IMG/VR virus record: IMGVR_UViG_3300020473_000011
Location: 124,001 to 188,000 of that record
Strand: one strand, 5' to 3'
DNA length: 64,000 bases
From: a virus
Shown: positions 1-64,000 of the stretch, in pieces
Numbering within the stretch: position 1 is the stretch's first letter
Layout: every line of letters starts with the position of its first letter
Position numbers and translations under genes: made by a program
The notes under the pieces: model-generated
What the model was told of the DNA's origin: nothing
Database searches by the model: none
Seen by the model: only the letters and a program-made list of their open reading frames with translations

Positions 1-285
1 CCACGTGCCCATACCTATCCCTGTTGCTTTAGCGAGACGCACAGCGAACGCAGGCTCGATATTCACCTTCTCATTAAGGAAGTTAGACAGGTGCTTCGGC
101 GTGACGCCTAGGTGCTCGGCCACGGCTTTATTCGTCATATTGCCTACACGCGTTAGGCAATGGCGTTTAAAGAAATCAGACGGGTGTTTACGGAACCCAC
201 CGTCTGGGCGCTTCTTAACCTCTAGGCCGTCAAGCGGCAAACGAGGTGCCAGCTTAACGAAGTCAGGAAATGTAGAGTTAGTCAT
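1..285 (-). CDS. higA: HigA-like XRE antitoxin, 3' end cut by window edge
   Basis: Probable antitoxin and DNA-binding autorepressor of a HigBA module. The 95 visible residues hold the HigA-type signature HPSDFFKRH (residues 34-42), then a helix-turn-helix reading NKAVAEHLGVTPKHLSNFLN, then EPAFAVRLAKATG. HigA proteins normally end about ten residues later, so only the C-terminal tip is missing. A strong AGGAGGTTCACA ribosome site precedes the ATG. It starts 10 bp after the toxin-like gene, in the toxin-first order typical of HigBA. The roughly 30-residue N-terminal extension before HPSDFF is longer than usual. The family call is by motif reading only. Confidence 0.8.
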   Translation of the reverse strand, partial: MTNSTFPDFVKLAPRLPLDGLEVKKRPDGGFRKHPSDFFKRHCLTRVGNMTNKAVAEHLGVTPKHLSNFLNEKVNIEPAFAVRLAKATGIGMGTW

Positions 286-295
286 TGTGAACCTC

Positions 296-661
296 CTATG
301 GCTCGTTTTTGTGCAGTTGCACTTCGATTTTGTACAGGCGGTCAGGCTCTATCTCAAAGTCAGTCTTGATGTCGGACTTTGCCAGTACAGAGCCGAGTAC
401 GCAAACAAAGGTAATTGCAGCAAGTGGCTCAGCGCCGTTGATTGTGATCACCGCACAATAGCGGTCAGGATCAGACGCATCGTGATTGTATGAAGGAAGG
501 TCTTGCAGTTCCTCAATCTCTTGAATGGCATCAAGATCATTAAGGATGTCGTATGCCTTTACCTGTACAAGATACGGCGCGTCTATCAAACGGTACGAGT
601 CAGGCTGCTGTTCAAAGAACGCAGCTTCTAGGTCTTTCGAAATAAAGTGGATTACTGCCAA
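296..661 (-). CDS. higB: HigB/RelE-like toxin candidate
   Basis: Candidate mRNA-cleaving toxin, the first gene of the HigBA pair. The start resembles HigB proteins (IHFISKDLEAAFFEQ, compare the family pattern I-x-F-x-x-K-x-L-x-x-F-F). The middle (LNDLDAIQEIEELQDLP) resembles the helical part of that fold. The usual tail with the WRI-F pattern is replaced by divergent sequence (LAAITFVCV), and 121 residues is longer than a typical HigB of 90-100. Translation appears to start at TTG, with AAGGGCG upstream and no other start in frame. Two matching inverted repeats lie upstream. Position next to a clear HigA supports the call, but activity is uncertain. Confidence 0.55.
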   Translation of the reverse strand: MAVIHFISKDLEAAFFEQQPDSYRLIDAPYLVQVKAYDILNDLDAIQEIEELQDLPSYNHDASDPDRYCAVITINGAEPLAAITFVCVLGSVLAKSDIKTDFEIEPDRLYKIEVQLHKNEP

Positions 662-694
662 GTGTGTCGCCCTTATTTAGTTGATTATTGCTGT

Positions 695-759
695 TAACCT
701 TTGAGGTTATCTTAGCAAGGCACACGGGTACCGTCAATTAAAATTAACCTTAGAGGTTA
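695..759. promoter_or_regulatory. Operator pair of the higBA promoter region
   Basis: Two 15-bp near-palindromes, TAACCTTTGAGGTTA (695-709) and TAACCTTAGAGGTTA (745-759), are exactly 50 bp apart just upstream of the toxin-like gene. TA antitoxins of this type usually bind such inverted repeats, so these are the natural candidates for autoregulation. Confidence 0.6.
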
Positions 760-929
760 TCTTTTGGGTCTGACCCGAGGACAGACAGGTCAGCACCATT
801 AGGCTGTGCTACTTGGGTTACTGCAAGTTGTACTCTGTAATGTACAAGGCGATGTACAAAGCCGCTGGTTTCTACTTGGATGGGGTGAGCCTGCCCCGAG
901 GTCAGACGGGGCAAAAGAGGTGAACAGCC

Positions 930-2249
930 CTACTTAGGTTCGAACTGTTTGTGACAGGTGATGATATGGTCGGCCAAGACAGGGTCTAGTTTGTGCTCTT
1001 TGGCCAAGTCGCCGAATTTAGCGACTGCATTACGTACCTCGTCGATGATGGTCTCGGCGCGGCGCTTAGGCACATTACAGTACTGGGCAAACGCGTGTAT
1101 ATCATCCAGCGTATGACCAGCACTCTTACCATTCAGCGTCAGCTGGTGGCTCTTCGTCCAGCGCCCGCTAGGGTCGTATGAGAATGTCATATCGTAAGCA
1201 GGTGATAAAGACCACTGGCCACGTTTGTTCATCAAAAAGCCGAAGTTCTTAGAGTGGTCGTCAAAGTTAACTGCAAAGTGATTGAACACCGTGCGTCGAA
1301 ACTGTTGCTCAATATCAACTTGCGGTAGTCTTAATTCTCGCATCGACATAATCAATTGTTCGTAGCTATACGCGGCGACATCATCACGGTCGATATGCGC
1401 CAGCCCGCACCAGCTAACGAAATGTACCTTATTGCCACGCTCATCACGGTCGAAGCGCTCGGTAACAAAGTGGCGGGCGCTGCCATCATCCAGTAGCTCA
1501 CAATGCGCCATGTTGATCCCCGCCTCTGCGCACAGTAGCGAATAGATGTATTCAACCACCGTCATATCATTCGGGTCGACGCCGTCTCGGTCTTTATTAT
1601 TAGATATTCCATCGAACTTAATAAGATAGTAGCCAAAACCCTCGGGTGCTTTTACTTGGCCTGAGCGAACTTCGTTACGCTCTTTGTGCCATGCAATCAA
1701 TGCCTTTGCTCGTGCGCCACCAGCCCCTGACGTACCAACACGAATAGCATCACTTAGGTTATCATGCTGATCTGCGGCCAGTGTTGTCTGGAACGCTTCA
1801 CGCTCATTAACGATGTCATTCGCGAACTGGGCAAGGTCGGCCACGTCGAACGCTTCACTTGTTTCCAGTGCACGTGATGACGGGTCGAACTCAAGTGCAC
1901 CCATACCACGCTGACCGATGTAGCATAGTTTCTCTACAGGGTTCAACGAGTCGGGCTTGCGACCGTTCTTGGCCAACCACTGGTTAATGATTTTGTTACC
2001 GTAGGTATCAGGAAGGCTGTCTATGACCATTCCGTTAAGCCCACTGAACGTACGCTTTGAAATGTTATCGAAGACGTAGGGTTCATCCCTTAGTGGCATA
2101 ATAAGCGGTGCTACCTGTATACCACTTTTTTGAAAGCGTGGGTCGTATCGAAATACGGCCACGTCGTTGCGCTCATCCCATGCCAGTGCGCCTATGCGTG
2201 TGCCCCATAAGCGAACCGTTGCACTGTGAACAATTTTATTGCTCGACAT
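930..2249 (-). CDS. hipA: HipA-family Ser/Thr kinase toxin
   Basis: Serine/threonine kinase of the HipA persistence family; in E. coli the homolog phosphorylates glutamyl-tRNA synthetase. Visible motifs in order: a Gly-rich loop GTSGAGGARAK (172-182) that carries the autophosphorylated Ser region, the catalytic loop NFDDHSKN (328-335, catalytic Asp330), and the metal-binding AYDMT (351-355). The 439-residue length is normal for HipA and no key residue is missing. The ATG is preceded by AAGGATC. The gene is divergent from a HipB-like regulator, whereas classical hipBA is one operon with the antitoxin first. Two operator pairs lie between them. A phage-borne copy could stabilise the element or act against other phages. 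Confidence 0.93.
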   Translation of the reverse strand: MSSNKIVHSATVRLWGTRIGALAWDERNDVAVFRYDPRFQKSGIQVAPLIMPLRDEPYVFDNISKRTFSGLNGMVIDSLPDTYGNKIINQWLAKNGRKPDSLNPVEKLCYIGQRGMGALEFDPSSRALETSEAFDVADLAQFANDIVNEREAFQTTLAADQHDNLSDAIRVGTSGAGGARAKALIAWHKERNEVRSGQVKAPEGFGYYLIKFDGISNNKDRDGVDPNDMTVVEYIYSLLCAEAGINMAHCELLDDGSARHFVTERFDRDERGNKVHFVSWCGLAHIDRDDVAAYSYEQLIMSMRELRLPQVDIEQQFRRTVFNHFAVNFDDHSKNFGFLMNKRGQWSLSPAYDMTFSYDPSGRWTKSHQLTLNGKSAGHTLDDIHAFAQYCNVPKRRAETIIDEVRNAVAKFGDLAKEHKLDPVLADHIITCHKQFEPK

Positions 2250-2326
2250 ACTTGATCCTTATACTGTATCTATGTACAGTAGTATTATTCAACGAAAACA
2301 ACTGTGATGCAACCTATTTCATTAAA

Positions 2327-2380
2327 TATCATATTTGATACTTAACTTAATTTTTAAACAGTAAAATGTCAAATATGACA
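2327..2380. promoter_or_regulatory. hip operator pair 1
   Basis: Two 14-bp palindromes, TATCATATTTGATA (2327-2340) and TGTCAAATATGACA (2367-2380), are spaced 40 bp start to start. They are close to hipA and probably control its promoter through the HipB-like protein. Confidence 0.6.
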
Positions 2381-2434
2381 CTTAATACCCTTTAGTTCTT
2401 CCACTAAGGGGCGCTCTGCGTTCCTTTTCTTAAA

Positions 2435-2488
2435 TATCATATATGATAATTAACGCTTCTTAATTGTTCTTATGTGTCATATATGCTA
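2435..2488. promoter_or_regulatory. hip operator pair 2
   Basis: TATCATATATGATA (2435-2448, perfect palindrome) and TGTCATATATGCTA (2475-2488) repeat the arrangement of pair 1 with the same 40-bp spacing, close to the HipB-like gene. The second site may overlap its promoter. Confidence 0.6.
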
Positions 2489-2524
2489 TATAACGTCCTA
2501 GACTAATTAAATGGAGCGAAGGCC

Positions 2525-2890
2525 ATGAACCTGACTCTTTTAACGAACAAACAAATCATTGCAGATCTCGCCGAGCGGGTTGATACACTACGTGTCCAAA
2601 ACGACATACAGGTGCGTGACCTTGTTGCGGCAGGTGTCAGTAGCAGTACCTATGCCCGTTTCTTGAAAGGCAATACAATCGGCTTGGATAAACTGATCAT
2701 CATTCTTCGTGAGATCGGCTGCTTAGAAGATCTGAACAAGCTGTGCAACGTCGTGACGATTGACCCGATTGCAGTAGTCGAGCAGCAAACGACGCGTAAG
2801 AAGCGTGTTGCTACGAAGTCTGACGCGATGGCCACCAGCGACGGTGACGACGATGAGGTGTTTGTGTGGGGTGAAGACGCCGACGATTAA
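2525..2890 (+). CDS. hipB: HipB-like XRE regulator (putative antitoxin)
   Basis: Small regulator, 121 aa, transcribed away from hipA. Residues about 8-60 can be read as an XRE-type helix-turn-helix (QVRDLVAAGVSSSTYARFLKG, then LDKLIIILREIGCLEDL), as in HipB. The tail, after a basic patch RKKRV, is strongly acidic and ends DDDEVFVWGEDADD; this resembles the flexible C-terminus by which HipB contacts HipA, although that is inference. The ribosome site GGAGCGAAGG precedes the ATG. Paired palindromes upstream are the likely binding sites. The divergent rather than operonic layout with hipA is unusual. Confidence 0.75.
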   Translation: MNLTLLTNKQIIADLAERVDTLRVQNDIQVRDLVAAGVSSSTYARFLKGNTIGLDKLIIILREIGCLEDLNKLCNVVTIDPIAVVEQQTTRKKRVATKSDAMATSDGDDDEVFVWGEDADD

Positions 2891-2919
2891 GGCATGCTGT
2901 TGCAGTACAAGCATGCCTT
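2889..2919 (+). terminator. Intrinsic terminator of the HipB-like gene
   Basis: Perfect 9-bp stem AAGGCATGC / GCATGCCTT with a 13-nt loop starts at the stop codon and is followed by T residues. Confidence 0.7.
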
Positions 2920-2932
2920 TGACCTGTTCGGT

Positions 2933-3031
2933 TTAGTCCCGTTTACACTTGTTGATTTCGATTCGGATAAGTTCAAGTAGAAGTAATGCAGAGGTACCAG
3001 CCAATAGATGTAATAGGCCAAAGGTTTCCAT
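2933..3031 (-). CDS. Membrane miniprotein, 32 aa
   Basis: Very small gene encoding a peptide with one hydrophobic helix (LLHLLAGTSALLLLELI) followed by a charged tail ending NKCKRD. AGGAAACACTAA before the ATG is a good ribosome site. The sequence is in frame without interruption and fills the gap between the hipB terminator and the next minus-strand gene. Function unknown; phages often carry such membrane peptides. Confidence 0.5.
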   Translation of the reverse strand: METFGLLHLLAGTSALLLLELIRIEINKCKRD

Positions 3032-3194
3032 TTAGTGTTTCCTTAGTTGGGTGTCTTAGTATCGTGTTTCGTTCGGGTCAATGACCCTGTCTCAATCCCT
3101 GCGGTAATTATAAAAGTTTCTGTGCCTACAAACCATACGCTCGGTCAATGTTTCCGTCGAGTTTCATAAATAGTTCACATACGGCCAGTCAGTC

Positions 3195-3223
3195 ACAAAA
3201 AAGCCGTCACGTGGACGGCTTCT
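3195..3223 (-). terminator. Intrinsic terminator, minus strand
   Basis: On the minus strand AAGCCGTC-CACGT-GACGGCTT is followed by TTTT, about 20 bp after the stop of the upstream gene. Confidence 0.75.
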
Positions 3224-3245
3224 TATCGTGTTGTAGGGCAGTCTA

Positions 3246-3680
3246 TTAAGACCACCAGCTACAACGTAAGCGCTCTTCTGGCGTATTCCAATGATTAAGC
3301 ATGATACCTTGGGCACGGGATGAAAGCTTAGGCTTCTTCTCTGGATCTGCTGATGGGTCAATCCAGCGCCACTTGCCGTTATCCGTATCACACGTACCAA
3401 CGTAGTAATTAAACAGTGAGTCACGTACGTCATTCATCGTGAAGCGTGTTGATACAAAGATATGTGTAACGTCTAGACCCATTGTGTCTTTAATGTGCTC
3501 GGCTTCTTCCTTCGGGCATTCAAAGACAAACCACGTTGGGGTCTTCTTTGTCTTCCATGGTTGCAGCAAGGCGATTGGCGATTTGTTACGGTCGGTCAAT
3601 ACTTCACGTACTGAGTTCGGTAAGAAGTAAGCGCCTTCTGAAAGTGTACGAAGTGCTTGTACAGTTGGGTTCTGGGTCAT
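3246..3680 (-). CDS. Hypothetical protein, 144 aa
   Basis: Not recognised. A soluble protein starting MTQNPTVQAL, with a mixed alpha/beta character and a Trp/Lys-rich middle (LLQPWKTKKTPTWFVF). A TTG codon 12 bp upstream could also start it, but the ATG is preferred because the TGAGAC leader common to many genes here lies just before it. A TTGTACAA box lies at 3721-3728 upstream and a clear terminator follows. No transmembrane segment. Confidence 0.7.
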   Translation of the reverse strand: MTQNPTVQALRTLSEGAYFLPNSVREVLTDRNKSPIALLQPWKTKKTPTWFVFECPKEEAEHIKDTMGLDVTHIFVSTRFTMNDVRDSLFNYYVGTCDTDNGKWRWIDPSADPEKKPKLSSRAQGIMLNHWNTPEERLRCSWWS

Positions 3681-3824
3681 AGCAAGTCTCAAATCAAAAA
3701 GTAATTAGGAGTTGCTAGTATTGTACAAGAGTTTGTGTGGGAGTGCTACTATGTCTGTTCTGATTAAGTCTGTGTGCCCCGCGTCTGGCTGGCGGGGCTG
3801 GTGGACTGGGTCACGTCTGCTTGG

Positions 3825-4205
3825 TTAATTGTATATCGGTGACAGGTACTCGCGTATGTGACGTATACAGTCGGCGCGTAGTTCCCGCTGCTTACCCTCA
3901 TACAAGCCCTCCCCCGTTGATGGGACAGGATTTAGAAAACTACCACTGTAATGCTGCCATGTTGCAAAGATATGGCGTCTGTGTGCCTTATGCACGGTAC
4001 TGATGAAACCTGTCTCACCGCAAATGTTACGTACGTCTGACATGTCACCTGTACCCTCGGCGCGGTTAAGTAACACTTGTAGATTTAGGTCAAGCTTGCG
4101 TAACTTCTTGTGACATGACCTGTGGGTGCAGTTTGGTTCAAAGCATACAAAGCAAAGTGGGTCTTTCGTCAACGCGAGGATTTGGTCATCAGTCATGGTG
4201 GCCAT
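3825..4205 (-). CDS. Small Cys/His-cluster protein
   Basis: Unknown 126-residue protein with an N-terminal metal-binding-like cluster CFVCFEPNCTHRSCHKK (Cys-x2-Cys-x4-Cys-x3-Cys with nearby His), which suggests a small zinc-binding fold. The start is taken at ATGGCCACC, preceded by GAGACACTGATAAC; an in-frame TTG further up would add ten residues. A 16-bp palindromic box at 4241-4256 lies upstream and probably carries its promoter. Confidence 0.65.
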   Translation of the reverse strand: MATMTDDQILALTKDPLCFVCFEPNCTHRSCHKKLRKLDLNLQVLLNRAEGTGDMSDVRNICGETGFISTVHKAHRRHIFATWQHYSGSFLNPVPSTGEGLYEGKQRELRADCIRHIREYLSPIYN

Positions 4206-4240
4206 GTTATCAGTGTCTCTTTTACTACTATTCAATAAAA

Positions 4241-4256
4241 ATCATTGTACAATGAT
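4241..4256. promoter_or_regulatory. Perfect 16-bp palindromic TTGTACAA box between divergent genes
   Basis: ATCATTGTACAATGAT is a complete palindrome in the 332-bp gap between divergent genes. On the plus strand TTGTAC is followed 11 bp later by TATAGT. On the minus strand it is followed 16 bp later by TAGTAG. It may drive or repress both directions. Confidence 0.55.
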
Positions 4257-4416
4257 TTGGTTATAGTGTCTACAGAAAACGACTGCACCCGAGTGGTTTA
4301 CAGCTAGATCTAGTTTAGACGCGCATGACCCTGATCAACCCCGTACTGCCCTGCCAACGTCGCTGGTAAAAGAGAAAGAAAAGGAAGATAAGGAAAAGGC
4401 GCAGGGGTGTCCTCAA

Positions 4417-4445
4417 AAAGACGACTGCATAAAAGACGACTGCAC
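4417..4445 (+). repeat. GACGACTGCA double repeat, copy 1
   Basis: Two GACGACTGCA units separated by TAAAA. The same 30-bp arrangement recurs at 4875-4904 with one difference, and a shorter half-copy (ACGACTGCAC) lies near 4280. The copies flank the 90-residue gene on both sides. Confidence 0.7.
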
Positions 4446-4537
4446 GGGTGAGGCTCCGCGAACTGTGTTCCTTTAGTGGGTCGAGTGTTGTACAATGCAA
4501 TCTGACTTTTGTTATGAGACCTAGAGAGAGCAAGACT

Positions 4538-4810
4538 ATGAGTACATTAAGCGCACATCAACTTTTAGAAGACCACGGCCTTACGGCTGAGCAGTTACTA
4601 GAAACAGGTAGCAGCCAGCAAAAGTTGATTGACCACTATACGAAGAACCTTGAAAAGGTGCTAAAGAGTCACGGTGCCACTAGCGATTACTTCACTAACG
4701 CCTTCTTTATGCTACAGGGTGTGAACATGGGCTTGAGTGTAGGCGAAGCTGCACGTTGGACAACCGATGAACTTGAGCGTCTTCACGACATCAAAATCGA
4801 CAACGCGTAA
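4538..4810 (+). CDS. Hypothetical protein, 90 aa
   Basis: Unrecognised, mostly helical soluble protein (MSTLSAHQLLEDHGLTAEQL, later GLSVGEAARWTTDELERL). The start is placed after GAGAGAGCAAGACT; an upstream in-frame ATG would add 30 residues that run through the promoter box and are unlikely to be translated. TTGTAC at 4488 lies 18 bp before TTATGA, a plausible promoter, and a terminator follows the stop. Confidence 0.7.
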   Translation: MSTLSAHQLLEDHGLTAEQLLETGSSQQKLIDHYTKNLEKVLKSHGATSDYFTNAFFMLQGVNMGLSVGEAARWTTDELERLHDIKIDNA

Positions 4811-4842
4811 TACCACCCTTCCCTAAAGATAGACCTTATCTA

Positions 4843-4872
4843 AAGGCAGTGCACTACTGGGCTGCCTTCTTT
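4843..4872 (+). terminator. Intrinsic terminator
   Basis: Stem AAGGCAG / CTGCCTT with a 12-nt loop and CTTT after it, 30 bp past the stop codon. Confidence 0.65.
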
Positions 4873-4874
4873 CC

Positions 4875-4904
4875 AAAAGACGACTGCATAAATGACGACT
4901 GCAC
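4875..4904 (+). repeat. GACGACTGCA double repeat, copy 2
   Basis: Near-identical to the copy at 4417-4445. It lies immediately after the terminator of the 90-residue gene. Confidence 0.7.
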
Positions 4905-4935
4905 TGCGTGGTCACACACCATTGGTGTTGATGTG

Positions 4936-5088
4936 TCAGTCAACCTTCATTAGGACATAGACACCTGCCAGTACGCCGAAGAGGGCAAAGAGAAAGCTCG
5001 TGATTGATTCGTTGTACATGGCCATAATAAGGCCGATGCTGCCTACGATTAGACTAAAAAGTCCAAGCGCCGATACTAGAAAGCTCAT
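4936..5088 (-). CDS. Two-helix membrane miniprotein, 50 aa
   Basis: Almost entirely hydrophobic: a first helix (FLVSALGLFSLIVGSIGLIM), a short polar turn (YNES), then a second helix (FLFALFGVLAGVYVLM) ending KVD. The start follows GACAGGTAATCCTT, a leader very similar to the one before the inner start of the next upstream gene, so the two may be translated in the same way. Function unknown; it could be a holin-like or superinfection-exclusion peptide, but nothing decides this. Confidence 0.6.
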   Translation of the reverse strand: MSFLVSALGLFSLIVGSIGLIMAMYNESITSFLFALFGVLAGVYVLMKVD

Positions 5089-5161
5089 AAGGATTACCTG
5101 TCTCGTGTAGTTCTCCCAGTCTAGCACCGTTTGGACATGCCTGCACCATTGGCTCTGTGAA

Positions 5162-5650
5162 CTAGCGTGCCAGTCCGTATACAAAAGCTGACCACCACAG
5201 GGCTGAGGCTAGTACAACGATTAGGTGTGGCTTAGCGGTGACCGCAGGCGTGTGCTGGGTGACCTTGGGGTCAGGCTCTTTTCCCATGTACTGGTCAAGC
5301 GCGCATGTACAACGCTTATACCATGTGCAGGTTTTGTTATGATGTACGTACATCAGTTTCTCAGGGCTGTTCCGCGTCAGCTCGTCCAGAATGACCTTAC
5401 CGAAGATAGACATTACCTGTCCCCTTGTTATTTGGCGGTTAATTGCGTCGGATGTCTTGCTATTAATTGTACAACGTAATTGGAGTAAATACACATTTAC
5501 TTCATTCACTGCGCCCGTATTTAAAGGGCTGTAGCGGTTCCTACTTTTTGTAAATGAAGCGAACACTTCCATACCACAGTCATAGGTAAGAGTCTCCCAC
5601 CAGCGAGCGCCTAAACCACTGCGGTGCAGGTGCTTTGCATAATTATTCAT
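5162..5650 (-). CDS. Hypothetical protein with C-terminal membrane anchor
   Basis: Unrecognised. The C-terminal half has a Cys-rich stretch (CTWYKRCTC) and a terminal hydrophobic helix (LIVVLASALWWSAFVYGLA). Two starts are possible: the ATG used here, after AGGGGTG, gives 162 aa; an inner ATG at 5413, after AAGGGGACAGGTA, gives 83 aa and may be the real one, because a TTGTACAA box sits inside the upstream part at 5472. Further boxes and the origin-like patch lie upstream. Confidence 0.5.
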   Translation of the reverse strand: MNNYAKHLHRSGLGARWWETLTYDCGMEVFASFTKSRNRYSPLNTGAVNEVNVYLLQLRCTINSKTSDAINRQITRGQVMSIFGKVILDELTRNSPEKLMYVHHNKTCTWYKRCTCALDQYMGKEPDPKVTQHTPAVTAKPHLIVVLASALWWSAFVYGLAR

Positions 5651-5708
5651 GCCGTATTCACCCCTAAAATAGCCCTGCATATTTATTCAAATCGTTGTAC
5701 AAGACTTA

Positions 5709-5903
5709 GTGAATAGCTATTCACCTGTGGATAACTGGGGCGCAGCGCTTTTTGCTGTCGACAATACTGACCCACCTCCACATCAATCATTGTACAACAC
5801 TTCAATGGTGCAGACTTCTGTCCCCAGCCTATTTATGCAGTCGAGTGAATAGGACTTATCCACAGAAATCCGAGTGAATAACACCGATAAATAAGAGTGA
5901 ATA
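5709..5903. other. Origin-like patch: DnaA boxes and GTGAATA iterons
   Basis: A 380-bp gap without genes holds two perfect TTATCCACA DnaA boxes (5726-5734 minus, 5856-5864 plus). It also holds a 16-bp palindrome GTGAATAGCTATTCAC (5709-5724) next to the first box, and three direct GAGTGAATA repeats (5843, 5872, 5895). DnaA boxes with iterons are typical of plasmid-like replication origins. The following 426-residue gene is not recognisable as an initiator, so the call rests on DNA motifs only. Confidence 0.45.
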
Positions 5904-6061
5904 AAACGCCTCAATCCGTTGCTAATGACCTGCGTCTCACTGGTTCACACAATATAGCTTGAGTTATCACTAGTACAGGTGATACCCTTCGCACCCTGAA
6001 ACAGGGGGCTGGTCTTTTAAAAAGATGTGAGGCCGCCCGATGAACTTAAATTAACGTATAA

Positions 6062-7342
6062 ATGAGACGCAAGATGACTTGTAGAAATCACTGTAGTTAT
6101 CATGATGGTACCGACCCTACTTCAAATAAGGGTAATGGTAGGTATGTATGTGACCTTTGTGATAGTGAAACCCAGCTAAGCTGGTGGCCTTCGGTAGATG
6201 AGTTTTTCTATAGACCAAAAAGGCTTTCTCGTGGGCGTAAGGAATTTAAGGAAGCCGAGCACATCAAAGTGGGCTTTGACCCTGCGCGCAAGAGTGAACG
6301 CTACACAGGTCTTTACTACATACTGTGTGAGAACTCACAGCCTCTTACGTATGATGATGTACTCTGGGTGCAGCAACACACGACACCGCTTGAGCTGTTC
6401 GGCCACTACATCAGCCCTGACGAGTTCGACACCCATGATGAGGATGACGTTGCCTTGTGGCATAACCTTTGTGAAATCTACAGTGACTGGCCGACTGACC
6501 CCGAAAGCGAGGAAGGTGCTGCTAAGCGAGAGTGGTACTATGAAATCAGAGAGGGTACCAGCCCTTTCTTGTACGAGGCAGATTCTGTTCTTAGTGTGTA
6601 CAGCCTCGACGGGCATGGGCGTTATCCTGTGCCGAGTAACAAAGGGCAGCTCAGAGGTCTTGCCCTCGATATTGCCTACGACGAGCTAAACTTGATTGAG
6701 CATACTGATGCACAGGGCAACAACACCGACTACGGACTCGTTACCGAGTACGACACGACTAATTGCACATGCGAAGTAGATCGCGTCGAGTTGTCATTTG
6801 ACCCTCTGCAATGCGACGCAGCCTACAATGACAATATGACCGCAGGTGTGAGTGCTATCGCGTATGCACAAGAACCTACACGTAGCCAGAAGCACCCTTG
6901 TGGTACAGTCATTACGCATAAGCGTGTAAAGCCTGACACTGATACCTATCTTAGGGAGCTGTCGTCTATCGTAGAAGAACATCAATCCACCGTGGTTAGC
7001 GCTCTTGAACGCCTGAGTAAGCGTCTATCTGTCAATGAGGGCAAGCGTAGCCTTGTCGTCGTCGAGAACGTGTACCCTACTGCTGTTGCTGCCACAGATA
7101 CCGCCGAAATGGAGAAGCGTCGCGACGAAACCATAAAGCTTATGGCGCTCAGACAGGGTGTCCCCCTTGACCAAGTGGAATACACCCACACGGCACTGGA
7201 AATGGAATCAGCCCCCGTAGGTCAATGGGAGTTGTACACTGTGATAAAGGATAGAAGCTACCTGATAGTCACGGCACCCTATGCTACTAAGATAATACTG
7301 AGTGACAAGGGCTATAAGCCAAAGGCTGGTGGTCGTCTCTGA
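6062..7342 (+). CDS. Large unknown protein with N-terminal zinc-finger-like motif
   Basis: 426 aa, not recognised. The N-terminus carries a Cys/His cluster (CRNHCSYH and, 20 residues later, CDLC), likely to bind zinc. The rest is acidic and mixed. The region around residues 300-345 (EEHQSTVVSALERLSKRLS) is probably helical. The true start may be the ATG 12 bp inside (6074), which follows TGAGACGCAAG. It is the first gene of the plus-strand block and lies directly after the origin-like patch, so a role in replication or early takeover is possible but unproven. Confidence 0.75.
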   Translation: MRRKMTCRNHCSYHDGTDPTSNKGNGRYVCDLCDSETQLSWWPSVDEFFYRPKRLSRGRKEFKEAEHIKVGFDPARKSERYTGLYYILCENSQPLTYDDVLWVQQHTTPLELFGHYISPDEFDTHDEDDVALWHNLCEIYSDWPTDPESEEGAAKREWYYEIREGTSPFLYEADSVLSVYSLDGHGRYPVPSNKGQLRGLALDIAYDELNLIEHTDAQGNNTDYGLVTEYDTTNCTCEVDRVELSFDPLQCDAAYNDNMTAGVSAIAYAQEPTRSQKHPCGTVITHKRVKPDTDTYLRELSSIVEEHQSTVVSALERLSKRLSVNEGKRSLVVVENVYPTAVAATDTAEMEKRRDETIKLMALRQGVPLDQVEYTHTALEMESAPVGQWELYTVIKDRSYLIVTAPYATKIILSDKGYKPKAGGRL

Positions 7343-7445
7343 GACGGCCTTATCTTACGCGAATAATTGAAACAGGTGGCCATTTTACAGCGATAAGCAC
7401 ACGGGTAATGGCGCACTGAGAACTAACCGAAAGGACATTGTCATC

Positions 7446-8246
7446 ATGACACAGAAGACCGACACTATACGCATGGTAAAGGTAAACCACCCTGCGAAGA
7501 ACCGAACGTATTACTTGACCGAAGGTAACTACCACTATCTCTTTGCGAGCCGTGGACACCTACCCCAGTCAGACCCTGCTGCGCATGAAAAGACACTGGA
7601 TGCGCAGTCCTCTGTTATCCTTGAAGACGGTGCGCTGTGGCTTAACCGTCTTTGGCCAGCGGCTACCGTCAATGAACTGATGGCGTTGATTGGCGAGCCT
7701 GCCCTGCCAAACGACCAGTCGCTGCCCTATAAGAGCGCCACGTATCAGGGTACCACGTACTTTATCACTGACGCTGTCTGGGATGAGCAAATAGCACCGA
7801 CCTTCGCGCGCCTTGGAAGCTTCCCTGTGGAACGCGCAGCGCTTTATTGTGACTATGCCTACAAAGCAGGGAGCACTGTGAAGTGTACGTATTCATGTGT
7901 CGTCGGGAGCTACCACCAAATCTTGCTACAGCTCAAAGCACTGGCCGAGGTCGTTGACCTTAACGAAGAGCCTGAGCTGGTACACATCGAGCCGTACAAG
8001 GAAACCTATACACTTGATGAGGTGAAGCAGCTACTGGACGAGAACACCGCACTTAAAAAAGATGTTGAGCGCTTAGAGACAAATCAGGTCTGGTACGTCA
8101 ATGCACTAGAAGCACTCTCACCGTTCCGCTATGCAGCCCACCAGCTGCTCACTGAGCCTGAGCGTTTGTCACACCGTGAAGCCCTTCAAAAGGTTCTCGA
8201 TATGGCCGAAGCTTATTTTGCGAAGAAGGATAGCCAGTCTAGCTAA
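7446..8246 (+). CDS. Hypothetical protein, 266 aa, coiled-coil near C-terminus
   Basis: Unrecognised soluble protein. Residues about 195-215 (LLDENTALKKDVERLETN) look like a coiled coil, which suggests oligomerisation. AAGGAC lies upstream of the ATG but at long spacing. It follows the 426-residue gene with a 100-bp gap and ends before the inverted-repeat promoter at 8261-8298. Confidence 0.72.
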   Translation: MTQKTDTIRMVKVNHPAKNRTYYLTEGNYHYLFASRGHLPQSDPAAHEKTLDAQSSVILEDGALWLNRLWPAATVNELMALIGEPALPNDQSLPYKSATYQGTTYFITDAVWDEQIAPTFARLGSFPVERAALYCDYAYKAGSTVKCTYSCVVGSYHQILLQLKALAEVVDLNEEPELVHIEPYKETYTLDEVKQLLDENTALKKDVERLETNQVWYVNALEALSPFRYAAHQLLTEPERLSHREALQKVLDMAEAYFAKKDSQSS

Positions 8247-8260
8247 CACCCGCCGTGGCC

Positions 8261-8298
8261 TTGTACTCTATTGTGGTCAGTTGTACAATCAACTGACC
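8261..8298 (+). promoter_or_regulatory. Promoter with inverted repeat around TTGTACAA
   Basis: TTGTAC (8261) is 17 bp from TACAAT (8284), and the -10 lies inside a TTGTACAA box. GGTCAGTTG (8275-8283) and CAACTGACC (8290-8298) form a perfect inverted repeat around the -10, suggesting repressor control of the next gene. Confidence 0.5.
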
Positions 8299-8327
8299 CT
8301 AAACACTACTATAGAGACTGAGATACA

Positions 8328-8699
8328 ATGACATCACGCGCAAGTAAGATCCTTGAAACCCACCAGCACACGTTAAGCGAAGACGCTGCCAAGACGTATG
8401 CCCGTCAGCTTAGTGACGTAATCCCTAATTTTAATCATGCTGCAACGAGCCAGCGTGCTGACGCAGGCTACCTAGCCTTGGCACTACAGCACGGCTTAGC
8501 TGCCCAGCTAGAAGGGATTAAGGCCACAATCGAAGAGCTTTCAGACGAGTACTACGCTGACGACGTGAATGCCCAACGCAAACTATGGCTGCTTAAACAA
8601 GTTTTCGCTGAGTTAGATATAAAGCAGTCTAAGGTATCAAGCCTAGACCGCTTACTGACGGCTGCCTATAAGGGTGACTGGCCAGACGACCTCGCTTAA
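8328..8699 (+). CDS. Hypothetical protein, 123 aa
   Basis: Unrecognised helical soluble protein (LALALQHGLAAQLEGIKATI). The leader GAGACTGAGATACA immediately before the ATG is nearly identical to that of the virion-block gene starting at 43467. Monocistronic by spacing, with its own promoter upstream and another box at 8744 after it. Confidence 0.7.
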   Translation: MTSRASKILETHQHTLSEDAAKTYARQLSDVIPNFNHAATSQRADAGYLALALQHGLAAQLEGIKATIEELSDEYYADDVNAQRKLWLLKQVFAELDIKQSKVSSLDRLLTAAYKGDWPDDLA

Positions 8700-8701
8700 A
8701 A

Positions 8702-8771
8702 CCTGCACCCCAGCCGTTTAGCTACAATTTGGGCTTGCCCGAATTGTACAACGGTGTATACTCTTAGCCCA
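8702..8771 (+). promoter_or_regulatory. Promoter region with upstream CCTG..CAG element
   Basis: CCTGCACCCCAG (8702-8713) lies 42 bp upstream of TTGTACAA (8744-8751). TATACT follows the box after 7 bp, and TTGCCC is 16 bp before that -10. Here the box sits inside the spacer, as an operator would. Confidence 0.4.
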
Positions 8772-8841
8772 TTAGAATAGAAGCCTACCGCCTGATGTAC
8801 TCGTAGGCTTCCTTGCCGTAAAGACAACTAAGGGCTATTAC

Positions 8842-9522
8842 ATGACCGATAAAACGACCCTAGTAAAGCAACCTGTCATTGACGTCAGGTCGCTTAAACA
8901 CTATAAGTCCGTCACCGTGACGGAGTACCACCCGAAGACCATCACGGCGCAGTACTTCATCGAGAAGCCACTGTATGCTAAACACGTAAAGGCCGAGGTC
9001 TTCTCAGCCCTGTACAGAGGCAAGTCTGTCGCGTCGCTGATGGACTTAATGAGTCGCGTCGCATCCGTGGTGCGCGTGGGCAATAACATTATTAAGTGCC
9101 GTTATGATCTTGGCCACATGCTTGACGTATATCATGAACACAACGAAGCTGAAAACGCATTAGATGCTGCTATCTTTGGCGAAGCACAACTAGATACACA
9201 AACCGACAGCTCAGCTCCAAAGGTTGTGACGAAGTCAGACTATCTTGAAACGCTCTATAACATTACTCAGCGTAAGCATGCCTTCACAAGTATGGCCTAT
9301 GGGAATACCGACATCGACACGCTAACGAACCTGCTTGACTCGCTGCCTGCTCAATCAGAAGGTATGTACTTGATGAGCGACGTGGGTAAGCTCTTAGTGA
9401 GCCTGACGTCTAAGTCGCTGGTGGATGGCGCAGATTATGTGCTTGACTGCCTTATCGCGGAACTTGAAATAAAGGCGGTTAAGCTGCCACCCACTTTCAT
9501 TAAAACGGTAGATGAACTATGA
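8842..9522 (+). CDS. Hypothetical protein, 226 aa
   Basis: Not recognised. The central part (VVRVGNNIIKCRYDLGHML) resembles a stretch of the protein encoded at 9697-10131 (LVVNNKLVKYRNSLDTVI), so the two may share a domain. It overlaps the next gene by ATGA, indicating translational coupling in a three-gene operon. Confidence 0.7.
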   Translation: MTDKTTLVKQPVIDVRSLKHYKSVTVTEYHPKTITAQYFIEKPLYAKHVKAEVFSALYRGKSVASLMDLMSRVASVVRVGNNIIKCRYDLGHMLDVYHEHNEAENALDAAIFGEAQLDTQTDSSAPKVVTKSDYLETLYNITQRKHAFTSMAYGNTDIDTLTNLLDSLPAQSEGMYLMSDVGKLLVSLTSKSLVDGADYVLDCLIAELEIKAVKLPPTFIKTVDEL

Positions 9523-9719
9523 AGCGACCACAATTAACCCCAGCACAGAAGTCATGCCTTATCGTGGTTTTCACTGATGGACAGTTCCGCTGTGCTAATA
9601 ACTATAAGCCTGCCCAGAAGCTAATAGCGCTGGGCTTAGTTGACTCGACCGAAGATAAGTTCGGTTCTGTCACACTTTTAAGAACGGAGAAGACTGTTGA
9701 GTACGCGCGCACTTTGTAA
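9519..9719 (+). CDS. Small winged-helix-like protein, 66 aa
   Basis: Starts on the ATGA overlap with the previous gene. The pattern LTPAQKSCLIVVFTDG, then a helix (YKPAQKLIALGLV), then a beta hairpin resembles a minimal winged helix-turn-helix. It resembles the protein at 22633-22911, which also begins with an LTxGQK-like helix. It might bind DNA or be an antitoxin-like protein; the call is structural inference only. Confidence 0.55.
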   Translation: MKRPQLTPAQKSCLIVVFTDGQFRCANNYKPAQKLIALGLVDSTEDKFGSVTLLRTEKTVEYARTL

Positions 9720-10131
9720 CCCTATTATAGAAAGGTCTCATACTGAACACACCGTGGTGCTTTGTGACACGGATGACCTACGCGTGACCCGTGAGTCTCA
9801 TGCACGCTTCACGTACTTCACAATACAGTCTGTGTTCAAAAAAGAGCCTGTCTCTATTCAGTGCTATACCGATGCTGCTTACGTTAAACCACTGGCGGAG
9901 CGTATCAAGAAGCTGACGGCCAAAGGTTACTTCGACCCACACCCACATTCGATTAAACGTCTTGGCCAGTACTGTGCGTTCCTTGTTGTGAATAACAAGC
10001 TTGTTAAGTACCGTAATAGTCTCGACACTGTGATCCGCGCTTATTACGAAAGAGACACGAGCGCTCACTTCATGAGTTCATTAGAGTCCATCATGGGTGA
10101 TATGCCTAACCCAGCGGGACTAGACACTTAA
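9697..10131 (+). CDS. Hypothetical protein, 144 aa, TTG start
   Basis: Begins at TTG, 6 nt after GGAGA, and overlaps the previous gene by 23 bp. Unknown function. The region reading CAFLVVNNKLVKYRNSL followed by an acidic/aromatic helix resembles part of the 226-residue protein two genes upstream. The downstream hairpin GCGGGAC / GTCCCGC may end the operon. Confidence 0.65.
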   Translation: MSTRALCNPIIERSHTEHTVVLCDTDDLRVTRESHARFTYFTIQSVFKKEPVSIQCYTDAAYVKPLAERIKKLTAKGYFDPHPHSIKRLGQYCAFLVVNNKLVKYRNSLDTVIRAYYERDTSAHFMSSLESIMGDMPNPAGLDT

Positions 10132-10182
10132 TCCAGATAATTACTCTAACCACCTTCCACCAGCCCTTTGCGGGACTATTAC

Positions 10183-10240
10183 CCTGTCCCGCAGACTATT
10201 ACATCTAATAGCTGTTGAAATCGTTGTACAACGCTGCTAG
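10183..10240 (+). promoter_or_regulatory. Composite promoter region
   Basis: CCTGTCCCGCAG (10183-10194) precedes TTGTACAA (10224-10231) by 41 bp. TATGCA follows the box after 11 bp. Confidence 0.45.
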
Positions 10241-10280
10241 TATGCAATTCATTACTTACTAAGACCGATAAGCGCACACA

Positions 10281-10847
10281 ATGAGCCATGTAGCACTCCC
10301 ACCAGCTAATTATGCTGAACTAGAACAGATGACCGCCACGCCAATTGAAGGTAGCGGCTGGGAAGAGCTGTTCGACTACACAACCTTCGAAGCAAAGATG
10401 TGCTACACAAACGTAGCAAAGGTCATGCTTAATAACCCTGACCGTGAACTACGCTACGTACTGGGCTATATCTGCTCAGGTAACTTAGCAAAGAACATCT
10501 ATATTGCACACGCATGGCTTGAAACGGCTGACGGCACGCTGCTTGACCCAACCTTCGACCTTGTTGAACGTAACCACTTAGACATGGATGATACCCGTTA
10601 CGTCTACTTCCCACGTATTAAGATGACGGAAGCTGAGTTTGATGCGTATTTGGAGAAGATGGAGCTTGAGCGCGGCGCAATGTACGCACCTGATCACAGT
10701 AACATTCAGACATCCCCTGAGCTGGTGGCTAAACTGGCACCGTTTGAAGATTGTGATGGGTTGACCCGTATGATTAACCATGTGGGTCACCACGACCTAG
10801 GCTGGTCTCAAGAAGAGCAGCGCTTCACAAAAGAAAGAGAGGATTAG
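10281..10847 (+). CDS. Cys-His-Asp hydrolase-like protein (possible transglutaminase/papain-like fold)
   Basis: 188 aa. Cys41 in KMCYTNVAKVM, His77 in IAHAWLETADG and Asp89 in LLDPTFD follow the order of a Cys/His/Asp triad and resemble a common phage and bacterial hypothetical family with the pattern HAW-dG-DPT. The fold call (transglutaminase or NlpC/papain-like) is inference from this spacing. The C-terminus (SWSQEEQR-like) is acidic. It is translated together with the following membrane gene, whose ATG lies 1 bp after its stop codon. Confidence 0.65.
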   Translation: MSHVALPPANYAELEQMTATPIEGSGWEELFDYTTFEAKMCYTNVAKVMLNNPDRELRYVLGYICSGNLAKNIYIAHAWLETADGTLLDPTFDLVERNHLDMDDTRYVYFPRIKMTEAEFDAYLEKMELERGAMYAPDHSNIQTSPELVAKLAPFEDCDGLTRMINHVGHHDLGWSQEEQRFTKERED

Positions 10848-10848
10848 C

Positions 10849-11082
10849 ATGAGTACTGTACTGACTATAGTGGCTGCCCTTGCGTTGTATGGGGTCATCG
10901 TTGTGTGGCCACTGTCTAAAGATTTCCGACTAGCCCACAGGCACGTCGCGACAGGGTATTTACCACATGCAGTCAACCGCCGTTACCTTCGTAACACATA
11001 CATCATCAATATAGGACTTGCTGTGCTAATGGCGCTTATCTTCGCGTACATTACGTACGTCGTCTTGGCCACCAGCGCCTAG
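10849..11082 (+). CDS. Two-helix membrane protein, 77 aa
   Basis: Two transmembrane helices: residues 2-22 (TVLTIVAALALYGVIVVWPL) and about 51-75 (YIINIGLAVLMALIFAYITY), separated by a basic loop. GAGGATTAG, spanning the stop of the previous gene, serves as ribosome site. Function unknown. A strong terminator follows. Confidence 0.68.
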   Translation: MSTVLTIVAALALYGVIVVWPLSKDFRLAHRHVATGYLPHAVNRRYLRNTYIINIGLAVLMALIFAYITYVVLATSA

Positions 11083-11101
11083 CACTTGCTAGAACGAACA
11101 G

Positions 11102-11127
11102 AGACCGCTTTTAAGGCGGTCTTTTTG
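11102..11127 (+). terminator. Intrinsic terminator
   Basis: AGACCGC-(7-nt loop)-GCGGTCT followed by TTTTG, 20 bp past the stop of the membrane gene. Confidence 0.8.
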
Positions 11128-11149
11128 TTTCTGGGTCTCAATGGTCGGC

Positions 11150-11740
11150 TTAGGCGTATTGAGCGGCTAGGACGTCGTATGAGTCGACGGTGTGGGCAAA
11201 CTCAGGGTCTAACTGGCAGTCTTCGTCAAATGGTTTGTTGTGCAGGCGAGCTGCAACGCGTCGAATACCTTTACTGGTTGGGAAGCCACCACACACCACG
11301 GGAGCTGTGAAGTACTTGCGGGCAATCGGTGCACCGTTCGGGTCAGCCATCACACTGTAGCGGTTGTAACGCTCGCTACGCTCTTCAAAGTAACACTCTA
11401 GGCGTTCGCCCAGCTCTTCGGTCATCATTTCAGCGTAGCCCTGTTTACGGTGCTCTGGTAGCACGTAGGCTGAGTAGAACGCATCACTGTAGTAGTGTAA
11501 GTCATCTTCATGGACGTGCCCGACGATTTGCTCCACCAGCATACACAAACCAATGATGCGGTTATCCAGTGTCAGGGTTACATAGTGTAAGTAACGTCGG
11601 TAGTCTTCTTTCGGGCGGTCGGCACGGCTGGCCATCACATAGTTCAGTGATTTTTCGTCAATGTATAGTTTGTTCTCTAAGATCAGGTGACCCAGTTCTT
11701 GGATGTCACCTTCTCCATACGCAAGTTGGAGTTCGGTCAT
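11150..11740 (-). CDS. GNAT-family N-acetyltransferase
   Basis: Probable acetyl-CoA-dependent N-acetyltransferase, 196 aa. Motif A, the acetyl-CoA pyrophosphate-binding loop, reads AYVLPEHRKQGYAEMMTEEL near residues 91-110, preceded by beta strands (YVTLTLDNRIIGLCMLV). The substrate is unknown. It is the only minus-strand gene inside the long plus-strand block and may be a separate acquisition. The leader TTGAGACATAAACG precedes the ATG. Two CGAAAAAGAT copies in the 5' region could be operators. Confidence 0.8.
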   Translation of the reverse strand: MTELQLAYGEGDIQELGHLILENKLYIDEKSLNYVMASRADRPKEDYRRYLHYVTLTLDNRIIGLCMLVEQIVGHVHEDDLHYYSDAFYSAYVLPEHRKQGYAEMMTEELGERLECYFEERSERYNRYSVMADPNGAPIARKYFTAPVVCGGFPTSKGIRRVAARLHNKPFDEDCQLDPEFAHTVDSYDVLAAQYA

Positions 11741-12142
11741 CGTTTATGTCTCAAAGTATCGGTTCAATGCCCATCGGGCTAGTACACCGCCATAGTAGCT
11801 TGAGACCATCTTTTTCGCAATTAATTAAATCTTTTTCGAGGATTAATTGGTTAGAATAAAATCCCTGTATTTACGGTAGTTTTCCACCGAGTCCCTGATA
11901 CTATTATATAGAAAACCCTTTCATCACAGTGGGTTATAGCGTTTCAGCTGCTTGACTCTGCTTTTTGCTGTGGTACACCTAAAGTAAGCAAGGATAACGC
12001 GTACTTTACATAGGCGTTACTGTGCAATCGCTTAACGTAAAGACAGGCGGTACCAAGGCATGAACTAAAGTCGTTCCACCAGCTAGATTGCGCGGGTGGC
12101 TTTACCGAGGGATCCACTGTTGTGACAAAGGAGGGACTTACA
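11741..12142. other. Intergenic stretch upstream of divergent genes
   Basis: No convincing gene. It holds two CTTTTTCG-containing repeats set in TTAATT-rich sequence (near 11808-11845), which probably belong to the promoter of the acetyltransferase, and an AT-rich patch ACTATTATATAGAAAACC near 11900. Confidence 0.4.
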
Positions 12143-12289
12143 GTGTTAGAGCTTTTAGTAACATTAGTAGTCGCGCTCGTACTGTGGTTTATACCCGCAC
12201 CGCACGTGAAGGATAACGAAACGTGTCGAGTGTGTGGAGGAATGCGACATGACGGCAGCGTCTGTGAAACAGACAACAATAAACAATAA
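12143..12289 (+). CDS. Membrane-anchored Cys-cluster miniprotein, 48 aa, GTG start
   Basis: GTG start 5 nt after AAAGGAGGGA, one of the best ribosome sites in the window. An N-terminal helix (LELLVTLVVALVLWFIPA) is followed by a small Cys motif (CRVCGGMRHDGSVC) likely to bind a metal. The architecture of a membrane helix plus a short Cys knuckle matches the 62-residue protein encoded at 13002-13190, so the two may be functional relatives. Function unknown. Confidence 0.6.
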   Translation: MLELLVTLVVALVLWFIPAPHVKDNETCRVCGGMRHDGSVCETDNNKQ

Positions 12290-12360
12290 ACAATAAGAAA
12301 CGGGAGTGGGAAGTGGTAGTTGCTTACGGGCTGCTACCCTTTTCGGCCTGCTTAAATGAA

Positions 12361-12490
12361 AATGGGCTGACCCGTGGCCAACCCATTCAAATAAAGTACA
12401 GTCTGCGCTCACGGAGCAGACCTGTTGTTTAAGTATAAGTATAAGTAATCAGCTCATACTTATGCACCTAGATGCCCAACACCCCTATAC
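12361..12490 (-). ncRNA. Candidate small RNA with terminal hairpin
   Basis: On the minus strand AATGGGTTGGCC-ACG-GGTCAGCCCATT forms a 12-bp stem with two G-U pairs and is followed by TTC. On the plus strand the same positions give C-A mismatches, so the RNA is probably read on the minus strand. Two more hairpins (GTCTGC/GCAGAC and ATAAGTA/TACTTAT) lie just before it. There is no gene for it to terminate. The 5' end is a guess. Confidence 0.25.
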
Positions 12491-12542
12491 TAGTCTACAG
12501 AAATATCTTTTTGCAACTAATGACGAGTGACCTAAACGAAAA

Positions 12543-12700
12543 AGGCCAACCTTTCGGTCAGCCTCTTATCAATGCAGAGAAGGTTTCTCACGTCTTCTCT
12601 TGCCCCCGCTCGCGGAAGCAACACAAGCCCATCATAATCGCACTATCTTTATTTTGCAACATCATTCGGGACGCATACGGCTAAATTTTTTATAAATTAG
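12543..12700 (-). ncRNA. Candidate small RNA ending in a rho-independent terminator
   Basis: Minus strand AGGCTGACC-GAAA-GGTTGGCCT followed by TTTTTC is a classical terminator whose stem again needs G-U pairs present only on this strand. No minus-strand gene precedes it. The body includes one copy of a 19-bp duplicated sequence (12608-12626). The start is unknown. Confidence 0.3.
12608..12626. repeat. 19-bp direct repeat, copy 1
   Basis: GCTCGCGGAAGCAACACAA occurs here and again at 12904-12922, both in the gene-free stretch 12.3-13.0 kb. Confidence 0.85.
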
Positions 12701-12768
12701 TTGAACACTAACTAGGCAAAAAATCGAGAAAGCCGCAGACCCAAAGTGCCCAATGGTGCGTGTAAACC

Positions 12769-12829
12769 CCTGTCCTGCAACGAATTTAATCTGCAAAAAG
12801 CTTTCGTTGTACAATGGTTGTGGTATAAT
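12769..12829 (+). promoter_or_regulatory. Composite promoter with perfect TATAAT
   Basis: CCTGTCCTGCAA (12769) precedes TTGTACAA (12807-12814) by 38 bp, and TATAAT (12824-12829) follows the box after 11 bp. It probably drives the 62-residue gene through a leader of about 170 nt. Confidence 0.55.
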
Positions 12830-12903
12830 GGTTTTACTGTTTAGGCAGGAGGTGGCAGCCCTCTCAAGCTGTAGTTCGAGACTTTGAAAACGGGTAAGTA
12901 CCT

Positions 12904-12922
12904 GCTCGCGGAAGCAACACAA
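12904..12922. repeat. 19-bp direct repeat, copy 2
   Basis: Second exact copy of GCTCGCGGAAGCAACACAA, within the leader of the 62-residue gene. Confidence 0.85.
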
Positions 12923-13001
12923 TTTTTAGCGTTCCACCTGCTTTTAGAGTCGAACAAACGCTAACCGTGACAGTGAAAACCCATAGCAAAAGGATTCAAC
13001 T

Positions 13002-13190
13002 ATGTTTGATTCACTTGTTATGTTCCTAGCTGAGAATGGCTGGAATCTTTGGGGCGCTGTAGGCACTGTTATTGCAGTTGTCGATAAGCTGGTGGCTTTT
13101 TACTTCAAACGAGCTGATAACAAGCTGTGTAAGGAGTGCGAAAAGCCGAAGAAACATTGCCAATGCACACTAGGAGGTGATCAACACTAA
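13002..13190 (+). CDS. Membrane-anchored Cys-cluster protein, 62 aa
   Basis: N-terminal amphipathic/hydrophobic helix (WGAVGTVIAVVDKLVAFYF), then a Cys-rich tail CKECEKPKKHCQC, a likely zinc or iron site. AAGGATTCAACT precedes the ATG. It resembles the GTG-start protein at 12143. A long structured leader, a TATAAT promoter and a terminator make it an independently regulated unit. Confidence 0.65.
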   Translation: MFDSLVMFLAENGWNLWGAVGTVIAVVDKLVAFYFKRADNKLCKECEKPKKHCQCTLGGDQH

Positions 13191-13204
13191 CCGATAAACA
13201 CCAC

Positions 13205-13232
13205 AGAGGGTAGTAGCCGCTGCCCTCTTTTT
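13205..13232 (+). terminator. Intrinsic terminator
   Basis: AGAGGG-(12-nt loop)-CCCTCT followed by TTTTC, 15 bp past the stop. Confidence 0.75.
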
Positions 13233-13356
13233 CTTAGTCATATCGACTTTTCGCGTTACCCAGTATAGCCCTTACCTTGTGACTTTTCCACACCGCAGTC
13301 CTGTTGCGTCGCCTGCAATGCACTTTTTGCAAACTTTCTGCACCATTGACCTTCCA

Positions 13357-13509
13357 ATGTACAACAGTTCAGGTAGAATACCCGTGACTAATTTGAGACA
13401 AACCGCTGACACACAAGGTACTTAGACCTTGCTGTAGAGCTGTTTATGAGATATGAGACAAACCGACTATGAAACGATGCTACCCATGTAGCGTGTTAGG
13501 CGTTCCTGC
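13357..13509 (+). promoter_or_regulatory. Promoter and leader of the lipoprotein-Thg1 operon
   Basis: ATGTACAA (13357) with TAGAAT 11 bp after the TGTAC core is a degenerate box promoter. The leader contains two copies of TGAGACAAACCG (about 13393 and 13452) and a possible 12-codon leader peptide starting in the second copy. Confidence 0.4.
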
Positions 13510-13530
13510 GTGTGCAATGGTGATACGCTA

Positions 13531-13923
13531 ATGGAAGATATACCAAGCCTAACTGAGTACTACCCACCGATGGACACGACCGAAGAACGTGTCGTTGATG
13601 CACTGCGCACGATACGCGAGCAGCTTAGCAATAACGAGTGGCGCTGTGAGCCTAGCAACGATGCCTGCTATACGCTGTATGTACGGGGCAACCTACGTGT
13701 GCGCCTAAACACAGTCTTAAAGACAATCACCTTTGAGAGCGTTAAAACCAACCGCCATCTTGTTTTGCGTATCGACGTGCAACACCGTAAGGATTTGTAC
13801 GACGCGTTTAGTCGCTACAGCCCGCCGCCCTATGTACCCGACCGCGATGGTGCTGACCTCGATGAATGGCTGACGTGCGTACATGAGAACCAGTACGGCC
13901 GTGCTGTCTACCAAGAATACTAA
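13531..13923 (+). CDS. Hypothetical protein, 130 aa
   Basis: Unrecognised soluble protein beginning MEDIPSLTEYYPP. GGTGA lies 7 nt before the chosen ATG; a GTG 21 bp upstream is an alternative. It heads a long operon of overlapping genes that runs to about 19553 and includes two HigA-like regulators and the Thg1-like gene. Alternating strands in the middle (ACYTLYVRGNLRVRLNTVL) suggest a small beta fold. Confidence 0.65.
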   Translation: MEDIPSLTEYYPPMDTTEERVVDALRTIREQLSNNEWRCEPSNDACYTLYVRGNLRVRLNTVLKTITFESVKTNRHLVLRIDVQHRKDLYDAFSRYSPPPYVPDRDGADLDEWLTCVHENQYGRAVYQEY

Positions 13924-13943
13924 TTGAACTGAGACCTTGATTG

Positions 13944-14318
13944 ATGAAGAAATTACTTTTAGCAGCTGCCTGCACCATTGGCCTTACGGGCTGCTTCTCT
14001 GATAAACCGAAGGTTGTCTACGTGGATAGCCAAACAGGCAAGACCCTGAGCGAGGCTGACATACAGCTACGTCCACGCATTGTATCTAACCGAGACTACA
14101 GCGTCGTGTGCTTGAACAACGTACTCTACTACCGCTATCAATACTTTAGACAGGCATCGCTTGCCCCTGTAATGGTACCTCTTGAAGGTGGCGCTGCTAA
14201 GGTGAAGCCCGAACACCTGCTCAAGAAATTAGAGACACCCGACCCATTCAACAAAGATGTCCCTGCCGAGCTGCCTGCTGACAGTGTCTATACACAGCTT
14301 GTGGGAGTGACGTGCTAA
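13944..14318 (+). CDS. Lipoprotein, 124 aa (paralog of 19572 gene)
   Basis: Signal peptide MKKLLLAAACTIGLTGC with lipobox LTGC, so it should be lipid-anchored in the envelope. The mature part starts with VVYVDSQTGKTL and ends GVTC. The same layout, with YVDVSTGKPVL near the start, a central cysteine before VYI/LYY, and a terminal GVTC, is seen in the lipoprotein at 19572. A disulfide between the two conserved cysteines is plausible. Phage lipoproteins often block superinfection, which is only a suggestion here. Confidence 0.8.
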   Translation: MKKLLLAAACTIGLTGCFSDKPKVVYVDSQTGKTLSEADIQLRPRIVSNRDYSVVCLNNVLYYRYQYFRQASLAPVMVPLEGGAAKVKPEHLLKKLETPDPFNKDVPAELPADSVYTQLVGVTC

Positions 14319-14872
14319 TGATCTCAATCGTCAACGTATCGGATGAGTCCGCCCCGCTGGTGGGGGATAACCAGTACGAGCTGCGTATTAACAACAGAGT
14401 CATGACGACGTTTCAGCATGAGCGTAGCGTTGATGGCCTGTCACGCTGTTTACGTGATGCAGCTGACGCGATGGACGCTAAACTCGCGAAAGACGCTCAG
14501 CGCTTCAATGAGGACACGCTAAGGCAGCTGGCCGCTATTCTAAGTGACGGCGTCGCTGATAGCCCCTCTCAGGCACAAATCAAGAAAGCCAAGAGAAAAG
14601 CTGACAGGCCACCAGCGTCACCCAGTGAGGTGCTGTTCAAATTCTTTGCTGATCAAGGACTCACAATTGAGCAGGCAGCCGAGCGTATGGGTGTCTCAGT
14701 CATGATCCTTTACCGCCTAAAGTCATCGAACTCAATGTCGGTAAAGCTGGCGGTGATGCTTGAAGAGCATTTCAACATTAAGGCAAGTCAGCTGTTTTAC
14801 ATTGAAGAGCAGTACAAGCGCCATAAGCTGCAACGTGCCTTAGAGCGTGCCAAGCAGAGGGAAGAACTCTGA
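14318..14872 (+). CDS. HigA-like HTH regulator with extra N-terminal domain
   Basis: 184 aa. The C-terminal half holds a HigA-type domain: SEVLFKFFADQGLTIEQAAE, HTH MGVSVMILYRLKSS, then VKLAVMLEEHFNIKASQLFY. The N-terminal 90 residues form an unrelated small domain followed by a basic linker (KKAKRKADR). The ATG overlaps the stop of the lipoprotein gene (TAATG); a GTG 6 bp upstream is possible. The next gene encodes a second HigA-like protein, with no toxin-like gene beside either. Confidence 0.75.
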   Translation: MISIVNVSDESAPLVGDNQYELRINNRVMTTFQHERSVDGLSRCLRDAADAMDAKLAKDAQRFNEDTLRQLAAILSDGVADSPSQAQIKKAKRKADRPPASPSEVLFKFFADQGLTIEQAAERMGVSVMILYRLKSSNSMSVKLAVMLEEHFNIKASQLFYIEEQYKRHKLQRALERAKQREEL

Positions 14873-15192
14873 TGGGTGTTGTTGAGGATATGCGTAGCAT
14901 GATAGAGCTTACCGATGAACCTGCATGTGAAGACCTACAAACGTCACTGGGTGCAGGTGTATTCCTAAAGAAGTACCTTGAGTCATTAGGGTCTAACCCA
15001 ACGCAGGCTGCTGCCGTATTAGGCGTGAATAGCTCCACGACTAAGCGCCTGTGTGACGGCGGTGCCCTGACTATCGAAATGGCGGCCAAGCTGCATAAGT
15101 ATTATAACCTGTGTTCGTACGACTTGTTCGAACTGGAAGCGTCACGCAAGGCCACCAAGGCACGACAACTAATTGAACAAGGCTTAGTGTAA
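14872..15192 (+). CDS. HigA-like HTH regulator, 106 aa
   Basis: Compact XRE protein: GVFLKKYLESLGSNPTQAAA, recognition region GVNSSTTKRLCDGG, and EMAAKLHKYYNLCSYDLFEL. Starts on a TGATG overlap with the previous HigA-like gene. It could act with that protein on the operon promoter. Residue similarity between the pair suggests an old tandem duplication. Confidence 0.75.
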   Translation: MGVVEDMRSMIELTDEPACEDLQTSLGAGVFLKKYLESLGSNPTQAAAVLGVNSSTTKRLCDGGALTIEMAAKLHKYYNLCSYDLFELEASRKATKARQLIEQGLV

Positions 15193-15218
15193 GCCTTTAA
15201 TTGAGACGGGAAAGAGAC

Positions 15219-15446
15219 ATGACAAACAAGAGTAAAATAGCCCTAGGCATCCTATGCGTTGTCCTAGTTATCGGTGGTGTGAGCGCAGCAAGCCGTTATA
15301 TGTCGCGCTGGACATCAACGTTTAGTATTCAGCACAAGATTATTCAACCCAAGGCAGGCAAAGAGTGTGTTGTTGTCTCAACCACCAGCGCTGTTGCGAC
15401 AGACTGCTGGGATGTACCTGCGGCTAAGGTAGGAGGTCGTCACTGA
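15219..15446 (+). CDS. Single-pass membrane protein, 75 aa
   Basis: N-terminal helix (IALGILCVVLVIGGVSAA) after a short positive tail, so a bitopic or secreted protein; the outer part has two cysteines (KECVV and TDCWD). GGGAAAGAGAC precedes the ATG. Its stop overlaps the ATG of the Thg1-like gene (TGATG), so the two are translationally coupled. Function unknown. Confidence 0.65.
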   Translation: MTNKSKIALGILCVVLVIGGVSAASRYMSRWTSTFSIQHKIIQPKAGKECVVVSTTSAVATDCWDVPAAKVGGRH

Positions 15447-16321
15447 TGGACACGAATGAGTTAGCAACCCGAATGAAGATGTACGAGCTGTCTACGCCTC
15501 ATCGGATCCCGAGCCTGATGCCGATTGTCGTCCGTTTGGATGGGCGTAGCTTTTCGACGTTTACGAAAGACATGAACCGTCCCTTTGATACACAGTTCCA
15601 TGAGGCGATGTGTGCTCTCACAGCCTTCTTAGTGGAGCGGACTAACGCAACCATTGGCTACACCCAGTCTGACGAAATCAGCCTTGTCTTTTTGAACACG
15701 AACTATAAGTCAGATCACCTCTTCGGTGGGCGTAAGCAGAAGATTGAGTCATTACTCGCTGGTATGGCCTCAGCCTTCTTCATGACACAAGTTCAGCAAT
15801 ACTGGCCAGATAAGCTGGTGGACTTCCCCCACTTTGATGCGCGTGCGGTTGCCTTCCCCAATGAAGTAGAAGCCTATAACTGTATTGTATGGCGCGAACA
15901 GGATGCAACTAAGAACAGCGTTCAGTTACTGGGTCAGTCCTACTATAAGCACAGCCGCTTGGTGTTGCTGTCTAACAAAGCGATTCAACACGCGCTCTTT
16001 ACTGAGCACAACGTTAATTGGAACGACCTAGAACCATGGCAAAAGCGCGGTACCTACTTTCAGCAACGTAAGGTAGACGGCGTTCGCTGTGCTGTGGCTC
16101 TCGATATGCCACCCATCACGCGTTGCAGTAATGCCATGGGTGTCTTGCTCCGAGGTGAGCAGCCTGCTGAGTTATTCATGAGCTGGCCAAAACCCCTTGA
16201 TACGAATGAGGCTCGTATGGAAGACGGTACGTTAGCTAGTCTTGAGAAGAGAAAGCAGCAAGTTCTTGCGTCTATGGGCGTGCCATCAGACATTATCGGT
16301 GCGAACGGAGGGTATAAGTAA
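15446..16321 (+). CDS. Thg1-like tRNA 3'-5' polymerase (tRNAHis guanylyltransferase family)
   Basis: Family member that adds nucleotides to tRNA 5' ends in the reverse (3'-5') direction. Visible catalytic features: VVRLDGRSFSTF with metal-binding Asp32, YTQSDEISLVF with Asp76/Glu77, FDARAVAFP (130-138) and WQKRGTYF. The HINNLYN motif of eukaryotic Thg1 is replaced by DATKNSVQ, as in the Thg1-like (TLP) group that repairs truncated tRNAs. Length 291 aa is normal. It overlaps both neighbours by one base. Bacterial tRNAHis already encodes G-1, so repair of damaged tRNAs is the more likely role. Confidence 0.92.
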   Translation: MDTNELATRMKMYELSTPHRIPSLMPIVVRLDGRSFSTFTKDMNRPFDTQFHEAMCALTAFLVERTNATIGYTQSDEISLVFLNTNYKSDHLFGGRKQKIESLLAGMASAFFMTQVQQYWPDKLVDFPHFDARAVAFPNEVEAYNCIVWREQDATKNSVQLLGQSYYKHSRLVLLSNKAIQHALFTEHNVNWNDLEPWQKRGTYFQQRKVDGVRCAVALDMPPITRCSNAMGVLLRGEQPAELFMSWPKPLDTNEARMEDGTLASLEKRKQQVLASMGVPSDIIGANGGYK

Positions 16322-17130
16322 TGTACAGCGCCCCTTATATCCCGTTACAGGTGACTATCGCTAGTGTGGCTGACCATTGGACGTTCCCAGTCTTACTAAA
16401 GATGTCACGTGATGTTGATCCCGCGCACAAACACAACGAGCGTGTCTGGGCAGTGTTCCCGACCTTCGAGAAAGCGATACCGTATGCCTCGGTTATTAAC
16501 GGTATTGCACTGCCACGCTACGACGCCGCAGGTAAGGAACTGGATTTAACTGACATGCTGGCACTGGCGCGTGACCACCTTGTCCACCAGCTGTCGCGTT
16601 TCTTGCTAACGGGTGCTGGCCATTTACAAGAACTGGTACCGCATACGCACGCGGACTACGCCGAGCAGTACCCTGCACTCTACCAAGGGTCGGATAACGT
16701 ATCGTTATACAAAGAGCGTATTACGTTACGCCCTGACGAGTTGGATTACACGTACTACGAACAGGGGAGCTTTGATTTTGAAAAGTTCGACGTCGTGAAC
16801 CTGTTAGCTAAAGAGCTGCTAGATGACGTAACCGTGTCGGCCTTCTGGCACGTGGATTTCACACCGAACCGTCTTGTCATGCGACGCGAGCACCTGACAG
16901 TGAGTCTGATTGGTCACACAGTGAGTGTTGAGGTCGGGTTACCTCATACGCAAAAGTGCGCGTTAGACTTCGATTTGTGGGAGACTGTACGTTTATACAG
17001 TATACTGCGCCGTAGGCACTTTCGTGAGAACGCGCGTTATGAAAAACGGTCTGCAAAGTACACAGGCCGCAGTACGTTCTATGCCCTGCGCCTACTTAAA
17101 TCAACACATAGGAACCCTAATGAACTTTGA
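16321..17130 (+). CDS. Hypothetical protein, 269 aa, coupled to Thg1-like gene
   Basis: Unrecognised. The ATG overlaps the TAA of the Thg1-like gene (TAATG), so the products are made together and may act together. The protein has mixed alpha/beta regions (HVDFTPNRLVMRREHLTVSL) and a very basic C-terminus (RRRHFRENARYEKRSAKY) that could bind nucleic acid. No signal peptide or membrane helix. Confidence 0.72.
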   Translation: MYSAPYIPLQVTIASVADHWTFPVLLKMSRDVDPAHKHNERVWAVFPTFEKAIPYASVINGIALPRYDAAGKELDLTDMLALARDHLVHQLSRFLLTGAGHLQELVPHTHADYAEQYPALYQGSDNVSLYKERITLRPDELDYTYYEQGSFDFEKFDVVNLLAKELLDDVTVSAFWHVDFTPNRLVMRREHLTVSLIGHTVSVEVGLPHTQKCALDFDLWETVRLYSILRRRHFRENARYEKRSAKYTGRSTFYALRLLKSTHRNPNEL

Positions 17131-17332
17131 GCTGGCTCTTAAAGTTGAGCTGTACTTTGTTATCGGTGCGGTGCTGTATCTCATGTACACGCGCATCGAG
17201 CAGTACTTTCCGACAATGGCCGATGTTAACAAGCGGCTGACGTACGCCCTGCTCTTTTTCTTCTGGCCACTTATGGTCGTGGTACTGGCAGAGGAATATG
17301 TCAAAGGTAAACGCAACGGGGAAGACCAATGA
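17120..17332 (+). CDS. Two-helix membrane protein, 70 aa
   Basis: Helix 1 (VELYFVIGAVLYLMY), a short loop, and helix 2 (YALLFFFWPLMVVVLAEEY) with a basic tail. The chosen ATG follows GGAACCCTA and lies inside the end of the previous gene. A longer reading from 17024 lies wholly within that gene and is rejected. The FFFWPLMVV segment resembles VCFWPALLVA in the next gene, so the two may be diverged duplicates or form one complex. Confidence 0.65.
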   Translation: MNFELALKVELYFVIGAVLYLMYTRIEQYFPTMADVNKRLTYALLFFFWPLMVVVLAEEYVKGKRNGEDQ

Positions 17333-17679
17333 CGCTATACCAAGTATTGAGTAGTGACATGCTGATGAATGTCTTGATGGGTGTTGAGTTCTATGTGGCG
17401 CTGGCGTCATTGGTAAGTTTGTTCGTTAAGCACGAGGACTACCGACTCTACCCCATCCCTATGTGGACGACGACCCGCTATGCGACAGTACTGGTTTGCT
17501 TTTGGCCTGCTTTGCTGGTGGCACTACCGTTCCTTCGCTACAAGAATCGTAACCGAACGGCAGAGTCGGTTCGCAATGAGATCAAGAAACGGAACCTTGC
17601 TCGGAACGCTGCTATGTTCCGTCACCATGGGATGGACTTCACAGCTGACCTGCTTGAAGGCAAGCACAAGAACCTTTAG
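17329..17679 (+). CDS. Membrane protein, 116 aa
   Basis: ATGA overlap with the preceding membrane gene. Two hydrophobic helices (LMGVEFYVALASLVSLFV and TVLVCFWPALLVALPFL) are followed by a basic cytoplasmic tail (RYKNRNRTAESVRNEIKKRN). Function unknown; pairing with the 70-residue protein is suggested by shared FWP motif and coupling. Confidence 0.68.
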   Translation: MTLYQVLSSDMLMNVLMGVEFYVALASLVSLFVKHEDYRLYPIPMWTTTRYATVLVCFWPALLVALPFLRYKNRNRTAESVRNEIKKRNLARNAAMFRHHGMDFTADLLEGKHKNL

Positions 17680-17682
17680 TTA

Positions 17683-17730
17683 GACACTGAGACACTGAGA
17701 CACTGAGACACTGAGACACTGAGACAATGA
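17683..17730 (+). repeat. Tandem 8-bp repeat (GACACTGA)5 in a ribosome-binding leader
   Basis: Five perfect GACACTGA units from 17683 to 17722 and a sixth degenerate unit (GACAATGA) that contains the start codon of the 255-residue gene. Each unit carries the TGAGAC leader found before many genes of this element, so repeat number could change translation of that gene. Confidence 0.9.
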
Positions 17731-18494
17731 CCGATAAAACTGAGACACCGAAAACTGACCATGAACACGTGCTGACGCTTGTACAGAGCCTCTATAACCG
17801 TGCCTACGCTGACAAGCCTGATGCAGTACCTTTTGAGCCGAGTGATACACTAGCGGGTCTCATTGACCAGTTAGACAATATGCTGGTGGGTGTATTGGAT
17901 GAGCGTGAGGAACTTACCAAGGAGAACAAGCAGCTTCGTAAGAACCAGCTAGACCTCTTTGATTCACTCGATACGTCAAGCCATGAGCTAGCTTCATTAA
18001 TAGAGCACGTCAATAACGAACTAAGTAACAATATCAGTAGTGCCGATACAGAACCGCCTGAGTACCTAGATGCTGAAACCCCGTATAAAGCCTACCACTT
18101 GTTAATGGATATTCTGCCGTTTATCTCTACACATGGCGAAGATACGAACCATCTTGTGGAGCGTATGTATACGCGCCGTACAGCTTCTCACGCTAAACTG
18201 CCAACGCCACTACCAATCCATGACCCTGAAATGTATAAGCGCTGCGCAGAGAAGACGAAGCACGCTATCGACGAGTGGAGGCTACGCATTCATGCACATG
18301 ATCAAACTTACCTAGAAACAACATTGAAGTTCCGTGCGCTGGCCAGTACGCAGCTTCACCTGCTGTACCAACAAATGGCCTGCCCACATAACGACACCCG
18401 TGTGACAGAGTACCCTGACGTGCCCGATAAAACGTTCACGTGCGTTAAGTGTCATGCAAGCTACACCGACAGTGGAGCCACTAGCCATGAGTAA
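17727..18494 (+). CDS. Unknown protein with C-terminal zinc ribbon
   Basis: 255 aa. An N-terminal helical region contains a probable coiled coil around residues 65-105 (DEREELTKENKQLRKNQLDL). The C-terminus is a four-ligand ribbon: CPHNDTRVTEYP followed by FTCVKCHASY. It is translated from a start inside a tandem 8-bp repeat and overlaps the next gene by 8 bp. Function unknown; zinc ribbons of this type often contact nucleic acids or proteins. Confidence 0.75.
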   Translation: MTDKTETPKTDHEHVLTLVQSLYNRAYADKPDAVPFEPSDTLAGLIDQLDNMLVGVLDEREELTKENKQLRKNQLDLFDSLDTSSHELASLIEHVNNELSNNISSADTEPPEYLDAETPYKAYHLLMDILPFISTHGEDTNHLVERMYTRRTASHAKLPTPLPIHDPEMYKRCAEKTKHAIDEWRLRIHAHDQTYLETTLKFRALASTQLHLLYQQMACPHNDTRVTEYPDVPDKTFTCVKCHASYTDSGATSHE

Positions 18495-19002
18495 CCCGTT
18501 ATCGTCTGAGGGCTGGGGTCTGCTAGCAACGGCGCTGGCAGGTCAACACACCCGTGACAACGAACCTATCACGTTACGCACCAATGCCGTAACGGGTCAA
18601 CCTGTAACCCATTACAAGTGTCAGAACCGCTACCACTATGAAGCCGTTGAAGTCTTTCACACAGGTGACCTTATAACGGGCGAGGCTGTGCTCATTGACC
18701 TGCACAGTCAGAACAGTGACGCTTATAACAAAGCGATGCGCGCTGTAACTGGTGATACCCGTCAAATGAACATCGACTTTTCACCGTACATGCTGACGAA
18801 GTTCCTACAGACGTACTTTGATAACGAACAGCTTGAAGGTGTTCAGATGATTGAATATGCCAACGCCAATGATGGGTACCCTAACTGGTTGCTACGCTGG
18901 CGCGACGATTCGCTACCGAGTGGCCACCAGCGTAAGGTCTGGGTTGACTCGCTGACGTCGATGATACCCAACACCAATGCGCACCCTGTGGAAGTGCTGT
19001 GA
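18487..19002 (+). CDS. Hypothetical protein, 171 aa
   Basis: Unrecognised soluble protein starting MSNPLSSEGWGLL. The ATG lies within the end of the previous gene; a longer reading in this frame from 18454 would run over the zinc ribbon codons and has no ribosome site. Ends on a TGATG overlap with the next gene, continuing the coupled operon. Confidence 0.65.
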   Translation: MSNPLSSEGWGLLATALAGQHTRDNEPITLRTNAVTGQPVTHYKCQNRYHYEAVEVFHTGDLITGEAVLIDLHSQNSDAYNKAMRAVTGDTRQMNIDFSPYMLTKFLQTYFDNEQLEGVQMIEYANANDGYPNWLLRWRDDSLPSGHQRKVWVDSLTSMIPNTNAHPVEVL

Positions 19003-19553
19003 TGAGTAAGATTGTGCTAAACAAAGGGTGTCCTATCCTTGAGACGACCCTCAAGCTGCCCAAGCATTCAATTACGCTTGAGATATGTCACCCTGCTACA
19101 GGGAAAGAGTCGCAGCTCTCAGCTCAGCTCACCCACTTAGAACTAAAGCACATCTTTCCCGACTGGGAGGCCGAAGAGCTGCTTGATTATTACTGTGCGT
19201 GGCACCGTAAACCTCAGCCTATTGAGTTCGCCCCTGCCTATGTGATGTATGGGGCACCCGATAGTCGGGGCGTGAGTATTGTGGAAGTACATACGATGTA
19301 CATACAGCGTGAACCCCTCACAGGCGGTGCGCGTCTGGTATTCCCTATCAGTCCGCAGGATGTTACCTACTATCAAAGCCGCCTAGCGAATACCGTAAAG
19401 GCGTTGTTCCCTGAGTTCTATGCAAGGCAATCACTTGATCAGGCCAAGGCCATCATTGCAAAGCTTACAAAGCGTGCACCAACGCCTAGCCTAACCAAAC
19501 CTAAGCCACCACTTAAACGCTTGAGTAACGAGCGCTGGTGGCGTAACCAATAA
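19002..19553 (+). CDS. Hypothetical protein, 183 aa
   Basis: Unrecognised. Starts MSKIVLNKGCPILETTLKLP on the stop of the previous gene. The beta-rich N-terminal half and basic Pro/Lys tail (RAPTPSLTKPKPPLKRLSN) may be a nucleic-acid or protein contact region. It is the last gene of the long coupled series. Confidence 0.68.
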   Translation: MSKIVLNKGCPILETTLKLPKHSITLEICHPATGKESQLSAQLTHLELKHIFPDWEAEELLDYYCAWHRKPQPIEFAPAYVMYGAPDSRGVSIVEVHTMYIQREPLTGGARLVFPISPQDVTYYQSRLANTVKALFPEFYARQSLDQAKAIIAKLTKRAPTPSLTKPKPPLKRLSNERWWRNQ

Positions 19554-19571
19554 ACTAAACGAGACACAGAT

Positions 19572-19988
19572 ATGAGTACTTCAAAACTTACATGGCTTGC
19601 CTTTGCAGGTACCCTCTTTTCAGCAACCCTCTTATCAGGCTGTATTGAGTCTGAGGTTAAGTACGTTGATGTCAGTACTGGGAAACCCGTACTAGTCGAA
19701 AAGCTCACGCCAGTCTATACGGCTAAGAGTAACCCTAAAGCACCTGTTCCCCACACGAGAAGCCCAAGCCGTTACATCACCCGTGATGATGGTAGTGTCG
19801 TATACATAGATAAGTCAGGTGCCCCTCAGTTCAGTGGTCTTGAACGTATCTGTATTGATGGGATTGTGTATATTCGTGGTACCCATGTATTGACCCCTTA
19901 CATGACGGTCGATAAAGGGAACCATCCTTTTCTTGAAGAGAATGACAGTGGCTCGGCTATCAAGCTTAAAGGCGTAACGTGTAACTAA
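19572..19988 (+). CDS. Lipoprotein, 138 aa (paralog of 13944 gene)
   Basis: Signal peptide with lipobox LLSGC (residues 20-24). The mature part begins VKYVDVSTGKPVLVEKL and contains ICIDGIVYIRG and a terminal GVTCN, matching the arrangement of the lipoprotein at 13944. CGAGACACAGAT precedes the ATG. A 60-residue Pro/Ser-rich and Asp-rich insertion in the middle makes it longer. A possible envelope-located exclusion or host-modifying protein. Confidence 0.8.
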   Translation: MSTSKLTWLAFAGTLFSATLLSGCIESEVKYVDVSTGKPVLVEKLTPVYTAKSNPKAPVPHTRSPSRYITRDDGSVVYIDKSGAPQFSGLERICIDGIVYIRGTHVLTPYMTVDKGNHPFLEENDSGSAIKLKGVTCN

Positions 19989-20007
19989 CCCTAGAGTGAG
20001 AGCACTG

Positions 20008-20223
20008 ATGAAACGTGAGTATGAATCTATTCAGGTAACGGGGAGCTGTGATTCGGGTTGTGGCCAACCTGCAACACACTGGTTTGGTAACACATCGGCG
20101 GCTACCTGTGCAAAGGCTGAGTGTATTAAGCAGATGGAAGAACGCTATGCTGAGCACTGTGCCGAAATGGATGCCCAGTTTAAGCTTGAAGAAGAAATGC
20201 GGGACATGTACGGCTATGACTAA
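20008..20223 (+). CDS. Small Cys-rich (zinc-ribbon-like) protein, 71 aa
   Basis: The N-terminal part carries CDSGCGQPATHW and later CAKAEC, giving a possible four-Cys site; the C-terminal half is an acidic helix (EERYAEHCAEMDAQFKLEEE). GAGAGCACTG precedes the chosen ATG; a GTG 12 bp earlier is an alternative. Function unknown. Confidence 0.62.
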   Translation: MKREYESIQVTGSCDSGCGQPATHWFGNTSAATCAKAECIKQMEERYAEHCAEMDAQFKLEEEMRDMYGYD

Positions 20224-20235
20224 AGGCCAGCTCGT

Positions 20236-20688
20236 ATGTTAAAGCCATTAAAGGGCGACTTACTACAGTTTGCTGAGCATGGTTACTTTGATGTGGTCGT
20301 CCATGGGTGTAATTGCTTCTGTGAAATGGGCGCTGGGTTTGCCTATGCAGTAAAGACCCAGTACCCGAAAGCCCATCGGGCAGATAGGCAAACACTCAGG
20401 GGTGATCGTAACAAGCTTGGAACCTATACCAGTGCCAATGTCGGTCACTTTATTATCGTAAATGCGTATACCCAGTATCATTTTGAGGGAGAAGGCCAGC
20501 GTTTTGACTATGATGCTCTTAGAGACGTCATGAAACGCATCAAACAGGACTTTTCTGGTAAACGCATAGGTTACCCTCAAATTGGGGCTGGTTTCGCTGG
20601 TGGATGCTGGCGAGAGGCTTCAAAGATAATAAATAGGGAACTGAGAGGCGAAAAACACGGTGTAGTGGTCTTTCAGCGGCACAGATAG
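20236..20688 (+). CDS. Macro-domain protein (ADP-ribose binding/hydrolysis)
   Basis: 150 aa, essentially one macro domain. KGDLL (residues 5-9), VVVHGCNCFCEMGAGFAYAV (ADP-ribose loop 1, with the usual N-x-x-N-x-x-x-x-G-x-G pattern altered to GCNCFCEMGAG), and the phosphate loop IGYPQIGAGFAGGCW near residues 111-125. Such domains remove or bind ADP-ribose or ADP-ribose-1''-phosphate. A phage copy could reverse ADP-ribosylation made by host defences or process NAD-derived products. Placed directly after the small Cys-rich gene. Confidence 0.85.
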   Translation: MLKPLKGDLLQFAEHGYFDVVVHGCNCFCEMGAGFAYAVKTQYPKAHRADRQTLRGDRNKLGTYTSANVGHFIIVNAYTQYHFEGEGQRFDYDALRDVMKRIKQDFSGKRIGYPQIGAGFAGGCWREASKIINRELRGEKHGVVVFQRHR

Positions 20689-20738
20689 CCCTTTTAGTGC
20701 CTTTTAGGGCTGTATAGACGGTGTTTTTCATGTAAAAG

Positions 20739-20802
20739 CCTGTGTTGCAGCCCTTTTAGTCTAAATTTAATCGTTGTACAATGATTTTTAGTGCGCTATA
20801 GT
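20739..20802 (+). promoter_or_regulatory. Composite promoter (CCTG..GCAG, TTGTAC, TATAGT)
   Basis: CCTGTGTTGCAG (20739-20750) lies 35 bp upstream of TTGTAC (20774-20779), which is exactly 17 bp from TATAGT (20797-20802). Drives the 214-residue gene. Confidence 0.7.
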
Positions 20803-20848
20803 GCCAAAACGAATCAAACATTCATTATTAACCAAGGGATAGATCACC

Positions 20849-21493
20849 ATGACTGAAAAAGACATGAATGATAGCTGGTTTAGTTATTTCCACAACCAAG
20901 CAACGGCAGCGCCACCAAATGGTACCCGTGTTCTTTATCCGTGGTTACACGGACGTGCTCAAGTAGAGTACACGATAACAGGTGCCCAAGAGCAAGGCGG
21001 CACAACTGCCTACAACATCACGTGCACGCATGTACCACGTGGCGATAGTAGCGCGTCGGTCGGTACACAGTACTCGGTACCACTCAAGTCGCTATACCCT
21101 ATAGACTACCATGACCCAGCTGCGATAGCCGTAGCTGATCAGTCTGCACCTAAAGTAGCGCTTTACCGTGTAATTGATGGTAAGCCCTTTATGCCACTGT
21201 ACTACAAGATAAACCCAACGACCGCGCTTGAGGAACTTGTACTTATTACACCTAACTATGAGTATGAGACCGAAGTCGTCACAATCCCGAATGAAGAACT
21301 TGCTGAGCGCCGCTTAGCTACCCGCTTTGTATGGGGAACGTCTGACGGGGCTGCCATTGCCAGTGCCCGTGCCAAACAAAGCGCCCTTAACGCAATGCAC
21401 GCTAAACGTATTGCTGATGAAGTAGCACGCCAACAAGGTATTGCTGCTGAGTGGATAGCCTCTATTAAAACGGTGAACAACCATGAAGTATGA
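20849..21493 (+). CDS. Hypothetical protein, 214 aa
   Basis: Unrecognised. The N-terminal half looks like a small beta barrel (GTRVLYPWLHGRAQVEYTI, then TAYNITCTHVPRGDSSASV), and the C-terminal third is helical and Ala/Arg-rich (AIASARAKQSALNAMHAKRI). AAGGGATAGATCACC precedes the ATG. Overlaps the following gene by 11 bp. Confidence 0.72.
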   Translation: MTEKDMNDSWFSYFHNQATAAPPNGTRVLYPWLHGRAQVEYTITGAQEQGGTTAYNITCTHVPRGDSSASVGTQYSVPLKSLYPIDYHDPAAIAVADQSAPKVALYRVIDGKPFMPLYYKINPTTALEELVLITPNYEYETEVVTIPNEELAERRLATRFVWGTSDGAAIASARAKQSALNAMHAKRIADEVARQQGIAAEWIASIKTVNNHEV

Positions 21494-21737
21494 TAATGCG
21501 GATGCAGTCGCAACTAAAATCGCGGTATCGTCACTGCTGGTGGGTGCAACTAAGAAAGCATTCGACATGGGCTTTGAGCAAATGCTGGCGGGTAAGGGTT
21601 GCATGACACAACAGGTCTTTTTCAGTTCTCTTAACTATGCAGGTCTGCGTAACTACCATAAGAAGACACTGTGGTCGGCCTATAAGTCAGGACGTTTCGA
21701 AGCACAGGTTGCGTTTGACCTTAAAACGAAGGTTTAG
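21483..21737 (+). CDS. Hypothetical protein, 84 aa
   Basis: Unrecognised small protein with a hydrophobic helix (TKIAVSSLLVGATKKAF) and basic C-terminus. Translationally coupled to the 214-residue gene by overlap, and ends before another promoter box. Confidence 0.62.
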   Translation: MKYDNADAVATKIAVSSLLVGATKKAFDMGFEQMLAGKGCMTQQVFFSSLNYAGLRNYHKKTLWSAYKSGRFEAQVAFDLKTKV

Positions 21738-21803
21738 CACTGGCCTGCTCTACTGCGTGCGTCGTTAATCACTACGGCGCAGCACTTTTCTTTAAAATAA
21801 TCG

Positions 21804-21832
21804 TTGTACAATGATTGTGTTTCAGCTATAGT
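21804..21832 (+). promoter_or_regulatory. TTGTAC-17-TATAGT promoter
   Basis: TTGTAC (21804-21809) and TATAGT (21827-21832) at 17 bp, inside ATCGTTGTACAATGAT. A CGGCGCAG sequence lies about 30 bp upstream. Confidence 0.7.
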
Positions 21833-21870
21833 GACCCTAAATCACTAATAATTACCGTAGGAACACTACC

Positions 21871-22041
21871 ATGCACATCGTTAGAGCCTTTGAAGAAGCA
21901 ACTAAGAGCCGTGACGCACTTGTCAGCAAGTTAACTAAGTTATCAATGGACGCTGCTGCGGCTGGCAACAAGGAACTACTCGACACATACCAAGAACTTA
22001 TCAAAGATGCGAACGCTATCATTGCGCCGTTCACTGAGTAG
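21871..22041 (+). CDS. Small helical protein, 56 aa
   Basis: Short gene preceded by its own promoter and TAGGAACACTACC and followed by a strong terminator, so it is a complete transcription unit. The product starts MHIVRAFEEATKSRDALVSK and is predicted entirely helical, with an Ala-rich middle. The unit is clean, but the function is unknown. Confidence 0.7.
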   Translation: MHIVRAFEEATKSRDALVSKLTKLSMDAAAAGNKELLDTYQELIKDANAIIAPFTE

Positions 22042-22064
22042 TTAAGGCACCTAATAGCATAGAG

Positions 22065-22092
22065 AGGCGGGCACAAGTTGCTCGCCTTTTTG
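22065..22092 (+). terminator. Intrinsic terminator
   Basis: AGGCGGGCA-CAAGT-TGCTCGCCT followed by TTTT, 24 bp past the stop. Confidence 0.85.
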
Positions 22093-22162
22093 GTTTTAGG
22101 CCACCAGCACCTAGGCTTATACTAGGTAACTACTGAATAACCACCCTATTTTCACCTAATCC

Positions 22163-22260
22163 CCTGTCCCGCAGTTATTTATATCGAATAAAATCGTTGT
22201 ACAATGATTTATAAGCTGGTATAGTGGTCTCAAGTTAAGAATTGAACTACAGAGACCACT
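22163..22260 (+). promoter_or_regulatory. Composite promoter and hairpin leader
   Basis: CCTGTCCCGCAG (22163-22174), TTGTAC (22197-22202) and TATAGT (22220-22225, 17-bp spacer). The transcript leader has a 9-bp inverted repeat AGTGGTCTC (22223-22231) / GAGACCACT (22252-22260), which would bury the GAGAC leader just before the ATG. Confidence 0.65.
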
Positions 22261-22264
22261 AGCA

Positions 22265-22633
22265 ATGATAAACCTTATTCCTACAGCACTAACAGTATTT
22301 GGCCGTGAAGCCGTACAAGCCCGTATCAAAGCAGGTGAGCGTCCTTCGGATATTCAGTTAGACGCGTTTGATCAACGCGATGCTACAATAAAAGCTTTGT
22401 TTGAGGCTATCGAATCTAACTTACCAAAGGGCACTTACTGTTCTGAGGCTGACCACCAACTTACCGTTGATGTCCGTAACGGTGAAGATATGGACGCAGC
22501 GCTGGCTAAGTTGAATGAGCTGGTGGAAACACACGGTCAGTTATTCAAGAAGCGCGGTTGTTCTTTCCAGCTCGTTGAGACCTTTGCTAACGTGACGATG
22601 TTTGAACTTAACTACAATAGAGACCACAGCTAA
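22265..22633 (+). CDS. Hypothetical protein, 122 aa
   Basis: Unrecognised small alpha/beta protein. The region TYCSEADHQLTVDVRNGEDM is predicted as beta strands and the start reads MINLIPTALTVFGREAVQAR. The leader hairpin may restrain translation. It overlaps the next gene by one base (TAATG). Confidence 0.68.
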   Translation: MINLIPTALTVFGREAVQARIKAGERPSDIQLDAFDQRDATIKALFEAIESNLPKGTYCSEADHQLTVDVRNGEDMDAALAKLNELVETHGQLFKKRGCSFQLVETFANVTMFELNYNRDHS

Positions 22634-22911
22634 TGACTGAACTATCAAAAGAACTGAATGACCTAGAAGCCTCAGCAAATGAAAAGGCAGAGGCATTCGC
22701 TACCAGTGAGAAGTGGGCAAAGCTTACTAATGGCCAAAAGAACCTACTTGCTTTGCTGGTGGATGCAGGTCAGTACGCAAACATTGAAGATGCAGCCTAT
22801 CAATTACGAACAAGTGTACAGTGGGTTCATCGCCATGCGTTAGGACTATCAGCGCTGGGACTTGCACGCCGTGAACTATCAAGCGGTCAGATCTGGTTAG
22901 CAGGTGCATAA
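22633..22911 (+). CDS. Winged-helix-like protein, 92 aa
   Basis: After a helical lead, LTNGQKNLLALLVDAGQYAN followed by DAAYQLRTSVQWVHRHALGL and a hairpin (ARRELSSGQIWLAGA) fits a winged helix-turn-helix. It resembles the 66-residue protein at 9519. Coupled to its neighbours on both sides. May be a DNA-binding regulator; unproven. Confidence 0.6.
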   Translation: MTELSKELNDLEASANEKAEAFATSEKWAKLTNGQKNLLALLVDAGQYANIEDAAYQLRTSVQWVHRHALGLSALGLARRELSSGQIWLAGA

Positions 22912-23352
22912 ATGCGTAAGTTGTTCATAGGCGCAGCACTGGCGTCAGTTTCTTTTCTTGGTTATTACAATGTGACCAACTACCAGTATGCGGAGAATAC
23001 CGAGTATGTCGGTACGGTAGTCAGTAAACCCCAGCCTGTGTGGGCGCGTTCAGATAAGCCTCACTATGGGAAGCACTACCATGTGAGCGTCGACTTTAAC
23101 GGCATCGGTGTGCAATCAGTGAATGTACCTTACAAGCAATATACGCAGCTAAAGACAGGTGATGTCTATCGTGTAAAACCGAAGTACTGGCCAGTCGTAG
23201 GTATCTTTAATTTTGAAGGAACACCGCAGGCCGCTGACAACCCTGCCCTTCACAAGACTAACGTACTCTTAATGCTGACGAGCCTACTCGTTCTAATAAT
23301 GGGTGGATTCTTTGTCGGGATATTAGGGCTGTTCAAGTATCTTGAGGACTAG
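22912..23352 (+). CDS. Membrane protein with two terminal helices, 146 aa
   Basis: An N-terminal helix (KLFIGAALASVSFLGYYNV) and a C-terminal helix (VLLMLTSLLVLIMGGFFVGI) enclose a beta-rich domain of about 85 residues (YVGTVVSKPQPVWARSDKPH). This layout is common in small inner-membrane proteins with an external domain. It starts right after the stop of the winged-helix gene. Function unknown. Confidence 0.7.
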   Translation: MRKLFIGAALASVSFLGYYNVTNYQYAENTEYVGTVVSKPQPVWARSDKPHYGKHYHVSVDFNGIGVQSVNVPYKQYTQLKTGDVYRVKPKYWPVVGIFNFEGTPQAADNPALHKTNVLLMLTSLLVLIMGGFFVGILGLFKYLED

Positions 23353-23410
23353 CGTTAAGTTCATGTTGGTTATATACTGGCCAAGCTAATTGAGACTTTG
23401 AGGAACTACT

Positions 23411-23755
23411 ATGAGAACACGTGCAGGCCAACTACTGGCTAATATCAAACCACACCTAACCGAGAAAGCTGGTGGCATTATCGCTGACCTTAAAGCCCTC
23501 GGACTTACTATCAGTGATGAAGACACCCATGGCCGTCAGTGGTTCGAGCTTGATGCTGACCATAGACATAACCCTATTCACGATGTATTCCTAAAGAACG
23601 GCTGGCGCTTGACCTTCAATGGTAATGTGGCTGGTGGTGTTAAGCAGGCTGCTTATCAGCATGACGCGTTCGGCGGGGGCAATGCAGTGCTGCACTTTAA
23701 ACAGAATAAGGTCTACTTCCTGACTGTTAACTTTAAGCGTGATTACCGCGACTAA
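23411..23755 (+). CDS. Hypothetical protein, 114 aa
   Basis: Unrecognised soluble protein (MRTRAGQLLANIKPHLTEKA), with a C-terminal strand-rich part ending VYFLTVNFKRDYRD. TGAGACTTTGAGGAACTACT precedes the ATG. The last two Chi octamers of the dense region lie in it (23468 and 23630). Confidence 0.68.
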   Translation: MRTRAGQLLANIKPHLTEKAGGIIADLKALGLTISDEDTHGRQWFELDADHRHNPIHDVFLKNGWRLTFNGNVAGGVKQAAYQHDAFGGGNAVLHFKQNKVYFLTVNFKRDYRD

Positions 23756-23776
23756 TCCCTTTGCAGAAATAAAAAA

Positions 23777-23816
23777 CCCGCGAATCACTCAAGGCTGGGA
23801 GCCTAAAGGTCGCGGG
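23777..23816 (-). terminator. Two-stem hairpin with T-run on the minus strand
   Basis: CCCGCGA / TCGCGGG enclose AGGCT-GGG-AGCCT. On the minus strand the outer stem is followed by TTTTTT, a good terminator; on the plus strand there is no T-run. No minus-strand gene precedes it, so it may end a small antisense RNA. Confidence 0.5.
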
Positions 23817-24125
23817 CATTAACTAACCGCGTTACTGGCCGACCGATAAACTAGCCAGCAACGAGCACTCATGATACTTCAACGACTTACCCACTGCAAG
23901 CCCCTACCATACTGTATGCGCAATACTTAAACACGTCCCGTAAGTATGTACTAGCGTACTTGCATACCCTTAGCCTAAAGTCCATAACCCTTTTCGACTC
24001 TTTTGTACTATTTCGTAAATGACAACGCTAGCCTAAACTGTTACAGTACAGGGCATTAGGTTGTGGATTAACGTGGGCTGAATTGTCACACTTGTTCACA
24101 GTACGTGAGTTAAAGGGGAACACTG
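23817..24125. other. Intergenic stretch with nested inverted repeats
   Basis: No gene seen. Around 23917-23966 the pairs GTATGC / GCATAC and AATACTT / AAGTATG form a nested inverted repeat, with GTACTAGCGTAC at its centre. Confidence 0.35.
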
Positions 24126-24659
24126 GTGGTTCAAAAGCAGCTTCAAGGGTTTATCGAGAGCTTAGCTGACCAGTACAACTGTGACGAAAAAGTCATAGAG
24201 GTCATTGAAACATTTGCGCAGGAATTAACAGGCCAGCAAGTCGCTGACGTTATCAAGAATCTCGCCGAGCGTGACATCGTCGTGCCTGTCGAAATACAGC
24301 GCCCTGAGTGGCAGCGGCAGGTGCTACTAAACCGACAGGGCGCAGTCATCATCAACAATACAGGGCGAGCTATCGCAAGCAGCGCCGACTTATTTGAAGT
24401 CAAAGACTATGCGCACCTCGTTGGCCTGTGTAACGAACTAGGTTTCGAGCATTCGAGCATCACGAATACGCGAATGCTTGAGAGTGAGGCAACGCGCACA
24501 GAAGCGATTGTCTATGAGCTGACCTTCCGCACGGATGGCTACTACCTACTCCAAGGACATGTGTGGGTTCATAGCAACTTCGCAGACCTAGCTGAAAGAC
24601 TTAGCCAGTTCGACCCTCAAAACAACACACTCTTAACCAAAGACGACGGTACCAGCTAG
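24126..24659 (+). CDS. Hypothetical protein, 177 aa, GTG start
   Basis: Unrecognised. GTG start after AAAGGGGAACACTG. Helical N-terminus (LQGFIESLADQYNCDEKVIE), then an alpha/beta part. Last plus-strand gene before the repeat-rich gap, standing apart from its upstream neighbours by 370 bp. Confidence 0.65.
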   Translation: MVQKQLQGFIESLADQYNCDEKVIEVIETFAQELTGQQVADVIKNLAERDIVVPVEIQRPEWQRQVLLNRQGAVIINNTGRAIASSADLFEVKDYAHLVGLCNELGFEHSSITNTRMLESEATRTEAIVYELTFRTDGYYLLQGHVWVHSNFADLAERLSQFDPQNNTLLTKDDGTS

Positions 24660-26772
24660 GCGTCACGCCTACTTACTAAACCAAACTTGATACCTCTTAG
24701 ATTTACCTGCGTAGCACAGACGTGCTCGCGCGTGTGTCACGTAATCACGCCCACTACAAAGCAAACCCGATCACACTCGCCTCAATAAAGCTAACTATAC
24801 CCGCATGACCTCGGGTCAGAGTGCTAAGCGAACCGCAATTCGTTGTACAACACTTTCGTTTTTATAGTGGTATATACCCTGCCCTGTCCTCGGGTCAGAG
24901 TATAGAGAAGCTTTCGGGTGCCCTTTACGAACTTCCTACTGCCCCACCGATATTAGATAAACGCCTGTTTAAAGGTCACTATAGTGGTTCTTTGGCTTTC
25001 CGTAAGTGACCCGAGGTCACTTAGCTGTGGTAGTGGACTCGTATAAGCAGGTCTTAGTGAACACTGTACAACGTTTTATCTGTCGGATCGTAAGGCTAGC
25101 ACTCGGCTAGCTGCGCCTTCTCGACACTGCGGTTAACTAAGGGGTGCTTGTAATACATGGGGATGTGACCCAAGGTCAGGCTCAAAGGTCGAGGTGAGGG
25201 TCAACAGTCTCACCCAACTGGCAGCGTTGTACAAGCATTGCCTAAACCCCTGCGCCGCAGTGGGCTAATTTTTCGTACCGACGATGTGAGGGTTGAGGCG
25301 ACCGTACGCCAGAAAAACCTTTAATTTCATACAAACTCTATATGTATACGCCTAGACACACTGCAAAAGTAGGCGTCATGGTGTCGGCTGAACGGTTTAT
25401 TTTGGGTTACACACTGCGGCACAGGGGATTTCGTTGAATCAGAGTGTTAGGCAAAGTGAGCTAATACCTTATGTAGCAGGGGTATAGAGTGGAACCATAA
25501 TGACAACCCCTCGCTTCGCTCGGTTTAATCACGGCTTAGTCGCAGCTTTAATTACTAGTTTCCGTCGGTTCAGTAACGTTTTTGATGGCGGTTAGGGTTG
25601 TGCTGTTACTGATATTAGATGTGCATTGGTGCGTAGTCTGCTACTCATTAGTGGTTCTGCTTGTCGATTAGTGAGTAGAGTGTTACTCATAGTGAGAAGC
25701 TATTTGTGCCTATCTATTTACATTAATGGTTCTAGTATTGCTCTCTTGCTGTCTAGTTGTGGTCTTATAGTTGCGTCAGTTAATGGTGCTGGTTTGCATT
25801 CTCTGGTTTTACTTGGCGTTACTGAGTGTCTACTTTGGTTGCAAATATGATGCACGGTTATCGCATTGCTTGTATTGCTTGAGTGTATGTAGTTATGTAT
25901 AGGGGAAATGCAAACAGGGTTTTACTAACTTTCTAGTGTTGCAGTGATATTCCGCAACTGGGTAGTTGAACCTCAGTATAGGAAAAAGTGCGTGTGACCT
26001 CGGGTCATATTGGGGTGTTTTGTGTCTACTTTTGCGATTCTAGACACTGATTTCGGTCTGACCTCGGGTCATGGGTCACTATTTAGCGGTGTATTGTACA
26101 ATGCTTTGGGGTTGTGCCCTCGGGTCAGATAACCTTTAACTATATAGGTTTCTTGCCGAATCTCGGTATAACCGCACTGGCGGCGGCAGGTTAATAACAG
26201 TAGCGATGCCGCTTGTTAGTTCATAGTGTGACGTGGAATGTTTATAGTGAGCTTTATATGTGGTCGTACATTAATAGTAACGTGTATGTATACGTATATA
26301 GAATGAATAGTAGAATGTCTGGAATAGCTTATAGTAATAGGCTTGTATGTATCTATAGAATGTAATGTATATGTGCATACTAATATTATGTATGTGTACA
26401 TGTGTAATATAGTAGATGTAGTTATAGTGTCTATAGTGAGCATAGTGTTGTTCATAGTATTTATGTTCTTACTGAGGCAATGAGTTATCGACTATCCTGT
26501 GCGGGCGCGCAAGTGTTCTTTCTTTTTAGTGGAAGGTGGCTGCTTTCTTGTGTTGGCCTGCCCTCGGGTCAGGGTGCTTGTGGGTGTTCTTTTCGTTGTA
26601 CAATGGATTTTGACTGTCCTGTGCGGGGCGCTGCGGGCTTTTCTCGTATGAAGATGAGTGCTTGTGTGGGTTTTACTTTTTAGATGGCTTGTGGGGCGTC
26701 TGAGGGCGTTTTTACGTTTTTGAGGGGGTGTGGCGACTATCCTGTGCGGCCGCCAAGCGGAAGTAGAGGCGC
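24660..26772. other. Gene-free, repeat-rich 2.1-kb region at a strand switch
   Basis: Plus- and minus-strand gene blocks converge here. It contains ten TGACC-CGGGTCA-type palindromes, three CCTGTGCGGG elements, and TTGTACAA boxes at 24843, 25064 (CTGTACAA), 25227, 26094 and 26596. It also has a strongly G/T-rich plus strand from about 25560 to 26760, and an AT-rich patch (26216-26470) with many ATAGT pentamers. Open frames in it have low-complexity translations and no ribosome sites. It may be a replication, packaging or recombination region, or hold a long structured RNA; nothing in the sequence decides this. Confidence 0.5.
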
Positions 26773-27132
26773 TTAACGCGTCTCTACTGAGTTATTTTCT
26801 TGTTCTTTACTATCTATCTCTTCGAGCAGCGCCTCAAGGTAAGATAGGCGGAACGCAGCGCGTATGTCGTCCATCTTGAAGTCTAGCGCGCATAACTTGG
26901 TGAACAACTCGCGATGCTCGGTTACGAACTCACGTGTTAGCTCAATCGTATTTGAAATCATAGAAAGCACATACCCATCTACTAGTTCTAGATTGTCACC
27001 GATGTGCGTCATTAACTCGGCTTTCTTACCTGTGTTATGTAACGTGGCAATTTCAGTCATAAGTTTCCAGCGCGCTTCGCGTTGCTCTTCTGTTAGTTCC
27101 TGATTAGGCACTGTTATCGTATCGGTCGTCAT
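26773..27132 (-). CDS. Hypothetical acidic helical protein, 119 aa
   Basis: Unrecognised. Predicted all-helical and acidic (QELTEEQREARWKLMTEIAT, ending EEIDSKEQENNSVETR). The ATG is used because GGAGAC lies upstream of it; an ATG 18 bp earlier overlaps the previous gene. Last gene of the minus-strand run next to the repeat-rich gap. Confidence 0.65.
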   Translation of the reverse strand: MTTDTITVPNQELTEEQREARWKLMTEIATLHNTGKKAELMTHIGDNLELVDGYVLSMISNTIELTREFVTEHRELFTKLCALDFKMDDIRAAFRLSYLEALLEEIDSKEQENNSVETR

Positions 27133-27139
27133 AGTGTGG

Positions 27140-27340
27140 TTAGTCTCCATGTGTTAGTAGTTCGTTTACGGCTTCTTCGGCAGCTACTATTACGGCGTGT
27201 TCGTTCTGGGTGTATTCATTATCGTACTCGCCGTCTAGGCCGCTTACCCATTCTTGCCATTCCGCTTCCGCAATCTCCTGATCTATCCTGTGCGAGGCGA
27301 AGATGCTTAACCATTTATCTTTGTAGTTACTTACGTGCAT
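27140..27340 (-). CDS. Hypothetical acidic protein, 66 aa
   Basis: Unrecognised. AAGGTAGCGTAACA precedes the ATG. One copy of the CCTGTGCGG repeat lies inside the coding region and encodes part of FASHRIDQEI. A repeat inside a reading frame suggests the element was present before the gene boundary settled. Confidence 0.6.
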   Translation of the reverse strand: MHVSNYKDKWLSIFASHRIDQEIAEAEWQEWVSGLDGEYDNEYTQNEHAVIVAAEEAVNELLTHGD

Positions 27341-27342
27341 TG

Positions 27343-27642
27343 TTACGCTACCTTACCCGTTTGAATATACGCGTCGATGGCTTCTTGTTGAGTCTTGGCG
27401 CAACAGCCTTCACCCATACCGATTATCTCGCGCATCGCCTCTGATTCGCCTAACGTACAATAGTGGTTATCACCGTCAGTCTTTAATAAAGAGCAGGGCG
27501 CTGTTGTTTGGCCAGTTACGGTCTTACCGACTGAGCATACTTCCGTTAAGCAGCAATACCCGCAGTGATTACAGGCTTGACCATATTTAGGCTTGCGCTC
27601 GACGGCGACCGTCATGACTTTAATTAAGTTACCTTTAAACAT
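27343..27642 (-). CDS. Cys-cluster protein of YkgJ-like type
   Basis: 99 aa with CNHCGYCC (residues about 24-31), a further Cys at 36, then PCSLL, YCTLGE and CC. The Cys-x2-Cys-x2-Cys-Cys start and later PCxxL match the putative zinc- or iron-chelating YkgJ family. The function of the family is poorly known. CCGAGGACAGACTC, part of a dispersed repeat, supplies the ribosome site, so the repeat and the translation signal coincide. Confidence 0.7.
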   Translation of the reverse strand: MFKGNLIKVMTVAVERKPKYGQACNHCGYCCLTEVCSVGKTVTGQTTAPCSLLKTDGDNHYCTLGESEAMREIIGMGEGCCAKTQQEAIDAYIQTGKVA

Positions 27643-27662
27643 GAGTCTGTCCTCGGGTCAGA

Positions 27663-27932
27663 TTATTTAAGTGGGGTGGCTGAGAAGATTGGCTCGTACT
27701 CACGCTCTACTGTAAAGATACCTCGGCTCACACCTGTCGCATCAAAGATTTGAACTGTGCATGGCCAGCTTGCTTCATGGCCGTCATTGTCGTGATAGTG
27801 TTCTGCTGCGGCCTCTGCTACATACTGTGGGTACTCTTCAATATCCCAGTGTGTTAGGAAGCTGTCATCAGGCTCGTGATCGGGTTTGTCATTGTAGGGG
27901 ATGCTAAAGCCATATTTGTTTTCGTTGCTCAT
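27663..27932 (-). CDS. Hypothetical protein, 89 aa
   Basis: Unrecognised acidic protein (FLTHWDIEEYPQYVAEAAAE, then strands WPCTVQIFDATGVSRGIFTV). AAGGAAGACA precedes the ATG. Palindromic repeats lie on both sides, as in a cassette. Confidence 0.65.
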   Translation of the reverse strand: MSNENKYGFSIPYNDKPDHEPDDSFLTHWDIEEYPQYVAEAAAEHYHDNDGHEASWPCTVQIFDATGVSRGIFTVEREYEPIFSATPLK

Positions 27933-28073
27933 TGTCTTCCTTTCTCTCTGACCTCGGGTCAGATTATTTATGACTGTCCTGTGCGGGGCGCTATCTCTTG
28001 GCGTCTGCCCTTGGGTCAGACCAGTCTAGTTTCGATTAGGGAGTTTGACCCGTCTGTCCTCGGGTCAGAGTAT

Positions 28074-28307
28074 TTACTTGATGTACTGCCTGATATGGCC
28101 GTCTTTGCACAGGGCTGTTAGATTACCCAGTTCGTCGAAGGCAAAGGCATGTACTTCAACACCAGCGCCTTCCTTACTATCTTGCTTGGTGATTTTACCA
28201 CCGCGAAGGTGTCTAGCCTTTAAGTAGGTTGCCAGCTTTTTGTCACTTACCCATTTCTCATCAAGCCCTTGTAGCGCTTCCTCAATTACCTGTGCTGTTA
28301 CTTTCAT
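28074..28307 (-). CDS. Hypothetical protein, 77 aa
   Basis: Unrecognised. Starts MKVTAQVIEEALQGLDEKWV; a basic helix KKLATYLKARHLRGGK in the middle might contact nucleic acid. Flanked by CGGGTCA palindromes at both ends. Confidence 0.62.
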   Translation of the reverse strand: MKVTAQVIEEALQGLDEKWVSDKKLATYLKARHLRGGKITKQDSKEGAGVEVHAFAFDELGNLTALCKDGHIRQYIK

Positions 28308-28350
28308 AATCCTTAACCTATCTACTTAGAGTTAGATGCCTGCCCTCGGG

Positions 28351-28842
28351 TCAGACCGACTGTCCTGTGCGGGCGGCGCGTTGCGCTTTACTTCGTTGTA
28401 CAATGTTTCTTAGTGGGTCACGTAAGTCTATGACTACAGGGGCAAACTCGATGCACTCGAAGTCATGTACCCACTGTACGTTATCACCTAAATCAAGAGT
28501 GGCCTGTGTACGTTTTGCAACGACACTCACAAGATTCTTTGCATGGTCAGCATCTAAGTCCACATAATGGCCAAAGAAGCCGTCCTTTTCTATGCGGCCT
28601 GTGTAGGCTATGTAGTACTTGCCCGCAGTCTCCGCCATTTCGCGAACAGTGACAGTCCCGACTTCAACCAGTGTAAAGGTACCTATAGGGAAACTTGGGC
28701 GGTCAAATTCATCACTCGATACATCTTTAGGCACAAGTGCTCTATAAGTCTGACCCGCGTGGCACCGCGCAAACTCTTCATCGAAAAGTGCAGAGAGTAG
28801 CCGCCTGTCATCAGTGACCTTAATAACGGTTATCGTAGACAT
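28351..28842 (-). CDS. Hypothetical protein, 163 aa (paralog of next upstream gene)
   Basis: Shares with the protein encoded at 28870-29253 the pattern ITVIKVTDDRRLLSALF / ITHIKVTSDKEALTRVW, then HAGQTYRALV / HAGKTYRAVL and FPIGTFTL / FPVGTFED. The two are tandem duplicates of a small beta-rich domain of unknown function. Its final codons (TGQSV) are supplied by a CCTGTGCGGG repeat, which suggests the 3' end was replaced. Confidence 0.7.
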   Translation of the reverse strand: MSTITVIKVTDDRRLLSALFDEEFARCHAGQTYRALVPKDVSSDEFDRPSFPIGTFTLVEVGTVTVREMAETAGKYYIAYTGRIEKDGFFGHYVDLDADHAKNLVSVVAKRTQATLDLGDNVQWVHDFECIEFAPVVIDLRDPLRNIVQRSKAQRAARTGQSV

Positions 28843-28869
28843 GTGGTGTTATTCCTCTAGTGGACGCTA

Positions 28870-29253
28870 TTAACAAAACCAAGCAGGGGCGTACGCGTTT
28901 TCCCAGACAATTGCTGAGTTAGTTTCGCCCGCCACATCAACAGCAATCTCAAAGGCGTCAACACCCTCAAGCTCGTCAGTCTGGTCACTGAAACCAAAGT
29001 CGTCGGCGCTGCCTTCGAATGACACTTCGTAAAGCTCTTCTTCGTCGTGCATTTCAGTGATGATCACCTTACCTGTCGAAAGGTCTTCGAAAGTACCCAC
29101 TGGGAACTTAACTGTTGAGCACTCAGCCCAACCATCGTTTAAAACGGCACGGTACGTCTTACCTGCATGCTGTTCAGCGTAAGTAGCATCCCATACACGG
29201 GTTAAGGCTTCTTTGTCACTGGTTACCTTGATGTGGGTAATTGTTTTGTACAT
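28870..29253 (-). CDS. Hypothetical protein, 127 aa (paralog of 28351 gene)
   Basis: The start is placed at MYKTITHIKV because a promoter (TTGTAC-17-TATAGT, minus strand) lies just upstream and would fall inside a longer reading. The leader contains AATGAGACCGACACT. Acidic C-terminal half. Duplicate of the downstream gene; function unknown. Confidence 0.7.
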   Translation of the reverse strand: MYKTITHIKVTSDKEALTRVWDATYAEQHAGKTYRAVLNDGWAECSTVKFPVGTFEDLSTGKVIITEMHDEEELYEVSFEGSADDFGFSDQTDELEGVDAFEIAVDVAGETNSAIVWENAYAPAWFC

Positions 29254-29287
29254 AGTGTCGGTCTCATTTATATCGGTTAATGAGGCC

Positions 29288-29316
29288 ACTATAGCAGCTT
29301 GATAATCGTTGTACAA
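29288..29316 (-). promoter_or_regulatory. TTGTAC-17-TATAGT promoter, minus strand
   Basis: Minus strand TTGTAC (29316-29311) and TATAGT (29293-29288), 17 bp apart, with CCTGCCCCACAG 35 bp upstream (29351-29340). Fixes the start of the 127-residue gene. Confidence 0.7.
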
Positions 29317-29433
29317 CGTTTTTATTTGGTTTAATTCCACTGTGGGGCAGGGGTTTTCGTGACTGTCCTGTGCGGGGCGCAGTAGGGCTGAATGTCAATG
29401 GTGCAGGCTGTCTGACCCGCACTCATTTTTTAT

Positions 29434-29757
29434 TTAGGCAGGCATGTCCTCTTCGATGATCAGAAGCTCATCATCAGGACAAAGCGCTGACACATCGTCG
29501 AGCTTACCCAGCTGCTTCGCGTCGTAAAGGTCTGTTAGTGGGCAACCTGTCATACCGACGGGCAGTACCTGACCCTTTTCCGAATAGAGATAGCTCACAA
29601 ACGGTGTCGACGTGCCTTTCGTCGTAATCTCGTAGATAGCAAAGCTGCCATGAATACTATCGTCGTCTGTAGGAATACGCACACGGTTACCGAACTTGAT
29701 CAGTGTTCCTGTGCTGTCACAAAACCCTGTGCACTGCTCCGCTGTATTACTCGTCAT
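29434..29757 (-). CDS. Hypothetical protein, 107 aa
   Basis: Unrecognised beta-rich protein (DSTGTLIKFGNRVRIPTDDD). AAGGTGACACAC before this ATG decides the start over an ATG 18 bp upstream that overlaps the preceding gene. Acidic C-terminus. Confidence 0.66.
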   Translation of the reverse strand: MTSNTAEQCTGFCDSTGTLIKFGNRVRIPTDDDSIHGSFAIYEITTKGTSTPFVSYLYSEKGQVLPVGMTGCPLTDLYDAKQLGKLDDVSALCPDDELLIIEEDMPA

Positions 29758-29767
29758 GTGTGTCACC

Positions 29768-30028
29768 TTATTCATATAAAGGGGCTAAGTTGTTACGGGC
29801 TTCGGCTTTACGGATAGCTTCTGCTGCTCTTTCGGCGCTTAGGAAAGCATCTTCATCCATCGCACCGCTCTGTGCATAGGATGCAGCTACCTCTTCGCGT
29901 ACAGCATTAAATTCATTAAGCGTCAGTTTTACGTATTGGGTCTTACTAGCCCTGACGCGGTCTTCCTGATCGGGCTTGGTGTTGGCCTTATTCTTGACAT
30001 AGAATTTAGGTGCTCTAAGTTTTGACAT
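29768..30028 (-). CDS. Hypothetical protein, 86 aa
   Basis: Unrecognised. Basic N-terminal part (SKLRAPKFYVKNKANTKPDQ) and helical C-terminal half (DAFLSAERAAEAIRKAEARN). The start follows AAGGGGCTATGT; a longer frame from 30109 lacks such a site and overlaps the upstream gene. Confidence 0.66.
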   Translation of the reverse strand: MSKLRAPKFYVKNKANTKPDQEDRVRASKTQYVKLTLNEFNAVREEVAASYAQSGAMDEDAFLSAERAAEAIRKAEARNNLAPLYE

Positions 30029-30038
30029 ACATAGCCCC

Positions 30039-30332
30039 TTATTTATAAACCATTGAGTAACGCGGGATGTAACCATAGCCACCTGTTGGGATGTATACTC
30101 GGCGGCCACGAAAGCCTGCTTCTTCTGCTGCGTCTCTAATGCGAGACTTCCACGTGTTGTGGCTCAGGGTGATAGCGTTATCCTCGCTGAACTCTTCCGC
30201 AAGTTCTTGGTTATTTGCGTCAAGACCTTCCCAGCCCTTGCCATTCTCACTGCGCTTTCTTGCTGCCCAGTCGACTAACCACTGGATCTGTTCTTTCTTT
30301 GATGTTGGCTTTCTGCCATCGTATGCGGTCAT
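30039..30332 (-). CDS. Hypothetical basic protein, 97 aa
   Basis: Unrecognised. AAGGACTATC precedes the ATG. The sequence (LVDWAARKRSENGKGWEGLD, then WKSRIRDAAEEAGFRGRRVY) suggests a helical, possibly DNA-binding protein. Part of a run of closely spaced minus-strand genes. Confidence 0.66.
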   Translation of the reverse strand: MTAYDGRKPTSKKEQIQWLVDWAARKRSENGKGWEGLDANNQELAEEFSEDNAITLSHNTWKSRIRDAAEEAGFRGRRVYIPTGGYGYIPRYSMVYK

Positions 30333-30340
30333 GATAGTCC

Positions 30341-30604
30341 TTATAAAGGGGTTAAGTTGAGAAAGGCTGCATTGTCATTAATGCCACGCTCTCGTGCAAT
30401 TTTGTTAACAAGCTTAGCAAAGAGTGGGCTTGGTATATCACTCGCTTTGAGTGTCGCCATTTGATCACAATAACGGCACATGAAGTGCACGGAAGGCGGC
30501 ATCGTGTTTGACTCGCGAAAGTCATCAACTGCTAGACCCGTGCGCTGTGCACCACACTCGTTACAGGTGGCATTGATGGTCGGTATTCCAATCTTTAAAC
30601 TCAT
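30341..30604 (-). CDS. Zinc-ribbon protein, 87 aa
   Basis: CNECGAQRTG and, about 30 residues later, CRYCDQMA form a four-Cys zinc ribbon in the first half; the rest is helical (FAKLVNKIARERG). A general nucleic-acid or protein-binding role is likely but not defined. Confidence 0.68.
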   Translation of the reverse strand: MSLKIGIPTINATCNECGAQRTGLAVDDFRESNTMPPSVHFMCRYCDQMATLKASDIPSPLFAKLVNKIARERGINDNAAFLNLTPL

Positions 30605-30612
30605 TGGCTGCT

Positions 30613-30849
30613 CTAAGGTTTTGTTTTATCCACCCAGCCTTCACTAAGTCCCAAGAACTTAGTTAGACCACTCTTGGCATCTTGTACACGCTTATAGCTG
30701 CGGCCGTCTGAGCCGAACCAGCCATCATAGCTTTGGGTACCGTTATGGCGGTTAGCTGGGTCTACACGCAACCTAAAACCATCATGAGCGCTTCGAATGC
30801 TAAAGGTCTCATCATCACATTTTAGTTCTAGGTGTACATGTTTAGACAT
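30613..30849 (-). CDS. Hypothetical protein, 78 aa
   Basis: Unrecognised. The start MSKHVHLELK overlaps the end of the upstream gene and follows AGGTAAAG. Short beta strands around DETFSIRSAHDGFRLRVDP. Confidence 0.6.
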   Translation of the reverse strand: MSKHVHLELKCDDETFSIRSAHDGFRLRVDPANRHNGTQSYDGWFGSDGRSYKRVQDAKSGLTKFLGLSEGWVDKTKP

Positions 30850-31411
30850 TTTCTTTACCTGTTTTGATAGCGATTGGCACCACACTAAATGTTCCCGTCA
30901 TACAGCTCGTACCATGATGGCCGACGGGGGCTGTATCTAGATAATCCGATAGTTCATCAGACACCACAAAATCCTCTTTGAAAGACAACGGGATCTGATC
31001 TTGCCAGCGCTCCATTGCGATACGGTCTTGCTCGGCTAAGTCTTTATCAAAGTAAATCGCTAGCCTTATAGGGCACTCTACATCACTACAGTACAAAGCG
31101 TAAACCTCTGGTGCACGTAACCCCTTAGCGAGGCCGTGGTAGTACTCTTTCATTGCTGGGAGTACGTCAGCCAGCGACAGGTGCTGTTCTGGGCAGCGCA
31201 CAAGTCCACTTGTAAACTCCTGCACAGCTGCAACTTTCACGGCAGTAGGGTTGTTTACGTTGGCCTCTACTTGAGCCTGTAGTGCGACTACGGTGCTTTG
31301 TAGCATGTCTACGTGGTCAAGTATGTCCTGAGCTTCTGCCCCCGTTAGGCGTATACCCATCCACGTATCGACGCTTACTTGGTGTCTTAATTTTTCTAGG
31401 CCGTTTTGCAT
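30842..31411 (-). CDS. Hypothetical protein, 189 aa
   Basis: Unrecognised. N-terminal helical region (AEAQDILDHVDMLQSTVVAL) that may be a coiled coil; one-base overlap with the preceding gene, so translationally coupled. Confidence 0.68.
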   Translation of the reverse strand: MQNGLEKLRHQVSVDTWMGIRLTGAEAQDILDHVDMLQSTVVALQAQVEANVNNPTAVKVAAVQEFTSGLVRCPEQHLSLADVLPAMKEYYHGLAKGLRAPEVYALYCSDVECPIRLAIYFDKDLAEQDRIAMERWQDQIPLSFKEDFVVSDELSDYLDTAPVGHHGTSCMTGTFSVVPIAIKTGKENV

Positions 31412-31644
31412 CAGTGCATTACCTTGTTATCTTTGCTTGGCGGCGCGCTAAAGCGCTCGTCCAGTTCTTTATCTTCGGCACCAGCCATCCAACTACGAAG
31501 GCGATGCCACTTTTCTTCGGTGCAGCTTTCGCACTGCTCGTAGTAGAATGCTTCTTCTGCGGTCATCGTCGCGCCACAATGACAGGGCGTCGGCAAGTAA
31601 TCGCGTTCGAACTCTTTTAGGGTTTGCTTATTCTTTGTTGCCAT
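31411..31644 (-). CDS. Zinc-ribbon protein, 77 aa
   Basis: CHCGATM and CESCTEEKW supply four cysteines of a zinc ribbon, followed by a Trp/Arg-rich helix. Similar in size and layout to the ribbon protein at 30341. Overlaps both neighbours. Confidence 0.66.
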   Translation of the reverse strand: MATKNKQTLKEFERDYLPTPCHCGATMTAEEAFYYEQCESCTEEKWHRLRSWMAGAEDKELDERFSAPPSKDNKVMH

Positions 31645-31936
31645 CAGCTTTCTCGTTTAGGCCAGCTAGAATTTCGCTGATACGTTCACGTAAGTCACAT
31701 TTGCCGTTCTCACTATCAATAAGAGCCATGCCAAGGTAACAGGCCATGGCCGTGTTAGCTGAACGCTTGATCTCGTCATGGTTCGACATATAAGCATTAC
31801 AAAAAGAATCAAAGCGCTCTACAATTTCAGGAAGGGCAGCCTCTGCGTTAAACTTGGCAAGGATAGGCAGTAAGCCCCACTCATCGTCAGGTACGTGCTG
31901 ATGTGAAATGTTTGAATCTGCTATGCTGTTACTCAT
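31628..31936 (-). CDS. Hypothetical protein, 102 aa
   Basis: Unrecognised helical protein. The start is in an ATGAGTAA overlap with the upstream stop, with GGAGCAG upstream; a longer reading from 32005 lies inside that gene. Confidence 0.64.
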   Translation of the reverse strand: MSNSIADSNISHQHVPDDEWGLLPILAKFNAEAALPEIVERFDSFCNAYMSNHDEIKRSANTAMACYLGMALIDSENGKCDLRERISEILAGLNEKADGNKE

Positions 31937-32513
31937 TAATACACTGCTCCGCGCTGGCGTCGACGAGTTGGTCGAGTTTGTTGTTACGGTGTGCCTCATC
32001 GACAATGCGTTTGTAGATGTCTTGGCCTACCTTACTTTTAGATACACGCAGATTCATTAACGTTGCCATAGCCTGATCGTATTTATGAGCATCTATCAGC
32101 GGTTGTATTTCTTGCATACAAATAGCGTGTAGTTCTTCGTATGCCTTACCCAGTGACAATAAGTTATTATTCACCGCGTCAATGGCAGCGCTTAACTTAC
32201 GACGTTTGACGTAGCTATCGAACTCGTACATATCAATAATGTGTAGGTCATCAGTATGACCCTTACAGCGTACCTTTAAGCGATTGTCATTTATCAAAAC
32301 ATAGTAGAACTCAAGCTCTGCCCAAGTAACTGTTAGGACTGTCTTATTAACGGGGTAGCCACTTAGTATCTGTGACCAAGTAGCGTTAGGCGACTCATTA
32401 AAGAGGGTACGCAGCGCGGCCTCTTTGTCGAACTCATCTATTTTCATTAGCCTCTCCAAACTGAGGTGATTGTCTATTCCGATGCCGATGGCCTCTTCGA
32501 AATTAGGTTCCAC
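31929..32513 (-). CDS. Hypothetical protein, 194 aa
   Basis: Unrecognised. N-terminal beta-containing half (TVTWAELEFYYVLINDNRLK) and a helical C-terminal half (AYEELHAICMQEIQPLIDAH). Coupled by one-base overlap to the upstream gene. Confidence 0.68.
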   Translation of the reverse strand: MEPNFEEAIGIGIDNHLSLERLMKIDEFDKEAALRTLFNESPNATWSQILSGYPVNKTVLTVTWAELEFYYVLINDNRLKVRCKGHTDDLHIIDMYEFDSYVKRRKLSAAIDAVNNNLLSLGKAYEELHAICMQEIQPLIDAHKYDQAMATLMNLRVSKSKVGQDIYKRIVDEAHRNNKLDQLVDASAEQCINE

Positions 32514-33058
32514 TAAAGCGCCTCTTCGGGGATCTGAATATCAGACGTTTGCCCGAATTTACTCGAAACCATTGGCACATGTAAATGGCGTATTACGATT
32601 GGCAGCGACGTACGGAAGTCAAACACACACTGTGTGACATCCTTTGGTATCTCTCCGCCGTCACGTGTGGTGAAGACTTCGTCAATACCACGATGAATGC
32701 TCACAAGCTCATACGACTGACCATCATCCGCTTTAACGTACTTAAATTCGAAGCAGGCTTTTGAATGGGCTTCTATAACCTGACCGCCAAACAGTTCGAG
32801 TTCTTCTTCCATTCTCGCGTTGATGATTGTGTACACGATAGAAAGCTCGTCCGTCATTTTACCGTGCTCGTAGTTGACGTGAATACGTTGGTCGGCTGTG
32901 CTGATAATATCGGGGCGTATCGCACGGCTGCTGTAGTTAAACACGTGGTAAGTGTGCTCGTAGTTAACTACGCTTGAGCTGTCCAGCGTGTTTTGGATAA
33001 CTGTTGCATTTACGTCGTTTGGCAGCTGAAATCGAAATCGTAGGGTCGTTGCGTCCAT
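32513..33058 (-). CDS. Hypothetical beta-rich protein, 181 aa
   Basis: Unrecognised. Predicted mostly beta strands (LRFRFQLPNDVNATVIQ, VVNYEHTYHVFNYSSRAI). No membrane segment. Member of the coupled series. Confidence 0.68.
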   Translation of the reverse strand: MDATTLRFRFQLPNDVNATVIQNTLDSSSVVNYEHTYHVFNYSSRAIRPDIISTADQRIHVNYEHGKMTDELSIVYTIINARMEEELELFGGQVIEAHSKACFEFKYVKADDGQSYELVSIHRGIDEVFTTRDGGEIPKDVTQCVFDFRTSLPIVIRHLHVPMVSSKFGQTSDIQIPEEAL

Positions 33059-33060
33059 GG

Positions 33061-33288
33061 TTAGTCCTCGTGTTGGCGCTGGTTGTGTAGCGCGATAATC
33101 TTTTCAGCTTTCATCACCACGTCGTTAGGGCGCTGGCCACTTAACGACATTGCGTGTACGGTTGCTATCGGTGCCGTTGTAACAGTGCTGTACGTAAAGG
33201 CACGCGTGCCAGCAAAGCTCTCTTTCAGCGCTTCCTCACTCGCTAATACGTTACCACCGTCTAGGTCAATGTATATCGTTGTACTCAT
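33061..33288 (-). CDS. Hypothetical protein, 75 aa
   Basis: Unrecognised; starts MSTTIYIDLDGGNVLASEEA on an ATGA overlap with the upstream gene. The motif YIDLDGGN recalls metal-binding loops but is too short to call. Confidence 0.62.
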   Translation of the reverse strand: MSTTIYIDLDGGNVLASEEALKESFAGTRAFTYSTVTTAPIATVHAMSLSGQRPNDVVMKAEKIIALHNQRQHED

Positions 33289-33485
33289 AGCTGATTTACC
33301 TTTGCTTCTGGGTCTTTACGACCACCGTGACCACCATACTTACAATCGGTACACTCCAAGGATGTCTGGTATTCGCAGTCAAACTCTCGCGTCCATTCAT
33401 CCGTATAGCCGAGGCACTTAGGATGTTTTGCAGGTACTGAGGTGTCCAAGCTGGGCAAGATCTCGCTTAATAGGCGGTTCTTCAT
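33285..33485 (-). CDS. Small Cys-containing protein, 66 aa
   Basis: CEYQTSLECTDCKYGG gives three closely spaced cysteines, with another at residue 24, a possible metal site. First gene of a transcription unit; a TTGTACAA box lies at 33562-33569 and the leader contains GAGACC. Confidence 0.62.
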   Translation of the reverse strand: MKNRLLSEILPSLDTSVPAKHPKCLGYTDEWTREFDCEYQTSLECTDCKYGGHGGRKDPEAKVNQL

Positions 33486-33598
33486 TATTTGGGTCTCGGT
33501 CTCTATTATTAAATTTTAGTATCGCTGGTAAGATAGCAGACGTTTGTTTAAGTTACAAGCGTTGTACAACGAAAAGTTCTGTGGGACAGTCAATTTGG

Positions 33599-33805
33599 TT
33601 AAATTGCGGGCATGAAGACGCCACCACAGTAGCGGGTGGTCAGGTCGTTAATGAGTGCTTGCTCAGAGGGGGTTATTTTCGGGTGGTCTACGTACCGCCA
33701 GCGAGTTTCATACATCTGTATTGCATGGTCTGGCCGAATGTAGCGACCATGCTGATCCCACAGCAAGGAATCCAGCTGCGTGTATAGCTTGCGGTCAATC
33801 AGCAT
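33599..33805 (-). CDS. Hypothetical protein, 68 aa
   Basis: Unrecognised small protein (MLIDRKLYTQLDSLLWDQHG), 3 bp after the stop of the upstream gene. Confidence 0.6.
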   Translation of the reverse strand: MLIDRKLYTQLDSLLWDQHGRYIRPDHAIQMYETRWRYVDHPKITPSEQALINDLTTRYCGGVFMPAI

Positions 33806-33808
33806 TCG

Positions 33809-34213
33809 TTAACGTACCATCAGGGCAATGCCTGCGGCTGCGAGTAGCCCGCCAATGATAAAGAAGCCATCGGCCATCCGTCGTATGACCTTTCGATAGT
33901 TGTATTGTAAGTACAAGCGCTCTTGATGTATGCCACCGCCTTCTTCGCCGTGGATATGGAATCGTATAGACTTACCGCGTTCAATGAGTTTTTCTAGGTG
34001 GTCGTCGTCCATAAAGCGTATGTACATGACGGATTCGCGCTCGGTGAAAGGTATGGTTTCCCAATCCAGTCTGTCCCACAAGTGTGAGTGTGGTAATAAG
34101 TGGTTTGTTCTGTCAATGCCATGTGGCGGGTGTATATAGTCGACTTGCAGGTCATCGACCATTTGTGGTGTTGGAAAGCGTCTGTAATACGCCAGTATTA
34201 TTCTTTTGAACAT
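33809..34213 (-). CDS. C-terminally anchored membrane protein, 134 aa
   Basis: Soluble part of about 110 residues with His/Glu-rich stretches (RFHIHGEEGGGIHQERLY), then one helix FFIIGGLLAAAGIALMV at the very C-terminus, as in tail-anchored proteins. Two TTGTACAA boxes arranged as an inverted repeat lie upstream. Function unknown. Confidence 0.66.
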   Translation of the reverse strand: MFKRIILAYYRRFPTPQMVDDLQVDYIHPPHGIDRTNHLLPHSHLWDRLDWETIPFTERESVMYIRFMDDDHLEKLIERGKSIRFHIHGEEGGGIHQERLYLQYNYRKVIRRMADGFFIIGGLLAAAGIALMVR

Positions 34214-34257
34214 AGCGATGTCTTATCGGTTTTTCTAAGTACGGGTAAAAAGAGTGA

Positions 34258-34305
34258 TTGTACAACCAATTTGGGCAAATGGTATTAAACCAACCAGTTG
34301 TACAA
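34258..34305. promoter_or_regulatory. Paired TTGTACAA boxes as an inverted repeat
   Basis: AGTGATTGTACAAC (34252-34266 area) and GTTGTACAATCACT (34297-34310) are reverse complements, 14 bp each, 40 bp apart, upstream of the minus-strand gene starting at 34213. Confidence 0.55.
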
Positions 34306-34313
34306 TCACTTAA

Positions 34314-34394
34314 ATAAGATGAGCGCCACCCTTGTTTATCCAGTAGGGAACAAACAATGGTTTGGTTCTGGTTGGGAACTATGTCTCATCTTAT
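34314..34394. other. Long inverted repeat after the methyltransferase gene
   Basis: ATAAGATGAG (34314-34323) pairs with CTCATCTTAT (34385-34394), enclosing a second pair CTTGTTT / AAACAA. The folded element lies just after the methyltransferase stop and could stabilise or end its mRNA. Confidence 0.45.
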
Positions 34395-34415
34395 CCCTAA
34401 GTATCTCTCGGTGTC

Positions 34416-35501
34416 CTAGGGGGCGAGAACTATAGCAAGGTTCTTCATCAATTTCCAGCTGATTAACGACGGAATCCCGCTGCAACGCTCGTATTGTGAC
34501 TTGATTGGCGTCTCATTATCAAAGCCCCATGTATCGGGTACCGTTTGCAGGCGCAGACTCTCGCGAACAGTGAAGCGACGGCTTGACCCATCAGACATAC
34601 GCATGATCTGTGCAGCGTTCTTACCCATCGGACTCGACATAATGGTGCGTGATGGACGGTCTTTGCTGATCACAGACAGGAACGTCGTGCGGCCACCCGA
34701 TGAATAGTAGGCTCCAAGCATGAAGTCTTTTTGGTCTTGTTCAGGTAGATTACGCCAGTTACCACCTTCGGGAACCTTATGTACAAACGGTTTCTCATCG
34801 TTACGCAGTGTCCATTTCTCGTGGTACTCATGGTTATTGTGACCGTCGGGCGTCTCAGGTAAACCTTTTAGTGCATCGGCCAGCGTGAATTGCACAGGGC
34901 TTTTCTCTGGGAACTGGAACTCACCCTCAAGGTCTTTACGTACCCCAACGATAAAGACGCGCTCTCGGCGCTGGGGCACACCATACTCGGAGCAATCAAT
35001 AACTTGCCACTTAACTTTGAACTCGGTAGACAGGCGCTCAATCATTTCCTCAAAGAAAGGCATATTCTTGCGGTCAACGAGACCACGCACGTTTTCTATT
35101 AGGAACCCTTTAGGCTTCTTGTATAGGTAGCAATCAACGAGTAGTTCAGCAAGGTTACCATTCTTTTCGCAAGCAGCGCCGTTACCCTCTCCTGATCGTG
35201 ACCATGGTTTACAGGGGAATCCGCCTGTGTAGACGTCAGCATCAGGGATGTCGTCAAAGTTAAGTGTCTTTGCATTGAGTACAACGGCAACGTTGGCAAT
35301 GTTCTTGTTAAAGTTACGTACGGCGTGTTTGTTATTATCAAAGGCGAAGATTGTTTCAAAGCCTGCGTACTCTGTCCCAATTGCCCCCACACCTGCACCG
35401 CAGTAGAAGTCCACAACTGTTAACCCGTTCTTTGGTAACTGGGTCATTTGCTCACCATTAGGGCAGCCGTGCAGCTGCGCCTCGTGCACATAATTGTTCA
35501 T
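34416..35501 (-). CDS. DNA (cytosine-5) methyltransferase
   Basis: C5-cytosine methyltransferase, 361 aa. Motif I FYCGAGVGAIG (32-42), motif IV GGFPCKPWS with catalytic Cys97, motif VI ENVRG (136-140), motif VIII PQRRERVFIVG, and motif IX RRFTVRESLRLQ are all present. Motif X, normally GNAVP or GNSIP, reads CSGIPS, so two residues of the AdoMet-binding edge differ. It may protect the genome from restriction. No nuclease gene is adjacent. The leader ATGAGACCAAGAT precedes the ATG. The target site cannot be read from sequence. Confidence 0.93.
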   Translation of the reverse strand: MNNYVHEAQLHGCPNGEQMTQLPKNGLTVVDFYCGAGVGAIGTEYAGFETIFAFDNNKHAVRNFNKNIANVAVVLNAKTLNFDDIPDADVYTGGFPCKPWSRSGEGNGAACEKNGNLAELLVDCYLYKKPKGFLIENVRGLVDRKNMPFFEEMIERLSTEFKVKWQVIDCSEYGVPQRRERVFIVGVRKDLEGEFQFPEKSPVQFTLADALKGLPETPDGHNNHEYHEKWTLRNDEKPFVHKVPEGGNWRNLPEQDQKDFMLGAYYSSGGRTTFLSVISKDRPSRTIMSSPMGKNAAQIMRMSDGSSRRFTVRESLRLQTVPDTWGFDNETPIKSQYERCSGIPSLISWKLMKNLAIVLAP

Positions 35502-35834
35502 ATCTTGGTCTCATTTCTTAGTCAAATTAAGTAGCTCTCTGTAGCTACTTTTTTAAGTCTATCAGTTTTGTTTGTGAGGACCAACTAACTTGTTAGATCT
35601 TTACTGGTGGGGTTGTAGTGCGGGATTGCTGAGTATTTATACTCAAATCGTTGTACAAAACTACTTGCGGTGCAGGCGATTTCGTGTACACTATATACTC
35701 GTAAAAAGGCTAAAACGTGACTAGTAACTTGCCGTAAAAATGTACTAAGATAAAGGGACTAGCTTTGCGACCAGCACTTCAAGATCGTGTTAGCCGTTAG
35801 ATGGATTTAAGAAAAAGAATTAAGGTAGACCGAT
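35502..35834. promoter_or_regulatory. Divergent control region between methyltransferase and diguanylate cyclase genes
   Basis: No gene seen. Holds TTGTACAA (35651-35658) and, 30 bp on, GTGTACACTATATACT, with a good -10 (TATACT). The cyclase leader is about 135 nt. It does not resemble the known c-di-GMP riboswitch classes by eye. Confidence 0.4.
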
Positions 35835-36713
35835 ATGACACACGCAATGAACCCCGAAAATTTGGGGTTGTTAAAGAAGACCCTCGATTCGCTGCCCGAT
35901 GGCGTGCTGGTCGTTTCTCCTGACCGAAAAATTGTTTATGCGAATGACCGATTTATCGCTATGTGGGGGATCCCAAGCACCGTCATGGGGACTCATGACG
36001 ACAGCAAGATACTTGATTATGTTGAGGCGCAGGTCACTGACCTTGAGACTTTCCGAAAGCAGGTAGAGGATTTATACGAGACACGCCGCGAAACAGAAGA
36101 TGAGATCCATCTTACTGATGGCCGTGTTTTTCTCCGCCGAGGGACGTACCACGTTAATGCTGAGGGTGAGACCGCCCACATTTGGGTGTTCTCCGATATA
36201 ACCAGCCTAAAAGCATTTGAGCGCTGTTCGCTTACTGGCGTATTTAACCGCCGTAAGTTCGATGAAGAGTTCGGCTTGCGCCTGCTTGGCATGACAGACA
36301 AGGATATTATTGGCGTAGCGCTACTAGACCTTGATAACTTCAAGCAGTACAACGACAGCTATGGCCACCAGCAAGGCGACCGCTTACTTTCAGAGGTTGG
36401 ACGCTTGTTCCTTGGACGCCTACGTCGTAGAGGCGACACAGCTTATCGTATTGGGGGAGAAGAGTTCCTACTAGTCTGTAAGTGCCGCACTGAGCAACAC
36501 CTGTTTGATTTCATTGATTCAATACGCGCTGATGTTCAGCGCCTTGGCCGTGAGCATGAGAAGAACGCACCTTATAATGTCGTGACCTTTTCGGCAGGCG
36601 TTGGTTTCATACAGGGCAGCGCGAAGGCTGACTACGTGTTTGCCCAAGTAGATAAGGCGCTCTACGCGGCAAAAGAAAAAGGCCGCAACCAACTCGTAAG
36701 GGCTAAGATTTAG
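35835..36713 (+). CDS. PAS-GGDEF diguanylate cyclase
   Basis: Makes the second messenger cyclic di-GMP from two GTP. Residues about 10-125 form a PAS sensor domain (DSLPDGVLVVSPDRKIVYAN, ending VFSDITSLKAFE). Residues 130-292 form a GGDEF domain with LTGVFNRRKFDEE, LDLDNFKQYNDSYGH (Asp165/Asp167) and the active-site GGEEF at 207-211. RxxD inhibitory site R198-D201 sits five residues before it, so feedback control is expected. No membrane segment. AAGGTAGACCGAT precedes the ATG and a terminator follows. A complete, apparently active cyclase on a phage-type genome is unusual. Confidence 0.95.
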   Translation: MTHAMNPENLGLLKKTLDSLPDGVLVVSPDRKIVYANDRFIAMWGIPSTVMGTHDDSKILDYVEAQVTDLETFRKQVEDLYETRRETEDEIHLTDGRVFLRRGTYHVNAEGETAHIWVFSDITSLKAFERCSLTGVFNRRKFDEEFGLRLLGMTDKDIIGVALLDLDNFKQYNDSYGHQQGDRLLSEVGRLFLGRLRRRGDTAYRIGGEEFLLVCKCRTEQHLFDFIDSIRADVQRLGREHEKNAPYNVVTFSAGVGFIQGSAKADYVFAQVDKALYAAKEKGRNQLVRAKI

Positions 36714-36735
36714 TCCTTACCTTTCCCCAGACACG

Positions 36736-36766
36736 AAAAAGCCAGCATTACGCTGGCTCTCTTTTT
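36736..36766 (+). terminator. Intrinsic terminator of the cyclase gene
   Basis: AAAAGCCAGC-ATTAC-GCTGGCTCTCTTTTT, 25 bp after the stop. Confidence 0.85.
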
Positions 36767-36831
36767 CCTAAGCTAATCGCTGGGCAGCGATTGGCGGTAA
36801 AGTACCACCGAACTAGCTGCACGGCAAGTAG

Positions 36832-37344
36832 TTATGCGGCTTTTTGAAATTCAATGTCTTTAAGTGATTCAATTGTAGCCTTGCTTAGCTTAATGTCTTT
36901 TTGTGCATGAAATGCGACGGCTAACCAAACGAGCTTAAAGTTAGCCACACTCGGAACAGGTTTACCGAGCTGAGCTGCGTCCCACTCATCTTTAGACTCG
37001 AAGTCGCAAGCACATGCGCCTTCTAGATGCTCGGGAGCCTCGCGTTCAACCGTATGCCCATGCTTAGCCTCTTCGGTTTCTAAGTGTGTCCAAACCTTTT
37101 CCAGTAACTCGGTGTTACCTTCTTGTTCCATGATGTAGGCATCGACGTCTTGGCGTAGCAAGCCCATCACACGTTGTGCGAGGTCTTCCCAGTCTTCTGA
37201 GAGTGCATCAGCAAAGCGCCACGTATTCTCAACAGTAGGCTCTAGCATAAGCGTCGTGTAGATGCTCGAAGCACGGTCAAACCGCGCCTGTGCAAGCTGC
37301 TCGGGTGTCTGGCTATCACGTGTGTCGTCGGTCGGAAACATCAT
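36832..37344 (-). CDS. Hypothetical protein, 170 aa
   Basis: Unrecognised acidic helical protein (PEQLAQARFDRASSIYTTLM), with CACDFESKDEWDAAQLGKP in the second half. AAGGAGCTGTACT precedes the double ATG. Last of a five-gene minus-strand group. Confidence 0.7.
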   Translation of the reverse strand: MMFPTDDTRDSQTPEQLAQARFDRASSIYTTLMLEPTVENTWRFADALSEDWEDLAQRVMGLLRQDVDAYIMEQEGNTELLEKVWTHLETEEAKHGHTVEREAPEHLEGACACDFESKDEWDAAQLGKPVPSVANFKLVWLAVAFHAQKDIKLSKATIESLKDIEFQKAA

Positions 37345-37355
37345 AGTACAGCTCC

Positions 37356-37781
37356 TTAATGTACGTGCTTATGATCAGGGTTGTCACAACCGCACATGTG
37401 ATAGTCAACTCTGGACTGCTTCGGTATATTACGTAAGACCTCAAGAACACCTTCCATATCTACAGGTGTCAGCTGATAGTGGGTGAAGCTCATGTGGTCT
37501 TCCAAAATCTTATCGTCTGCGTCAAAGATGCGCAGTGCCATTGCACCTAGCTCATCGCCTTTTTTGATGATGAAGAACTCAACGGTGCTCCCGTCGGTAG
37601 ATTCTAAATACATACGGTAGGTGACCTCCGCTGCTCCAAAAGGAATACTACAGCGCGTGAAGTATGTTTGGGCATGCTTCAAGCCGATGTAAGTGCCCAG
37701 TACGTAGGTCGTGAAAGCCTCGGCCACTGGGTTCTCTCTGAACTCTGGGATCTCCGAGATATGAAAGTTTTGTTTAGACAT
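37356..37781 (-). CDS. Hypothetical protein with His/Cys tail, 141 aa
   Basis: Alpha/beta protein of unknown family (FIIKKGDELGAMALRIFDAD). The C-terminus CGCDNPDHKHVH could bind a metal. AAGGGTACCTT precedes the ATG. Confidence 0.68.
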   Translation of the reverse strand: MSKQNFHISEIPEFRENPVAEAFTTYVLGTYIGLKHAQTYFTRCSIPFGAAEVTYRMYLESTDGSTVEFFIIKKGDELGAMALRIFDADDKILEDHMSFTHYQLTPVDMEGVLEVLRNIPKQSRVDYHMCGCDNPDHKHVH

Positions 37782-37790
37782 AAGGTACCC

Positions 37791-38228
37791 TTAATCTTCT
37801 GTTGATGCGCAGTATATAATAGATAGCTTGCGGGTGTCAGGCTCGATACCGTGCATGCCGAAATTACGCGAGGCATCACCCGAGTTATCGTAAACATCCT
37901 CAACAGGAAACGTTTCTTTTAGTTGGTCAACATGAACGCAAATCGAACCTAGTTCCATCATGGCAGTTAGGATTGATTCTTGCTGGCCTGCTTCAAGAGC
38001 GCGGGCAAAAGTTCGGTAGTTTCTTTCGTCGGCGGTGCTTTTTGCAGCCTTGTTTATCTCGTTGCCTAGGATTGACTCAACAGCAACATCGTTACCACAG
38101 CCATTGTCTAGCGCGCTCGATAGTGATTCGGTGGCTTCAACCAGTGCGAGGGCAAGTGTCATCGGGTCTTGCTCTGCTAGTAACTTAATAGCGCGGGCTT
38201 TCTTGTCTTCAAATGTTTGACCTAACAT
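37791..38228 (-). CDS. Hypothetical protein, 145 aa
   Basis: Unrecognised helical protein (ALALVEATESLSSALDNGCG). AAGGACACTAACT precedes the ATG. Spaced 10 bp from its downstream neighbour. Confidence 0.68.
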   Translation of the reverse strand: MLGQTFEDKKARAIKLLAEQDPMTLALALVEATESLSSALDNGCGNDVAVESILGNEINKAAKSTADERNYRTFARALEAGQQESILTAMMELGSICVHVDQLKETFPVEDVYDNSGDASRNFGMHGIEPDTRKLSIIYCASTED

Positions 38229-38257
38229 AGTTAGTGTCCTTATCGGTTAGTTAATTT

Positions 38258-38476
38258 TTATAAGTACGGTGCGAAGAGTGCTGCTAGAAAGCACATTATA
38301 AGCGCAGCACAGTAATAGTCGACCATGTCAACTCGTTGCTTCTTGCGTGTCGGCGCTTTACTCTTCGTTACCGTTCGAGGCCGTGTCGGGGACACTGACC
38401 TTGGTACCACATAGCGTCTAGGTCGTACCTTTCTGGGTTTCGTCGGATCTGCGCTCGGTACTACTTTGCGCATCAT
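38258..38476 (-). CDS. Basic single-pass membrane protein, 72 aa
   Basis: The first 50 residues are strongly basic with repeated Pro-Thr/Ser-Arg/Lys units (RPRTVTKSKAPTRKKQR). The C-terminus is one helix (YYCAALIMCFLAALFAPYL). The basic part would face the cytoplasm and could touch nucleic acid. AAGGGGTCGCCTG precedes the double ATG. Confidence 0.64.
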   Translation of the reverse strand: MMRKVVPSADPTKPRKVRPRRYVVPRSVSPTRPRTVTKSKAPTRKKQRVDMVDYYCAALIMCFLAALFAPYL

Positions 38477-38490
38477 CAGGCGACCCCTTC

Positions 38491-38835
38491 TTAATCTTTG
38501 CGCACCCAGCCTATACTTAGTACATAGCGCGTGCCCTTTTCTACGCGGGTAACGCTATGTGAATACAGGTCAGGTCTGAATACTTTTAGTCTCGGCCAAT
38601 TAATTATACAGCTGCTACACTCGAAGTTACCACCGTTGGCTGCGTGCTTTAGAATGATGTTTACTCTAAAGTGACGCCCAGCCTTAACTGCATCAACATG
38701 AGGTTTAATCTCACTGTTCGCAGGAAAGCGTAATAGATAGCAGTCCGCTTTAATTAGCGTCGAACGAAAAAGTAGCATTCGCTGATAGCCTGACTCTTGT
38801 CGGCCGTTTATCCAGCGGAACAGTTCTTTAAACAA
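38491..38835 (-). CDS. 2OG-Fe(II) oxygenase-like protein, TTG start
   Basis: Compact 114-residue jelly-roll of the prolyl-hydroxylase type. HVD (46-48) and His93 in LYSHSVTRV fit the iron triad H-x-D...H, and Arg103 in KGTRYVLSIGW fits the 2-oxoglutarate contact. It is shorter than usual, lacking N-terminal helices. The substrate is unknown; phage relatives act on proteins or nucleic acids. The TTG start is supported by AAGGAGCACGG and by the promoter box upstream. Confidence 0.75.
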   Translation of the reverse strand: MFKELFRWINGRQESGYQRMLLFRSTLIKADCYLLRFPANSEIKPHVDAVKAGRHFRVNIILKHAANGGNFECSSCIINWPRLKVFRPDLYSHSVTRVEKGTRYVLSIGWVRKD

Positions 38836-38856
38836 AACCGTGCTCCTTCCGTTAGT

Positions 38857-38906
38857 CTCATATCACAACCCTAACGTTGTACAACGATTCTAAACTCCTG
38901 CGGCGC
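38857..38906 (-). promoter_or_regulatory. Composite promoter, minus strand
   Basis: On the minus strand CCTGCGCCGCAGG (38906-38894) precedes TTGTAC (38884-38879), with TATGAG (38862-38857) 16 bp further. It drives the oxygenase-like gene. Confidence 0.6.
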
Positions 38907-39024
38907 AGGTGTCAACGACGAATTTTAAAAATTATCACAAAGCATGCTTAAACGCTGATATACTGAACAGGCTGTATAGAGACAGCACTAGAAAAACATT
39001 AATTGAGACTAAAGAGGTACCCTT

Positions 39025-39534
39025 ATGGGAATTTTTTTCACGGGTTTTGCCCGCCATGGTAAAGACAGCGCGGCTGAAATCGTAAAGAAGCATTTTGGCT
39101 TAACGTTCGCTGCGTCGTCAGAGTTTGCATGCGACCTGTTTTTATTCGATAAGCTTAAAGATGAGTTTGGGTACGCGACAAAAGAGCAGTGCTTTGCGGA
39201 TCGTGTTAATCATCGTCAGCGATGGTTTGACGAAATTGTGGCGTTCAATTCACCTGACCTAGGCCGTCTAGGCGAGCTTATTTTTGAGAAGCACGACATC
39301 TACTGCGGGATCCGTAATCTCGACGAACTGAACGTATTACGTGAGAAAGGATTAGGCAATCTTGTTATCTGGGTTGATGCAACTGAGCGCCTAGGCTCGG
39401 TCGAGTCGGGAAGCAACACCATTGGCAAAGAGCACGCCGACATCATCATTGAAAACAATGGCACGCTCGAAGAGTTTGAAGAGAAGGTGTTCAACTTATT
39501 CGCATTACTCACGTCTAAGAAAGGTACCGTATGA
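39025..39534 (+). CDS. P-loop kinase, deoxynucleoside monophosphate kinase-like
   Basis: Walker A GFARHGKDS at residues 7-15 and a C-terminal VIWVDATERLG fit the phage dNMP kinase group, which phosphorylates dNMPs for phage DNA synthesis. Length 169 aa is short compared with T4 gp1, and the lid region is reduced, so the substrate is uncertain. Overlaps the next gene by ATGA. Confidence 0.7.
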   Translation: MGIFFTGFARHGKDSAAEIVKKHFGLTFAASSEFACDLFLFDKLKDEFGYATKEQCFADRVNHRQRWFDEIVAFNSPDLGRLGELIFEKHDIYCGIRNLDELNVLREKGLGNLVIWVDATERLGSVESGSNTIGKEHADIIIENNGTLEEFEEKVFNLFALLTSKKGTV

Positions 39535-39959
39535 GCGCCATAGATATTAAACAATTAACCGAGGGTCACCTGAATGGTACTCGCGTCTGGGTCTGCCACT
39601 TCAATCAACCTGACCTTTTGAAGAAGCCTTTGCGGAATGTACCGCCGACTGAAATGCTGGTTGTGTCCAATGGCAACCTTCCTGAAAACAAGAAGATATA
39701 CTACTCGACCTGCCACCTGCGTCCACTCAGTAAAAAGGGCTTACCTACGTCGCGTATAGTTCCTATCTTTGATAACACGGGCTTTCGTGGCTACACGGGC
39801 ACACCGCTGCACGTCTTCGACAATAAAGAAGAGTGTATCAAGCAATGGCACCGTGACCTCGACGTCGTCCGCGCCAAGATCGACCATGAAATTGAAGTGG
39901 CTGCCAAGGTATGGGAAGACCGACTAGCGTCGCACCGTGAGCTTTACGTCGATGCGTAA
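39531..39959 (+). CDS. Hypothetical protein, 142 aa
   Basis: Unrecognised. N-terminal beta region (GTRVWVCHFNQPDLLKKPLR), C-terminal helix (WHRDLDVVRAKIDHEIEVAA). Coupled to the kinase-like gene by ATGA and to the next gene by an 8-bp overlap. Confidence 0.67.
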   Translation: MSAIDIKQLTEGHLNGTRVWVCHFNQPDLLKKPLRNVPPTEMLVVSNGNLPENKKIYYSTCHLRPLSKKGLPTSRIVPIFDNTGFRGYTGTPLHVFDNKEECIKQWHRDLDVVRAKIDHEIEVAAKVWEDRLASHRELYVDA

Positions 39960-40227
39960 GGCTAGCGAAACAGGTGATGCCTTTGACTACGATAAGCCAA
40001 TTTGCGTTTATGTAGGGAAGTGGTCTTTGTGGCAGCGCCTTAGTATGGCTTGGCGTGCATTCCGTAAACCTGATGCTTACCGCGCAGCCCCAATTATAGG
40101 CTGTGCTATGTTAGACGGTACAGTGCAAGCTAACGTTGTTATGACGCATGAGGATAACTCTAAGCGTGAAGTTAGCTATGTGCTTGCGTACCGCCTTATA
40201 AATGATAAGGAAAGTGCAGGGGATTAG
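39952..40227 (+). CDS. Hypothetical protein, 91 aa
   Basis: Unrecognised. Starts MRKASETGDAFDYDK inside the end of the previous gene; a GTG at 39937 is possible. Its stop overlaps the end of the convergent minus-strand gene by 4 bp. Confidence 0.62.
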   Translation: MRKASETGDAFDYDKPICVYVGKWSLWQRLSMAWRAFRKPDAYRAAPIIGCAMLDGTVQANVVMTHEDNSKREVSYVLAYRLINDKESAGD

Positions 40228-40688
40228 GCTGGGGCGCGCTTGCGCCTCACTCTTCCTGATTGTTTACGATGAGCAGGCACCTCATTATTTGGTCGGTACC
40301 GTGCACACAGCTGAACAGTTAAATCACACATCGCGACATCGAACATCCCAATGTGACAATCATCAACTTGAATGCCTAGCTCACCTGCCAGCCACGCGTA
40401 GGCTTGTTTACGCTTCATGAGCTTGTCTTTCCAAAGAGGATCAAACGCACGATGCGCTCGACTCTTTGCGGCTCTAAGTTGAGCGTTAGCCAGTCGACCT
40501 AGTGGTCGTATACCGTTCCCGTCATCTAAATGGCAGCCAACATACGCGCCGCATTCTTTTTCGCATTGCCAAAAGTTTCTAAAGTGTAGGTCAGGGCGGT
40601 TGGGGTAGATCTCACGACCTGTCACAAGCTCAGCAAGTACGGTTTCACTTACTGTCGAACAGTAAGGACACGCTAACGGTTTTTTCAT
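40224..40688 (-). CDS. DUF3268-like zinc-finger protein
   Basis: 154 aa. CPYCSTV, then IYPNRPDLHFRNFWQCEKEC and AYVGCH, LGRLAN, AYAWLAGELG and HIGMFD match the layout of the DUF3268 zinc-finger family found in phages and prophages. Its function is not known. Basic tail RRKRAPA. The ATG overlaps the stop of a 59-residue gene upstream (ATGA). Confidence 0.75.
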   Translation of the reverse strand: MKKPLACPYCSTVSETVLAELVTGREIYPNRPDLHFRNFWQCEKECGAYVGCHLDDGNGIRPLGRLANAQLRAAKSRAHRAFDPLWKDKLMKRKQAYAWLAGELGIQVDDCHIGMFDVAMCDLTVQLCARYRPNNEVPAHRKQSGRVRRKRAPA

Positions 40689-40864
40689 GCACTGTCCCCT
40701 CGGTCAATAACGACGACTTGGCCAGACACTAGGCGCTCATAGATTTCAGTTGGTTTAAGCTTTGGTACGGGCACCCATCGGCCATCTTGTTTCTCAACAG
40801 CACCAACTGGGCGTATAACGCTTTCAGTTTGGCCACTGTACATGACGTGCATTGTTCGCTGCAT
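40685..40864 (-). CDS. Small hypothetical protein, 59 aa
   Basis: Short gene coupled by ATGA to the zinc-finger gene. Sequence MQRTMHVMYSGQTESVIRPV, beta-rich, with a C-terminal VVVIDRGDSA. The leader holds GAGACTGATATGAGAATCTGCT, similar to other leaders here. Function unknown. Confidence 0.6.
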   Translation of the reverse strand: MQRTMHVMYSGQTESVIRPVGAVEKQDGRWVPVPKLKPTEIYERLVSGQVVVIDRGDSA

Positions 40865-40905
40865 AGCAGATTCTCATATCAGTCTCGATTGCGAAGCATT
40901 CTAAC

Positions 40906-41103
40906 TCATGCGTCAGGTTTAGGAAAGTCAGGTTCCTCGCGTCGAAGGCGCTCGACAAAAGCACAGGCTGCCGCTAACCGTTCATGGTCATCAGCTGTCC
41001 ACTCATGCGGCTCTATTGGACAACCGACTGTCACGGTACCGTCGGTTAACTTTTCACGTACTTCATTGGCCAGTGGGTGCTCATTTATTGGGGTTGGTGT
41101 CAT
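40906..41103 (-). CDS. Hypothetical protein, 65 aa
   Basis: Starts MTPTPINEHPLANEVREKLT after TTTGGAGACCAACTGCC; the longer frame from 41277 runs over the terminator of the upstream gene and is rejected. Acidic and helical; unknown. Confidence 0.6.
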   Translation of the reverse strand: MTPTPINEHPLANEVREKLTDGTVTVGCPIEPHEWTADDHERLAAACAFVERLRREEPDFPKPDA

Positions 41104-41121
41104 GGCAGTTGGTCTCCAAAT

Positions 41122-41152
41122 AAAAAAAGCCCTAACACGTCGGCTAGGGCTT
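41122..41152 (-). terminator. Intrinsic terminator, minus strand
   Basis: Minus strand AAGCCCTA-(9 nt)-TAGGGCTT followed by TTTTT, 15 bp after the stop of the upstream gene. Confidence 0.85.
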
Positions 41153-41167
41153 GGGCGGATCACTTGA

Positions 41168-41728
41168 TTACTTCCCGTAAGGCTCGTCTGAGAAGCCTTG
41201 TCGACGACGTGCGCCGTCCTTACCAATAACGACTTGACCTTCTTTGACGTACTTAGGAACGTCGTAGGCTGGTACAAGTGAGTATTGGTTTTTCAATGGG
41301 TGTGTCATGGCGATGTTTGGCATGACATAAGGAATGCGGTTGTTCTTGCGTGCAAGCTTTGCAAGGTCAGTCTTTGCAGATTTGAAGATCCAGTACTTAG
41401 GGTCTTGCTCTGAGGCGTCGGCCACATCAATGAACGGTACATCGGCTGGCGTGAAGGCACTATATAGTTCGACTTCGGTGTCGCCCTGAGACGCTGCAAC
41501 GAGTGGTGCAATAGTTGGCATCTGGTACTTTGCAAGTAATACAGCATTTGTGATTGCCAACTGTTTACTTGGTGCTTCTACAATAATGTTCTGCTCGCCA
41601 TCAGTCGTGTGAAACTTTACTTTGAAGAACATACGACGCTCACGCTTACCTGCAAGTGCTGCCTCATTTAGGGTCGTCACTGCGGCGGGCGTTAAGCTTT
41701 CTAATACTTGTGCAATTCGTGTAGTCAT
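41168..41728 (-). CDS. Hypothetical protein, 186 aa
   Basis: Unrecognised soluble protein between two terminators, so a unit of its own. GAGGTATAACAACC precedes the ATG. It has beta strands (RRMFFKVKFHTTDGEQNIIV) and a Lys/Arg-rich tail. Position at the start of the virion block could mean a structural or assembly role, but there is no direct evidence. Confidence 0.7.
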   Translation of the reverse strand: MTTRIAQVLESLTPAAVTTLNEAALAGKRERRMFFKVKFHTTDGEQNIIVEAPSKQLAITNAVLLAKYQMPTIAPLVAASQGDTEVELYSAFTPADVPFIDVADASEQDPKYWIFKSAKTDLAKLARKNNRIPYVMPNIAMTHPLKNQYSLVPAYDVPKYVKEGQVVIGKDGARRRQGFSDEPYGK

Positions 41729-41755
41729 GGTTGTTATACCTCTTTCATTCTCATA

Positions 41756-41787
41756 CAAAAAAGGCTCGAATTAACGAGCCTTTCTTT
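41756..41787 (-). terminator. Intrinsic terminator, minus strand
   Basis: Minus strand AAAGGCTCG-TTAATT-CGAGCCTTT followed by T residues, just after the coiled-coil gene. Confidence 0.85.
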
Positions 41788-41804
41788 ACCACTTAGACGT
41801 GTAA

Positions 41805-42197
41805 TTACTTACGACGAGTCTTAGCAGCTTGACGAGCTTTCTTAGAAAGTGCTAGGTCAATCTTAGCAGCAACCCAGTTGCCTGTCTCGTCGTCGCGCTG
41901 TACGCTGTACTTAGGCTTATCAAGACCTTTGTTTAGCTTCGCCGCTTGCTTAACAGCCTTACGGTAGCTAGGGTCGCGCTTTAACTGTAGACGACGCTTT
42001 TTAGCAGCGATACGCTCTTGTGAAGACATGCGACGCTCTTCGATTTCAGCTTTAGCTTCGTCTGACTCAGCCTTTTCAAGCTCTTCTTCGATAGCAGCGT
42101 GCTCTGCTTCAAGTGTCACTAGCTCTTCTTCAAGTGCTACTACACCTTCTTCAATTGCGTGCTTCTCTAACATTTGACCAATGATTGTCTTAGACAT
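41805..42197 (-). CDS. Charged coiled-coil protein, 130 aa
   Basis: Long charged helix (VALEEELVTLEAEHAAIEEE), followed by a Lys/Arg-rich C-terminal half (KKRRLQLKRDPSYRKAVKQA). The polarity, acidic coil then basic tail, suggests a DNA- or RNA-binding oligomer, perhaps packed in the virion. Three TTGTACA boxes lie in the 230-bp upstream gap. Confidence 0.7.
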   Translation of the reverse strand: MSKTIIGQMLEKHAIEEGVVALEEELVTLEAEHAAIEEELEKAESDEAKAEIEERRMSSQERIAAKKRRLQLKRDPSYRKAVKQAAKLNKGLDKPKYSVQRDDETGNWVAAKIDLALSKKARQAAKTRRK

Positions 42198-42426
42198 CGT
42201 CTCATCCTCTATGTATACATAATTAATAGTTTAGCTATAACTAAATGGGTCGCGTTTATCTGTGTTTCCGCTTCCCGTTCGCGGCCTGCTTAAACGTTGT
42301 ACAAGCCGAGAATTACTAGGTAATTCAGTGTTTATACTATCGCATAAACTCGCCTTGGTTGGAAGCATTGTACAATAAAAAAATGTAAAAATATACGGTG
42401 TACAATGCCCCTCAATGGTGCGTGTT

Positions 42427-43467
42427 TTAGCTAAGTAGACATTCGACTAATGTATCAGTAACTGCAACACAGACACTTTCGTCGAAACTAGGTGATTGCT
42501 CCGCATTACTCGTCAAAAGTGTCGGGAACACATTCAGCCAGTCAGCCGTACCTGATGCCGTGTTTTTCTTAACCAATTCAAGAATTGATTCTGGCATATT
42601 GCCCTGTCGAACCAGCTCTTGCATTAAGGGTAATAGTGCACGGCGGTGAAGCGTTGGCAAATCCGCTAGTGCCTGCATGTCTTCAATAAGTGTCGGGTGT
42701 GTGGCTTGCCAACTCATCATAGCTTGGCGCGCGATGTTACTAACGTCTTGCAGTGACTCATAGTGCATAGCAGCACCTGCTTGAAGTACTTCACGTACAA
42801 CCGCTGGTAACTTACCGTATGGGTTGTCTTCGTGCCATGTCATTTCCATGACGTCTTCTTCACCATCAAGGTTAATCGAAGCACTGTCACTGAATGCTTC
42901 CCAGCGTAGTAACATTTCTTTGTACAATTCAGCTAGGTCACGTGCGAGTGTCTTCTCCGCGTCAGACGCGTCAGGTGGAAGATTGAACTTATCCTTATTG
43001 TCACCCAGCGCCTTACCGACTGCGGCTTTGCTCGGCGTTACCTTTGGCTTTTCGTCTTGCTCAGGCTCAGGCTTTTCCTTTGTGTCAGGCTTGGGTTTTT
43101 CTTTTTTCGGTTTAGGCTTCGGGAGTGTGCCATCAGCGGCTTGCTTTTCTTTACGCTGCTGATTGGCCTTTAGCTTCTTTTGCATAGCGCTTTCTTCATC
43201 TAGGTTTAAACTCTCTAGGTGGCGGTAGCGTTCAAGTAGTGCCTCAGCGCGGGGTAGGGCAAGTTTGCCTTCTTTGGTGAGCTTTGCGTCTTCGTCGTCA
43301 GCGAGTAAGCGCTTGAATATACCTGTTACGTAGGCATAAAAGTTTGAGTTCTCGGCGTTCTTGCCGTTCTTCGCCGCAATAGCGAGTGATTTTTTCCAGT
43401 AAGTCTCGACGTGGTCTACGTCAAGCTTTAGCGCCTTGGCGACGCTAACTACGAAATTATTGGCCAT
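42427..43467 (-). CDS. Unknown protein with Lys/Pro/Glu-rich linker, 346 aa
   Basis: N-terminal helical domain (VSVAKALKLDVDHVETYWKK), a disordered linker of repeated Lys-Pro and Glu-Pro (about residues 110-150), then a larger helical domain. The leader GAGACTGAGATAC matches that of the gene at 8328. It may be a structural or scaffold-type protein; not recognised. Confidence 0.7.
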   Translation of the reverse strand: MANNFVVSVAKALKLDVDHVETYWKKSLAIAAKNGKNAENSNFYAYVTGIFKRLLADDEDAKLTKEGKLALPRAEALLERYRHLESLNLDEESAMQKKLKANQQRKEKQAADGTLPKPKPKKEKPKPDTKEKPEPEQDEKPKVTPSKAAVGKALGDNKDKFNLPPDASDAEKTLARDLAELYKEMLLRWEAFSDSASINLDGEEDVMEMTWHEDNPYGKLPAVVREVLQAGAAMHYESLQDVSNIARQAMMSWQATHPTLIEDMQALADLPTLHRRALLPLMQELVRQGNMPESILELVKKNTASGTADWLNVFPTLLTSNAEQSPSFDESVCVAVTDTLVECLLS

Positions 43468-43529
43468 GTATCTCAGTCTCGATTGTTGTTATAAAGTTGG
43501 CGGCCTCGTTAAAGACCGCCCACGGGCTA

Positions 43530-44222
43530 TCACAAATGTGCCTCGGGTAGATGGCTGCGCAACTGTGTGCGCAAGCCTTCGGGTACGTGGCAATCAGTGT
43601 AGCTTTTCACTTTCCAAGTAGCCTCTTGTGAAGCTCCTTGCGTACTCTTGTACAAACGTACTCGTTCGCCTAAGAGGTCTTTACCCTGTTGATTGTACAC
43701 GTCACAAACGTAATCATCGACAGAAATAAAGGATGTCTTTTTAGGATTATACAATAAGTCATCCACCTCATGTAGCGCGAACAACGTATGCTGCATAAAC
43801 GACAATAGCCTCTCAGCCAACTGTGAGTATACAACGCCTACATCCTGATCCAATGCCAACGTGGCCACATAGGCCACATAAGCATCATGAGCAGGCTTGT
43901 AGACGCGTGCCCATAGCAATTTAACCTTACTATCCATTAGGCTATGTTGCGCAACAGCTGATTGATATTGCGCCTGCACATCCATGGTGGCCTTCACCAG
44001 CGCGGTTCGGGTCTCTTCGTCAAACGTACCACTCGTACTTAGCTGCTTCTCAATTGTAAGCAGCCAAGTGAACCAATGCTCATAAAGGTTTAGTAAGATC
44101 TCTTGACTAGTCGCTTGGAAAGGAAAGTCTGCTCGCATTGTTTGGTTCAATGCGAACGTCTGATTTGCCTTAAAAGCTTCTAACCACTTGCTTGTAGTTA
44201 GGCTAAACGCGATCTTATCCAT
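43530..44222 (-). CDS. Hypothetical helical protein, 230 aa
   Basis: Unrecognised; predicted all-helical (ILLNLYEHWFTWLLTIEKQL). GGAGTAGCACG precedes the ATG. Eleven bp from the membrane gene upstream, so they are co-transcribed in the tail region. Confidence 0.7.
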   Translation of the reverse strand: MDKIAFSLTTSKWLEAFKANQTFALNQTMRADFPFQATSQEILLNLYEHWFTWLLTIEKQLSTSGTFDEETRTALVKATMDVQAQYQSAVAQHSLMDSKVKLLWARVYKPAHDAYVAYVATLALDQDVGVVYSQLAERLLSFMQHTLFALHEVDDLLYNPKKTSFISVDDYVCDVYNQQGKDLLGERVRLYKSTQGASQEATWKVKSYTDCHVPEGLRTQLRSHLPEAHL

Positions 44223-44233
44223 CGTGCTACTCC

Positions 44234-44764
44234 TTAACTCAGGGGCTTGTTGTAACGAGATACCGACGTGGCCATTAATAAGGTGGACAAGTTACGGATC
44301 TCCGATTGGATCACAGACAGCTCACGTAGTGGGTCAGCCATACGATCTTCAGACCGTTCTAACCAATCCAAGATAGAGCGCTGAGTCGCAGCATGCAGTG
44401 ACTCTGTGATCGTCTGGACAGATTTCTCTGCTAGTTTAAGTTGGGCTTGCAGCTCACGAAGCAATTCCTCGTTGTCCTCGCGGCCAACATCAAGCTTCTC
44501 AGCCTTGGCCTTGATACTATCGACAACCTCATGGATCGTGCTAATAGTGGTGATAGCATCGTCTAAGCGCGCAGCACGTTGCTCCCATGCGGGCATTAGC
44601 GTATCAAGCGACTTGAACAAGGGCACCAGCTTAAAGCGATATAACGCAGCAAAGGCAACTAAAGTTATGCACTGCAACAGCACGTCGATTTGCATCTCGA
44701 CCTGACCTGCTGCATTGGGCTTGAAAATGAAACCCAATAGGGCTTTTAACAGTTCTTCGAACAC
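44234..44764 (-). CDS. Membrane protein with coiled coil, 176 aa, GTG start
   Basis: One helix near the N-terminus (IDVLLQCITLVAFAALYRF), then a long coiled coil (DNEELLRELQAQLKLAEKSV). GTG start after GAGGTATATCCA. This layout recalls spanin or anchored tail-assembly proteins, but no motif decides. Confidence 0.68.
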   Translation of the reverse strand: MFEELLKALLGFIFKPNAAGQVEMQIDVLLQCITLVAFAALYRFKLVPLFKSLDTLMPAWEQRAARLDDAITTISTIHEVVDSIKAKAEKLDVGREDNEELLRELQAQLKLAEKSVQTITESLHAATQRSILDWLERSEDRMADPLRELSVIQSEIRNLSTLLMATSVSRYNKPLS

Positions 44765-44785
44765 TGGATATACCTCGTATAATCC

Positions 44786-44809
44786 GTAGGGTTCCCGATA
44801 GAACCCTAC
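44786..44809. terminator. Perfect 9-bp hairpin between structural genes
   Basis: GTAGGGTTC-(6 nt)-GAACCCTAC, 17 bp after the stop of the 354-residue gene. No T-run, so it may be an mRNA-processing or attenuating element rather than a full terminator. Confidence 0.5.
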
Positions 44810-44825
44810 AGGTGATTAAACAGGT

Positions 44826-45890
44826 TTAGCCGCGTTTAAAGACAAACGTTAATGCGACATCGCTAAGTTGCGGGTCGCCTATGCTTGTAGACTTTAACAC
44901 GAGGCGTTCACCTACGTTAAACACAGTCTCAGGATATGTCGCAGTCACAGCCCCATTTGAGTTAATAGTAAGGATTCCAAGCTGGATAGACCCCTTATAG
45001 ACCTCAATACCAAGGGCACTCTTTGGTCTAGTCATACACTTACCCACGCAGTCCTCAAAGTTAGCTTTCAATGTTAGCCGCTGTGGTACCCTAAATTGGA
45101 GTAATCGCTCGCTAGAAGGAATGCCACCCTCTATGAATACTGATAAGTCATAGGACTCACCCACCAGCTCATTGATTCGGTTACCCTCGTCAGCCCCTAG
45201 AAATCTGTCGACTAAAACAGGGGAGTGAGAAACAGCCACCTTCGTTATCGGTAGATAACCTCCCTCATCTATCTTACAGTACGCATATTGGTACGGTGTC
45301 GGATCCGTAACGACCATGACCAACTCTTTCGCACCTCGCCCGCCGTGCTCGGCAGGGCGGTAGGTTAGCGATTCGACAATCGGAAATGAAGAACCCGTGT
45401 GACCCGCACGCAAAGTAAAAGTATACTCGTCGGAAGCTGACTCAAAATGGTCGGGTAACTCAATACGTAAGTAATTTATTACACGAGGCTGTCCGAAATC
45501 AGAATCATCATTTCCTATATTGTCAGTATTCTTGCCTGAATCTCTGGGGTGTGGGTACCAGTACTTTTCAGCCGTTGGGTTCGCCTCGTCGGTATGTAAG
45601 ACGTCTTCTTTCAGCACTGCATTCGAGTAGACTGATGACATGTTACGTATGATTGTCTCTAAATGACGAAGGTCGCCACGGTCGCCCGAAACAACCAGTG
45701 AGTTGATGTTATCAACCTGCTGGTTAAATTCGCCATCGTCATCCACATTGTCACCCGAAGCACTAACTTCAATCAGGTCACCTTGTCGGGACATGATGTA
45801 GCGCTTGTTCGGATCTAACACGTTCTTTTTACCGTCCCGTCCCATAAGGAATAGGTCACGCAAACTATGCTTACCTGACTTAGTTGTCAT
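44826..45890 (-). CDS. Structural protein (tail/appendage type), paralog A
   Basis: 354 aa. The N-terminal part (LRDLFLMGRDGKKNVLDPNK, later VVSGDRGDLRHLETIIRNMS) matches paralog B at 45900 (LNDLFVIRRGGGSTKLEAGK, VMLGDRGDLRQIETITRNLS). The C-terminal beta domain (YDLSVFIEGGIPSSERLLQF, then a strand series ending SDVALTF) is also shared. The middle is different. AGGAGGACTAT precedes the ATG. Probably two subunits of one appendage, formed by duplication. Confidence 0.72.
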   Translation of the reverse strand: MTTKSGKHSLRDLFLMGRDGKKNVLDPNKRYIMSRQGDLIEVSASGDNVDDDGEFNQQVDNINSLVVSGDRGDLRHLETIIRNMSSVYSNAVLKEDVLHTDEANPTAEKYWYPHPRDSGKNTDNIGNDDSDFGQPRVINYLRIELPDHFESASDEYTFTLRAGHTGSSFPIVESLTYRPAEHGGRGAKELVMVVTDPTPYQYAYCKIDEGGYLPITKVAVSHSPVLVDRFLGADEGNRINELVGESYDLSVFIEGGIPSSERLLQFRVPQRLTLKANFEDCVGKCMTRPKSALGIEVYKGSIQLGILTINSNGAVTATYPETVFNVGERLVLKSTSIGDPQLSDVALTFVFKRG

Positions 45891-45899
45891 ATAGTCCTC

Positions 45900-46952
45900 C
45901 TAGTAGCTGTCAGCCTCAACACGGTCGAAACTGAGTGTTGCTGATATATTACTTAGCTTGCTGTCGACATCTGATGGAGCTTTTAGGACAAGCCAGTCAC
46001 CTGCATCAAGGATCGTTTCTTCTATTTCGCTAAAAATCACAGCACCTGCTGCTGTGAAAGTTATACTCCCTATCTCAACGTCATTCAGCTGAACTGACAC
46101 GGTGGTATCGGCCGAAGGTAGTGTCGCGGGTGTGAAAAAGAAACCATCAAAGTTTCTGCGAATACGCAGCTGCTTTGGCACCGCCAATACATAAAGATAC
46201 TGATCGGCCGTCAAAGTGCCATCAATGAAAAGGCTCAGGTCGTACTCTTTGGCCACAAGGCTTTCTAAGTTACCTGCTTTGTCTTTTTCAAAGAAGCGTG
46301 GCACTGATTTGTCTCGAAGCATAAACACGACACCTGTTATTGGTGTTGCATTTAATGGATCAGGCTCGACGGGTTCTTCTCCCTCAGCTGGTGGCTCTAC
46401 CTCACCTAACGGCTCTTCATCACCCTGTACAATCTTAAAGAAACGGTACTTAGGCGCTGTCGTATCTACATCGACCGCTTGCGCTGTCGAGGCTGTGAAG
46501 GTATGCGTTACGGCGTCACCGATTTGCTCCCACACGACATTGTCGTTACTTCCATAGAGTGTGAATGACACTGACTTACCGTTGGTACCCACAATGCGAA
46601 CCTTATGACAGTAGGCAAGACCACCCACAGCAAAAGACGCGTTGTTGTTAACCTGTGCCGACATTGACTCAGGTGTGATCGTGTAAAGCTCACTCTGGTC
46701 TACCATACGGTTAAACAGTACCGATAGGTTACGCGTGATGGTCTCTATTTGACGCAGGTCACCACGGTCACCGAGCATCACAAGCGCGTTCGGGTCGTCG
46801 ATATAGCTATCGAAGTCGGCGGTGTCCGCTAGCGGCATAGCTTTAAGCGCTCCTGAACTAGTCAACGCATAGCGTTTACCTGCCTCAAGCTTTGTTGAAC
46901 CACCACCACGACGAATTACGAATAAGTCATTAAGTTTGTTTGTATTAGACAT
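45900..46952 (-). CDS. Structural protein (tail/appendage type), paralog B
   Basis: 350 aa, same overall plan as paralog A, with a discoidin-like beta middle (VRIVGTNGKSVSFTLYGSND) and a Pro/Glu linker. The conserved GDRGDLRQIETITRNLSVLF region may be the attachment part. TTAGGAGGCAGT precedes the ATG. Confidence 0.72.
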   Translation of the reverse strand: MSNTNKLNDLFVIRRGGGSTKLEAGKRYALTSSGALKAMPLADTADFDSYIDDPNALVMLGDRGDLRQIETITRNLSVLFNRMVDQSELYTITPESMSAQVNNNASFAVGGLAYCHKVRIVGTNGKSVSFTLYGSNDNVVWEQIGDAVTHTFTASTAQAVDVDTTAPKYRFFKIVQGDEEPLGEVEPPAEGEEPVEPDPLNATPITGVVFMLRDKSVPRFFEKDKAGNLESLVAKEYDLSLFIDGTLTADQYLYVLAVPKQLRIRRNFDGFFFTPATLPSADTTVSVQLNDVEIGSITFTAAGAVIFSEIEETILDAGDWLVLKAPSDVDSKLSNISATLSFDRVEADSY

Positions 46953-46983
46953 ACTGCCTCCTAACGTATGACAGTGACAGCGG

Positions 46984-48150
46984 TTAAGCTGTCACAATTT
47001 CTAGTTCGTCATTTGCAGCAAGGTCTACTAGTACTTCAATCGTGGTTTCATCGACGATGTTATACTCGTTCTTACGCAGAAGCTGACGATTAAGGTACAC
47101 AGTCACAAAGTTAGGTTTAATAACCACAGGCTCAGGTAGGCCACCCTCTCCATCGAAGGTGAAGGTGTGCATCGTATCAGAAGCTGAACTCACGTATTTT
47201 ACGTTTGAGTGCTTCATGATCATTTCTGACGCAATTTGTGCAACGAAGTCAAATTCACCCGTTTCACCGTTTTTCTTCTTAACGATAGTAGCGTCGCCAC
47301 TGGTATCGAACCAAATATCGTTCGTCCCTGCTGATTCTACGTCAGGCTCGATGTCGCCACCATACACGATGGTTTGTGTCATGGTTTCACCCGTAGCAGA
47401 CTTACCGCTTCGAAGGTTGGCCACCTCTACCTCAGTAAAGGTTTGCGCTGGGTGAGCTTCTAATGTTTCGATGTCTGGTGCGTCAACAATGTCTGACCAT
47501 TGGACAGTCGTTAGCTTTGACTCTAGGTCGGCTAGGCGTTGCGCTGTGATCTCAGGGTCAACGTTATTCTCTAGCATGTATTCAAGAATACCGATGCGGT
47601 CGCTGTTCTCTTGGATCCACGTACTTAGATTCGTACCGCCAACCGTCACACCTGATGCGTCAAGTATCACGTGGTCACTTGCTACATTTAAGTGTTGATT
47701 AAGCGTCAGCTTCTCTGCATAACCATCCGTCGTTTCAAGGCGTGGTACCCACAAATCTGAGTGAGCAAATACAACAACCTTACCCTTCATCGCTGTACCG
47801 AGTGTTAGCTCGAAGTGGTCATCGTCTACAAAGTTAGCATTGGCCTGCATTAGGCGACCGTTTTGGTCGTATACAAAGTAGATTAAGTCAGTCGTACCGT
47901 AGTTATGCGATACATTCCACACTTGTGCCGCAATCGCTTGATAGTGGACATGTGATGATTTTCTGTTCGTTAGTGGGAACCACGTCTCAACTCCACCAAG
48001 CGACGCGTAGATGTACAAAATACCATCTACCAATGCAAACTGTCCCGCAGACGGTGTAAGCGGGAACTCAGTCATATCGTCGAAACTTAGTGATGCGTTG
48101 CCGTGCATTCGCAGGTGCGTGCGTACAAGCAATTCTTGCGGTGCTGCCAT
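46984..48150 (-). CDS. Tail-fibre-like structural protein, 388 aa
   Basis: Contains WNVSHNYGTTDLIYFVYDQN ... FELTLGTAMKGKVVV, a small beta module with the form W-x-H-NYG ... G-x-V-V-V that recurs at the C-termini of the 751- and 766-residue proteins. The middle is helical and the C-terminus is a beta domain (VYLNRQLLRKNEYNIVDETT). Likely part of the adsorption apparatus. Confidence 0.72.
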   Translation of the reverse strand: MAAPQELLVRTHLRMHGNASLSFDDMTEFPLTPSAGQFALVDGILYIYASLGGVETWFPLTNRKSSHVHYQAIAAQVWNVSHNYGTTDLIYFVYDQNGRLMQANANFVDDDHFELTLGTAMKGKVVVFAHSDLWVPRLETTDGYAEKLTLNQHLNVASDHVILDASGVTVGGTNLSTWIQENSDRIGILEYMLENNVDPEITAQRLADLESKLTTVQWSDIVDAPDIETLEAHPAQTFTEVEVANLRSGKSATGETMTQTIVYGGDIEPDVESAGTNDIWFDTSGDATIVKKKNGETGEFDFVAQIASEMIMKHSNVKYVSSASDTMHTFTFDGEGGLPEPVVIKPNFVTVYLNRQLLRKNEYNIVDETTIEVLVDLAANDELEIVTA

Positions 48151-48221
48151 AACATCTGTTCCTATGTTAAGTAAGTTAAAGTGTTAAGTTCTCGTGCTCA
48201 TACTCATTAATCTTTTACTAC

Positions 48222-48491
48222 CTATTCTTTGGTAGTGGCTTCGCGACTGATCAGGTCTGCGTCTACGCCTATAATCCGTTGCACTACGTCTGGGTTGTCA
48301 TAACCCAGCGATACTTCGTATAACAGACTGAGTAATTCATACTGCTGCTGTACGAAGATTATCTGTTCTTCCATAGATGGCTGCTCGTCGCCATCCTTGT
48401 TTAGGTCGCCATTGAACTGCTTTATTTGTTTTTGTAGCTGGCGTACCCAGCCTGATAGTTGAACGTCTTTGGCATTTGCTGTTATACGCAT
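48222..48491 (-). CDS. Hypothetical protein, 89 aa
   Basis: Unrecognised helical protein (WVRQLQKQIKQFNGDLNKDG), 9 bp after the upstream gene; together they look like small assembly proteins inside the fibre block. Confidence 0.65.
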   Translation of the reverse strand: MRITANAKDVQLSGWVRQLQKQIKQFNGDLNKDGDEQPSMEEQIIFVQQQYELLSLLYEVSLGYDNPDVVQRIIGVDADLISREATTKE

Positions 48492-48500
48492 GACTAGTAC

Positions 48501-48806
48501 CTACTGCTTGTTTAAAAGTTTTTGCTGACGCTCAAAGCGACGTTTGGCTTGTTTAAGCACAGGGTCTTCGGCCTGCATCTTTAGCAGCTTGGCATAGTCA
48601 ATCTTGCCCTCACCCAAGATAAGGCGCTCAAGACGCTCGTAGAAGCGTTTAAGGAAGGTGATAGCCTCAGATAAGTCTGAGGAAGATACGTTACCCGCAA
48701 TGATGGCCGCTTGTACTTCTTCTAGGGCTTCATCTAATGCGCGTAGGACATCTTCTTTTGTTCGTAAACCTGTAATTGGCTTACGGTAAAAATCGAAAGT
48801 AATCAT
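48501..48806 (-). CDS. Hypothetical helical protein, 101 aa
   Basis: Unrecognised, helical and charged (VLRALDEALEEVQAAIIAGN). The start codon lies inside a TTGTACAATG box; GAGG is 10 nt upstream. A regulatory box overlapping a start could tie its translation to box binding. Confidence 0.65.
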   Translation of the reverse strand: MITFDFYRKPITGLRTKEDVLRALDEALEEVQAAIIAGNVSSSDLSEAITFLKRFYERLERLILGEGKIDYAKLLKMQAEDPVLKQAKRRFERQQKLLNKQ

Positions 48807-48831
48807 TGTACAACTGCCTCAGTAGTCTCAT

Positions 48832-48868
48832 AAAAAGAAAGGGGCGGGCACCTTCGCACCTGCCCCTC
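48832..48868 (-). terminator. Intrinsic terminator, minus strand
   Basis: AGGGGC / GCCCCT stem with a compact loop and TTTCTTTTT on the minus strand, after the 766-residue gene. Confidence 0.75.
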
Positions 48869-48903
48869 GCTAGATAGCTTACGCTAGGCTACTAACCCAA
48901 GGC

Positions 48904-51204
48904 TTACGCCGTAGGATCAGTAAACTGACGGATAGCATCAACTGACACTTTAACGTTTGCCGCAGCTGATAACGTTACTGTGATTTCGTTGTTGCTCTCT
49001 TCCGTTACAAGCGCCAAGTCATTGTAGAACTTGCCGTCTTCACGCTGGATCCAAACTGTGATGTCCACAATCGGCGCATCTAGGTTGTGCTGGATGCTGT
49101 GCACAAGCGATTCGCCTGCTGATACATACGAGAACTTGTTCGCGTTAAGCTGTGACACAACGTTAGATGTGTCTGTCGCCGCTTTAACAAGACCTGCGTT
49201 TAGTGCCGCATCCAAGTCAACCACAGCACCAAAGATGCTTGCTGAATCCTGTAGGTACGTTGTTGCACTTGTGTCAGGCATAGCGCCTGTTACAAGTAGA
49301 CCTGCACCTGCTCGGATAGCCGTATCTTCTGACGCACGGTCTGAGATTTCTTGAGCTAGACCATCAGCTACTACTTTAAGCTGCGTATCTAAGATCATAT
49401 CAGCGTCTTTCAATGACGTTGCTGTGTTAACGTAGTTCGCTTCTGGTACAGCTACAAACGTGCCATCTTCTTCAAGACCTGCACCCGTCTGAGTTGTATT
49501 AAGCTCATTTTGAAGAGCTGTGTCAGCATCACCACGTGCTGTTACTTCGGCAGTCAGGCCATCAGCCACAGCTTTTAGCTCGGCATCTAGCTTCACGGTA
49601 GAACCATGGATAGATGTTTCAGCCGCAATGTAGTTTGCACCTGTCGCTGGAACGTAGTTACCTGCGGTATCAACACCAACACCAGCTTGCGTCAGGTCTA
49701 ACTCAGACTGTAGATTACTTGACGCGTTCAGTACTTCGTCTGCTACGCGTAGACCGTCGGCGGTCTTAACAAGCGTTGTACCATCAATCTTCACTTCAAG
49801 CTTAGAAGCAGCCGTCGTAGAAGCTGTCATACCATCTTCTGTAGTAAATAGACCCGCGCCGAAGTCAATACCGATCTCATCTTCTGGTGTCTCAACAATA
49901 CCTGCACCGAAGTTTAGGAATAGTTCGTTACCTTGTTTTGAGATACCAGCGCCTGCGATAACTTGACCTGCACCCGAGAACTGCTCGAAGTTAAGTTCTG
50001 ACACGCCGACCTCTACAAGGCCATCGGTGATCAGTACATAACCGTTGTTCTCCGTTACCGTACCTTCTTCAACAAACGTAAAGAAGCCACTAGTTACTTC
50101 AACATCTTCGTTTGCATCTTCTGAGCGCTCCCACGCGCCTTCGGCAGCAATGTAGATACCATTTTCAGCTGGGTTAGTCTGACCCATTAACAATACGCGG
50201 TCGCCTGCAACGGTCTGAACGTCATCTACGATAAGTAGGCCACTAGTCACAATGTCGATGTTGTCTAGTGCACCAACACGTACCGACTTCTTAACGTCAA
50301 GACCTGTCGCTACTGAGTCAACGTATGCCTTGTTAGTTAAGTCATCAGCTTCCTGTGGCGCATAAGAAGACTTAACGGCGTTATCACCCATGTTCAGGTT
50401 ACCCGTCATCGTATCGCCAGCTTTGTTCACGCGCTCAGCTACGGCTGCGTCATTGGCTGTCTTGTACGACGCTAGGGCATCACCAACTTTCTTTACTTCT
50501 GCATCTAGCAGCGTATCGGCAGCTTTCAAGCTGGCAGTTTCACCTGCGCTTGTGAAGTCCGCCGTTTTAAGGAAGTTTGAGGCTTCATTAGGCGCATAGG
50601 CACCTGAGGCTTCAAGACCTGCTGCGGCCTGCGTCGCATCTAGTTCGTCTTGAATACTCTGTGATGACACTGAACTTGCTTCGGCATTGGCGTCGATTTG
50701 TGCAACCATCGCGTCTAATGACGATTTTAGTGTACCTGCTGCTAAAGTGAAGAAACCTTTCTCACCTGTAGCGCCTTCGTAACCGATTGCGTTAGCGCCT
50801 TTACCAGCCGCAGTATCAGCTAAGTCGGCTGTAGCCTTCTTCTCTGCATCAATGGCTTGTACAAGTGCATCAAGTGCTACGTCAAGCGTACCAGCTGCAA
50901 CCGTAAACGAACCGTTAGCGCCTGCGGCACCGTCGTAGCCAACTTTCTTAGCACCCGAAGCATCGGCTTCTGTAGAGGCAAGCTCTACTAGGAACGCTGC
51001 GAACTCTTCGCCTGTTTGGAAAGTCAGTGTCTGCTGAGCACCACCGCTGTCTGTGACAGACATGCGATATACTTTGTCGGTACCGTTATACCAAATGCGG
51101 CCTTCATCTGGTGCAATTGGGTCGGCATTTAGGTTTTCGATAACTAGGTTTTCAAACGCGGCATTCGCTGCCAGCGTAATACCGTGATAAATTGGATATG
51201 TCAT
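48904..51204 (-). CDS. Large fibre protein with repeated modules, 766 aa
   Basis: Probable trimeric tail fibre or appendage. GDTMTGNLNMGDNAVKSS and TNKAYVDSV are hallmark fibre motifs. Repeats near residues 186, 490 and 564 share ELD-TQA-G-x-G, N-Y, and LDAELK/LDTQLKVVADGL, separated by helical linkers (VTARGDADTAL, ISDRASEDTAI). A beta insertion (VRVGALDNIDIVTSGLLIVD) lies in the middle, and the C-terminal module (SLVHSIQHNLDAPIVDITVW) is shared with two other proteins here. AAGGACC precedes the ATG at long spacing. Confidence 0.8.
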   Translation of the reverse strand: MTYPIYHGITLAANAAFENLVIENLNADPIAPDEGRIWYNGTDKVYRMSVTDSGGAQQTLTFQTGEEFAAFLVELASTEADASGAKKVGYDGAAGANGSFTVAAGTLDVALDALVQAIDAEKKATADLADTAAGKGANAIGYEGATGEKGFFTLAAGTLKSSLDAMVAQIDANAEASSVSSQSIQDELDATQAAAGLEASGAYAPNEASNFLKTADFTSAGETASLKAADTLLDAEVKKVGDALASYKTANDAAVAERVNKAGDTMTGNLNMGDNAVKSSYAPQEADDLTNKAYVDSVATGLDVKKSVRVGALDNIDIVTSGLLIVDDVQTVAGDRVLLMGQTNPAENGIYIAAEGAWERSEDANEDVEVTSGFFTFVEEGTVTENNGYVLITDGLVEVGVSELNFEQFSGAGQVIAGAGISKQGNELFLNFGAGIVETPEDEIGIDFGAGLFTTEDGMTASTTAASKLEVKIDGTTLVKTADGLRVADEVLNASSNLQSELDLTQAGVGVDTAGNYVPATGANYIAAETSIHGSTVKLDAELKAVADGLTAEVTARGDADTALQNELNTTQTGAGLEEDGTFVAVPEANYVNTATSLKDADMILDTQLKVVADGLAQEISDRASEDTAIRAGAGLLVTGAMPDTSATTYLQDSASIFGAVVDLDAALNAGLVKAATDTSNVVSQLNANKFSYVSAGESLVHSIQHNLDAPIVDITVWIQREDGKFYNDLALVTEESNNEITVTLSAAANVKVSVDAIRQFTDPTA

Positions 51205-51230
51205 ATCAAGTAGGTCCTTGCGGTGTCAAA

Positions 51231-53486
51231 TTAAATGTGAAACTCAACGTCAACCCACCCAGTCATTGCCTCGGTGAGCGTAACCACAAAACTCGTCTCA
51301 TTGACCACTTCGATTGAAGCGTACATAGGTCTACCCGAACTATTGTACAATCTTTCATTAAATGGTGCACCTATAAATTCGTGCTCCACCACCCAAACTT
51401 GCTGGGGTGTCTCAAAGTAGTAGCGTCTATAGACCGACGGTCTCGCTTCGCCAAATCGCTCAGTAAGCTGCTGGTCTACCATATCAGGTAGTGAAGCTGT
51501 CATTTGCAGATTTACGACGTTAGGTATTGTGTTATTCACTAACGCGTCAAGTTCTGGCTGTAGTGCTTCTTGCACCGTATTTTCTACTAGGCTAGGTAGC
51601 ACCGTTTCTAGCTGGTCTGCGACCTGCTGCTCGACAATTGGCGGTATAATTGCGTTAGCTGTGCTCTCGACCTCAGACCCTATCATAGGCAAGATCGTAC
51701 CGTTTAGCGCCTCAGTAATAAGAGTATCAGCCCGTGCATCAACCCGTGTCTCGATAGCCGCAGTAATAAAGCCGTCCTCTGCAAGGGCTATCTGTAAATT
51801 CGTGAATACCTGCTCTTGTACGGCCTCGGGTAGTACTGCATCAAGTACCTGTGCTATCTCACTCGGTAGTAGTGCTGGTAATTGCAGCTGTAGCTCGGCT
51901 GATACAGCCTCAGCTAGGTTCTCTAACAGTACGCCTTGCGCTAAGCTTGGAAAGGCTTCGCTGATGGTTGTCTCAACGGCCTCTTGAAGCTTACCGTTAA
52001 TGAGTTCCCATATTTCCTCGGCAGTCATGCTGCCACTTTCGAGGTCAAGCCCTGCCAGCGCTGCTGAGATAAGGCCGTTTGCCTGAGTCTCACTCAGACC
52101 CGACACGAGTCTCCAAATGTTATCCTCAGTGAGCACTGATGCTAGTTCAGTAGCGACGACCTCTGATGACTGTAGCCCTGACACTTCCTGTATAATTGGC
52201 CAGATAGTTTCCGCGTTGAGATAACCCTCGACGATGCTAGTTGCTTGATTACCCGCAGGGTCTCGCAACAGTGGCCAAAGCGTCTCCGCTGTGAGGTTAG
52301 CCTGCATTTCAGCTTGAACTGCATTTGGTACGACCGCGTCGACGTAGCCGCTCACAACCTCGTCGAGCGTTAAGTCAAGGTGTGCCTTAACCGCCGATGG
52401 AATTTGCAACGACACCTCGTCTCTTACAAAGACAGGCAGATCCGTCGCTAGCTTTTCAGCGACGGATTGGTCAATCTCGCTTTCTAAAGACGCAAGAATT
52501 GTTTCGCTGCTACTAGTGATCCCTTCCTGAATCGCATTAGGTAACTGCTCGGCAATCTTCGATTCAACAATAGGCGTCGCATACGTATTAATCGCCTCTG
52601 GCAGAATTGACTCAAGGGCTGTTTCAATAAGGCTCGGTAAACTACTGTCAATAAGTGCTACGACTTCGTCAGGCGTTAGCGACTGGTCGGCCGCAAGCGC
52701 CTCAGCTATACGTGCCTCAAACTCTGAGCGTAAGTCGTTCTGCAATGTCGTTAGTAAAGGCGTAACAATGCCTTGTGTGCGCTCATCAAAAAATGGGTAG
52801 ACGTTGCTCGTCATGTAGCCTTCGATGGCTACAGGTAAGCGTGCGTCAATAAGGCTATTGACCTGTTCTTCTGATAAGCCTGAGCCACCTTCACCGCCTG
52901 TGCCACTCCCTGTCGCAGCCGCGATACGGCGGTCTACTTCTGGGAAGATTGTACTTAGCGAATAATCATCCAAGATAGAAGGAAGCACGTCATTTAGTAC
53001 GACAGGTATTGCATCGGGAAGCTGTATGCTTATTTCGCTGGCTACGATTTCTTTTGTAGTGTTTGTTACGTAATCAACAGCAAAGTAAAGGTTTTGGTCT
53101 ACGTAGTCTTTAACGTCACCAATTGATACGGCGGTTCGTAGTTGAACTTGGTCAGGCCACGTTGCAAGGTCGTCAATATCCCATAGCGATAGAGACTCAC
53201 CTAGGTAGGGGTTATTTTCAAAGTACGTGCGCACATCACTCATAAAGGTGACAGTGCTATTGAACTCTACATTGTTTCCTTGTGCGAAGATTTGAGCGAC
53301 ATAGTCACCTACATAAGAGACGACTGTGCCCGCGTTAACCGCGCGCAAGGCTTGTTCTGATGCAGTAATGTCAACACTGTATTCAAGGATGACATTAGAA
53401 TCAAAAGTAAAGTAGTGCTCGCCGCTCCATTCATAATCGGAAAAGCTATCTACATCACTTCCTGATCCATAATCTAAACTTGCCAT
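51231..53486 (-). CDS. Fibrous protein with recurring LP-x-x-(I/V) helices, 751 aa
   Basis: The central 450 residues repeat a 20-30-residue pattern built on ILPEAI, QLPNAI, DLPVFV, QIPSAV, VVPNAV, LLPSEI and VLPEAV, separated by amphipathic helices rich in Glu/Ala. This looks like a segmented trimeric stalk. The C-terminal 80 residues form a beta module (QQVWVVEHEFIGAPFNERLY ... EAMTGWVDVEFHI) related to those of the neighbouring fibre proteins. The N-terminal part is beta-rich and may attach to the virion. Confidence 0.75.
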   Translation of the reverse strand: MASLDYGSGSDVDSFSDYEWSGEHYFTFDSNVILEYSVDITASEQALRAVNAGTVVSYVGDYVAQIFAQGNNVEFNSTVTFMSDVRTYFENNPYLGESLSLWDIDDLATWPDQVQLRTAVSIGDVKDYVDQNLYFAVDYVTNTTKEIVASEISIQLPDAIPVVLNDVLPSILDDYSLSTIFPEVDRRIAAATGSGTGGEGGSGLSEEQVNSLIDARLPVAIEGYMTSNVYPFFDERTQGIVTPLLTTLQNDLRSEFEARIAEALAADQSLTPDEVVALIDSSLPSLIETALESILPEAINTYATPIVESKIAEQLPNAIQEGITSSSETILASLESEIDQSVAEKLATDLPVFVRDEVSLQIPSAVKAHLDLTLDEVVSGYVDAVVPNAVQAEMQANLTAETLWPLLRDPAGNQATSIVEGYLNAETIWPIIQEVSGLQSSEVVATELASVLTEDNIWRLVSGLSETQANGLISAALAGLDLESGSMTAEEIWELINGKLQEAVETTISEAFPSLAQGVLLENLAEAVSAELQLQLPALLPSEIAQVLDAVLPEAVQEQVFTNLQIALAEDGFITAAIETRVDARADTLITEALNGTILPMIGSEVESTANAIIPPIVEQQVADQLETVLPSLVENTVQEALQPELDALVNNTIPNVVNLQMTASLPDMVDQQLTERFGEARPSVYRRYYFETPQQVWVVEHEFIGAPFNERLYNSSGRPMYASIEVVNETSFVVTLTEAMTGWVDVEFHI

Positions 53487-53599
53487 TCACAATCTCACAT
53501 TCTCATATTAAGCGGCCGCCGAAGCGACCGCATCACCAAAGCACTTGTTTAGTTCAGTTCTAATGTCCCTCGCATAACGCGTGCTTCACGTCCCACGGA

Positions 53600-53809
53600 T
53601 TAACCGCGTGGCGTGCTTGGGTAAAGCTTGCGAAGTTCGCAAAGCTCTAGGTCGTGGCGGTAACAACAAGAATTTGAGTAAGCTACTTCCCACTCAGTTA
53701 AGTCTTTGTCTGTTTCAAAGAAGAAACGACGGTTTTCAAATTTTTGTAGTACACAACCTTGCATTTTCATAAACGCCGCAAGGCCAAGACGATGTGTGCT
53801 GATCACCAT
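53600..53809 (-). CDS. DUF5659-like small protein, 69 aa
   Basis: ISTHRLGLAAFMKMQGCVLQ then FFFETDKDL and YSNSCCYRHDLELCELRKLY fit a DUF5659-type domain, common among phage hypothetical proteins. AGGAGCCAGTT precedes the ATG. Function unknown. Confidence 0.62.
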   Translation of the reverse strand: MVISTHRLGLAAFMKMQGCVLQKFENRRFFFETDKDLTEWEVAYSNSCCYRHDLELCELRKLYPSTPRG

Positions 53810-53917
53810 AACTGGCTCCTATCATTCAATTCGGTATAAAAGATTACGTCTCACTTTCACATTTACTACGCGCAATCATATTTGCGTGACCTTGGCGCAA
53901 TATCGCCCTCAATCTCA

Positions 53918-54550
53918 CTATTTGTACAAGATGTAGATCCCATACAAGTTTCTTTTCGTGCTGCCTGCCACTGCACCTGCATTGACAGGAAGGGTTAGTC
54001 TAAGCTGTATCTTTGAGAACCCATCGGATGCGCGTATTTCTGTGTCAGCATCAATGCTGTACCACGTATCTTCATCGTTAATGCGGACTTCGATAACCAT
54101 GTCTTCGTAGTTAGGGATGGTCGACACCCAAAAACGTCTAGGCATTCTATCTTTATAGTATCGGCTAGATACTGCTAAGCGTCGTGTGACTAGCTTTGCT
54201 AGCCCGTTGGACGTATCAAACTCTGCATTATAGGGTTCGAGTGTACAATTCTCTGAGCTTTCCATATCGATCAGTTGCAGCTCGTCAAACTTTATGAGTT
54301 CCAGTAACGGCAAACCCGACACGAGCGAAACGTAGGTCGAGTAGCTGTACACCAGATAAGGTACCAATAGTAGATCACGGTCGCGCATTGCTTTTTTCAG
54401 CAAGGCTTCGTCCACCATTGGGATCCCGTTAAAACGCAAAGTATTGTTCGCGTCGGAGTCCAGACTATCAAGCACGCGTTGGTTCGGATGACGATGGTCA
54501 CGGCTACCCGTTTTAGACGGTATAACAACGGTTTTTCTGCTTACAGTCAT
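53918..54550 (-). CDS. Hypothetical (probable baseplate/tail) protein, 210 aa
   Basis: The C-terminal part (VEVRIND-like IEVRINDEDTWYSIDADTEI, ending AGSTKRNLYGIYILYK) resembles the end of the gp53-like protein next to it (PMRRTFNGYVIVHN), so they may share a beta domain. The C-terminus ends in a common strand motif. Otherwise not recognised. Confidence 0.66.
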   Translation of the reverse strand: MTVSRKTVVIPSKTGSRDHRHPNQRVLDSLDSDANNTLRFNGIPMVDEALLKKAMRDRDLLLVPYLVYSYSTYVSLVSGLPLLELIKFDELQLIDMESSENCTLEPYNAEFDTSNGLAKLVTRRLAVSSRYYKDRMPRRFWVSTIPNYEDMVIEVRINDEDTWYSIDADTEIRASDGFSKIQLRLTLPVNAGAVAGSTKRNLYGIYILYK

Positions 54551-54718
54551 GTCTCATTACTCTCGATGTCTCAGTTCTTTTGTACAATGTCTACAGCGTT
54601 GGACTGCCCTATAACAGCGGTTAGTCCCGAACTAGTAAAAACTCTACTCGTTCTATTGTACAACGATTGCGTTAAGCTAAGCTACCGAATATCGGCCGCA
54701 AGTTGCAAAAAACGCACT

Positions 54719-55585
54719 TTAGTTATGTACAATGACATAACCATTAAATGTTCTACGCATTGGGTCGCCATTAGCAGGTGCGTAAATAAAGCGTAGAGTG
54801 ATTGTGTCGCTACCCTTCGTAAAGATCACACCACCAGTGAAGCTTTCCCACCGTGTACCACCATCGAGTGAATACTCGATGTTTAAATTGTTAGTATCAG
54901 GTAGCATCGCAATGTGCACAGAATTTGCCGTCGTACGCTCAAGCAACCTGTGCTCGATAGTCTGTAAGATTGGCGCTTCTGCGGTACCTGCTGTGAGGTC
55001 TACCCTAAACGGTGCATGTTCAAAACCTTTCGACTTTTCAACGTTGATGCCTTCTGTGGTCTGGAAATCATCAATTACGGCATAATCCAAGTTATAGCGC
55101 TGTGCTGCATACGACGCGTAAGCACGTAGTAGCATTGCATTTGTGTCCCCGTCACCACTAGGTATCGTACGTCCTAGGCTATCAGGGTCACCGATAAGCG
55201 CACGCTGATTAGGCGTATTAGCCTCAACAAGCTTATTGTTTACATGACGCTCTTGCGCGGCTAACTTACCGTACATTGTCTCTAAGCGCTGTATGTTCGG
55301 GTACTTAATCGTAGCACCCGCCACCAGTTGGCTAGGAATAACCAAGTTGTTATAGGCCATTAAGATCCACCAGTACTCGGTAGAGCCAAATAACTTATAA
55401 GCGATGACGTCAGGGCGACCTTCGTCTTCTACAACAACGTAGGTACCTGCCATCGGCATACGTGCCAACTCTGCAAGAAAGTGCGAGTCTAAGATGTCGT
55501 ACACGCCACCTTTTTCACTGTAGCGTATCAACTTCTCTGGCGCATAGCGCTTTTCGGTCTGTTTGTTTATGTCAATGTAAAACAA
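54719..55585 (-). CDS. Baseplate wedge protein, gp53-like, TTG start
   Basis: 288 aa. RPDVIAYKLFGSTEYWWILM followed by YNNLVIPSQLVAGATIKYPN is the signature of phage baseplate wedge proteins of the T4 gp53 type, a subunit holding baseplate wedges together in contractile tails. The C-terminal beta domain (LEYSLDGGTRWESFTGGVIF) is extra. TTG start 8 nt after GAGGACTAG; the first residues overlap the stop of the upstream gene by 5 bp. It argues for a myovirus-type tail. Confidence 0.85.
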   Translation of the reverse strand: MFYIDINKQTEKRYAPEKLIRYSEKGGVYDILDSHFLAELARMPMAGTYVVVEDEGRPDVIAYKLFGSTEYWWILMAYNNLVIPSQLVAGATIKYPNIQRLETMYGKLAAQERHVNNKLVEANTPNQRALIGDPDSLGRTIPSGDGDTNAMLLRAYASYAAQRYNLDYAVIDDFQTTEGINVEKSKGFEHAPFRVDLTAGTAEAPILQTIEHRLLERTTANSVHIAMLPDTNNLNIEYSLDGGTRWESFTGGVIFTKGSDTITLRFIYAPANGDPMRRTFNGYVIVHN

Positions 55586-55589
55586 ATGC

Positions 55590-56018
55590 CTAGTCCTCTA
55601 ATACTAACCATACGAGTTCGGCGCTGACCTCAATCGGCTCGTCGTACGGGTTGGCCACTTCAATGTAAAGCTTGCCACTTGGGAAGCGGTCTTTATTTGC
55701 TAGGGTAGGGTGGCGGTTGTTACCCCACACAGTCCCTAGCGTGTCAAAGACTGCCCCTTCATACGTTAAGTAATTGGGGTAAGCCAAAAACTCAAAGGGA
55801 TTCACATCTGAGAAATCACTCGTACCGAAGACCCTGATCAAACACGGTTCGCTAACAGCCAGCTTCAATAACGTGATAGACCTTCCCATCGACATGCTTA
55901 GTCGCTCGTACTGCTTAGGGTAGATAATCCCAGTAGAGAACCTGTCTTCACGTCGGTACGCTGCGCCACCGCCGCCGCTACCGCCTCGTGATATTTGAAA
56001 GTCATTTAATAACGCCAT
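55590..56018 (-). CDS. Small beta-rich virion-type protein, 142 aa
   Basis: Begins with a Gly-rich segment (SRGGSGGGGAAYRREDRFST) and continues as a beta sandwich (LKLAVSEPCLIRVFGTSDFS, then GKLYIEVANPYDEPIEVSAE). Coupled to the gp53-like gene, so probably a tail or baseplate component. Confidence 0.68.
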   Translation of the reverse strand: MALLNDFQISRGGSGGGGAAYRREDRFSTGIIYPKQYERLSMSMGRSITLLKLAVSEPCLIRVFGTSDFSDVNPFEFLAYPNYLTYEGAVFDTLGTVWGNNRHPTLANKDRFPSGKLYIEVANPYDEPIEVSAELVWLVLED

Positions 56019-56052
56019 TGGGCAATACCTGTTTTAAATGAGTTCTAAGATG

Positions 56053-56086
56053 AAAAAGGGAGGGGCAAGCAGTGCCCACCCATCCC
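56053..56086 (-). terminator. Intrinsic terminator, minus strand
   Basis: Minus strand GGGTGGGCA-CTGCT-TGCCCCTCCC followed by TTTTTC, 26 bp after the 1250-residue gene. Confidence 0.78.
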
Positions 56087-56112
56087 ATATATGTTCAGCG
56101 TGGGATGGCGTA

Positions 56113-59100
56113 TTAGTACGCCATCGCTCTTAGGTTAGCTACGACTGGACGGTGAAGCGCCGAGCCTGACAGTACAAGCATGATTCGAGTCTTGTCGTCA
56201 TTAAAGTCTGACGCTTTGTACTCGTACTCGTATAAGTCAGTGTCTAGCTGTGACTTCTCAGGGTTAATCATTTCAACCCATTGAGAACTACCGCTTGACT
56301 CGTCTTGGTAGTAAACCGAGACGGCTGCTTCGCCTTTCAGTTCTGCTTCAAACTTAACTGAAAGCGTACTTGGGTCGTCGCCTGCGCGGAAACTACGCGT
56401 ACAGTACACGGCTTTCCCTGCTTGCGATCCCAGCATCATTAGAAGCTCTGGCCACATCAGCGGCGTTAGATGCTTCGTACCTGTCAGCTTGGCTTTAACC
56501 GCGATAGAACCTGACACCTCTTCGTTAAGACGTAGTGGGGTGTTTTCGTTCATATCATAGTTACGACCATCCTCATCGGTGAACGTAATTGTGATGTTGC
56601 TGTCCTGTGACGGACGCATCGTACCACCTACTACCATGGCATCTGATAGCTTGTTCACGTTGAAGCTGCCTAGCGGGATCTCACGCTCAGTGTTCACGAA
56701 CTCAGCACGTAGTAAGCGGAACGTTAAGTCTGCTGACTGGTGCGGTGTCCACGTTGTCGCATTCGAAGACGAAAGCATTACACCGATTTGGTAAGCCTGC
56801 GCACTGATCACCTGACCGTCTTCTGATACACCACCTAGTTCAGCGATGGCCATTTCGTGGTCTGGGTCATCTGTAAGTACTACGAACGCATACTCAGTAC
56901 CTGCTTCAATGAATGTTGGGTCAAACGTAATACGCGTCCAACCGTGCTTAGCAGGGTTTGCGTATGACTCTGGCTTACCATCAATCACAGGGTCTTGAAT
57001 GTGGTGCGTATTCGTATCATAAAGCAGTAGGTCTTGCGGGTTAACGCGTACTTCTGCAATCGTCTTATCAGGAATACCTACTGATGTCGTACGTAATTGA
57101 ACAACGATTTGGTCGCTACCAATTGTCGTCATCTTAATGTCTACGCCTGACATGTAGTGGTCTTCTTTCAGCGTGAATGTCTGTGCTAGTGGATCCCAGC
57201 GCTGGAAGCCACCTGAGAACTTAGTTTGCCATTCTTCTGTCGTAACCGTACCTTTGCCTGTGAAGCTTGCTTGAGCCTCTGTGCCAAGCGTACCTTTCAC
57301 ATCAACTAGCTTACGGCCAGCTGTGAACGTGTTACCTTCAATTGAAATCTTACCTTTGATTACACCGTTGTTGTCAGCAACAACTGGGTTACCATCAACT
57401 TCAAGTACAGGCATTGTAACTTCGTCAAACGTTAAGCTTTGGATTTGCTCAGTCGGGCGGAAGCCTTCAATTGTGAACTCGATGTCCAGTGCACGAAGGA
57501 ACTCTAGTGCGCGCGTTGTCTCACCCACTTTAGCCGAACTTACGTTACCTTGGAATTTAAAGCCGTATACGCCGTGGTTCACAACTGTTGAGTTGATTGA
57601 GCCACCTGACTTCAAGTTCATCTTAGTTTCTGTCCAAACGTCAACCGCTGGCACCAGTGTCATTTTAGCTGGGATTGGCTTAAATGCCGCATAAGGGTTC
57701 ACCTTCATTGAGCCTGTCATTTCTGTTTGCTCAACTGGGTTACCAGCATCAATTAGTACCGTGTGCTCATATTCAAGCGTCCAAGGTTTTGTTTCCTTGG
57801 TTGGGTTCAAGCCGTTCGGGTTCATGTCGATAGGCAAGATAAGCTCTTCACGGGCAGGGTTGATTGTTGCACGAGCATCAATGTCACCATCTTGGCCAAT
57901 GATTAAGTTTTCCATACCTAAGTCACGCATGTCGTCGTCAAGCATTGGGTCTACGAATAAGCCATGCGTAGCACTTGGTGCATTACGAGAGGTGTCACTC
58001 TTTAAGCGCTCTAATGCGACTAAGTCATACAAGTCTGAGATACTGCGCTGCATCTTGTTCAGGTCTTGCATCTTAACAACTTTTACGCCGTCAAGTTTAA
58101 GCTCTGGGTCTTCCCACCACGTATGATAGATTTCAGCCAGTGATAATGCTTTGTTTGGTAGTGTTGGCGCTCTAGGTGGCGCAAAAGCACTCGCCATACC
58201 ACGCGCAAGCGTAAGCTGACCTTCTGGGTTTAAGTACAGACGGTCAATACGCGGCATACGCCAGCGGTAGTCAACAGAGATATATAGTTGGTCACCTGCA
58301 ATCTCGTCTACTTCTGCAAGCTCAACAGGTTGGCCATTCGGGCTATCAACAGGCACGATGTTAGCTGGAATGTCGAAACCTTTACGGTCACCCGTCGCTG
58401 TCACAAATGAGGTAATGTCCGTGTAGTAGATAAACTCCACGAAGAACGTACCACCCTTGCCAGGTCCCTCACTAAGCCAGTAAATAACAGACTCATTGGT
58501 GCCGCCGTTACCGTATTCCCAGTCAATACCTTTCTGGTATTCAGTGCCTGCGCCATTATGAACACGCGTGATAGCTTGAACCGACGTAACACCTACAGGG
58601 TTCTCATTGATGTCACCTAAGTCACCCACGTTACGACGTGATAGCTGGTGATTTGTCACCTTCGCAGGTGCAATAACTTCAATGATTTCCTCAACAGGTC
58701 CAAAATCAAGTGCCACCGTCATCGTGCTGTCAGCACGCGGTACAAAGCCCACAGGCTCAGCATTTGTCTGGTATGTTGTAGCTGCATTCATGTACTCACG
58801 ACGTAAGTCGTGCAGTAGGTCAATCTCACGGCCACCAACGTGTGCACGGCCTGATGAAATCGAGTAAGTCGTCGTGTCTTTGGTATCGTCCCACGTGAAG
58901 TTATCAAGACGTACATCTAAGCCGTTTACAGCATAGTTACCGTGTGCGTCTACATCATAGCGAACGATTGTACCGATAAGCTCTTGGGCTTCGTCAGACA
59001 GTAGTGCTTCTTCTTCAAGTACAGCACCTTCTGAGATCTTATACACCTCATAGAAAGTACCTTTCGCGTCAGGGTCATACGACGTGCCCCACTTAGCGAC

Positions 59101-59865
59101 TGCGTCAGGTGATGTTAGGTCTTGGTCACCACCAACCTCTGCACCTGAGTTATCTACCCATACACCGAAGCTGATCACACCCGATGCCGACCCCATTAGT
59201 TGTGGTGACTCAGGCACGTAGATAACAGCACCATTTACATACATGGCGGCAGCTTCTGCGCGGATAGTAATGTCACCACCGACAGGTGTTGACGTGTAAA
59301 GTGAACCGCCTGATAGTAACTGGCCGTTACGTAGTAACGCGTTACCTAGACCCTTAACCCATTGAGAAACTGCTTTAAGCAGCTTAGGGTGGGCATCAGC
59401 ATCCATATTATGCTCGTCGATGTCGACTGAGTCTTCGTACTGGAATACAAACAAGTCACTGATGTTAATGTTCGTTAGCGTCACGATTAGACGAAGCGAG
59501 ATCGAGCCATCGAAGTAGTACGTTAGTGCCTGTGACGGCTGACCTAGCGCAAGTAGGAACTCTTGCGGCACTTCTTCGCTAGACTCACCGAATAGGTAAA
59601 TCTCACCGATTTCTTTATCTTCATTTGTAGCGTTCGGCGGAATATTACAGATAAACTCAATTGAGTTATCTGATATTACCCGACGTGACGTGACAGGTGC
59701 TTCAAACCATAGGTTGCCCACTGAGTCAGTGTCACGGCTTGGTGATAGCGAACCTTTGTTTGTGGAAATCGCAAACTTAGTAGGGTAGATGTTCCAACCT
59801 TCTTTGTTCGCAGCATTGATGGTCTTACTCAGACCCTCATTTGTTATGACTCCAATTACGGCCAT
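56113..59865 (-). CDS. Large tail/baseplate appendage protein (DUF4815-like), 1250 aa
   Basis: N-terminal 200 residues (MAVIGVITNEGLSKTINAAN, IGEIYLFGESSEEVPQEFLL, DEHNMDADAHPKLL) resemble phage tail-fibre N-terminal domains. The middle is beta-rich and DUF4815-like, and the C-terminal 400 residues include RWDPLAQTFTLKEDHYMSG and a beta sandwich. The same architecture occurs split over the next two genes to the right. Start is the second ATG, since GAGGAATGAGC fits that codon. Likely host-contact protein. Confidence 0.78.
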   Translation of the reverse strand: MAVIGVITNEGLSKTINAANKEGWNIYPTKFAISTNKGSLSPSRDTDSVGNLWFEAPVTSRRVISDNSIEFICNIPPNATNEDKEIGEIYLFGESSEEVPQEFLLALGQPSQALTYYFDGSISLRLIVTLTNINISDLFVFQYEDSVDIDEHNMDADAHPKLLKAVSQWVKGLGNALLRNGQLLSGGSLYTSTPVGGDITIRAEAAAMYVNGAVIYVPESPQLMGSASGVISFGVWVDNSGAEVGGDQDLTSPDAVAKWGTSYDPDAKGTFYEVYKISEGAVLEEEALLSDEAQELIGTIVRYDVDAHGNYAVNGLDVRLDNFTWDDTKDTTTYSISSGRAHVGGREIDLLHDLRREYMNAATTYQTNAEPVGFVPRADSTMTVALDFGPVEEIIEVIAPAKVTNHQLSRRNVGDLGDINENPVGVTSVQAITRVHNGAGTEYQKGIDWEYGNGGTNESVIYWLSEGPGKGGTFFVEFIYYTDITSFVTATGDRKGFDIPANIVPVDSPNGQPVELAEVDEIAGDQLYISVDYRWRMPRIDRLYLNPEGQLTLARGMASAFAPPRAPTLPNKALSLAEIYHTWWEDPELKLDGVKVVKMQDLNKMQRSISDLYDLVALERLKSDTSRNAPSATHGLFVDPMLDDDMRDLGMENLIIGQDGDIDARATINPAREELILPIDMNPNGLNPTKETKPWTLEYEHTVLIDAGNPVEQTEMTGSMKVNPYAAFKPIPAKMTLVPAVDVWTETKMNLKSGGSINSTVVNHGVYGFKFQGNVSSAKVGETTRALEFLRALDIEFTIEGFRPTEQIQSLTFDEVTMPVLEVDGNPVVADNNGVIKGKISIEGNTFTAGRKLVDVKGTLGTEAQASFTGKGTVTTEEWQTKFSGGFQRWDPLAQTFTLKEDHYMSGVDIKMTTIGSDQIVVQLRTTSVGIPDKTIAEVRVNPQDLLLYDTNTHHIQDPVIDGKPESYANPAKHGWTRITFDPTFIEAGTEYAFVVLTDDPDHEMAIAELGGVSEDGQVISAQAYQIGVMLSSSNATTWTPHQSADLTFRLLRAEFVNTEREIPLGSFNVNKLSDAMVVGGTMRPSQDSNITITFTDEDGRNYDMNENTPLRLNEEVSGSIAVKAKLTGTKHLTPLMWPELLMMLGSQAGKAVYCTRSFRAGDDPSTLSVKFEAELKGEAAVSVYYQDESSGSSQWVEMINPEKSQLDTDLYEYEYKASDFNDDKTRIMLVLSGSALHRPVVANLRAMAY

Positions 59866-59968
59866 GCTCATTCCTCTGCTATTTCAAGCGTTGCACTTGA
59901 GTTGTACAACGCATATCAATGTCTCAATACTTTATTAAGTATACAGTATCGTTCTAATCGTTGTACAA

Positions 59969-61183
59969 CTAGATGACCACTGTTCTTAATTTACGTACCC
60001 TTGGTAAATCACGTGCGGTGCCTTCAAGCTCCAACTTAACGCGGATGGTGTCACCCGATACGTCATCAAGCTTATAAGTACGTTCGATAAACCCGTCTTC
60101 TAGCGACACGCTGCCAGCCAGTGGCAACTCTTTCCACTCGCTGCCGATTGCATAGAATGCTTTGACCTTTGAGGTAATACCTGTACGAGACTCAAAGCTA
60201 ACGCGTACGTCAGCATTATCGCCTAATGGGATGTGCTTCGTTACGTAGTCGCCTGTCTCAACAACACCAGCACTTACAAGCGTTAAGCCCGTTAGAACCG
60301 TCGGTGATTTACTTGAAGTACCTGTCAGCTCTAATTTAGCCTCGGCTTTACCCGTGATCTTAGTAGGCAGTGATGTGATAGAGTCCTCTTTCAAGCGGTA
60401 CTGAGTACGGCCGTCAGGCATCATCAGTACGATAGCTGCGTCGGTCTCTTCATCAACACGGTCAGCGTTGAACTGCGCGTGGATAAGGTCAGCGTTATAC
60501 AAGTCGAAGGTACCTAATGAGTAACTACGCTTATTTGTGCTGTAAACAGCTTCGTGCAGGGTGAAACGCATATCAGTCTTCTGGTGTGGCGTCCATGTTG
60601 ACGCGTTAGAAGATGATAAGAGTGTCCCAATCTGGAAAGCTTGTGCCTTAATCCACTTGTCGTTACGTTGGTCGTACTCGCCAAGTGTCGCCACCTCTAC
60701 TTCCCAATGTGCGTCGTCGGCCATCAAGATGAAACAGTACTCAACACCGCGCTGTAAGCGGATAGGATCAAACGCAATACGTGTGTGCTTGTTGTTATCA
60801 ACGTTAGTAACTTCATCAAGTTCCACACGCTGACGTCTAAGGATCGTCTGCGTCGGTATACCGTTCTCACACGTACGGATGTCGAGGGTCATTGGCGTAT
60901 CGCCTTTCACCTTAACCCATACGTCAACAGCGGCTAGATCCACATCACGGTCAAACGTGAACGTTTGCGCTAGTGGGTCGTAACGCTGGTACGTTACCAG
61001 CGTGTTTGTCACGATGTTCTGCACCTCAGAGATCTGAGCGGTACCCTGACCCGTGAAAGAGGTTAGGGCAGTCGTGCCCATATCACCGTCTACACGTACT
61101 TCGTGTGTACCAGCCTTTTGATTAGCTGGGATTTTGAAGGAACCACGGATGGCTCCTTTTTCATCTGCAATAAATTCTGCCAT
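59969..61183 (-). CDS. Tail appendage protein matching the C-terminal third of the 1250-aa protein
   Basis: 404 aa. RYDPLAQTFTFDRDVDLAAV, IRTCENGIPTQTI and a run ending YKLDDVSGDTIRVKLELEG align with the C-terminal part of the neighbouring protein (RWDPLAQTFTLKEDHYMSG, YKASDFNDDKTRIML). ATTGAGAC lies directly before the ATG. Together with the next gene it looks like a split version of the large protein. Confidence 0.76.
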   Translation of the reverse strand: MAEFIADEKGAIRGSFKIPANQKAGTHEVRVDGDMGTTALTSFTGQGTAQISEVQNIVTNTLVTYQRYDPLAQTFTFDRDVDLAAVDVWVKVKGDTPMTLDIRTCENGIPTQTILRRQRVELDEVTNVDNNKHTRIAFDPIRLQRGVEYCFILMADDAHWEVEVATLGEYDQRNDKWIKAQAFQIGTLLSSSNASTWTPHQKTDMRFTLHEAVYSTNKRSYSLGTFDLYNADLIHAQFNADRVDEETDAAIVLMMPDGRTQYRLKEDSITSLPTKITGKAEAKLELTGTSSKSPTVLTGLTLVSAGVVETGDYVTKHIPLGDNADVRVSFESRTGITSKVKAFYAIGSEWKELPLAGSVSLEDGFIERTYKLDDVSGDTIRVKLELEGTARDLPRVRKLRTVVI

Positions 61184-61205
61184 GTCTCAATTTACCTACT
61201 CAGTC

Positions 61206-64000
61206 TTAACCAATGTTGCCTTTGTTTGAGTGCGAAAGCACTTCAAATGAACATGGCTGGCTTAGTGCTGCAAAGCCCCATGAACACGGCTTCTTAAATA
61301 CCTTTAGCGCTGCGTGGTCGTCTAGGCTAAAGCTGAATGTACTAGCTGGCTCGATAGCACGCTCGCCCATCTTCGATGCTGAAACCTTGAAGGTATTGCC
61401 TTTACGCTCGATTTGAATAGTTGACCCGTCAGGGAATGTTGACCACACACCTTTCTTGTCAATTGATTCATGTCGGTTTTGGTTCTCAAAAAGATTAACC
61501 TGACCCGACTGACCCGCGTTGATGATTAGACGCCATGCGCTCTTACCTTCACGCGTAGCACGAAGTGCCATTAACGTATGTGTTTTACCGCTCACCGTAA
61601 GGCTCGCTAGAACAACACCTACCCAGTCATCGTCGCCATTTGTACCGCGTACGCGTACTGTCGCGTCGTAGTTATCAAATGTGTCTGGTGACGTTAAGGT
61701 GACGTATGTGCCGCTGTTTGCACCGTAATTAACACGGCCACCTTTAAGGCTCCATGGTGTTAGCTCATTAGGGCGTGCGCCACTTGAACTGTATGAGCCA
61801 CGTTGCCAGTCAGTCACAGCTTTGCTTGCACCGTCATAAAGAGGACGCGTATCTAGTTCACTATTACTACCCGCAAGTAGCGTTGTATCAAGTGGTGGTA
61901 AACCAAATGAGTCTAGCGACGGTGTCACATCGGTAGAACCGAACTTAATGCCTGAAACCTTTTCGTTTGGCTTAAAGCCTGCGATTTCGAAGCTAACACG
62001 TAGCTCACGTAAGTGTGGAAGCTCTTCTGTGCGCTCTACCAAGTTCTGTTTAGTGTTAGAACCTGTAAGACGCGTCAGTGTCGACGCACTTGTATTAAAC
62101 ATACGGCTAAACGTCGAAGAACGAACCCTTTCAGTACGCGTACGTGTTTGTGTGATCGTACGACGTAAGTTCTGCGATACCGTCCAGTTATCCAGCGCAG
62201 GCGATAACTTAATCGCTGGCGGGATTGGGTCGAACGCTGAGTACGGGTTCACTTTCATCGACGATGACGAAAGATTCTGCGATAGAACTGTACGTAGCGT
62301 GTAAGGCAGCATTGCTAGACCGTTAGGTGCATCGTTTTTACTGATGTCTTTCGTGTCCATCGTATGCACGTCAGAAGAAAGCGTAAGCTCGCCTGCTGCT
62401 GAGTTAACCATCGCTGTTTGAATAGCGCCACCATCACGTTGACTGTCGTCGACAAACGCATCGACAAAGATACCACGCTTCGTACGTGGGTCGTCGCCTG
62501 CTGCCATGCGAGCAATACGCTCTTCGGCCATCATATCGAATAAGTTCGTGATGTTCTGCTTCATAGCCGTCAGCTCATCAGCACGGATAGCAACTACGCC
62601 TGTGTTCTGCACAGCTGGGTTAATGCCCGATGTCCAGTGATGGCCAAGCTCAGCAATCGCGAGTGTGCCCGCTGGTGCTTTCGGAGCCGATAATGCGCGA
62701 GTGTCGCCTTTACCACGAATACGGTTAATCGCACCATTACGCTCAAGGACAATAAGGTCTTTACGCGGTAGTAGTGTTTCGTACTCAATGTGGAAGTTAG
62801 ACCCAACAATGGCACCCTCAAAGGTAAAGCCTGACTCAAGTACATCACTTTCTGGGATTGTGCGCTCAACGATGTGCTCACAGTCAATTGTGAATAGTGA
62901 CCCCGTTGGCGGCTCGGCACCTAGTGGTGACCAATCAATTAGGCTTCCCTTAATTAGGAAGTCTCGACCTTCTAAAAATGATGATGTACCGTAGCGAATG
63001 CTGTGTACCGTCAGTAAGTTTTCAACGATAAAGTCGCTAGTGCCTGACACTTGGCCACGCTCTATACCCAGCGTCGAACGCTTCGTATACGTCACCTTCA
63101 CAGGTTCGTGCGTTGCAATTGGCATATTATCAACGACAACACCCATCTGGCCTTTTTCATCTGGTTGGAACTGGTGAAGCTCTGCAACTACGCGCTCAGT
63201 ATCAGGGTCAAAGTTGTAAGTGCGCTCAACGATACGTGGCTGGTCTATCTCAGTACCATCAATGTGTGCTTTACCTTCACCGATCTGAACCACATAGTGG
63301 CTATCACCAGTCTCTGTAATGCGCACATCCATACCGTGTACGACGTAGCTACCGTTTGCATCGCGGTCATAACGCGCAACGCTCGTATGCACAGGCTCTT
63401 CTTTGATTGTCCCATCAGTTAGGGTCATCAAGAAGCCATCTTGGATAATGTGAACTTCATGATAGGCGTCGCCTGCTGCTGAGTAGCGTGTACCCCATGA
63501 CAGCGTCTCTTCGCCTTTCTCATCAACACCTGTCCAGATACCTAACGATACCGTGCCACTTAGCGGAATCGCGAAGCTTGCGGCTGGTACGCGTTTAAGG
63601 ATGCCCTTATGGTAGAACTTAGCGTCGTCCACTTGTGCTGTGCCACTTTTGCGGTCGATATAAACGGCACCGCCGCTTGATACTTGATTTTCCACAAGAA
63701 TAGCGTCACCCAGTGACTTGATCTGATCCGACAACGCACCGAATAGCTCTTGGTGAGCATCGCTGTTTTGGTTGTGGTCTTCAATGCTACGATGGCCTGC
63801 ATACTTAATTTCAAATACTTGTGAAGCCTGTACGTTCGCGAGTGTTACGTGCATACGCAACGTGATCGTACCGTCTTTAAAGTAAGTGATAGTGTCGGTT
63901 GGCTGGCCTACTGCAAGTAGAAATTCAGACTGGTCTTCTGAGTTCTCACCAAATAGGTAGATTTCATTGATGCGCTCGTCCGTCTCAATTACCTGTGGCG
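61206..64000 (-). CDS. Tail appendage protein matching the N-terminal two thirds, 5' end beyond window
   Basis: At least 930 residues; the frame stays open to the window edge. EIYLFGENSEDQSEFLLAVG (next to the edge) matches EIYLFGESSEEVPQEFLLAL of the 1250-residue protein, and the middle continues the match (DHNQNSDAHQELFGALSDQI against EHNMDADAHPKLLKAVSQW). The final 200 residues (TLTSPDTFDNYDATVRVRGT ... FAALSQPCSFEVL) form a different domain, lectin- or LamG-like by eye, not present in the 1250-residue protein. Possible receptor-binding addition. Confidence 0.78.
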   Translation of the reverse strand, partial: PQVIETDERINEIYLFGENSEDQSEFLLAVGQPTDTITYFKDGTITLRMHVTLANVQASQVFEIKYAGHRSIEDHNQNSDAHQELFGALSDQIKSLGDAILVENQVSSGGAVYIDRKSGTAQVDDAKFYHKGILKRVPAASFAIPLSGTVSLGIWTGVDEKGEETLSWGTRYSAAGDAYHEVHIIQDGFLMTLTDGTIKEEPVHTSVARYDRDANGSYVVHGMDVRITETGDSHYVVQIGEGKAHIDGTEIDQPRIVERTYNFDPDTERVVAELHQFQPDEKGQMGVVVDNMPIATHEPVKVTYTKRSTLGIERGQVSGTSDFIVENLLTVHSIRYGTSSFLEGRDFLIKGSLIDWSPLGAEPPTGSLFTIDCEHIVERTIPESDVLESGFTFEGAIVGSNFHIEYETLLPRKDLIVLERNGAINRIRGKGDTRALSAPKAPAGTLAIAELGHHWTSGINPAVQNTGVVAIRADELTAMKQNITNLFDMMAEERIARMAAGDDPRTKRGIFVDAFVDDSQRDGGAIQTAMVNSAAGELTLSSDVHTMDTKDISKNDAPNGLAMLPYTLRTVLSQNLSSSSMKVNPYSAFDPIPPAIKLSPALDNWTVSQNLRRTITQTRTRTERVRSSTFSRMFNTSASTLTRLTGSNTKQNLVERTEELPHLRELRVSFEIAGFKPNEKVSGIKFGSTDVTPSLDSFGLPPLDTTLLAGSNSELDTRPLYDGASKAVTDWQRGSYSSSGARPNELTPWSLKGGRVNYGANSGTYVTLTSPDTFDNYDATVRVRGTNGDDDWVGVVLASLTVSGKTHTLMALRATREGKSAWRLIINAGQSGQVNLFENQNRHESIDKKGVWSTFPDGSTIQIERKGNTFKVSASKMGERAIEPASTFSFSLDDHAALKVFKKPCSWGFAALSQPCSFEVLSHSNKGNIG

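What the first reader, a model, noticed from the sequence alone, without database searches (positions are those of the whole stretch)
15219..17679. Thg1-like 3'-5' polymerase embedded in a coupled membrane-protein operon
The catalytic residues are kept, and the gene is locked by one-base overlaps between a single-pass membrane protein and an unknown basic protein, followed by two membrane proteins with a shared FWP motif. Repairing tRNA 5' ends could counter tRNA-cleaving defences. The fixed neighbours hint at an undescribed multi-part system.
Basis: partly seen in the sequence, partly recalled or inferred. Interest (0 to 1): 0.66.

Follow-up and report, generated by a model that had tools for sequence, protein, structure and literature searches.

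The report
Ordinary jumbo-phage tRNA 5'-end repair enzyme
A large bacterial virus carries a well-kept copy of a known enzyme that adds missing bases to the front end of tRNAs, and the neighbouring small genes that looked like fixed partners occur beside no other copy of the enzyme that was examined, so this is a new member of a known kind rather than a new system.

Summary
The gene is real. ORF 15446-16321 is a Thg1-like protein (TLP) of a 281.6-kb IMG/VR jumbo-phage record (Pfam Thg1 1e-31; phrog_4717 4e-73; nearest solved relative is the Bacillus thuringiensis repair TLP 4kgk/4kgm by sequence and fold). All metal-binding residues, and every activation and transfer residue checked, are kept. 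The one-base TGATG/TAATG overlaps, the single-pass upstream protein and the two FWP membrane proteins are also there. The "basic" neighbour is not basic (pI 6.5).

The proposed novelty fails. Relatives of the enzyme occur in at least 126 phage records, and Thg1 in jumbo phages was published as an RNA-repair function in 2021. None of the neighbours has a recognisable homologue at any of 90 other TLP loci, although homology weaker than tblastn detects cannot be excluded. Stop/start overlaps are routine in this genome.

Best reading: template-directed 5'-end repair of tRNAs, complementary to a CCA-addition/repair enzyme and 14 tRNA genes in the same record. Biochemical proof is absent. Anticodon-loop healing is less likely: the RNA_ligase, RlaP and AAA_33 kinase models found nothing in the record.

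In passing: about 29 copies of an 18-bp palindromic promoter/operator-like element are scattered over the genome.

The parts
15219..15446 (+). P5: 75-aa basic single-pass membrane protein of unknown function; TGATG overlap with the TLP gene
   Evidence: one KD segment 2.46 at residue 7, pI 9.7; no Pfam, PHROG or PADLOC match; no homologue at 90 TLP loci
15446..16321 (+). Thg1-like protein (TLP), 3'-5' nucleotidyltransferase/polymerase, 291 aa, catalytic residues intact, with a poorly ordered C-terminal tail (about residues 240-291)
   Evidence: Pfam Thg1 1.2e-31, phrog_4717 4e-73, PDB 4kgk 1e-40, AlphaFold pLDDT 88.2 and Foldseek 4kgm 2.6e-22, residues
16321..17130 (+). P7: 269-aa soluble orphan protein, pI 6.5, function unknown; TAATG overlap with the TLP gene
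   Evidence: no family match, no relative in phages, viral contigs or genome contigs; single-sequence model uninformative, pLDDT 33.8
17120..17332 (+). P8: 70-aa small membrane protein with two hydrophobic segments and an FWP motif
   Evidence: KD peaks; weak PHROG 7899/6756 of unknown function, E about 1e-3; no phage tblastn match
17329..17679 (+). P9: 116-aa membrane protein with two hydrophobic segments and an FWP motif; possibly a diverged paralogue of P8
   Evidence: P8-P9 local score 45; 0.25% of full shuffles and 3.1% of local shuffles reach it; no relatives

Best explanation
The 15446-16321 gene encodes a standard phage TLP. The protein (probably a tetramer, like BtTLP) would bind tRNAs whose 5' end has been shortened or mis-processed, activate the 5' phosphate with ATP or GTP, and add nucleotides 3' to 5' using the 3' side of the acceptor stem as template. 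With the phage-encoded CCA addition/repair enzyme at the 3' end, it would keep both ends of the acceptor stem of host and phage tRNAs whole during a long infection. The flanking small genes are lineage-specific jumbo-phage ORFs in the same densely packed rightward gene run and have no demonstrated link to it. Shown here: family, fold, active-site conservation, co-presence of a CCA enzyme and 14 tRNAs, lack of conserved neighbours. Inferred: activity, substrate, role in infection.
For: Family and fold. Active-site residues invariant in 34 phage TLPs, equivalent to those tested in Thg1/BtTLP. BtTLP, the closest solved relative, repairs 5'-truncated tRNAs in vitro on a broad tRNA range. The record has 14 tRNAs and none is tRNA-His, so a G-1 addition role on a phage tRNA-His is not indicated. 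The record has a CCA-adding/repair enzyme, NF008137 equivalog 551.9 bits against a cut-off of 451; 18 of 32 other TLP-bearing phage records also have a PF01743 gene (no base rate was measured for phages without TLP). In other phages the TLP gene lies near RNA-repair genes: RlaP within about 8 kb at 14 of 90 loci, T4-type RNA ligase at 4 of 90, and CCA enzyme, RlaP, RNA ligase and PNKP together around the TLP of Vibrio phage D69. All 14 phage tRNAs encode CCA and have no mismatch in the first three acceptor pairs, only wobble G:U, so programmed editing is not needed and repair is the simpler role.
Against: No activity measured. Physiological substrates of prokaryotic TLPs are unknown in the literature (PMC4284800). 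The 18/32 co-occurrence lacks a control and is biased by large genomes and near-duplicate phages; the RlaP count is dominated by one related phage group. tRNA-Leu(tag) and tRNA-Glu(ttc) carry G1:U72, a pair edited in Dictyostelium mitochondria, so an editing role is not fully excluded.
Confidence: 0.8

Rival explanations
1. Counter-defence: the TLP specifically restores tRNAs damaged by host tRNases activated by phage infection.
For: Proposed for jumbo phages as a group, with Thg1 listed among RNA-repair enzymes (PMC7824862). The phage also carries replacement tRNAs and a macrodomain related to DarG (2.8e-10).
Against: Anticodon nucleases cut in the anticodon loop, and such breaks need end healing and ligation; no PF09414 ligase, RlaP or AAA_33 kinase was found in this record (PF09511, RtcB and other models were not run and the record may be incomplete). 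A TLP would help only where nucleotides are lost from the 5' acceptor strand.
Confidence: 0.15
2. Multi-part system: TLP, P5, P7, P8 and P9 form a membrane-associated complex or undescribed module.
For: Tight stop/start junctions at 15446 and 16321 and co-directionality; two possibly paralogous membrane proteins.
Against: 0 of 90 TLP loci in other phages keep any of these genes. Overlaps are routine in this genome and the co-directional run extends from about 13.5 to 23.8 kb, well beyond the five genes. No close relative of this phage was found, so conservation within its own lineage could not be tested.
Confidence: 0.04
3. G-1 addition to tRNA-His (the annotated 'tRNA-His guanylyltransferase' activity).
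For: Family name in Pfam/PHROG annotations.
Against: Closest to BtTLP rather than eukaryotic Thg1 (143 versus 55 bits); no tRNA-His gene in the record; TLPs generally do not catalyse the non-templated G-1 addition and act on many tRNAs.
Confidence: 0.03

Closest known systems
Bacillus thuringiensis Thg1-like protein (BtTLP; PDB 4kgk/4kgm; PMC3701042)
   Same: Sequence (1e-40 over residues 6-204), predicted fold (Foldseek 2.6e-22), metal carboxylates and the activation/transfer residues checked
   Different: About 35% identity; about 45 residues longer, with a poorly predicted C-terminal tail; phage-encoded; activity not measured
phrog_4717, phage 'tRNA-His guanylyltransferase' (e.g. Pectobacterium phage CBB, Cronobacter GAP32, Pseudomonas phage 201phi2-1)
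   Same: Same family (4e-73), 39-45% identity to these; 126 phage records have relatives
   Different: None of the window's neighbour genes was found at any other locus examined
Jumbo-phage RNA-repair repertoire (Iyer and colleagues 2021, PMC7824862, section 3.4.9)
   Same: Thg1, CCA-adding enzyme, tRNA genes and macrodomain are all listed there
   Different: No RNA ligase, RlaP or kinase found here with the models tried

Membership tests
Thg1-like proteins (TLP) | Thg1 catalytic domain above the curated cut-off | tested here: met
   109.8 bits against 29.2, residues 8-138
Thg1-like proteins (TLP) | three active-site carboxylates (BtTLP D30, D75, E76) and activation/transfer residues | tested here: met
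   D32, D76, E77, R30, S75, K99, R133 identical in 34 of 34; K41 is K or R in 32 of 34 (PMC3701042)
Thg1-like proteins (TLP) | Thg1/TLP fold | tested here: met
   model pLDDT 88.2; the top 32 PDB matches are all Thg1/TLP
Thg1-like proteins (TLP) | template-dependent repair of 5'-truncated tRNAs | not testable with these tools
   needs a biochemical assay
Eukaryotic-type Thg1 (G-1 addition to tRNA-His) | closer sequence relation to eukaryotic Thg1 than to TLPs | tested here: not met
   human THG1 54.7 bits against BtTLP 143.2 bits
   0 of 90 loci at E <= 0.01; tblastn could miss very diverged small proteins
T4-type anticodon-nuclease repair pathway | RNA ligase and polynucleotide kinase encoded by the phage | tested here: inconclusive
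   PF09414, PF10127 and PF13671 absent from the record; PF09511 and RtcB not searched; record completeness unknown

The most novel reading that the evidence does not exclude
In this isolated phage lineage the TLP has been recruited, through coupled translation with P5 and P7-P9, to a membrane-associated tRNA-repair assembly; the absence of the partners elsewhere would then reflect the lack of any sequenced close relative rather than lack of linkage.
Probability: 0.04. Interest if true: 0.5.

Novelty: new member of a known kind. Interest (0 to 1): 0.17.

Why it matters
It adds one more jumbo phage to those that carry both a 5'-end (TLP) and a 3'-end (CCA enzyme) tRNA repair activity together with their own tRNAs. 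No in vivo role of a prokaryotic TLP was known as of the 2014 review PMC4284800, and a phage with a TLP deletion would be a clean place to look for one. As evidence for a new multi-gene system the locus carries little weight.

Tried and rejected
(1) Fixed neighbours: tblastn of P5, P7, P8, P9, P10, HTH1, HTH2 and the upstream lipoprotein against 90 TLP loci, no match at E <= 0.01. (2) P7 homologues: none in viral contigs, genome contigs or phages; single-sequence AlphaFold failed, so no fold search was run on it. (3) P8/P9 homologues: none. (4) Programmed 5' editing of phage tRNAs: no mismatches in pairs 1-3 of the acceptor stem, all CCA encoded. (5) Defence-system families: PADLOC gives no match for the five genes. 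(6) Close relatives of the phage through a structural protein: none in viral contigs, only distant partial matches in phages; megablast of 20 kb gives no match. (7) Terminase_6N to place the phage: no match.

Full report
What was checked. The window is 124001-188000 of a 281,557-base IMG/VR virus record. ORF 15446-16321 is a member of the Thg1/TLP family: Pfam Thg1 109.8 bits, phrog_4717 4e-73. By sequence the best solved relative is the Bacillus thuringiensis TLP 4kgk (1e-40), well ahead of human or yeast Thg1. A model from 34 phage TLPs (pLDDT 88.2) matches only Thg1/TLP structures at E below 1e-3, BtTLP with ATP first. The residues that PMC3701042 lists for metal binding and the active site (D30, D75, E76 of BtTLP), activation and nucleotidyl transfer are kept; R30, D32, S75, D76, E77, K99, R133 and N157 are identical in all 34 proteins. 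So the enzyme is very probably active (inference).

The neighbours. P7 is not basic (pI 6.5); P5, P8 and P9 look like membrane proteins, and P8 and P9 share an FWP-containing second segment and weak similarity (local score 45, reached in 0.25% of full shuffles and 3.1% of local shuffles). P5, P7 and P9 have no convincing Pfam or PHROG match and P8 only a weak one to families of unknown function; PADLOC has none for any of them. No relative of P7, P8 or P9 was found in 50,697 phage records, and pattern scans of viral contigs for P7 and P9 and of genome contigs for P7 also failed.

Are they fixed partners? Ninety TLP loci were collected from annotated phages and IMG/VR. None encodes a recognisable homologue of P5, P7, P8, P9, P10 or the upstream HTH and lipoprotein genes within the flanks held (up to about 8 kb); gene neighbours vary widely between phage groups. 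tblastn with short membrane proteins is insensitive, so very diverged homologues could be missed. Stop/start overlaps are common in this genome (25 places in the window by a frame-based count), as in other jumbo phages (for example a 4-bp overlap before the TLP of CBB and Kaldavass). The co-directional run goes on from about 13.5 to 23.8 kb, so the five genes are not a separate cassette.

How it probably works. The same record holds 14 tRNAs (Cys, Trp, Leu x2, Tyr x2, Phe, Ser x2, Glu, Thr, Met, Ala, Asp; no His) and a CCA addition/repair enzyme above the NCBIfam equivalog cut-off. All 14 tRNAs encode CCA and have paired acceptor ends, so neither enzyme is needed for maturation; repair of lost ends is the natural reading, 5' by TLP and 3' by CCA enzyme. 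In other phages TLP genes lie near RlaP (14 of 90 loci, mostly one related phage group) or T4-type RNA ligase (4 of 90), and in Vibrio phage D69 near CCA enzyme, RlaP, ligase and PNKP together. Of 32 TLP-bearing phage records 18 also have a PF01743 gene, but without a base rate this is only suggestive. The ligase, RlaP and kinase models tried found nothing in the present record, so the classical answer to anticodon nucleases is not evident here, and TLP alone cannot mend an anticodon-loop break. Two tRNAs, Leu(tag) and Glu(ttc), have G1:U72, a pair that is edited in Dictyostelium mitochondria, so a 5'-editing role cannot be wholly excluded.

What is known. Thg1 in jumbo phages, as 5'-end restoration within an RNA-repair repertoire directed against host attacks on translation, was described by Iyer and colleagues in 2021 (PMC7824862). 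At least 126 phage records hold relatives, many annotated as tRNA-His guanylyltransferase. The locus is therefore a new member of a known kind.

Noticed outside the finding. The 18-bp near-palindrome AATCRTTGTACAAYGATT (searched as its 17-base core ATCRTTGTACAAYGATT) occurs at about 29 places with at most one mismatch in the record. Counting up to two mismatches there are 49 forward and 46 reverse matches against 1 and 1 for the reversed control; it is practically absent from 14 other TLP phages (0 to 4 matches each). Of 17 distinct sites examined, 5 have a perfect TATAGT and 2 a five-of-six match at 16-17 bases from the TGTACA core, with a start codon some 50-70 bases on, as expected of a phage promoter with an overlapping operator. 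The remaining sites lack a clear -10 match. This may deserve its own look more than the TLP does.

Noticed in passing
window 20764-20803, 21794-21833, 22187-22226 (+); 29288-29315, 4224-4251 (-); genome-wide (loci L104-L133): Near-palindrome AATCRTTGTACAAYGATT at about 29 places (<=1 mismatch) in the 281-kb record, 49+46 strand matches at <=2 mismatches against 1+1 in the reversed control, rare in 14 other TLP phages. About 7 of 17 examined sites carry TATAGT or a 5/6 match 16-17 bases downstream and lie before start codons: a dispersed promoter/operator set, possibly a phage regulon.
   Followed up: partly
window 20236-20688: Macrodomain protein (Pfam Macro 1e-4, phrog_335 8e-40, PADLOC DarG 2.8e-10), a candidate ADP-ribose-removing counter-defence gene.
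   Followed up: partly
L103 526-1878 (-), record position about 269 kb: Phage-encoded multifunctional CCA addition/repair enzyme, 450 aa, with a weak HD-domain match; the best match in the phage collection is a Salmonella enterica tRNA nucleotidyltransferase at about 50% identity.
   Followed up: yes
window 14312-14872 and 14872-15192: Two adjacent HTH proteins that are paralogues of each other (E 2e-5), the first weakly like HigA/plasmid antitoxins; no toxin partner identified.
   Followed up: no
window 17682-17730: Six tandem copies of AGACACTG directly before the start codon of the next gene (17727); the motif occurs nowhere else in the window.
   Followed up: no
window 35835-36713: 292-aa protein whose C-terminal half matches phrog_5594 (3e-36, unknown function); from memory its start reads like a PAS domain before a histidine kinase, which was not tested.
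   Followed up: no
L020 2233-2777, L021 2757-6769: Two clusters of tRNA genes (6 and 8), all with encoded CCA; Leu(tag) and Glu(ttc) have G1:U72 acceptor pairs.
   Followed up: partly

What the first reader, a model, noticed from the sequence alone, without database searches (positions are those of the whole stretch)
35835..36713. Complete PAS-GGDEF diguanylate cyclase on a phage-type genome
GGEEF active site, metal-binding aspartates and RxxD inhibitory site are intact, with a PAS sensor in front and private regulatory and terminator signals. Raising cyclic di-GMP during infection could shift the host toward a sessile state, alter receptors, or interfere with cyclic-nucleotide defence.
Basis: partly seen in the sequence, partly recalled or inferred. 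Interest (0 to 1): 0.66.

Follow-up and report, generated by a model that had tools for sequence, protein, structure and literature searches.

The report
Jumbo-phage c-di-GMP synthase, shortened linker
A giant bacterial virus carries, under one of its own promoters, an apparently intact enzyme for making the bacterial "settle down" signal c-di-GMP; such viral genes are already known, but in this one the piece that usually lets the sensor switch the enzyme on and off is unusually short.

Summary
The gene is real. Window 35835-36713 (+) encodes a 292-aa PAS-GGDEF protein with every catalytic and product-inhibition residue of a canonical diguanylate cyclase (DGC). It lies about 160 kb into a 281,557-bp virus record that also carries contractile-tail and baseplate genes. 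Its codon usage fits the phage genes. Its upstream region is one of five copies of a phage-specific promoter built on an operator-like palindrome (TTGTACAA, 124 copies against about 6 expected). It is therefore a phage gene, not host contamination. The regulatory signals are not private: the promoter belongs to a phage-wide family, and the terminator is shared with a convergent gene. And 'complete' holds for catalysis only: the coiled coil that normally couples sensor to GGDEF is missing (PAS DIT to wide turn 10 residues, against 18, 25, 32... in 54 of 62 surveyed linkers), and the near-invariant wide-turn Asp is Cys. I infer an active, product-inhibited c-di-GMP synthase with weak or unconventional sensor control. 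Viral DGCs are already reported (SP-15, phage G, a Cariaco Mu-like virus), and I found an independent one in an unrelated jumbo-size contig. No activity or phenotype is shown; the host effect cannot be decided from sequence.

The parts
35835..36713 (+). PAS-GGDEF diguanylate cyclase, 292 aa: PAS about 13-126, short linker 121-131, GGDEF 132-286
35646..35658 (+). Operator-like element AATCGTTGTACAA, left part of the phage-wide palindrome AAATCRTTGTACAAYGATTT
   Evidence: TTGTACAA 124 copies against about 6 expected; 80 of 124 noncoding
35665..35692 (+). Promoter-like -35 TTGCGG (35665-35670) and -10 TACACT (35687-35692), 16-nt spacer; one of five class-B copies in 237.6 kb of the phage
   Evidence: same -10 at G000:86798
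35693..35834 (+). Predicted 5' leader of about 140 nt; no Rfam riboswitch and no unusual fold
35822..35825 (+). AAGG ribosome-binding-like site
   Evidence: sequence
36740..36758 (.). Bidirectional terminator hairpin AGCCAGC-ATTAC-GCTGGCT with A/U tracts on both sides, shared with the convergent gene 36832-37344 (-)
36195..36236 (+). Codons for D121-I-T to C131-S-L-T: the shortened linker and Cys-substituted wide turn
34416..35501 (-). Divergent neighbour: C5-cytosine DNA methyltransferase (context, not part of the enzyme)
36832..37344 (-). Convergent neighbour, no family match (context)

Best explanation
A jumbo myovirus carries an accessory gene for a soluble, canonical diguanylate cyclase. 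The phage transcribes it from its own class-B promoter. The enzyme condenses two GTP into c-di-GMP as a homodimer, limited by product binding at the RxxD I-site, and so raises host c-di-GMP during infection. Because the coiled coil that normally carries a register switch from sensor to GGDEF is missing and the wide-turn Asp is Cys, sensor control is probably weak, constitutive or of another kind. The effect is probably on the host's surface and motility state (adhesion up, flagella down, receptors altered). Shown: gene, motifs, promoter family, linker anomaly, phage context. Inferred: enzymatic activity, mode of control, host effect.
For: All catalytic, guanine-binding and I-site residues are intact, and D182 of GHQQGD is kept, as in c-di-GMP-forming rather than cGAMP-forming (Hypr) GGDEFs (the Hypr signature position is from my own knowledge). 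AlphaFold model pLDDT 94.8; the GGDEF part matches WspR, SadC and PleD at Z 22-25, rmsd 1.5-2.4 over about 160 residues. No transmembrane-like segment (highest 19-residue hydropathy 1.13). Phage promoter family: 5 copies against 0.03 expected. Codon usage ranks 16th of 74 phage ORFs, GC3 0.54 against 0.50 +/- 0.06. No EAL or PilZ in the record, so the product would act on host receptors. Linker: 54 of 62 linkers on the 18+7n ladder, four at 14, only this one at 10; modelled linker helix 5 residues against 15 in an 18-linker homologue. Host c-di-GMP does change infection outcome elsewhere: N4 infection needs it (PMC8669472, PMC7553319), and it shifts the phiVP882 lysis-lysogeny decision on surfaces (PMC11315295).
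Against: No activity was measured. GGDEF domains usually need a dimerising helix: one isolated linker-GGDEF construct was inactive until its coiled coil was stabilised (PMC12805367). The short linker and CxLT could therefore mean low activity. The host is unknown, so c-di-GMP effectors in it are assumed. None of 25 phage records that share another gene with this phage has a GGDEF, so the gene is dispensable across relatives, although most of those records are fragments.
Confidence: 0.6

Rival explanations
1. Catalytically intact but poorly active enzyme: the acquired bacterial DGC has lost its coupling helix and is drifting, kept as neutral cargo.
For: Off-ladder linker and near-unique CxLT; long branch 1.65 in the GGDEF tree; absent from 25 records sharing another gene.
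Against: The ORF is intact, every catalytic and I-site residue is kept although the rest has diverged to about 40% identity or less, and it sits behind a phage-type promoter. CxLT also occurs in a chromosomal GAF-GGDEF protein with an intact active site (L159).
Confidence: 0.2
2. Superinfection exclusion or biofilm-like retention: c-di-GMP made early alters surface glycans, pili or flagella so that other phages cannot adsorb to the infected cell.
For: c-di-GMP controls phage receptors in E. coli (PMC8669472, PMC7553319). Other class-B promoters lie before small ORFs and a helicase, a setting like early or accessory genes.
Against: In the studied case c-di-GMP increases, not decreases, sensitivity to N4. 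Timing and host are unknown.
Confidence: 0.3
3. Counter-defence: c-di-GMP competes with or dilutes cyclic-nucleotide signals of host immunity.
For: The phage adds a cyclic dinucleotide, and jumbo phages do carry counter-nucleotide systems (PMC7824862).
Against: Known viral strategies deplete or sponge signals. From my own knowledge, some bacterial STING effectors are triggered by c-di-GMP, which would be self-defeating. No other nucleotide-defence gene was found beside it.
Confidence: 0.06
4. Contaminating host segment assembled into a virus contig.
For: Many GGDEF hits in phage collections are host fragments or odd records.
Against: About 160 kb into a 281.6-kb record with three tail-sheath genes and baseplate genes; matching codon usage; phage-specific promoter family; most flanking ORFs without bacterial family matches.
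Confidence: 0.03

Closest known systems
Bacillus phage SP-15 diguanylate cyclase SP15_150 (AMM44948.1)
   Same: GGDEF enzyme with intact motif on a large phage genome
   Different: 183 aa, no PAS, DxLT intact, in a cell-wall glycan gene cluster; 31% identity
Bacillus phage G gp350 (annotated GGDEF motif diguanylate cyclase)
   Same: GGDEF gene of a giant phage
   Different: No recognisable PAS, DxLT intact, 26% identity, different tree neighbourhood
PAS-PAS-GGDEF of a 279-kb IMG/VR contig (L069/L078)
   Same: Phage-borne sensor DGC, between terminase/portal-like genes and tail genes
   Different: 466 aa, two PAS domains, normal 18-residue linker and DxLT; not a close relative
Mu-like virus DGC of the Cariaco Basin (PMC7785012)
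   Same: Published virus-encoded DGC with a predicted promoter
   Different: Mu-like, not jumbo; sequence not compared here
LOV-activated DGC MsLadC (PDB 8c05) and PA0861 PAS-GGDEF-EAL (5xgd)
   Same: Best full-length fold matches, PAS-type sensor followed by GGDEF
   Different: MsLadC linker 35 residues from the DIT Asp to the DxLT Leu (PMC10396304); here 13 by the same measure; no LOV Cys motif seen; no EAL here
Rec-GGDEF 'group 0' (PMC8041772) and PadC -4 linkers (PMC9587094)
   Same: DGCs whose linker breaks the heptad rule; group 0 also lacks the DxLT Asp
   Different: Other sensor domains; this one is 8 residues below the 18-residue class and has Cys

Membership tests
Canonical GGDEF diguanylate cyclase | GG(D/E)EF signature in a GGDEF domain over the curated cut-off | tested here: met
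   PF00990 E 6.8e-35, 120.6 bits against 23.8; GGEEF 207-211
Canonical GGDEF diguanylate cyclase | Metal-binding Asp and guanine/substrate residues (DxDxFKxxND, GHxxGD) | tested here: met
   D165, D167, F169, K170, N173, D174, G181, D182
Canonical GGDEF diguanylate cyclase | RxxD I-site five residues before GGEEF | tested here: met
   R198-R-G-D201
Canonical GGDEF diguanylate cyclase | Wide-turn DxLT motif (common, but not decisive for membership) | tested here: not met
   C131-S-L-T; the only other Cys in about 200 surveyed domains is L159, a GAF-GGDEF with an intact active site
Canonical GGDEF diguanylate cyclase | c-di-GMP synthesis from GTP | not testable with these tools
   needs an enzyme assay
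Coiled-coil (register-switched) PAS/LOV/Rec-GGDEF sensor DGC | Linker helix of heptad-ladder length | tested here: not met
   10 residues against 18+7n in 54 of 62; modelled helix 5 against 15 residues
PAS sensor domain | PAS fold in front of the effector | tested here: met
   PAS_8 and PAS_4 over cut-off; full-length alignment to 8c05 and 5xgd
PAS sensor domain | Bound ligand or cofactor | not testable with these tools
   ligand unknown
Phage-encoded gene (not host contamination) | Embedded in a phage genome under phage-type signals, with phage-like composition | tested here: met
Anti-CBASS/Thoeris counter-defence | Degrades or sequesters immune cyclic nucleotides | not testable with these tools
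   no phosphodiesterase or sponge domain matched in this protein; function needs an assay

The most novel reading that the evidence does not exclude
A phage DGC reshaped by evolution to be independent of the host's signals: the sensor-coupling coiled coil has been removed (linker 18 to 10, DxLT to CxLT) so that the enzyme works constitutively, or is switched by direct PAS-GGDEF contact, whenever the phage promoter fires. This would be a new linkage class among PAS-GGDEF enzymes and a dedicated viral c-di-GMP override.
Probability: 0.25. Interest if true: 0.65.

Novelty: new member of a known kind. Interest (0 to 1): 0.4.

Why it matters
Viral DGCs are usually listed as auxiliary metabolic genes with a guess about biofilms. 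This case ties one to a phage-wide promoter system and shows a testable structural departure: is a DGC without its coiled-coil switch constitutive? A positive answer would say that some large phages override the host's motile-sessile decision directly, and would provide a natural minimal-linker DGC for studying how sensors control GGDEF enzymes.

Tried and rejected
Host contamination: rejected on position, codon usage and promoter family. A c-di-GMP self-regulation circuit (riboswitch in the leader, PilZ or EAL in the record): no Rfam hit in the window, no PilZ or EAL in the record, and the leader fold is ordinary. A phage-specific DGC lineage: the tree gives no supported clade with SP-15, phage G or L069. 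Close relatives: no nucleotide match among 50,697 phage records; a single-protein scan of IMG/VR found one 37% partial match; sheath and baseplate queries found no close viral contig. First linker survey with a loose pattern mis-registered some rows and was redone more strictly (a few loose rows remain there too). Terminase_6N search of the record: none, so the terminase was not identified. A macro-domain reading of the class-B-driven ORF L004:2887-3450 was suspected by eye but has no Pfam match and is not claimed. The relatives option does not work for virus records.

Full report
OBSERVATION. The ORF 35835-36713 (+) is present as stated and encodes 292 aa. Pfam gives PF00990 GGDEF at 132-286 (E 6.8e-35, 120.6 bits against a 23.8 cut-off) and several PAS models at 13-126 (best E 4.4e-8). 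The key residues are D165-x-D167-x-F-K-x-x-N173-D174, G177-H-x-x-G-D182, R198-x-x-D201 (I-site) and G207-GEEF. They are invariant or nearly invariant in a 60-sequence alignment, apart from the I-site, whose conservation was not scored. An AlphaFold model has mean pLDDT 94.8. Its GGDEF part aligns with WspR, SadC, DgcZ and PleD at Z 22-25, and over the whole length the best matches are the LOV-activated cyclase 8c05 and PAS-GGDEF-EAL PA0861.

IS IT A PHAGE GENE? The window is bases 124001-188000 of a 281,557-bp virus record, and this is its only GGDEF. The record encodes three tail-sheath proteins (one is 39.5% identical to Rhizobium phage RHph_TM39 sheath), baseplate-type proteins (DUF4815, phrog_877, phrog_5986), a 677-aa protein about 50% identical to proteins of Ackermannviridae-type and other large phages (the family name is my own knowledge), Thg1 and a CCA-adding-type enzyme. 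The DGC's codon usage is not an outlier (16th of 74 ORFs; GC3 0.54 against 0.50 +/- 0.06). No phage record in INPHARED matches the surrounding 25 kb at the nucleotide level. Of 25 IMG/VR records sharing the 677-aa gene, none has a GGDEF, while all five positive controls do; the gene is accessory in this wider group, with the caveat that many records are fragments.

REGULATION. In the 237.6 kb that I read, the octamer TTGTACAA occurs 124 times against about 6 expected (maximum 11 in 30 second-order Markov genomes), and 80 of the 124 are in noncoding DNA against 13.7 expected. The consensus is a 20-bp palindrome, AAATCRTTGTACAAYGATTT. Two arrangements recur. In class A, TTGTAC itself sits 16-18 nt before TATAGT-like hexamers (9 copies, 0-2 in shuffled controls). 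In class B, the palindrome is followed by TTGYGSYGCAG and then a -10-like hexamer (5 copies, mean 0.03 in controls). The class-B pattern was written after seeing these sites, so the control shows only that they are not chance words. The DGC has a class-B copy at 35646-35692 (AATCGTTGTACAAAACTACTTGCGGTGCAGGCGATTTCGTGTACACT). The other class-B sites precede a 187-aa ORF of unknown family, arrays of small ORFs and a helicase. Whether the palindrome is an operator or part of the promoter proper is not decided. The 140-nt leader has no Rfam match and no unusual structure. The hairpin at 36740-36758 is a credible terminator (fold z -3.0) but has A and U tracts on both sides and lies between convergent genes, so it serves both. 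In raw numbers, terminator-like sites in the region are no more frequent than in shuffles (7 against 6.0).

THE UNUSUAL PART. In PAS, LOV, phytochrome and Rec DGCs the sensor is joined to GGDEF by a parallel coiled coil whose length mostly comes in steps of seven and which switches register (PMC8041772, PMC10396304, PMC9587094, PMC12805367). I surveyed the loci fetched here. Of 62 linkers measured from the PAS DIT Asp to the wide-turn Asp, 54 fall on 18, 25, 32, 39 or 46; four are 14, all from Sulfurimonas, equal to the known '-4' class of phytochrome cyclases; three are longer irregular cases; the phage protein alone is 10. It also has Cys in place of the wide-turn Asp. Among about 200 domains the only other genuine case is a Cytobacillus GAF-GGDEF protein; three further non-Asp calls in that table are misregistered matches by inspection. 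The AlphaFold model shows a five-residue helix (123-127) where a control model of an 18-linker homologue has a 15-residue helix (109-123). The DgcR authors note that Rec-GGDEF 'group 0' also breaks the length rule and lacks the Asp, and suggest another linkage and activation mechanism for it (PMC8041772). I infer the same here. The codon TGT differs from the two Asp codons at two or three positions, so a single sequencing error does not explain it.

MECHANISM. Most likely the phage expresses a soluble DGC that raises host c-di-GMP, limited by product inhibition and with weak or unconventional sensor control. Support for an effect of c-di-GMP on infection exists in other systems (N4 in E. coli: PMC8669472, PMC7553319; phiVP882 in Vibrio: PMC11315295). 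Direction and benefit are unknown here. Low activity is a serious rival, since GGDEF domains usually need a dimerising helix (PMC12805367).

KNOWN OR NEW. Virus-borne DGCs are already reported: Bacillus phages SP-15 and G, uncultured Caudovirales proteins, and a Mu-like virus of the Cariaco Basin (PMC7785012). An IMG/VR scan found 446 stretches encoding relatives, many of them probably host-like or prophage. I found a clear independent case: a 466-aa PAS-PAS-GGDEF between terminase/portal-like and tail genes of a 279-kb contig (those gene roles are my reading of the sequence). The GGDEF tree puts P0001 on a long branch weakly near Sulfurimonas and Vibrio enzymes, not with other phage cyclases. 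The finding is a new member of a known kind with an unusual coupling region.

Noticed in passing
G000:44001-281557 (whole window included); for example window 20777, 21807, 22200, 35654: Phage-wide 20-bp palindrome AAATCRTTGTACAAYGATTT (124 TTGTACAA cores against about 6 expected), mostly intergenic and often a few tens of bases before genes; likely operator or special promoter element of an unknown regulator.
   Followed up: partly
window 15446-16321 (+): tRNA-His guanylyltransferase Thg1 (phrog_4717 E 4e-73, PF04446 E 1.2e-31) in a jumbo phage; Thg1 is a 3'-5' polymerase. ARAGORN found no tRNA genes in the window.
   Followed up: partly
L007:3543-5420 (-), L008:12154-13374 (-), L008:13389-15305 (-): Three tail-sheath-like genes in one phage record, two of them adjacent.
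   Followed up: no
L069:490-10709: Unrelated 279-kb contig: terminase-like and portal-like ORFs, a 466-aa PAS-PAS-GGDEF, tail-like ORFs and a radical-SAM-like ORF (9438-10709) side by side; roles read by eye.
   Followed up: partly
L004:2887-3450 (+): 187-aa ORF behind a class-B promoter looks macro-domain-like by eye (GFPLIGCGRAGGDW) but has no Pfam match.
   Followed up: partly
phages collection, MW495066.1 (L009): Record 'Microcystis phage MaAM05' carries pgi, sufS and hemW beside its GGDEF gene and looks more like bacterial DNA than phage; several other GGDEF hits in the phage collection also look like host contigs.
   Followed up: no
window about 24660-26770: Longer stretch with few ORFs and a sharp change in GC and AT skew (GC skew 0.19 at 25-27 kb), where the main coding strand switches; possible replication or transcription boundary.
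   Followed up: no
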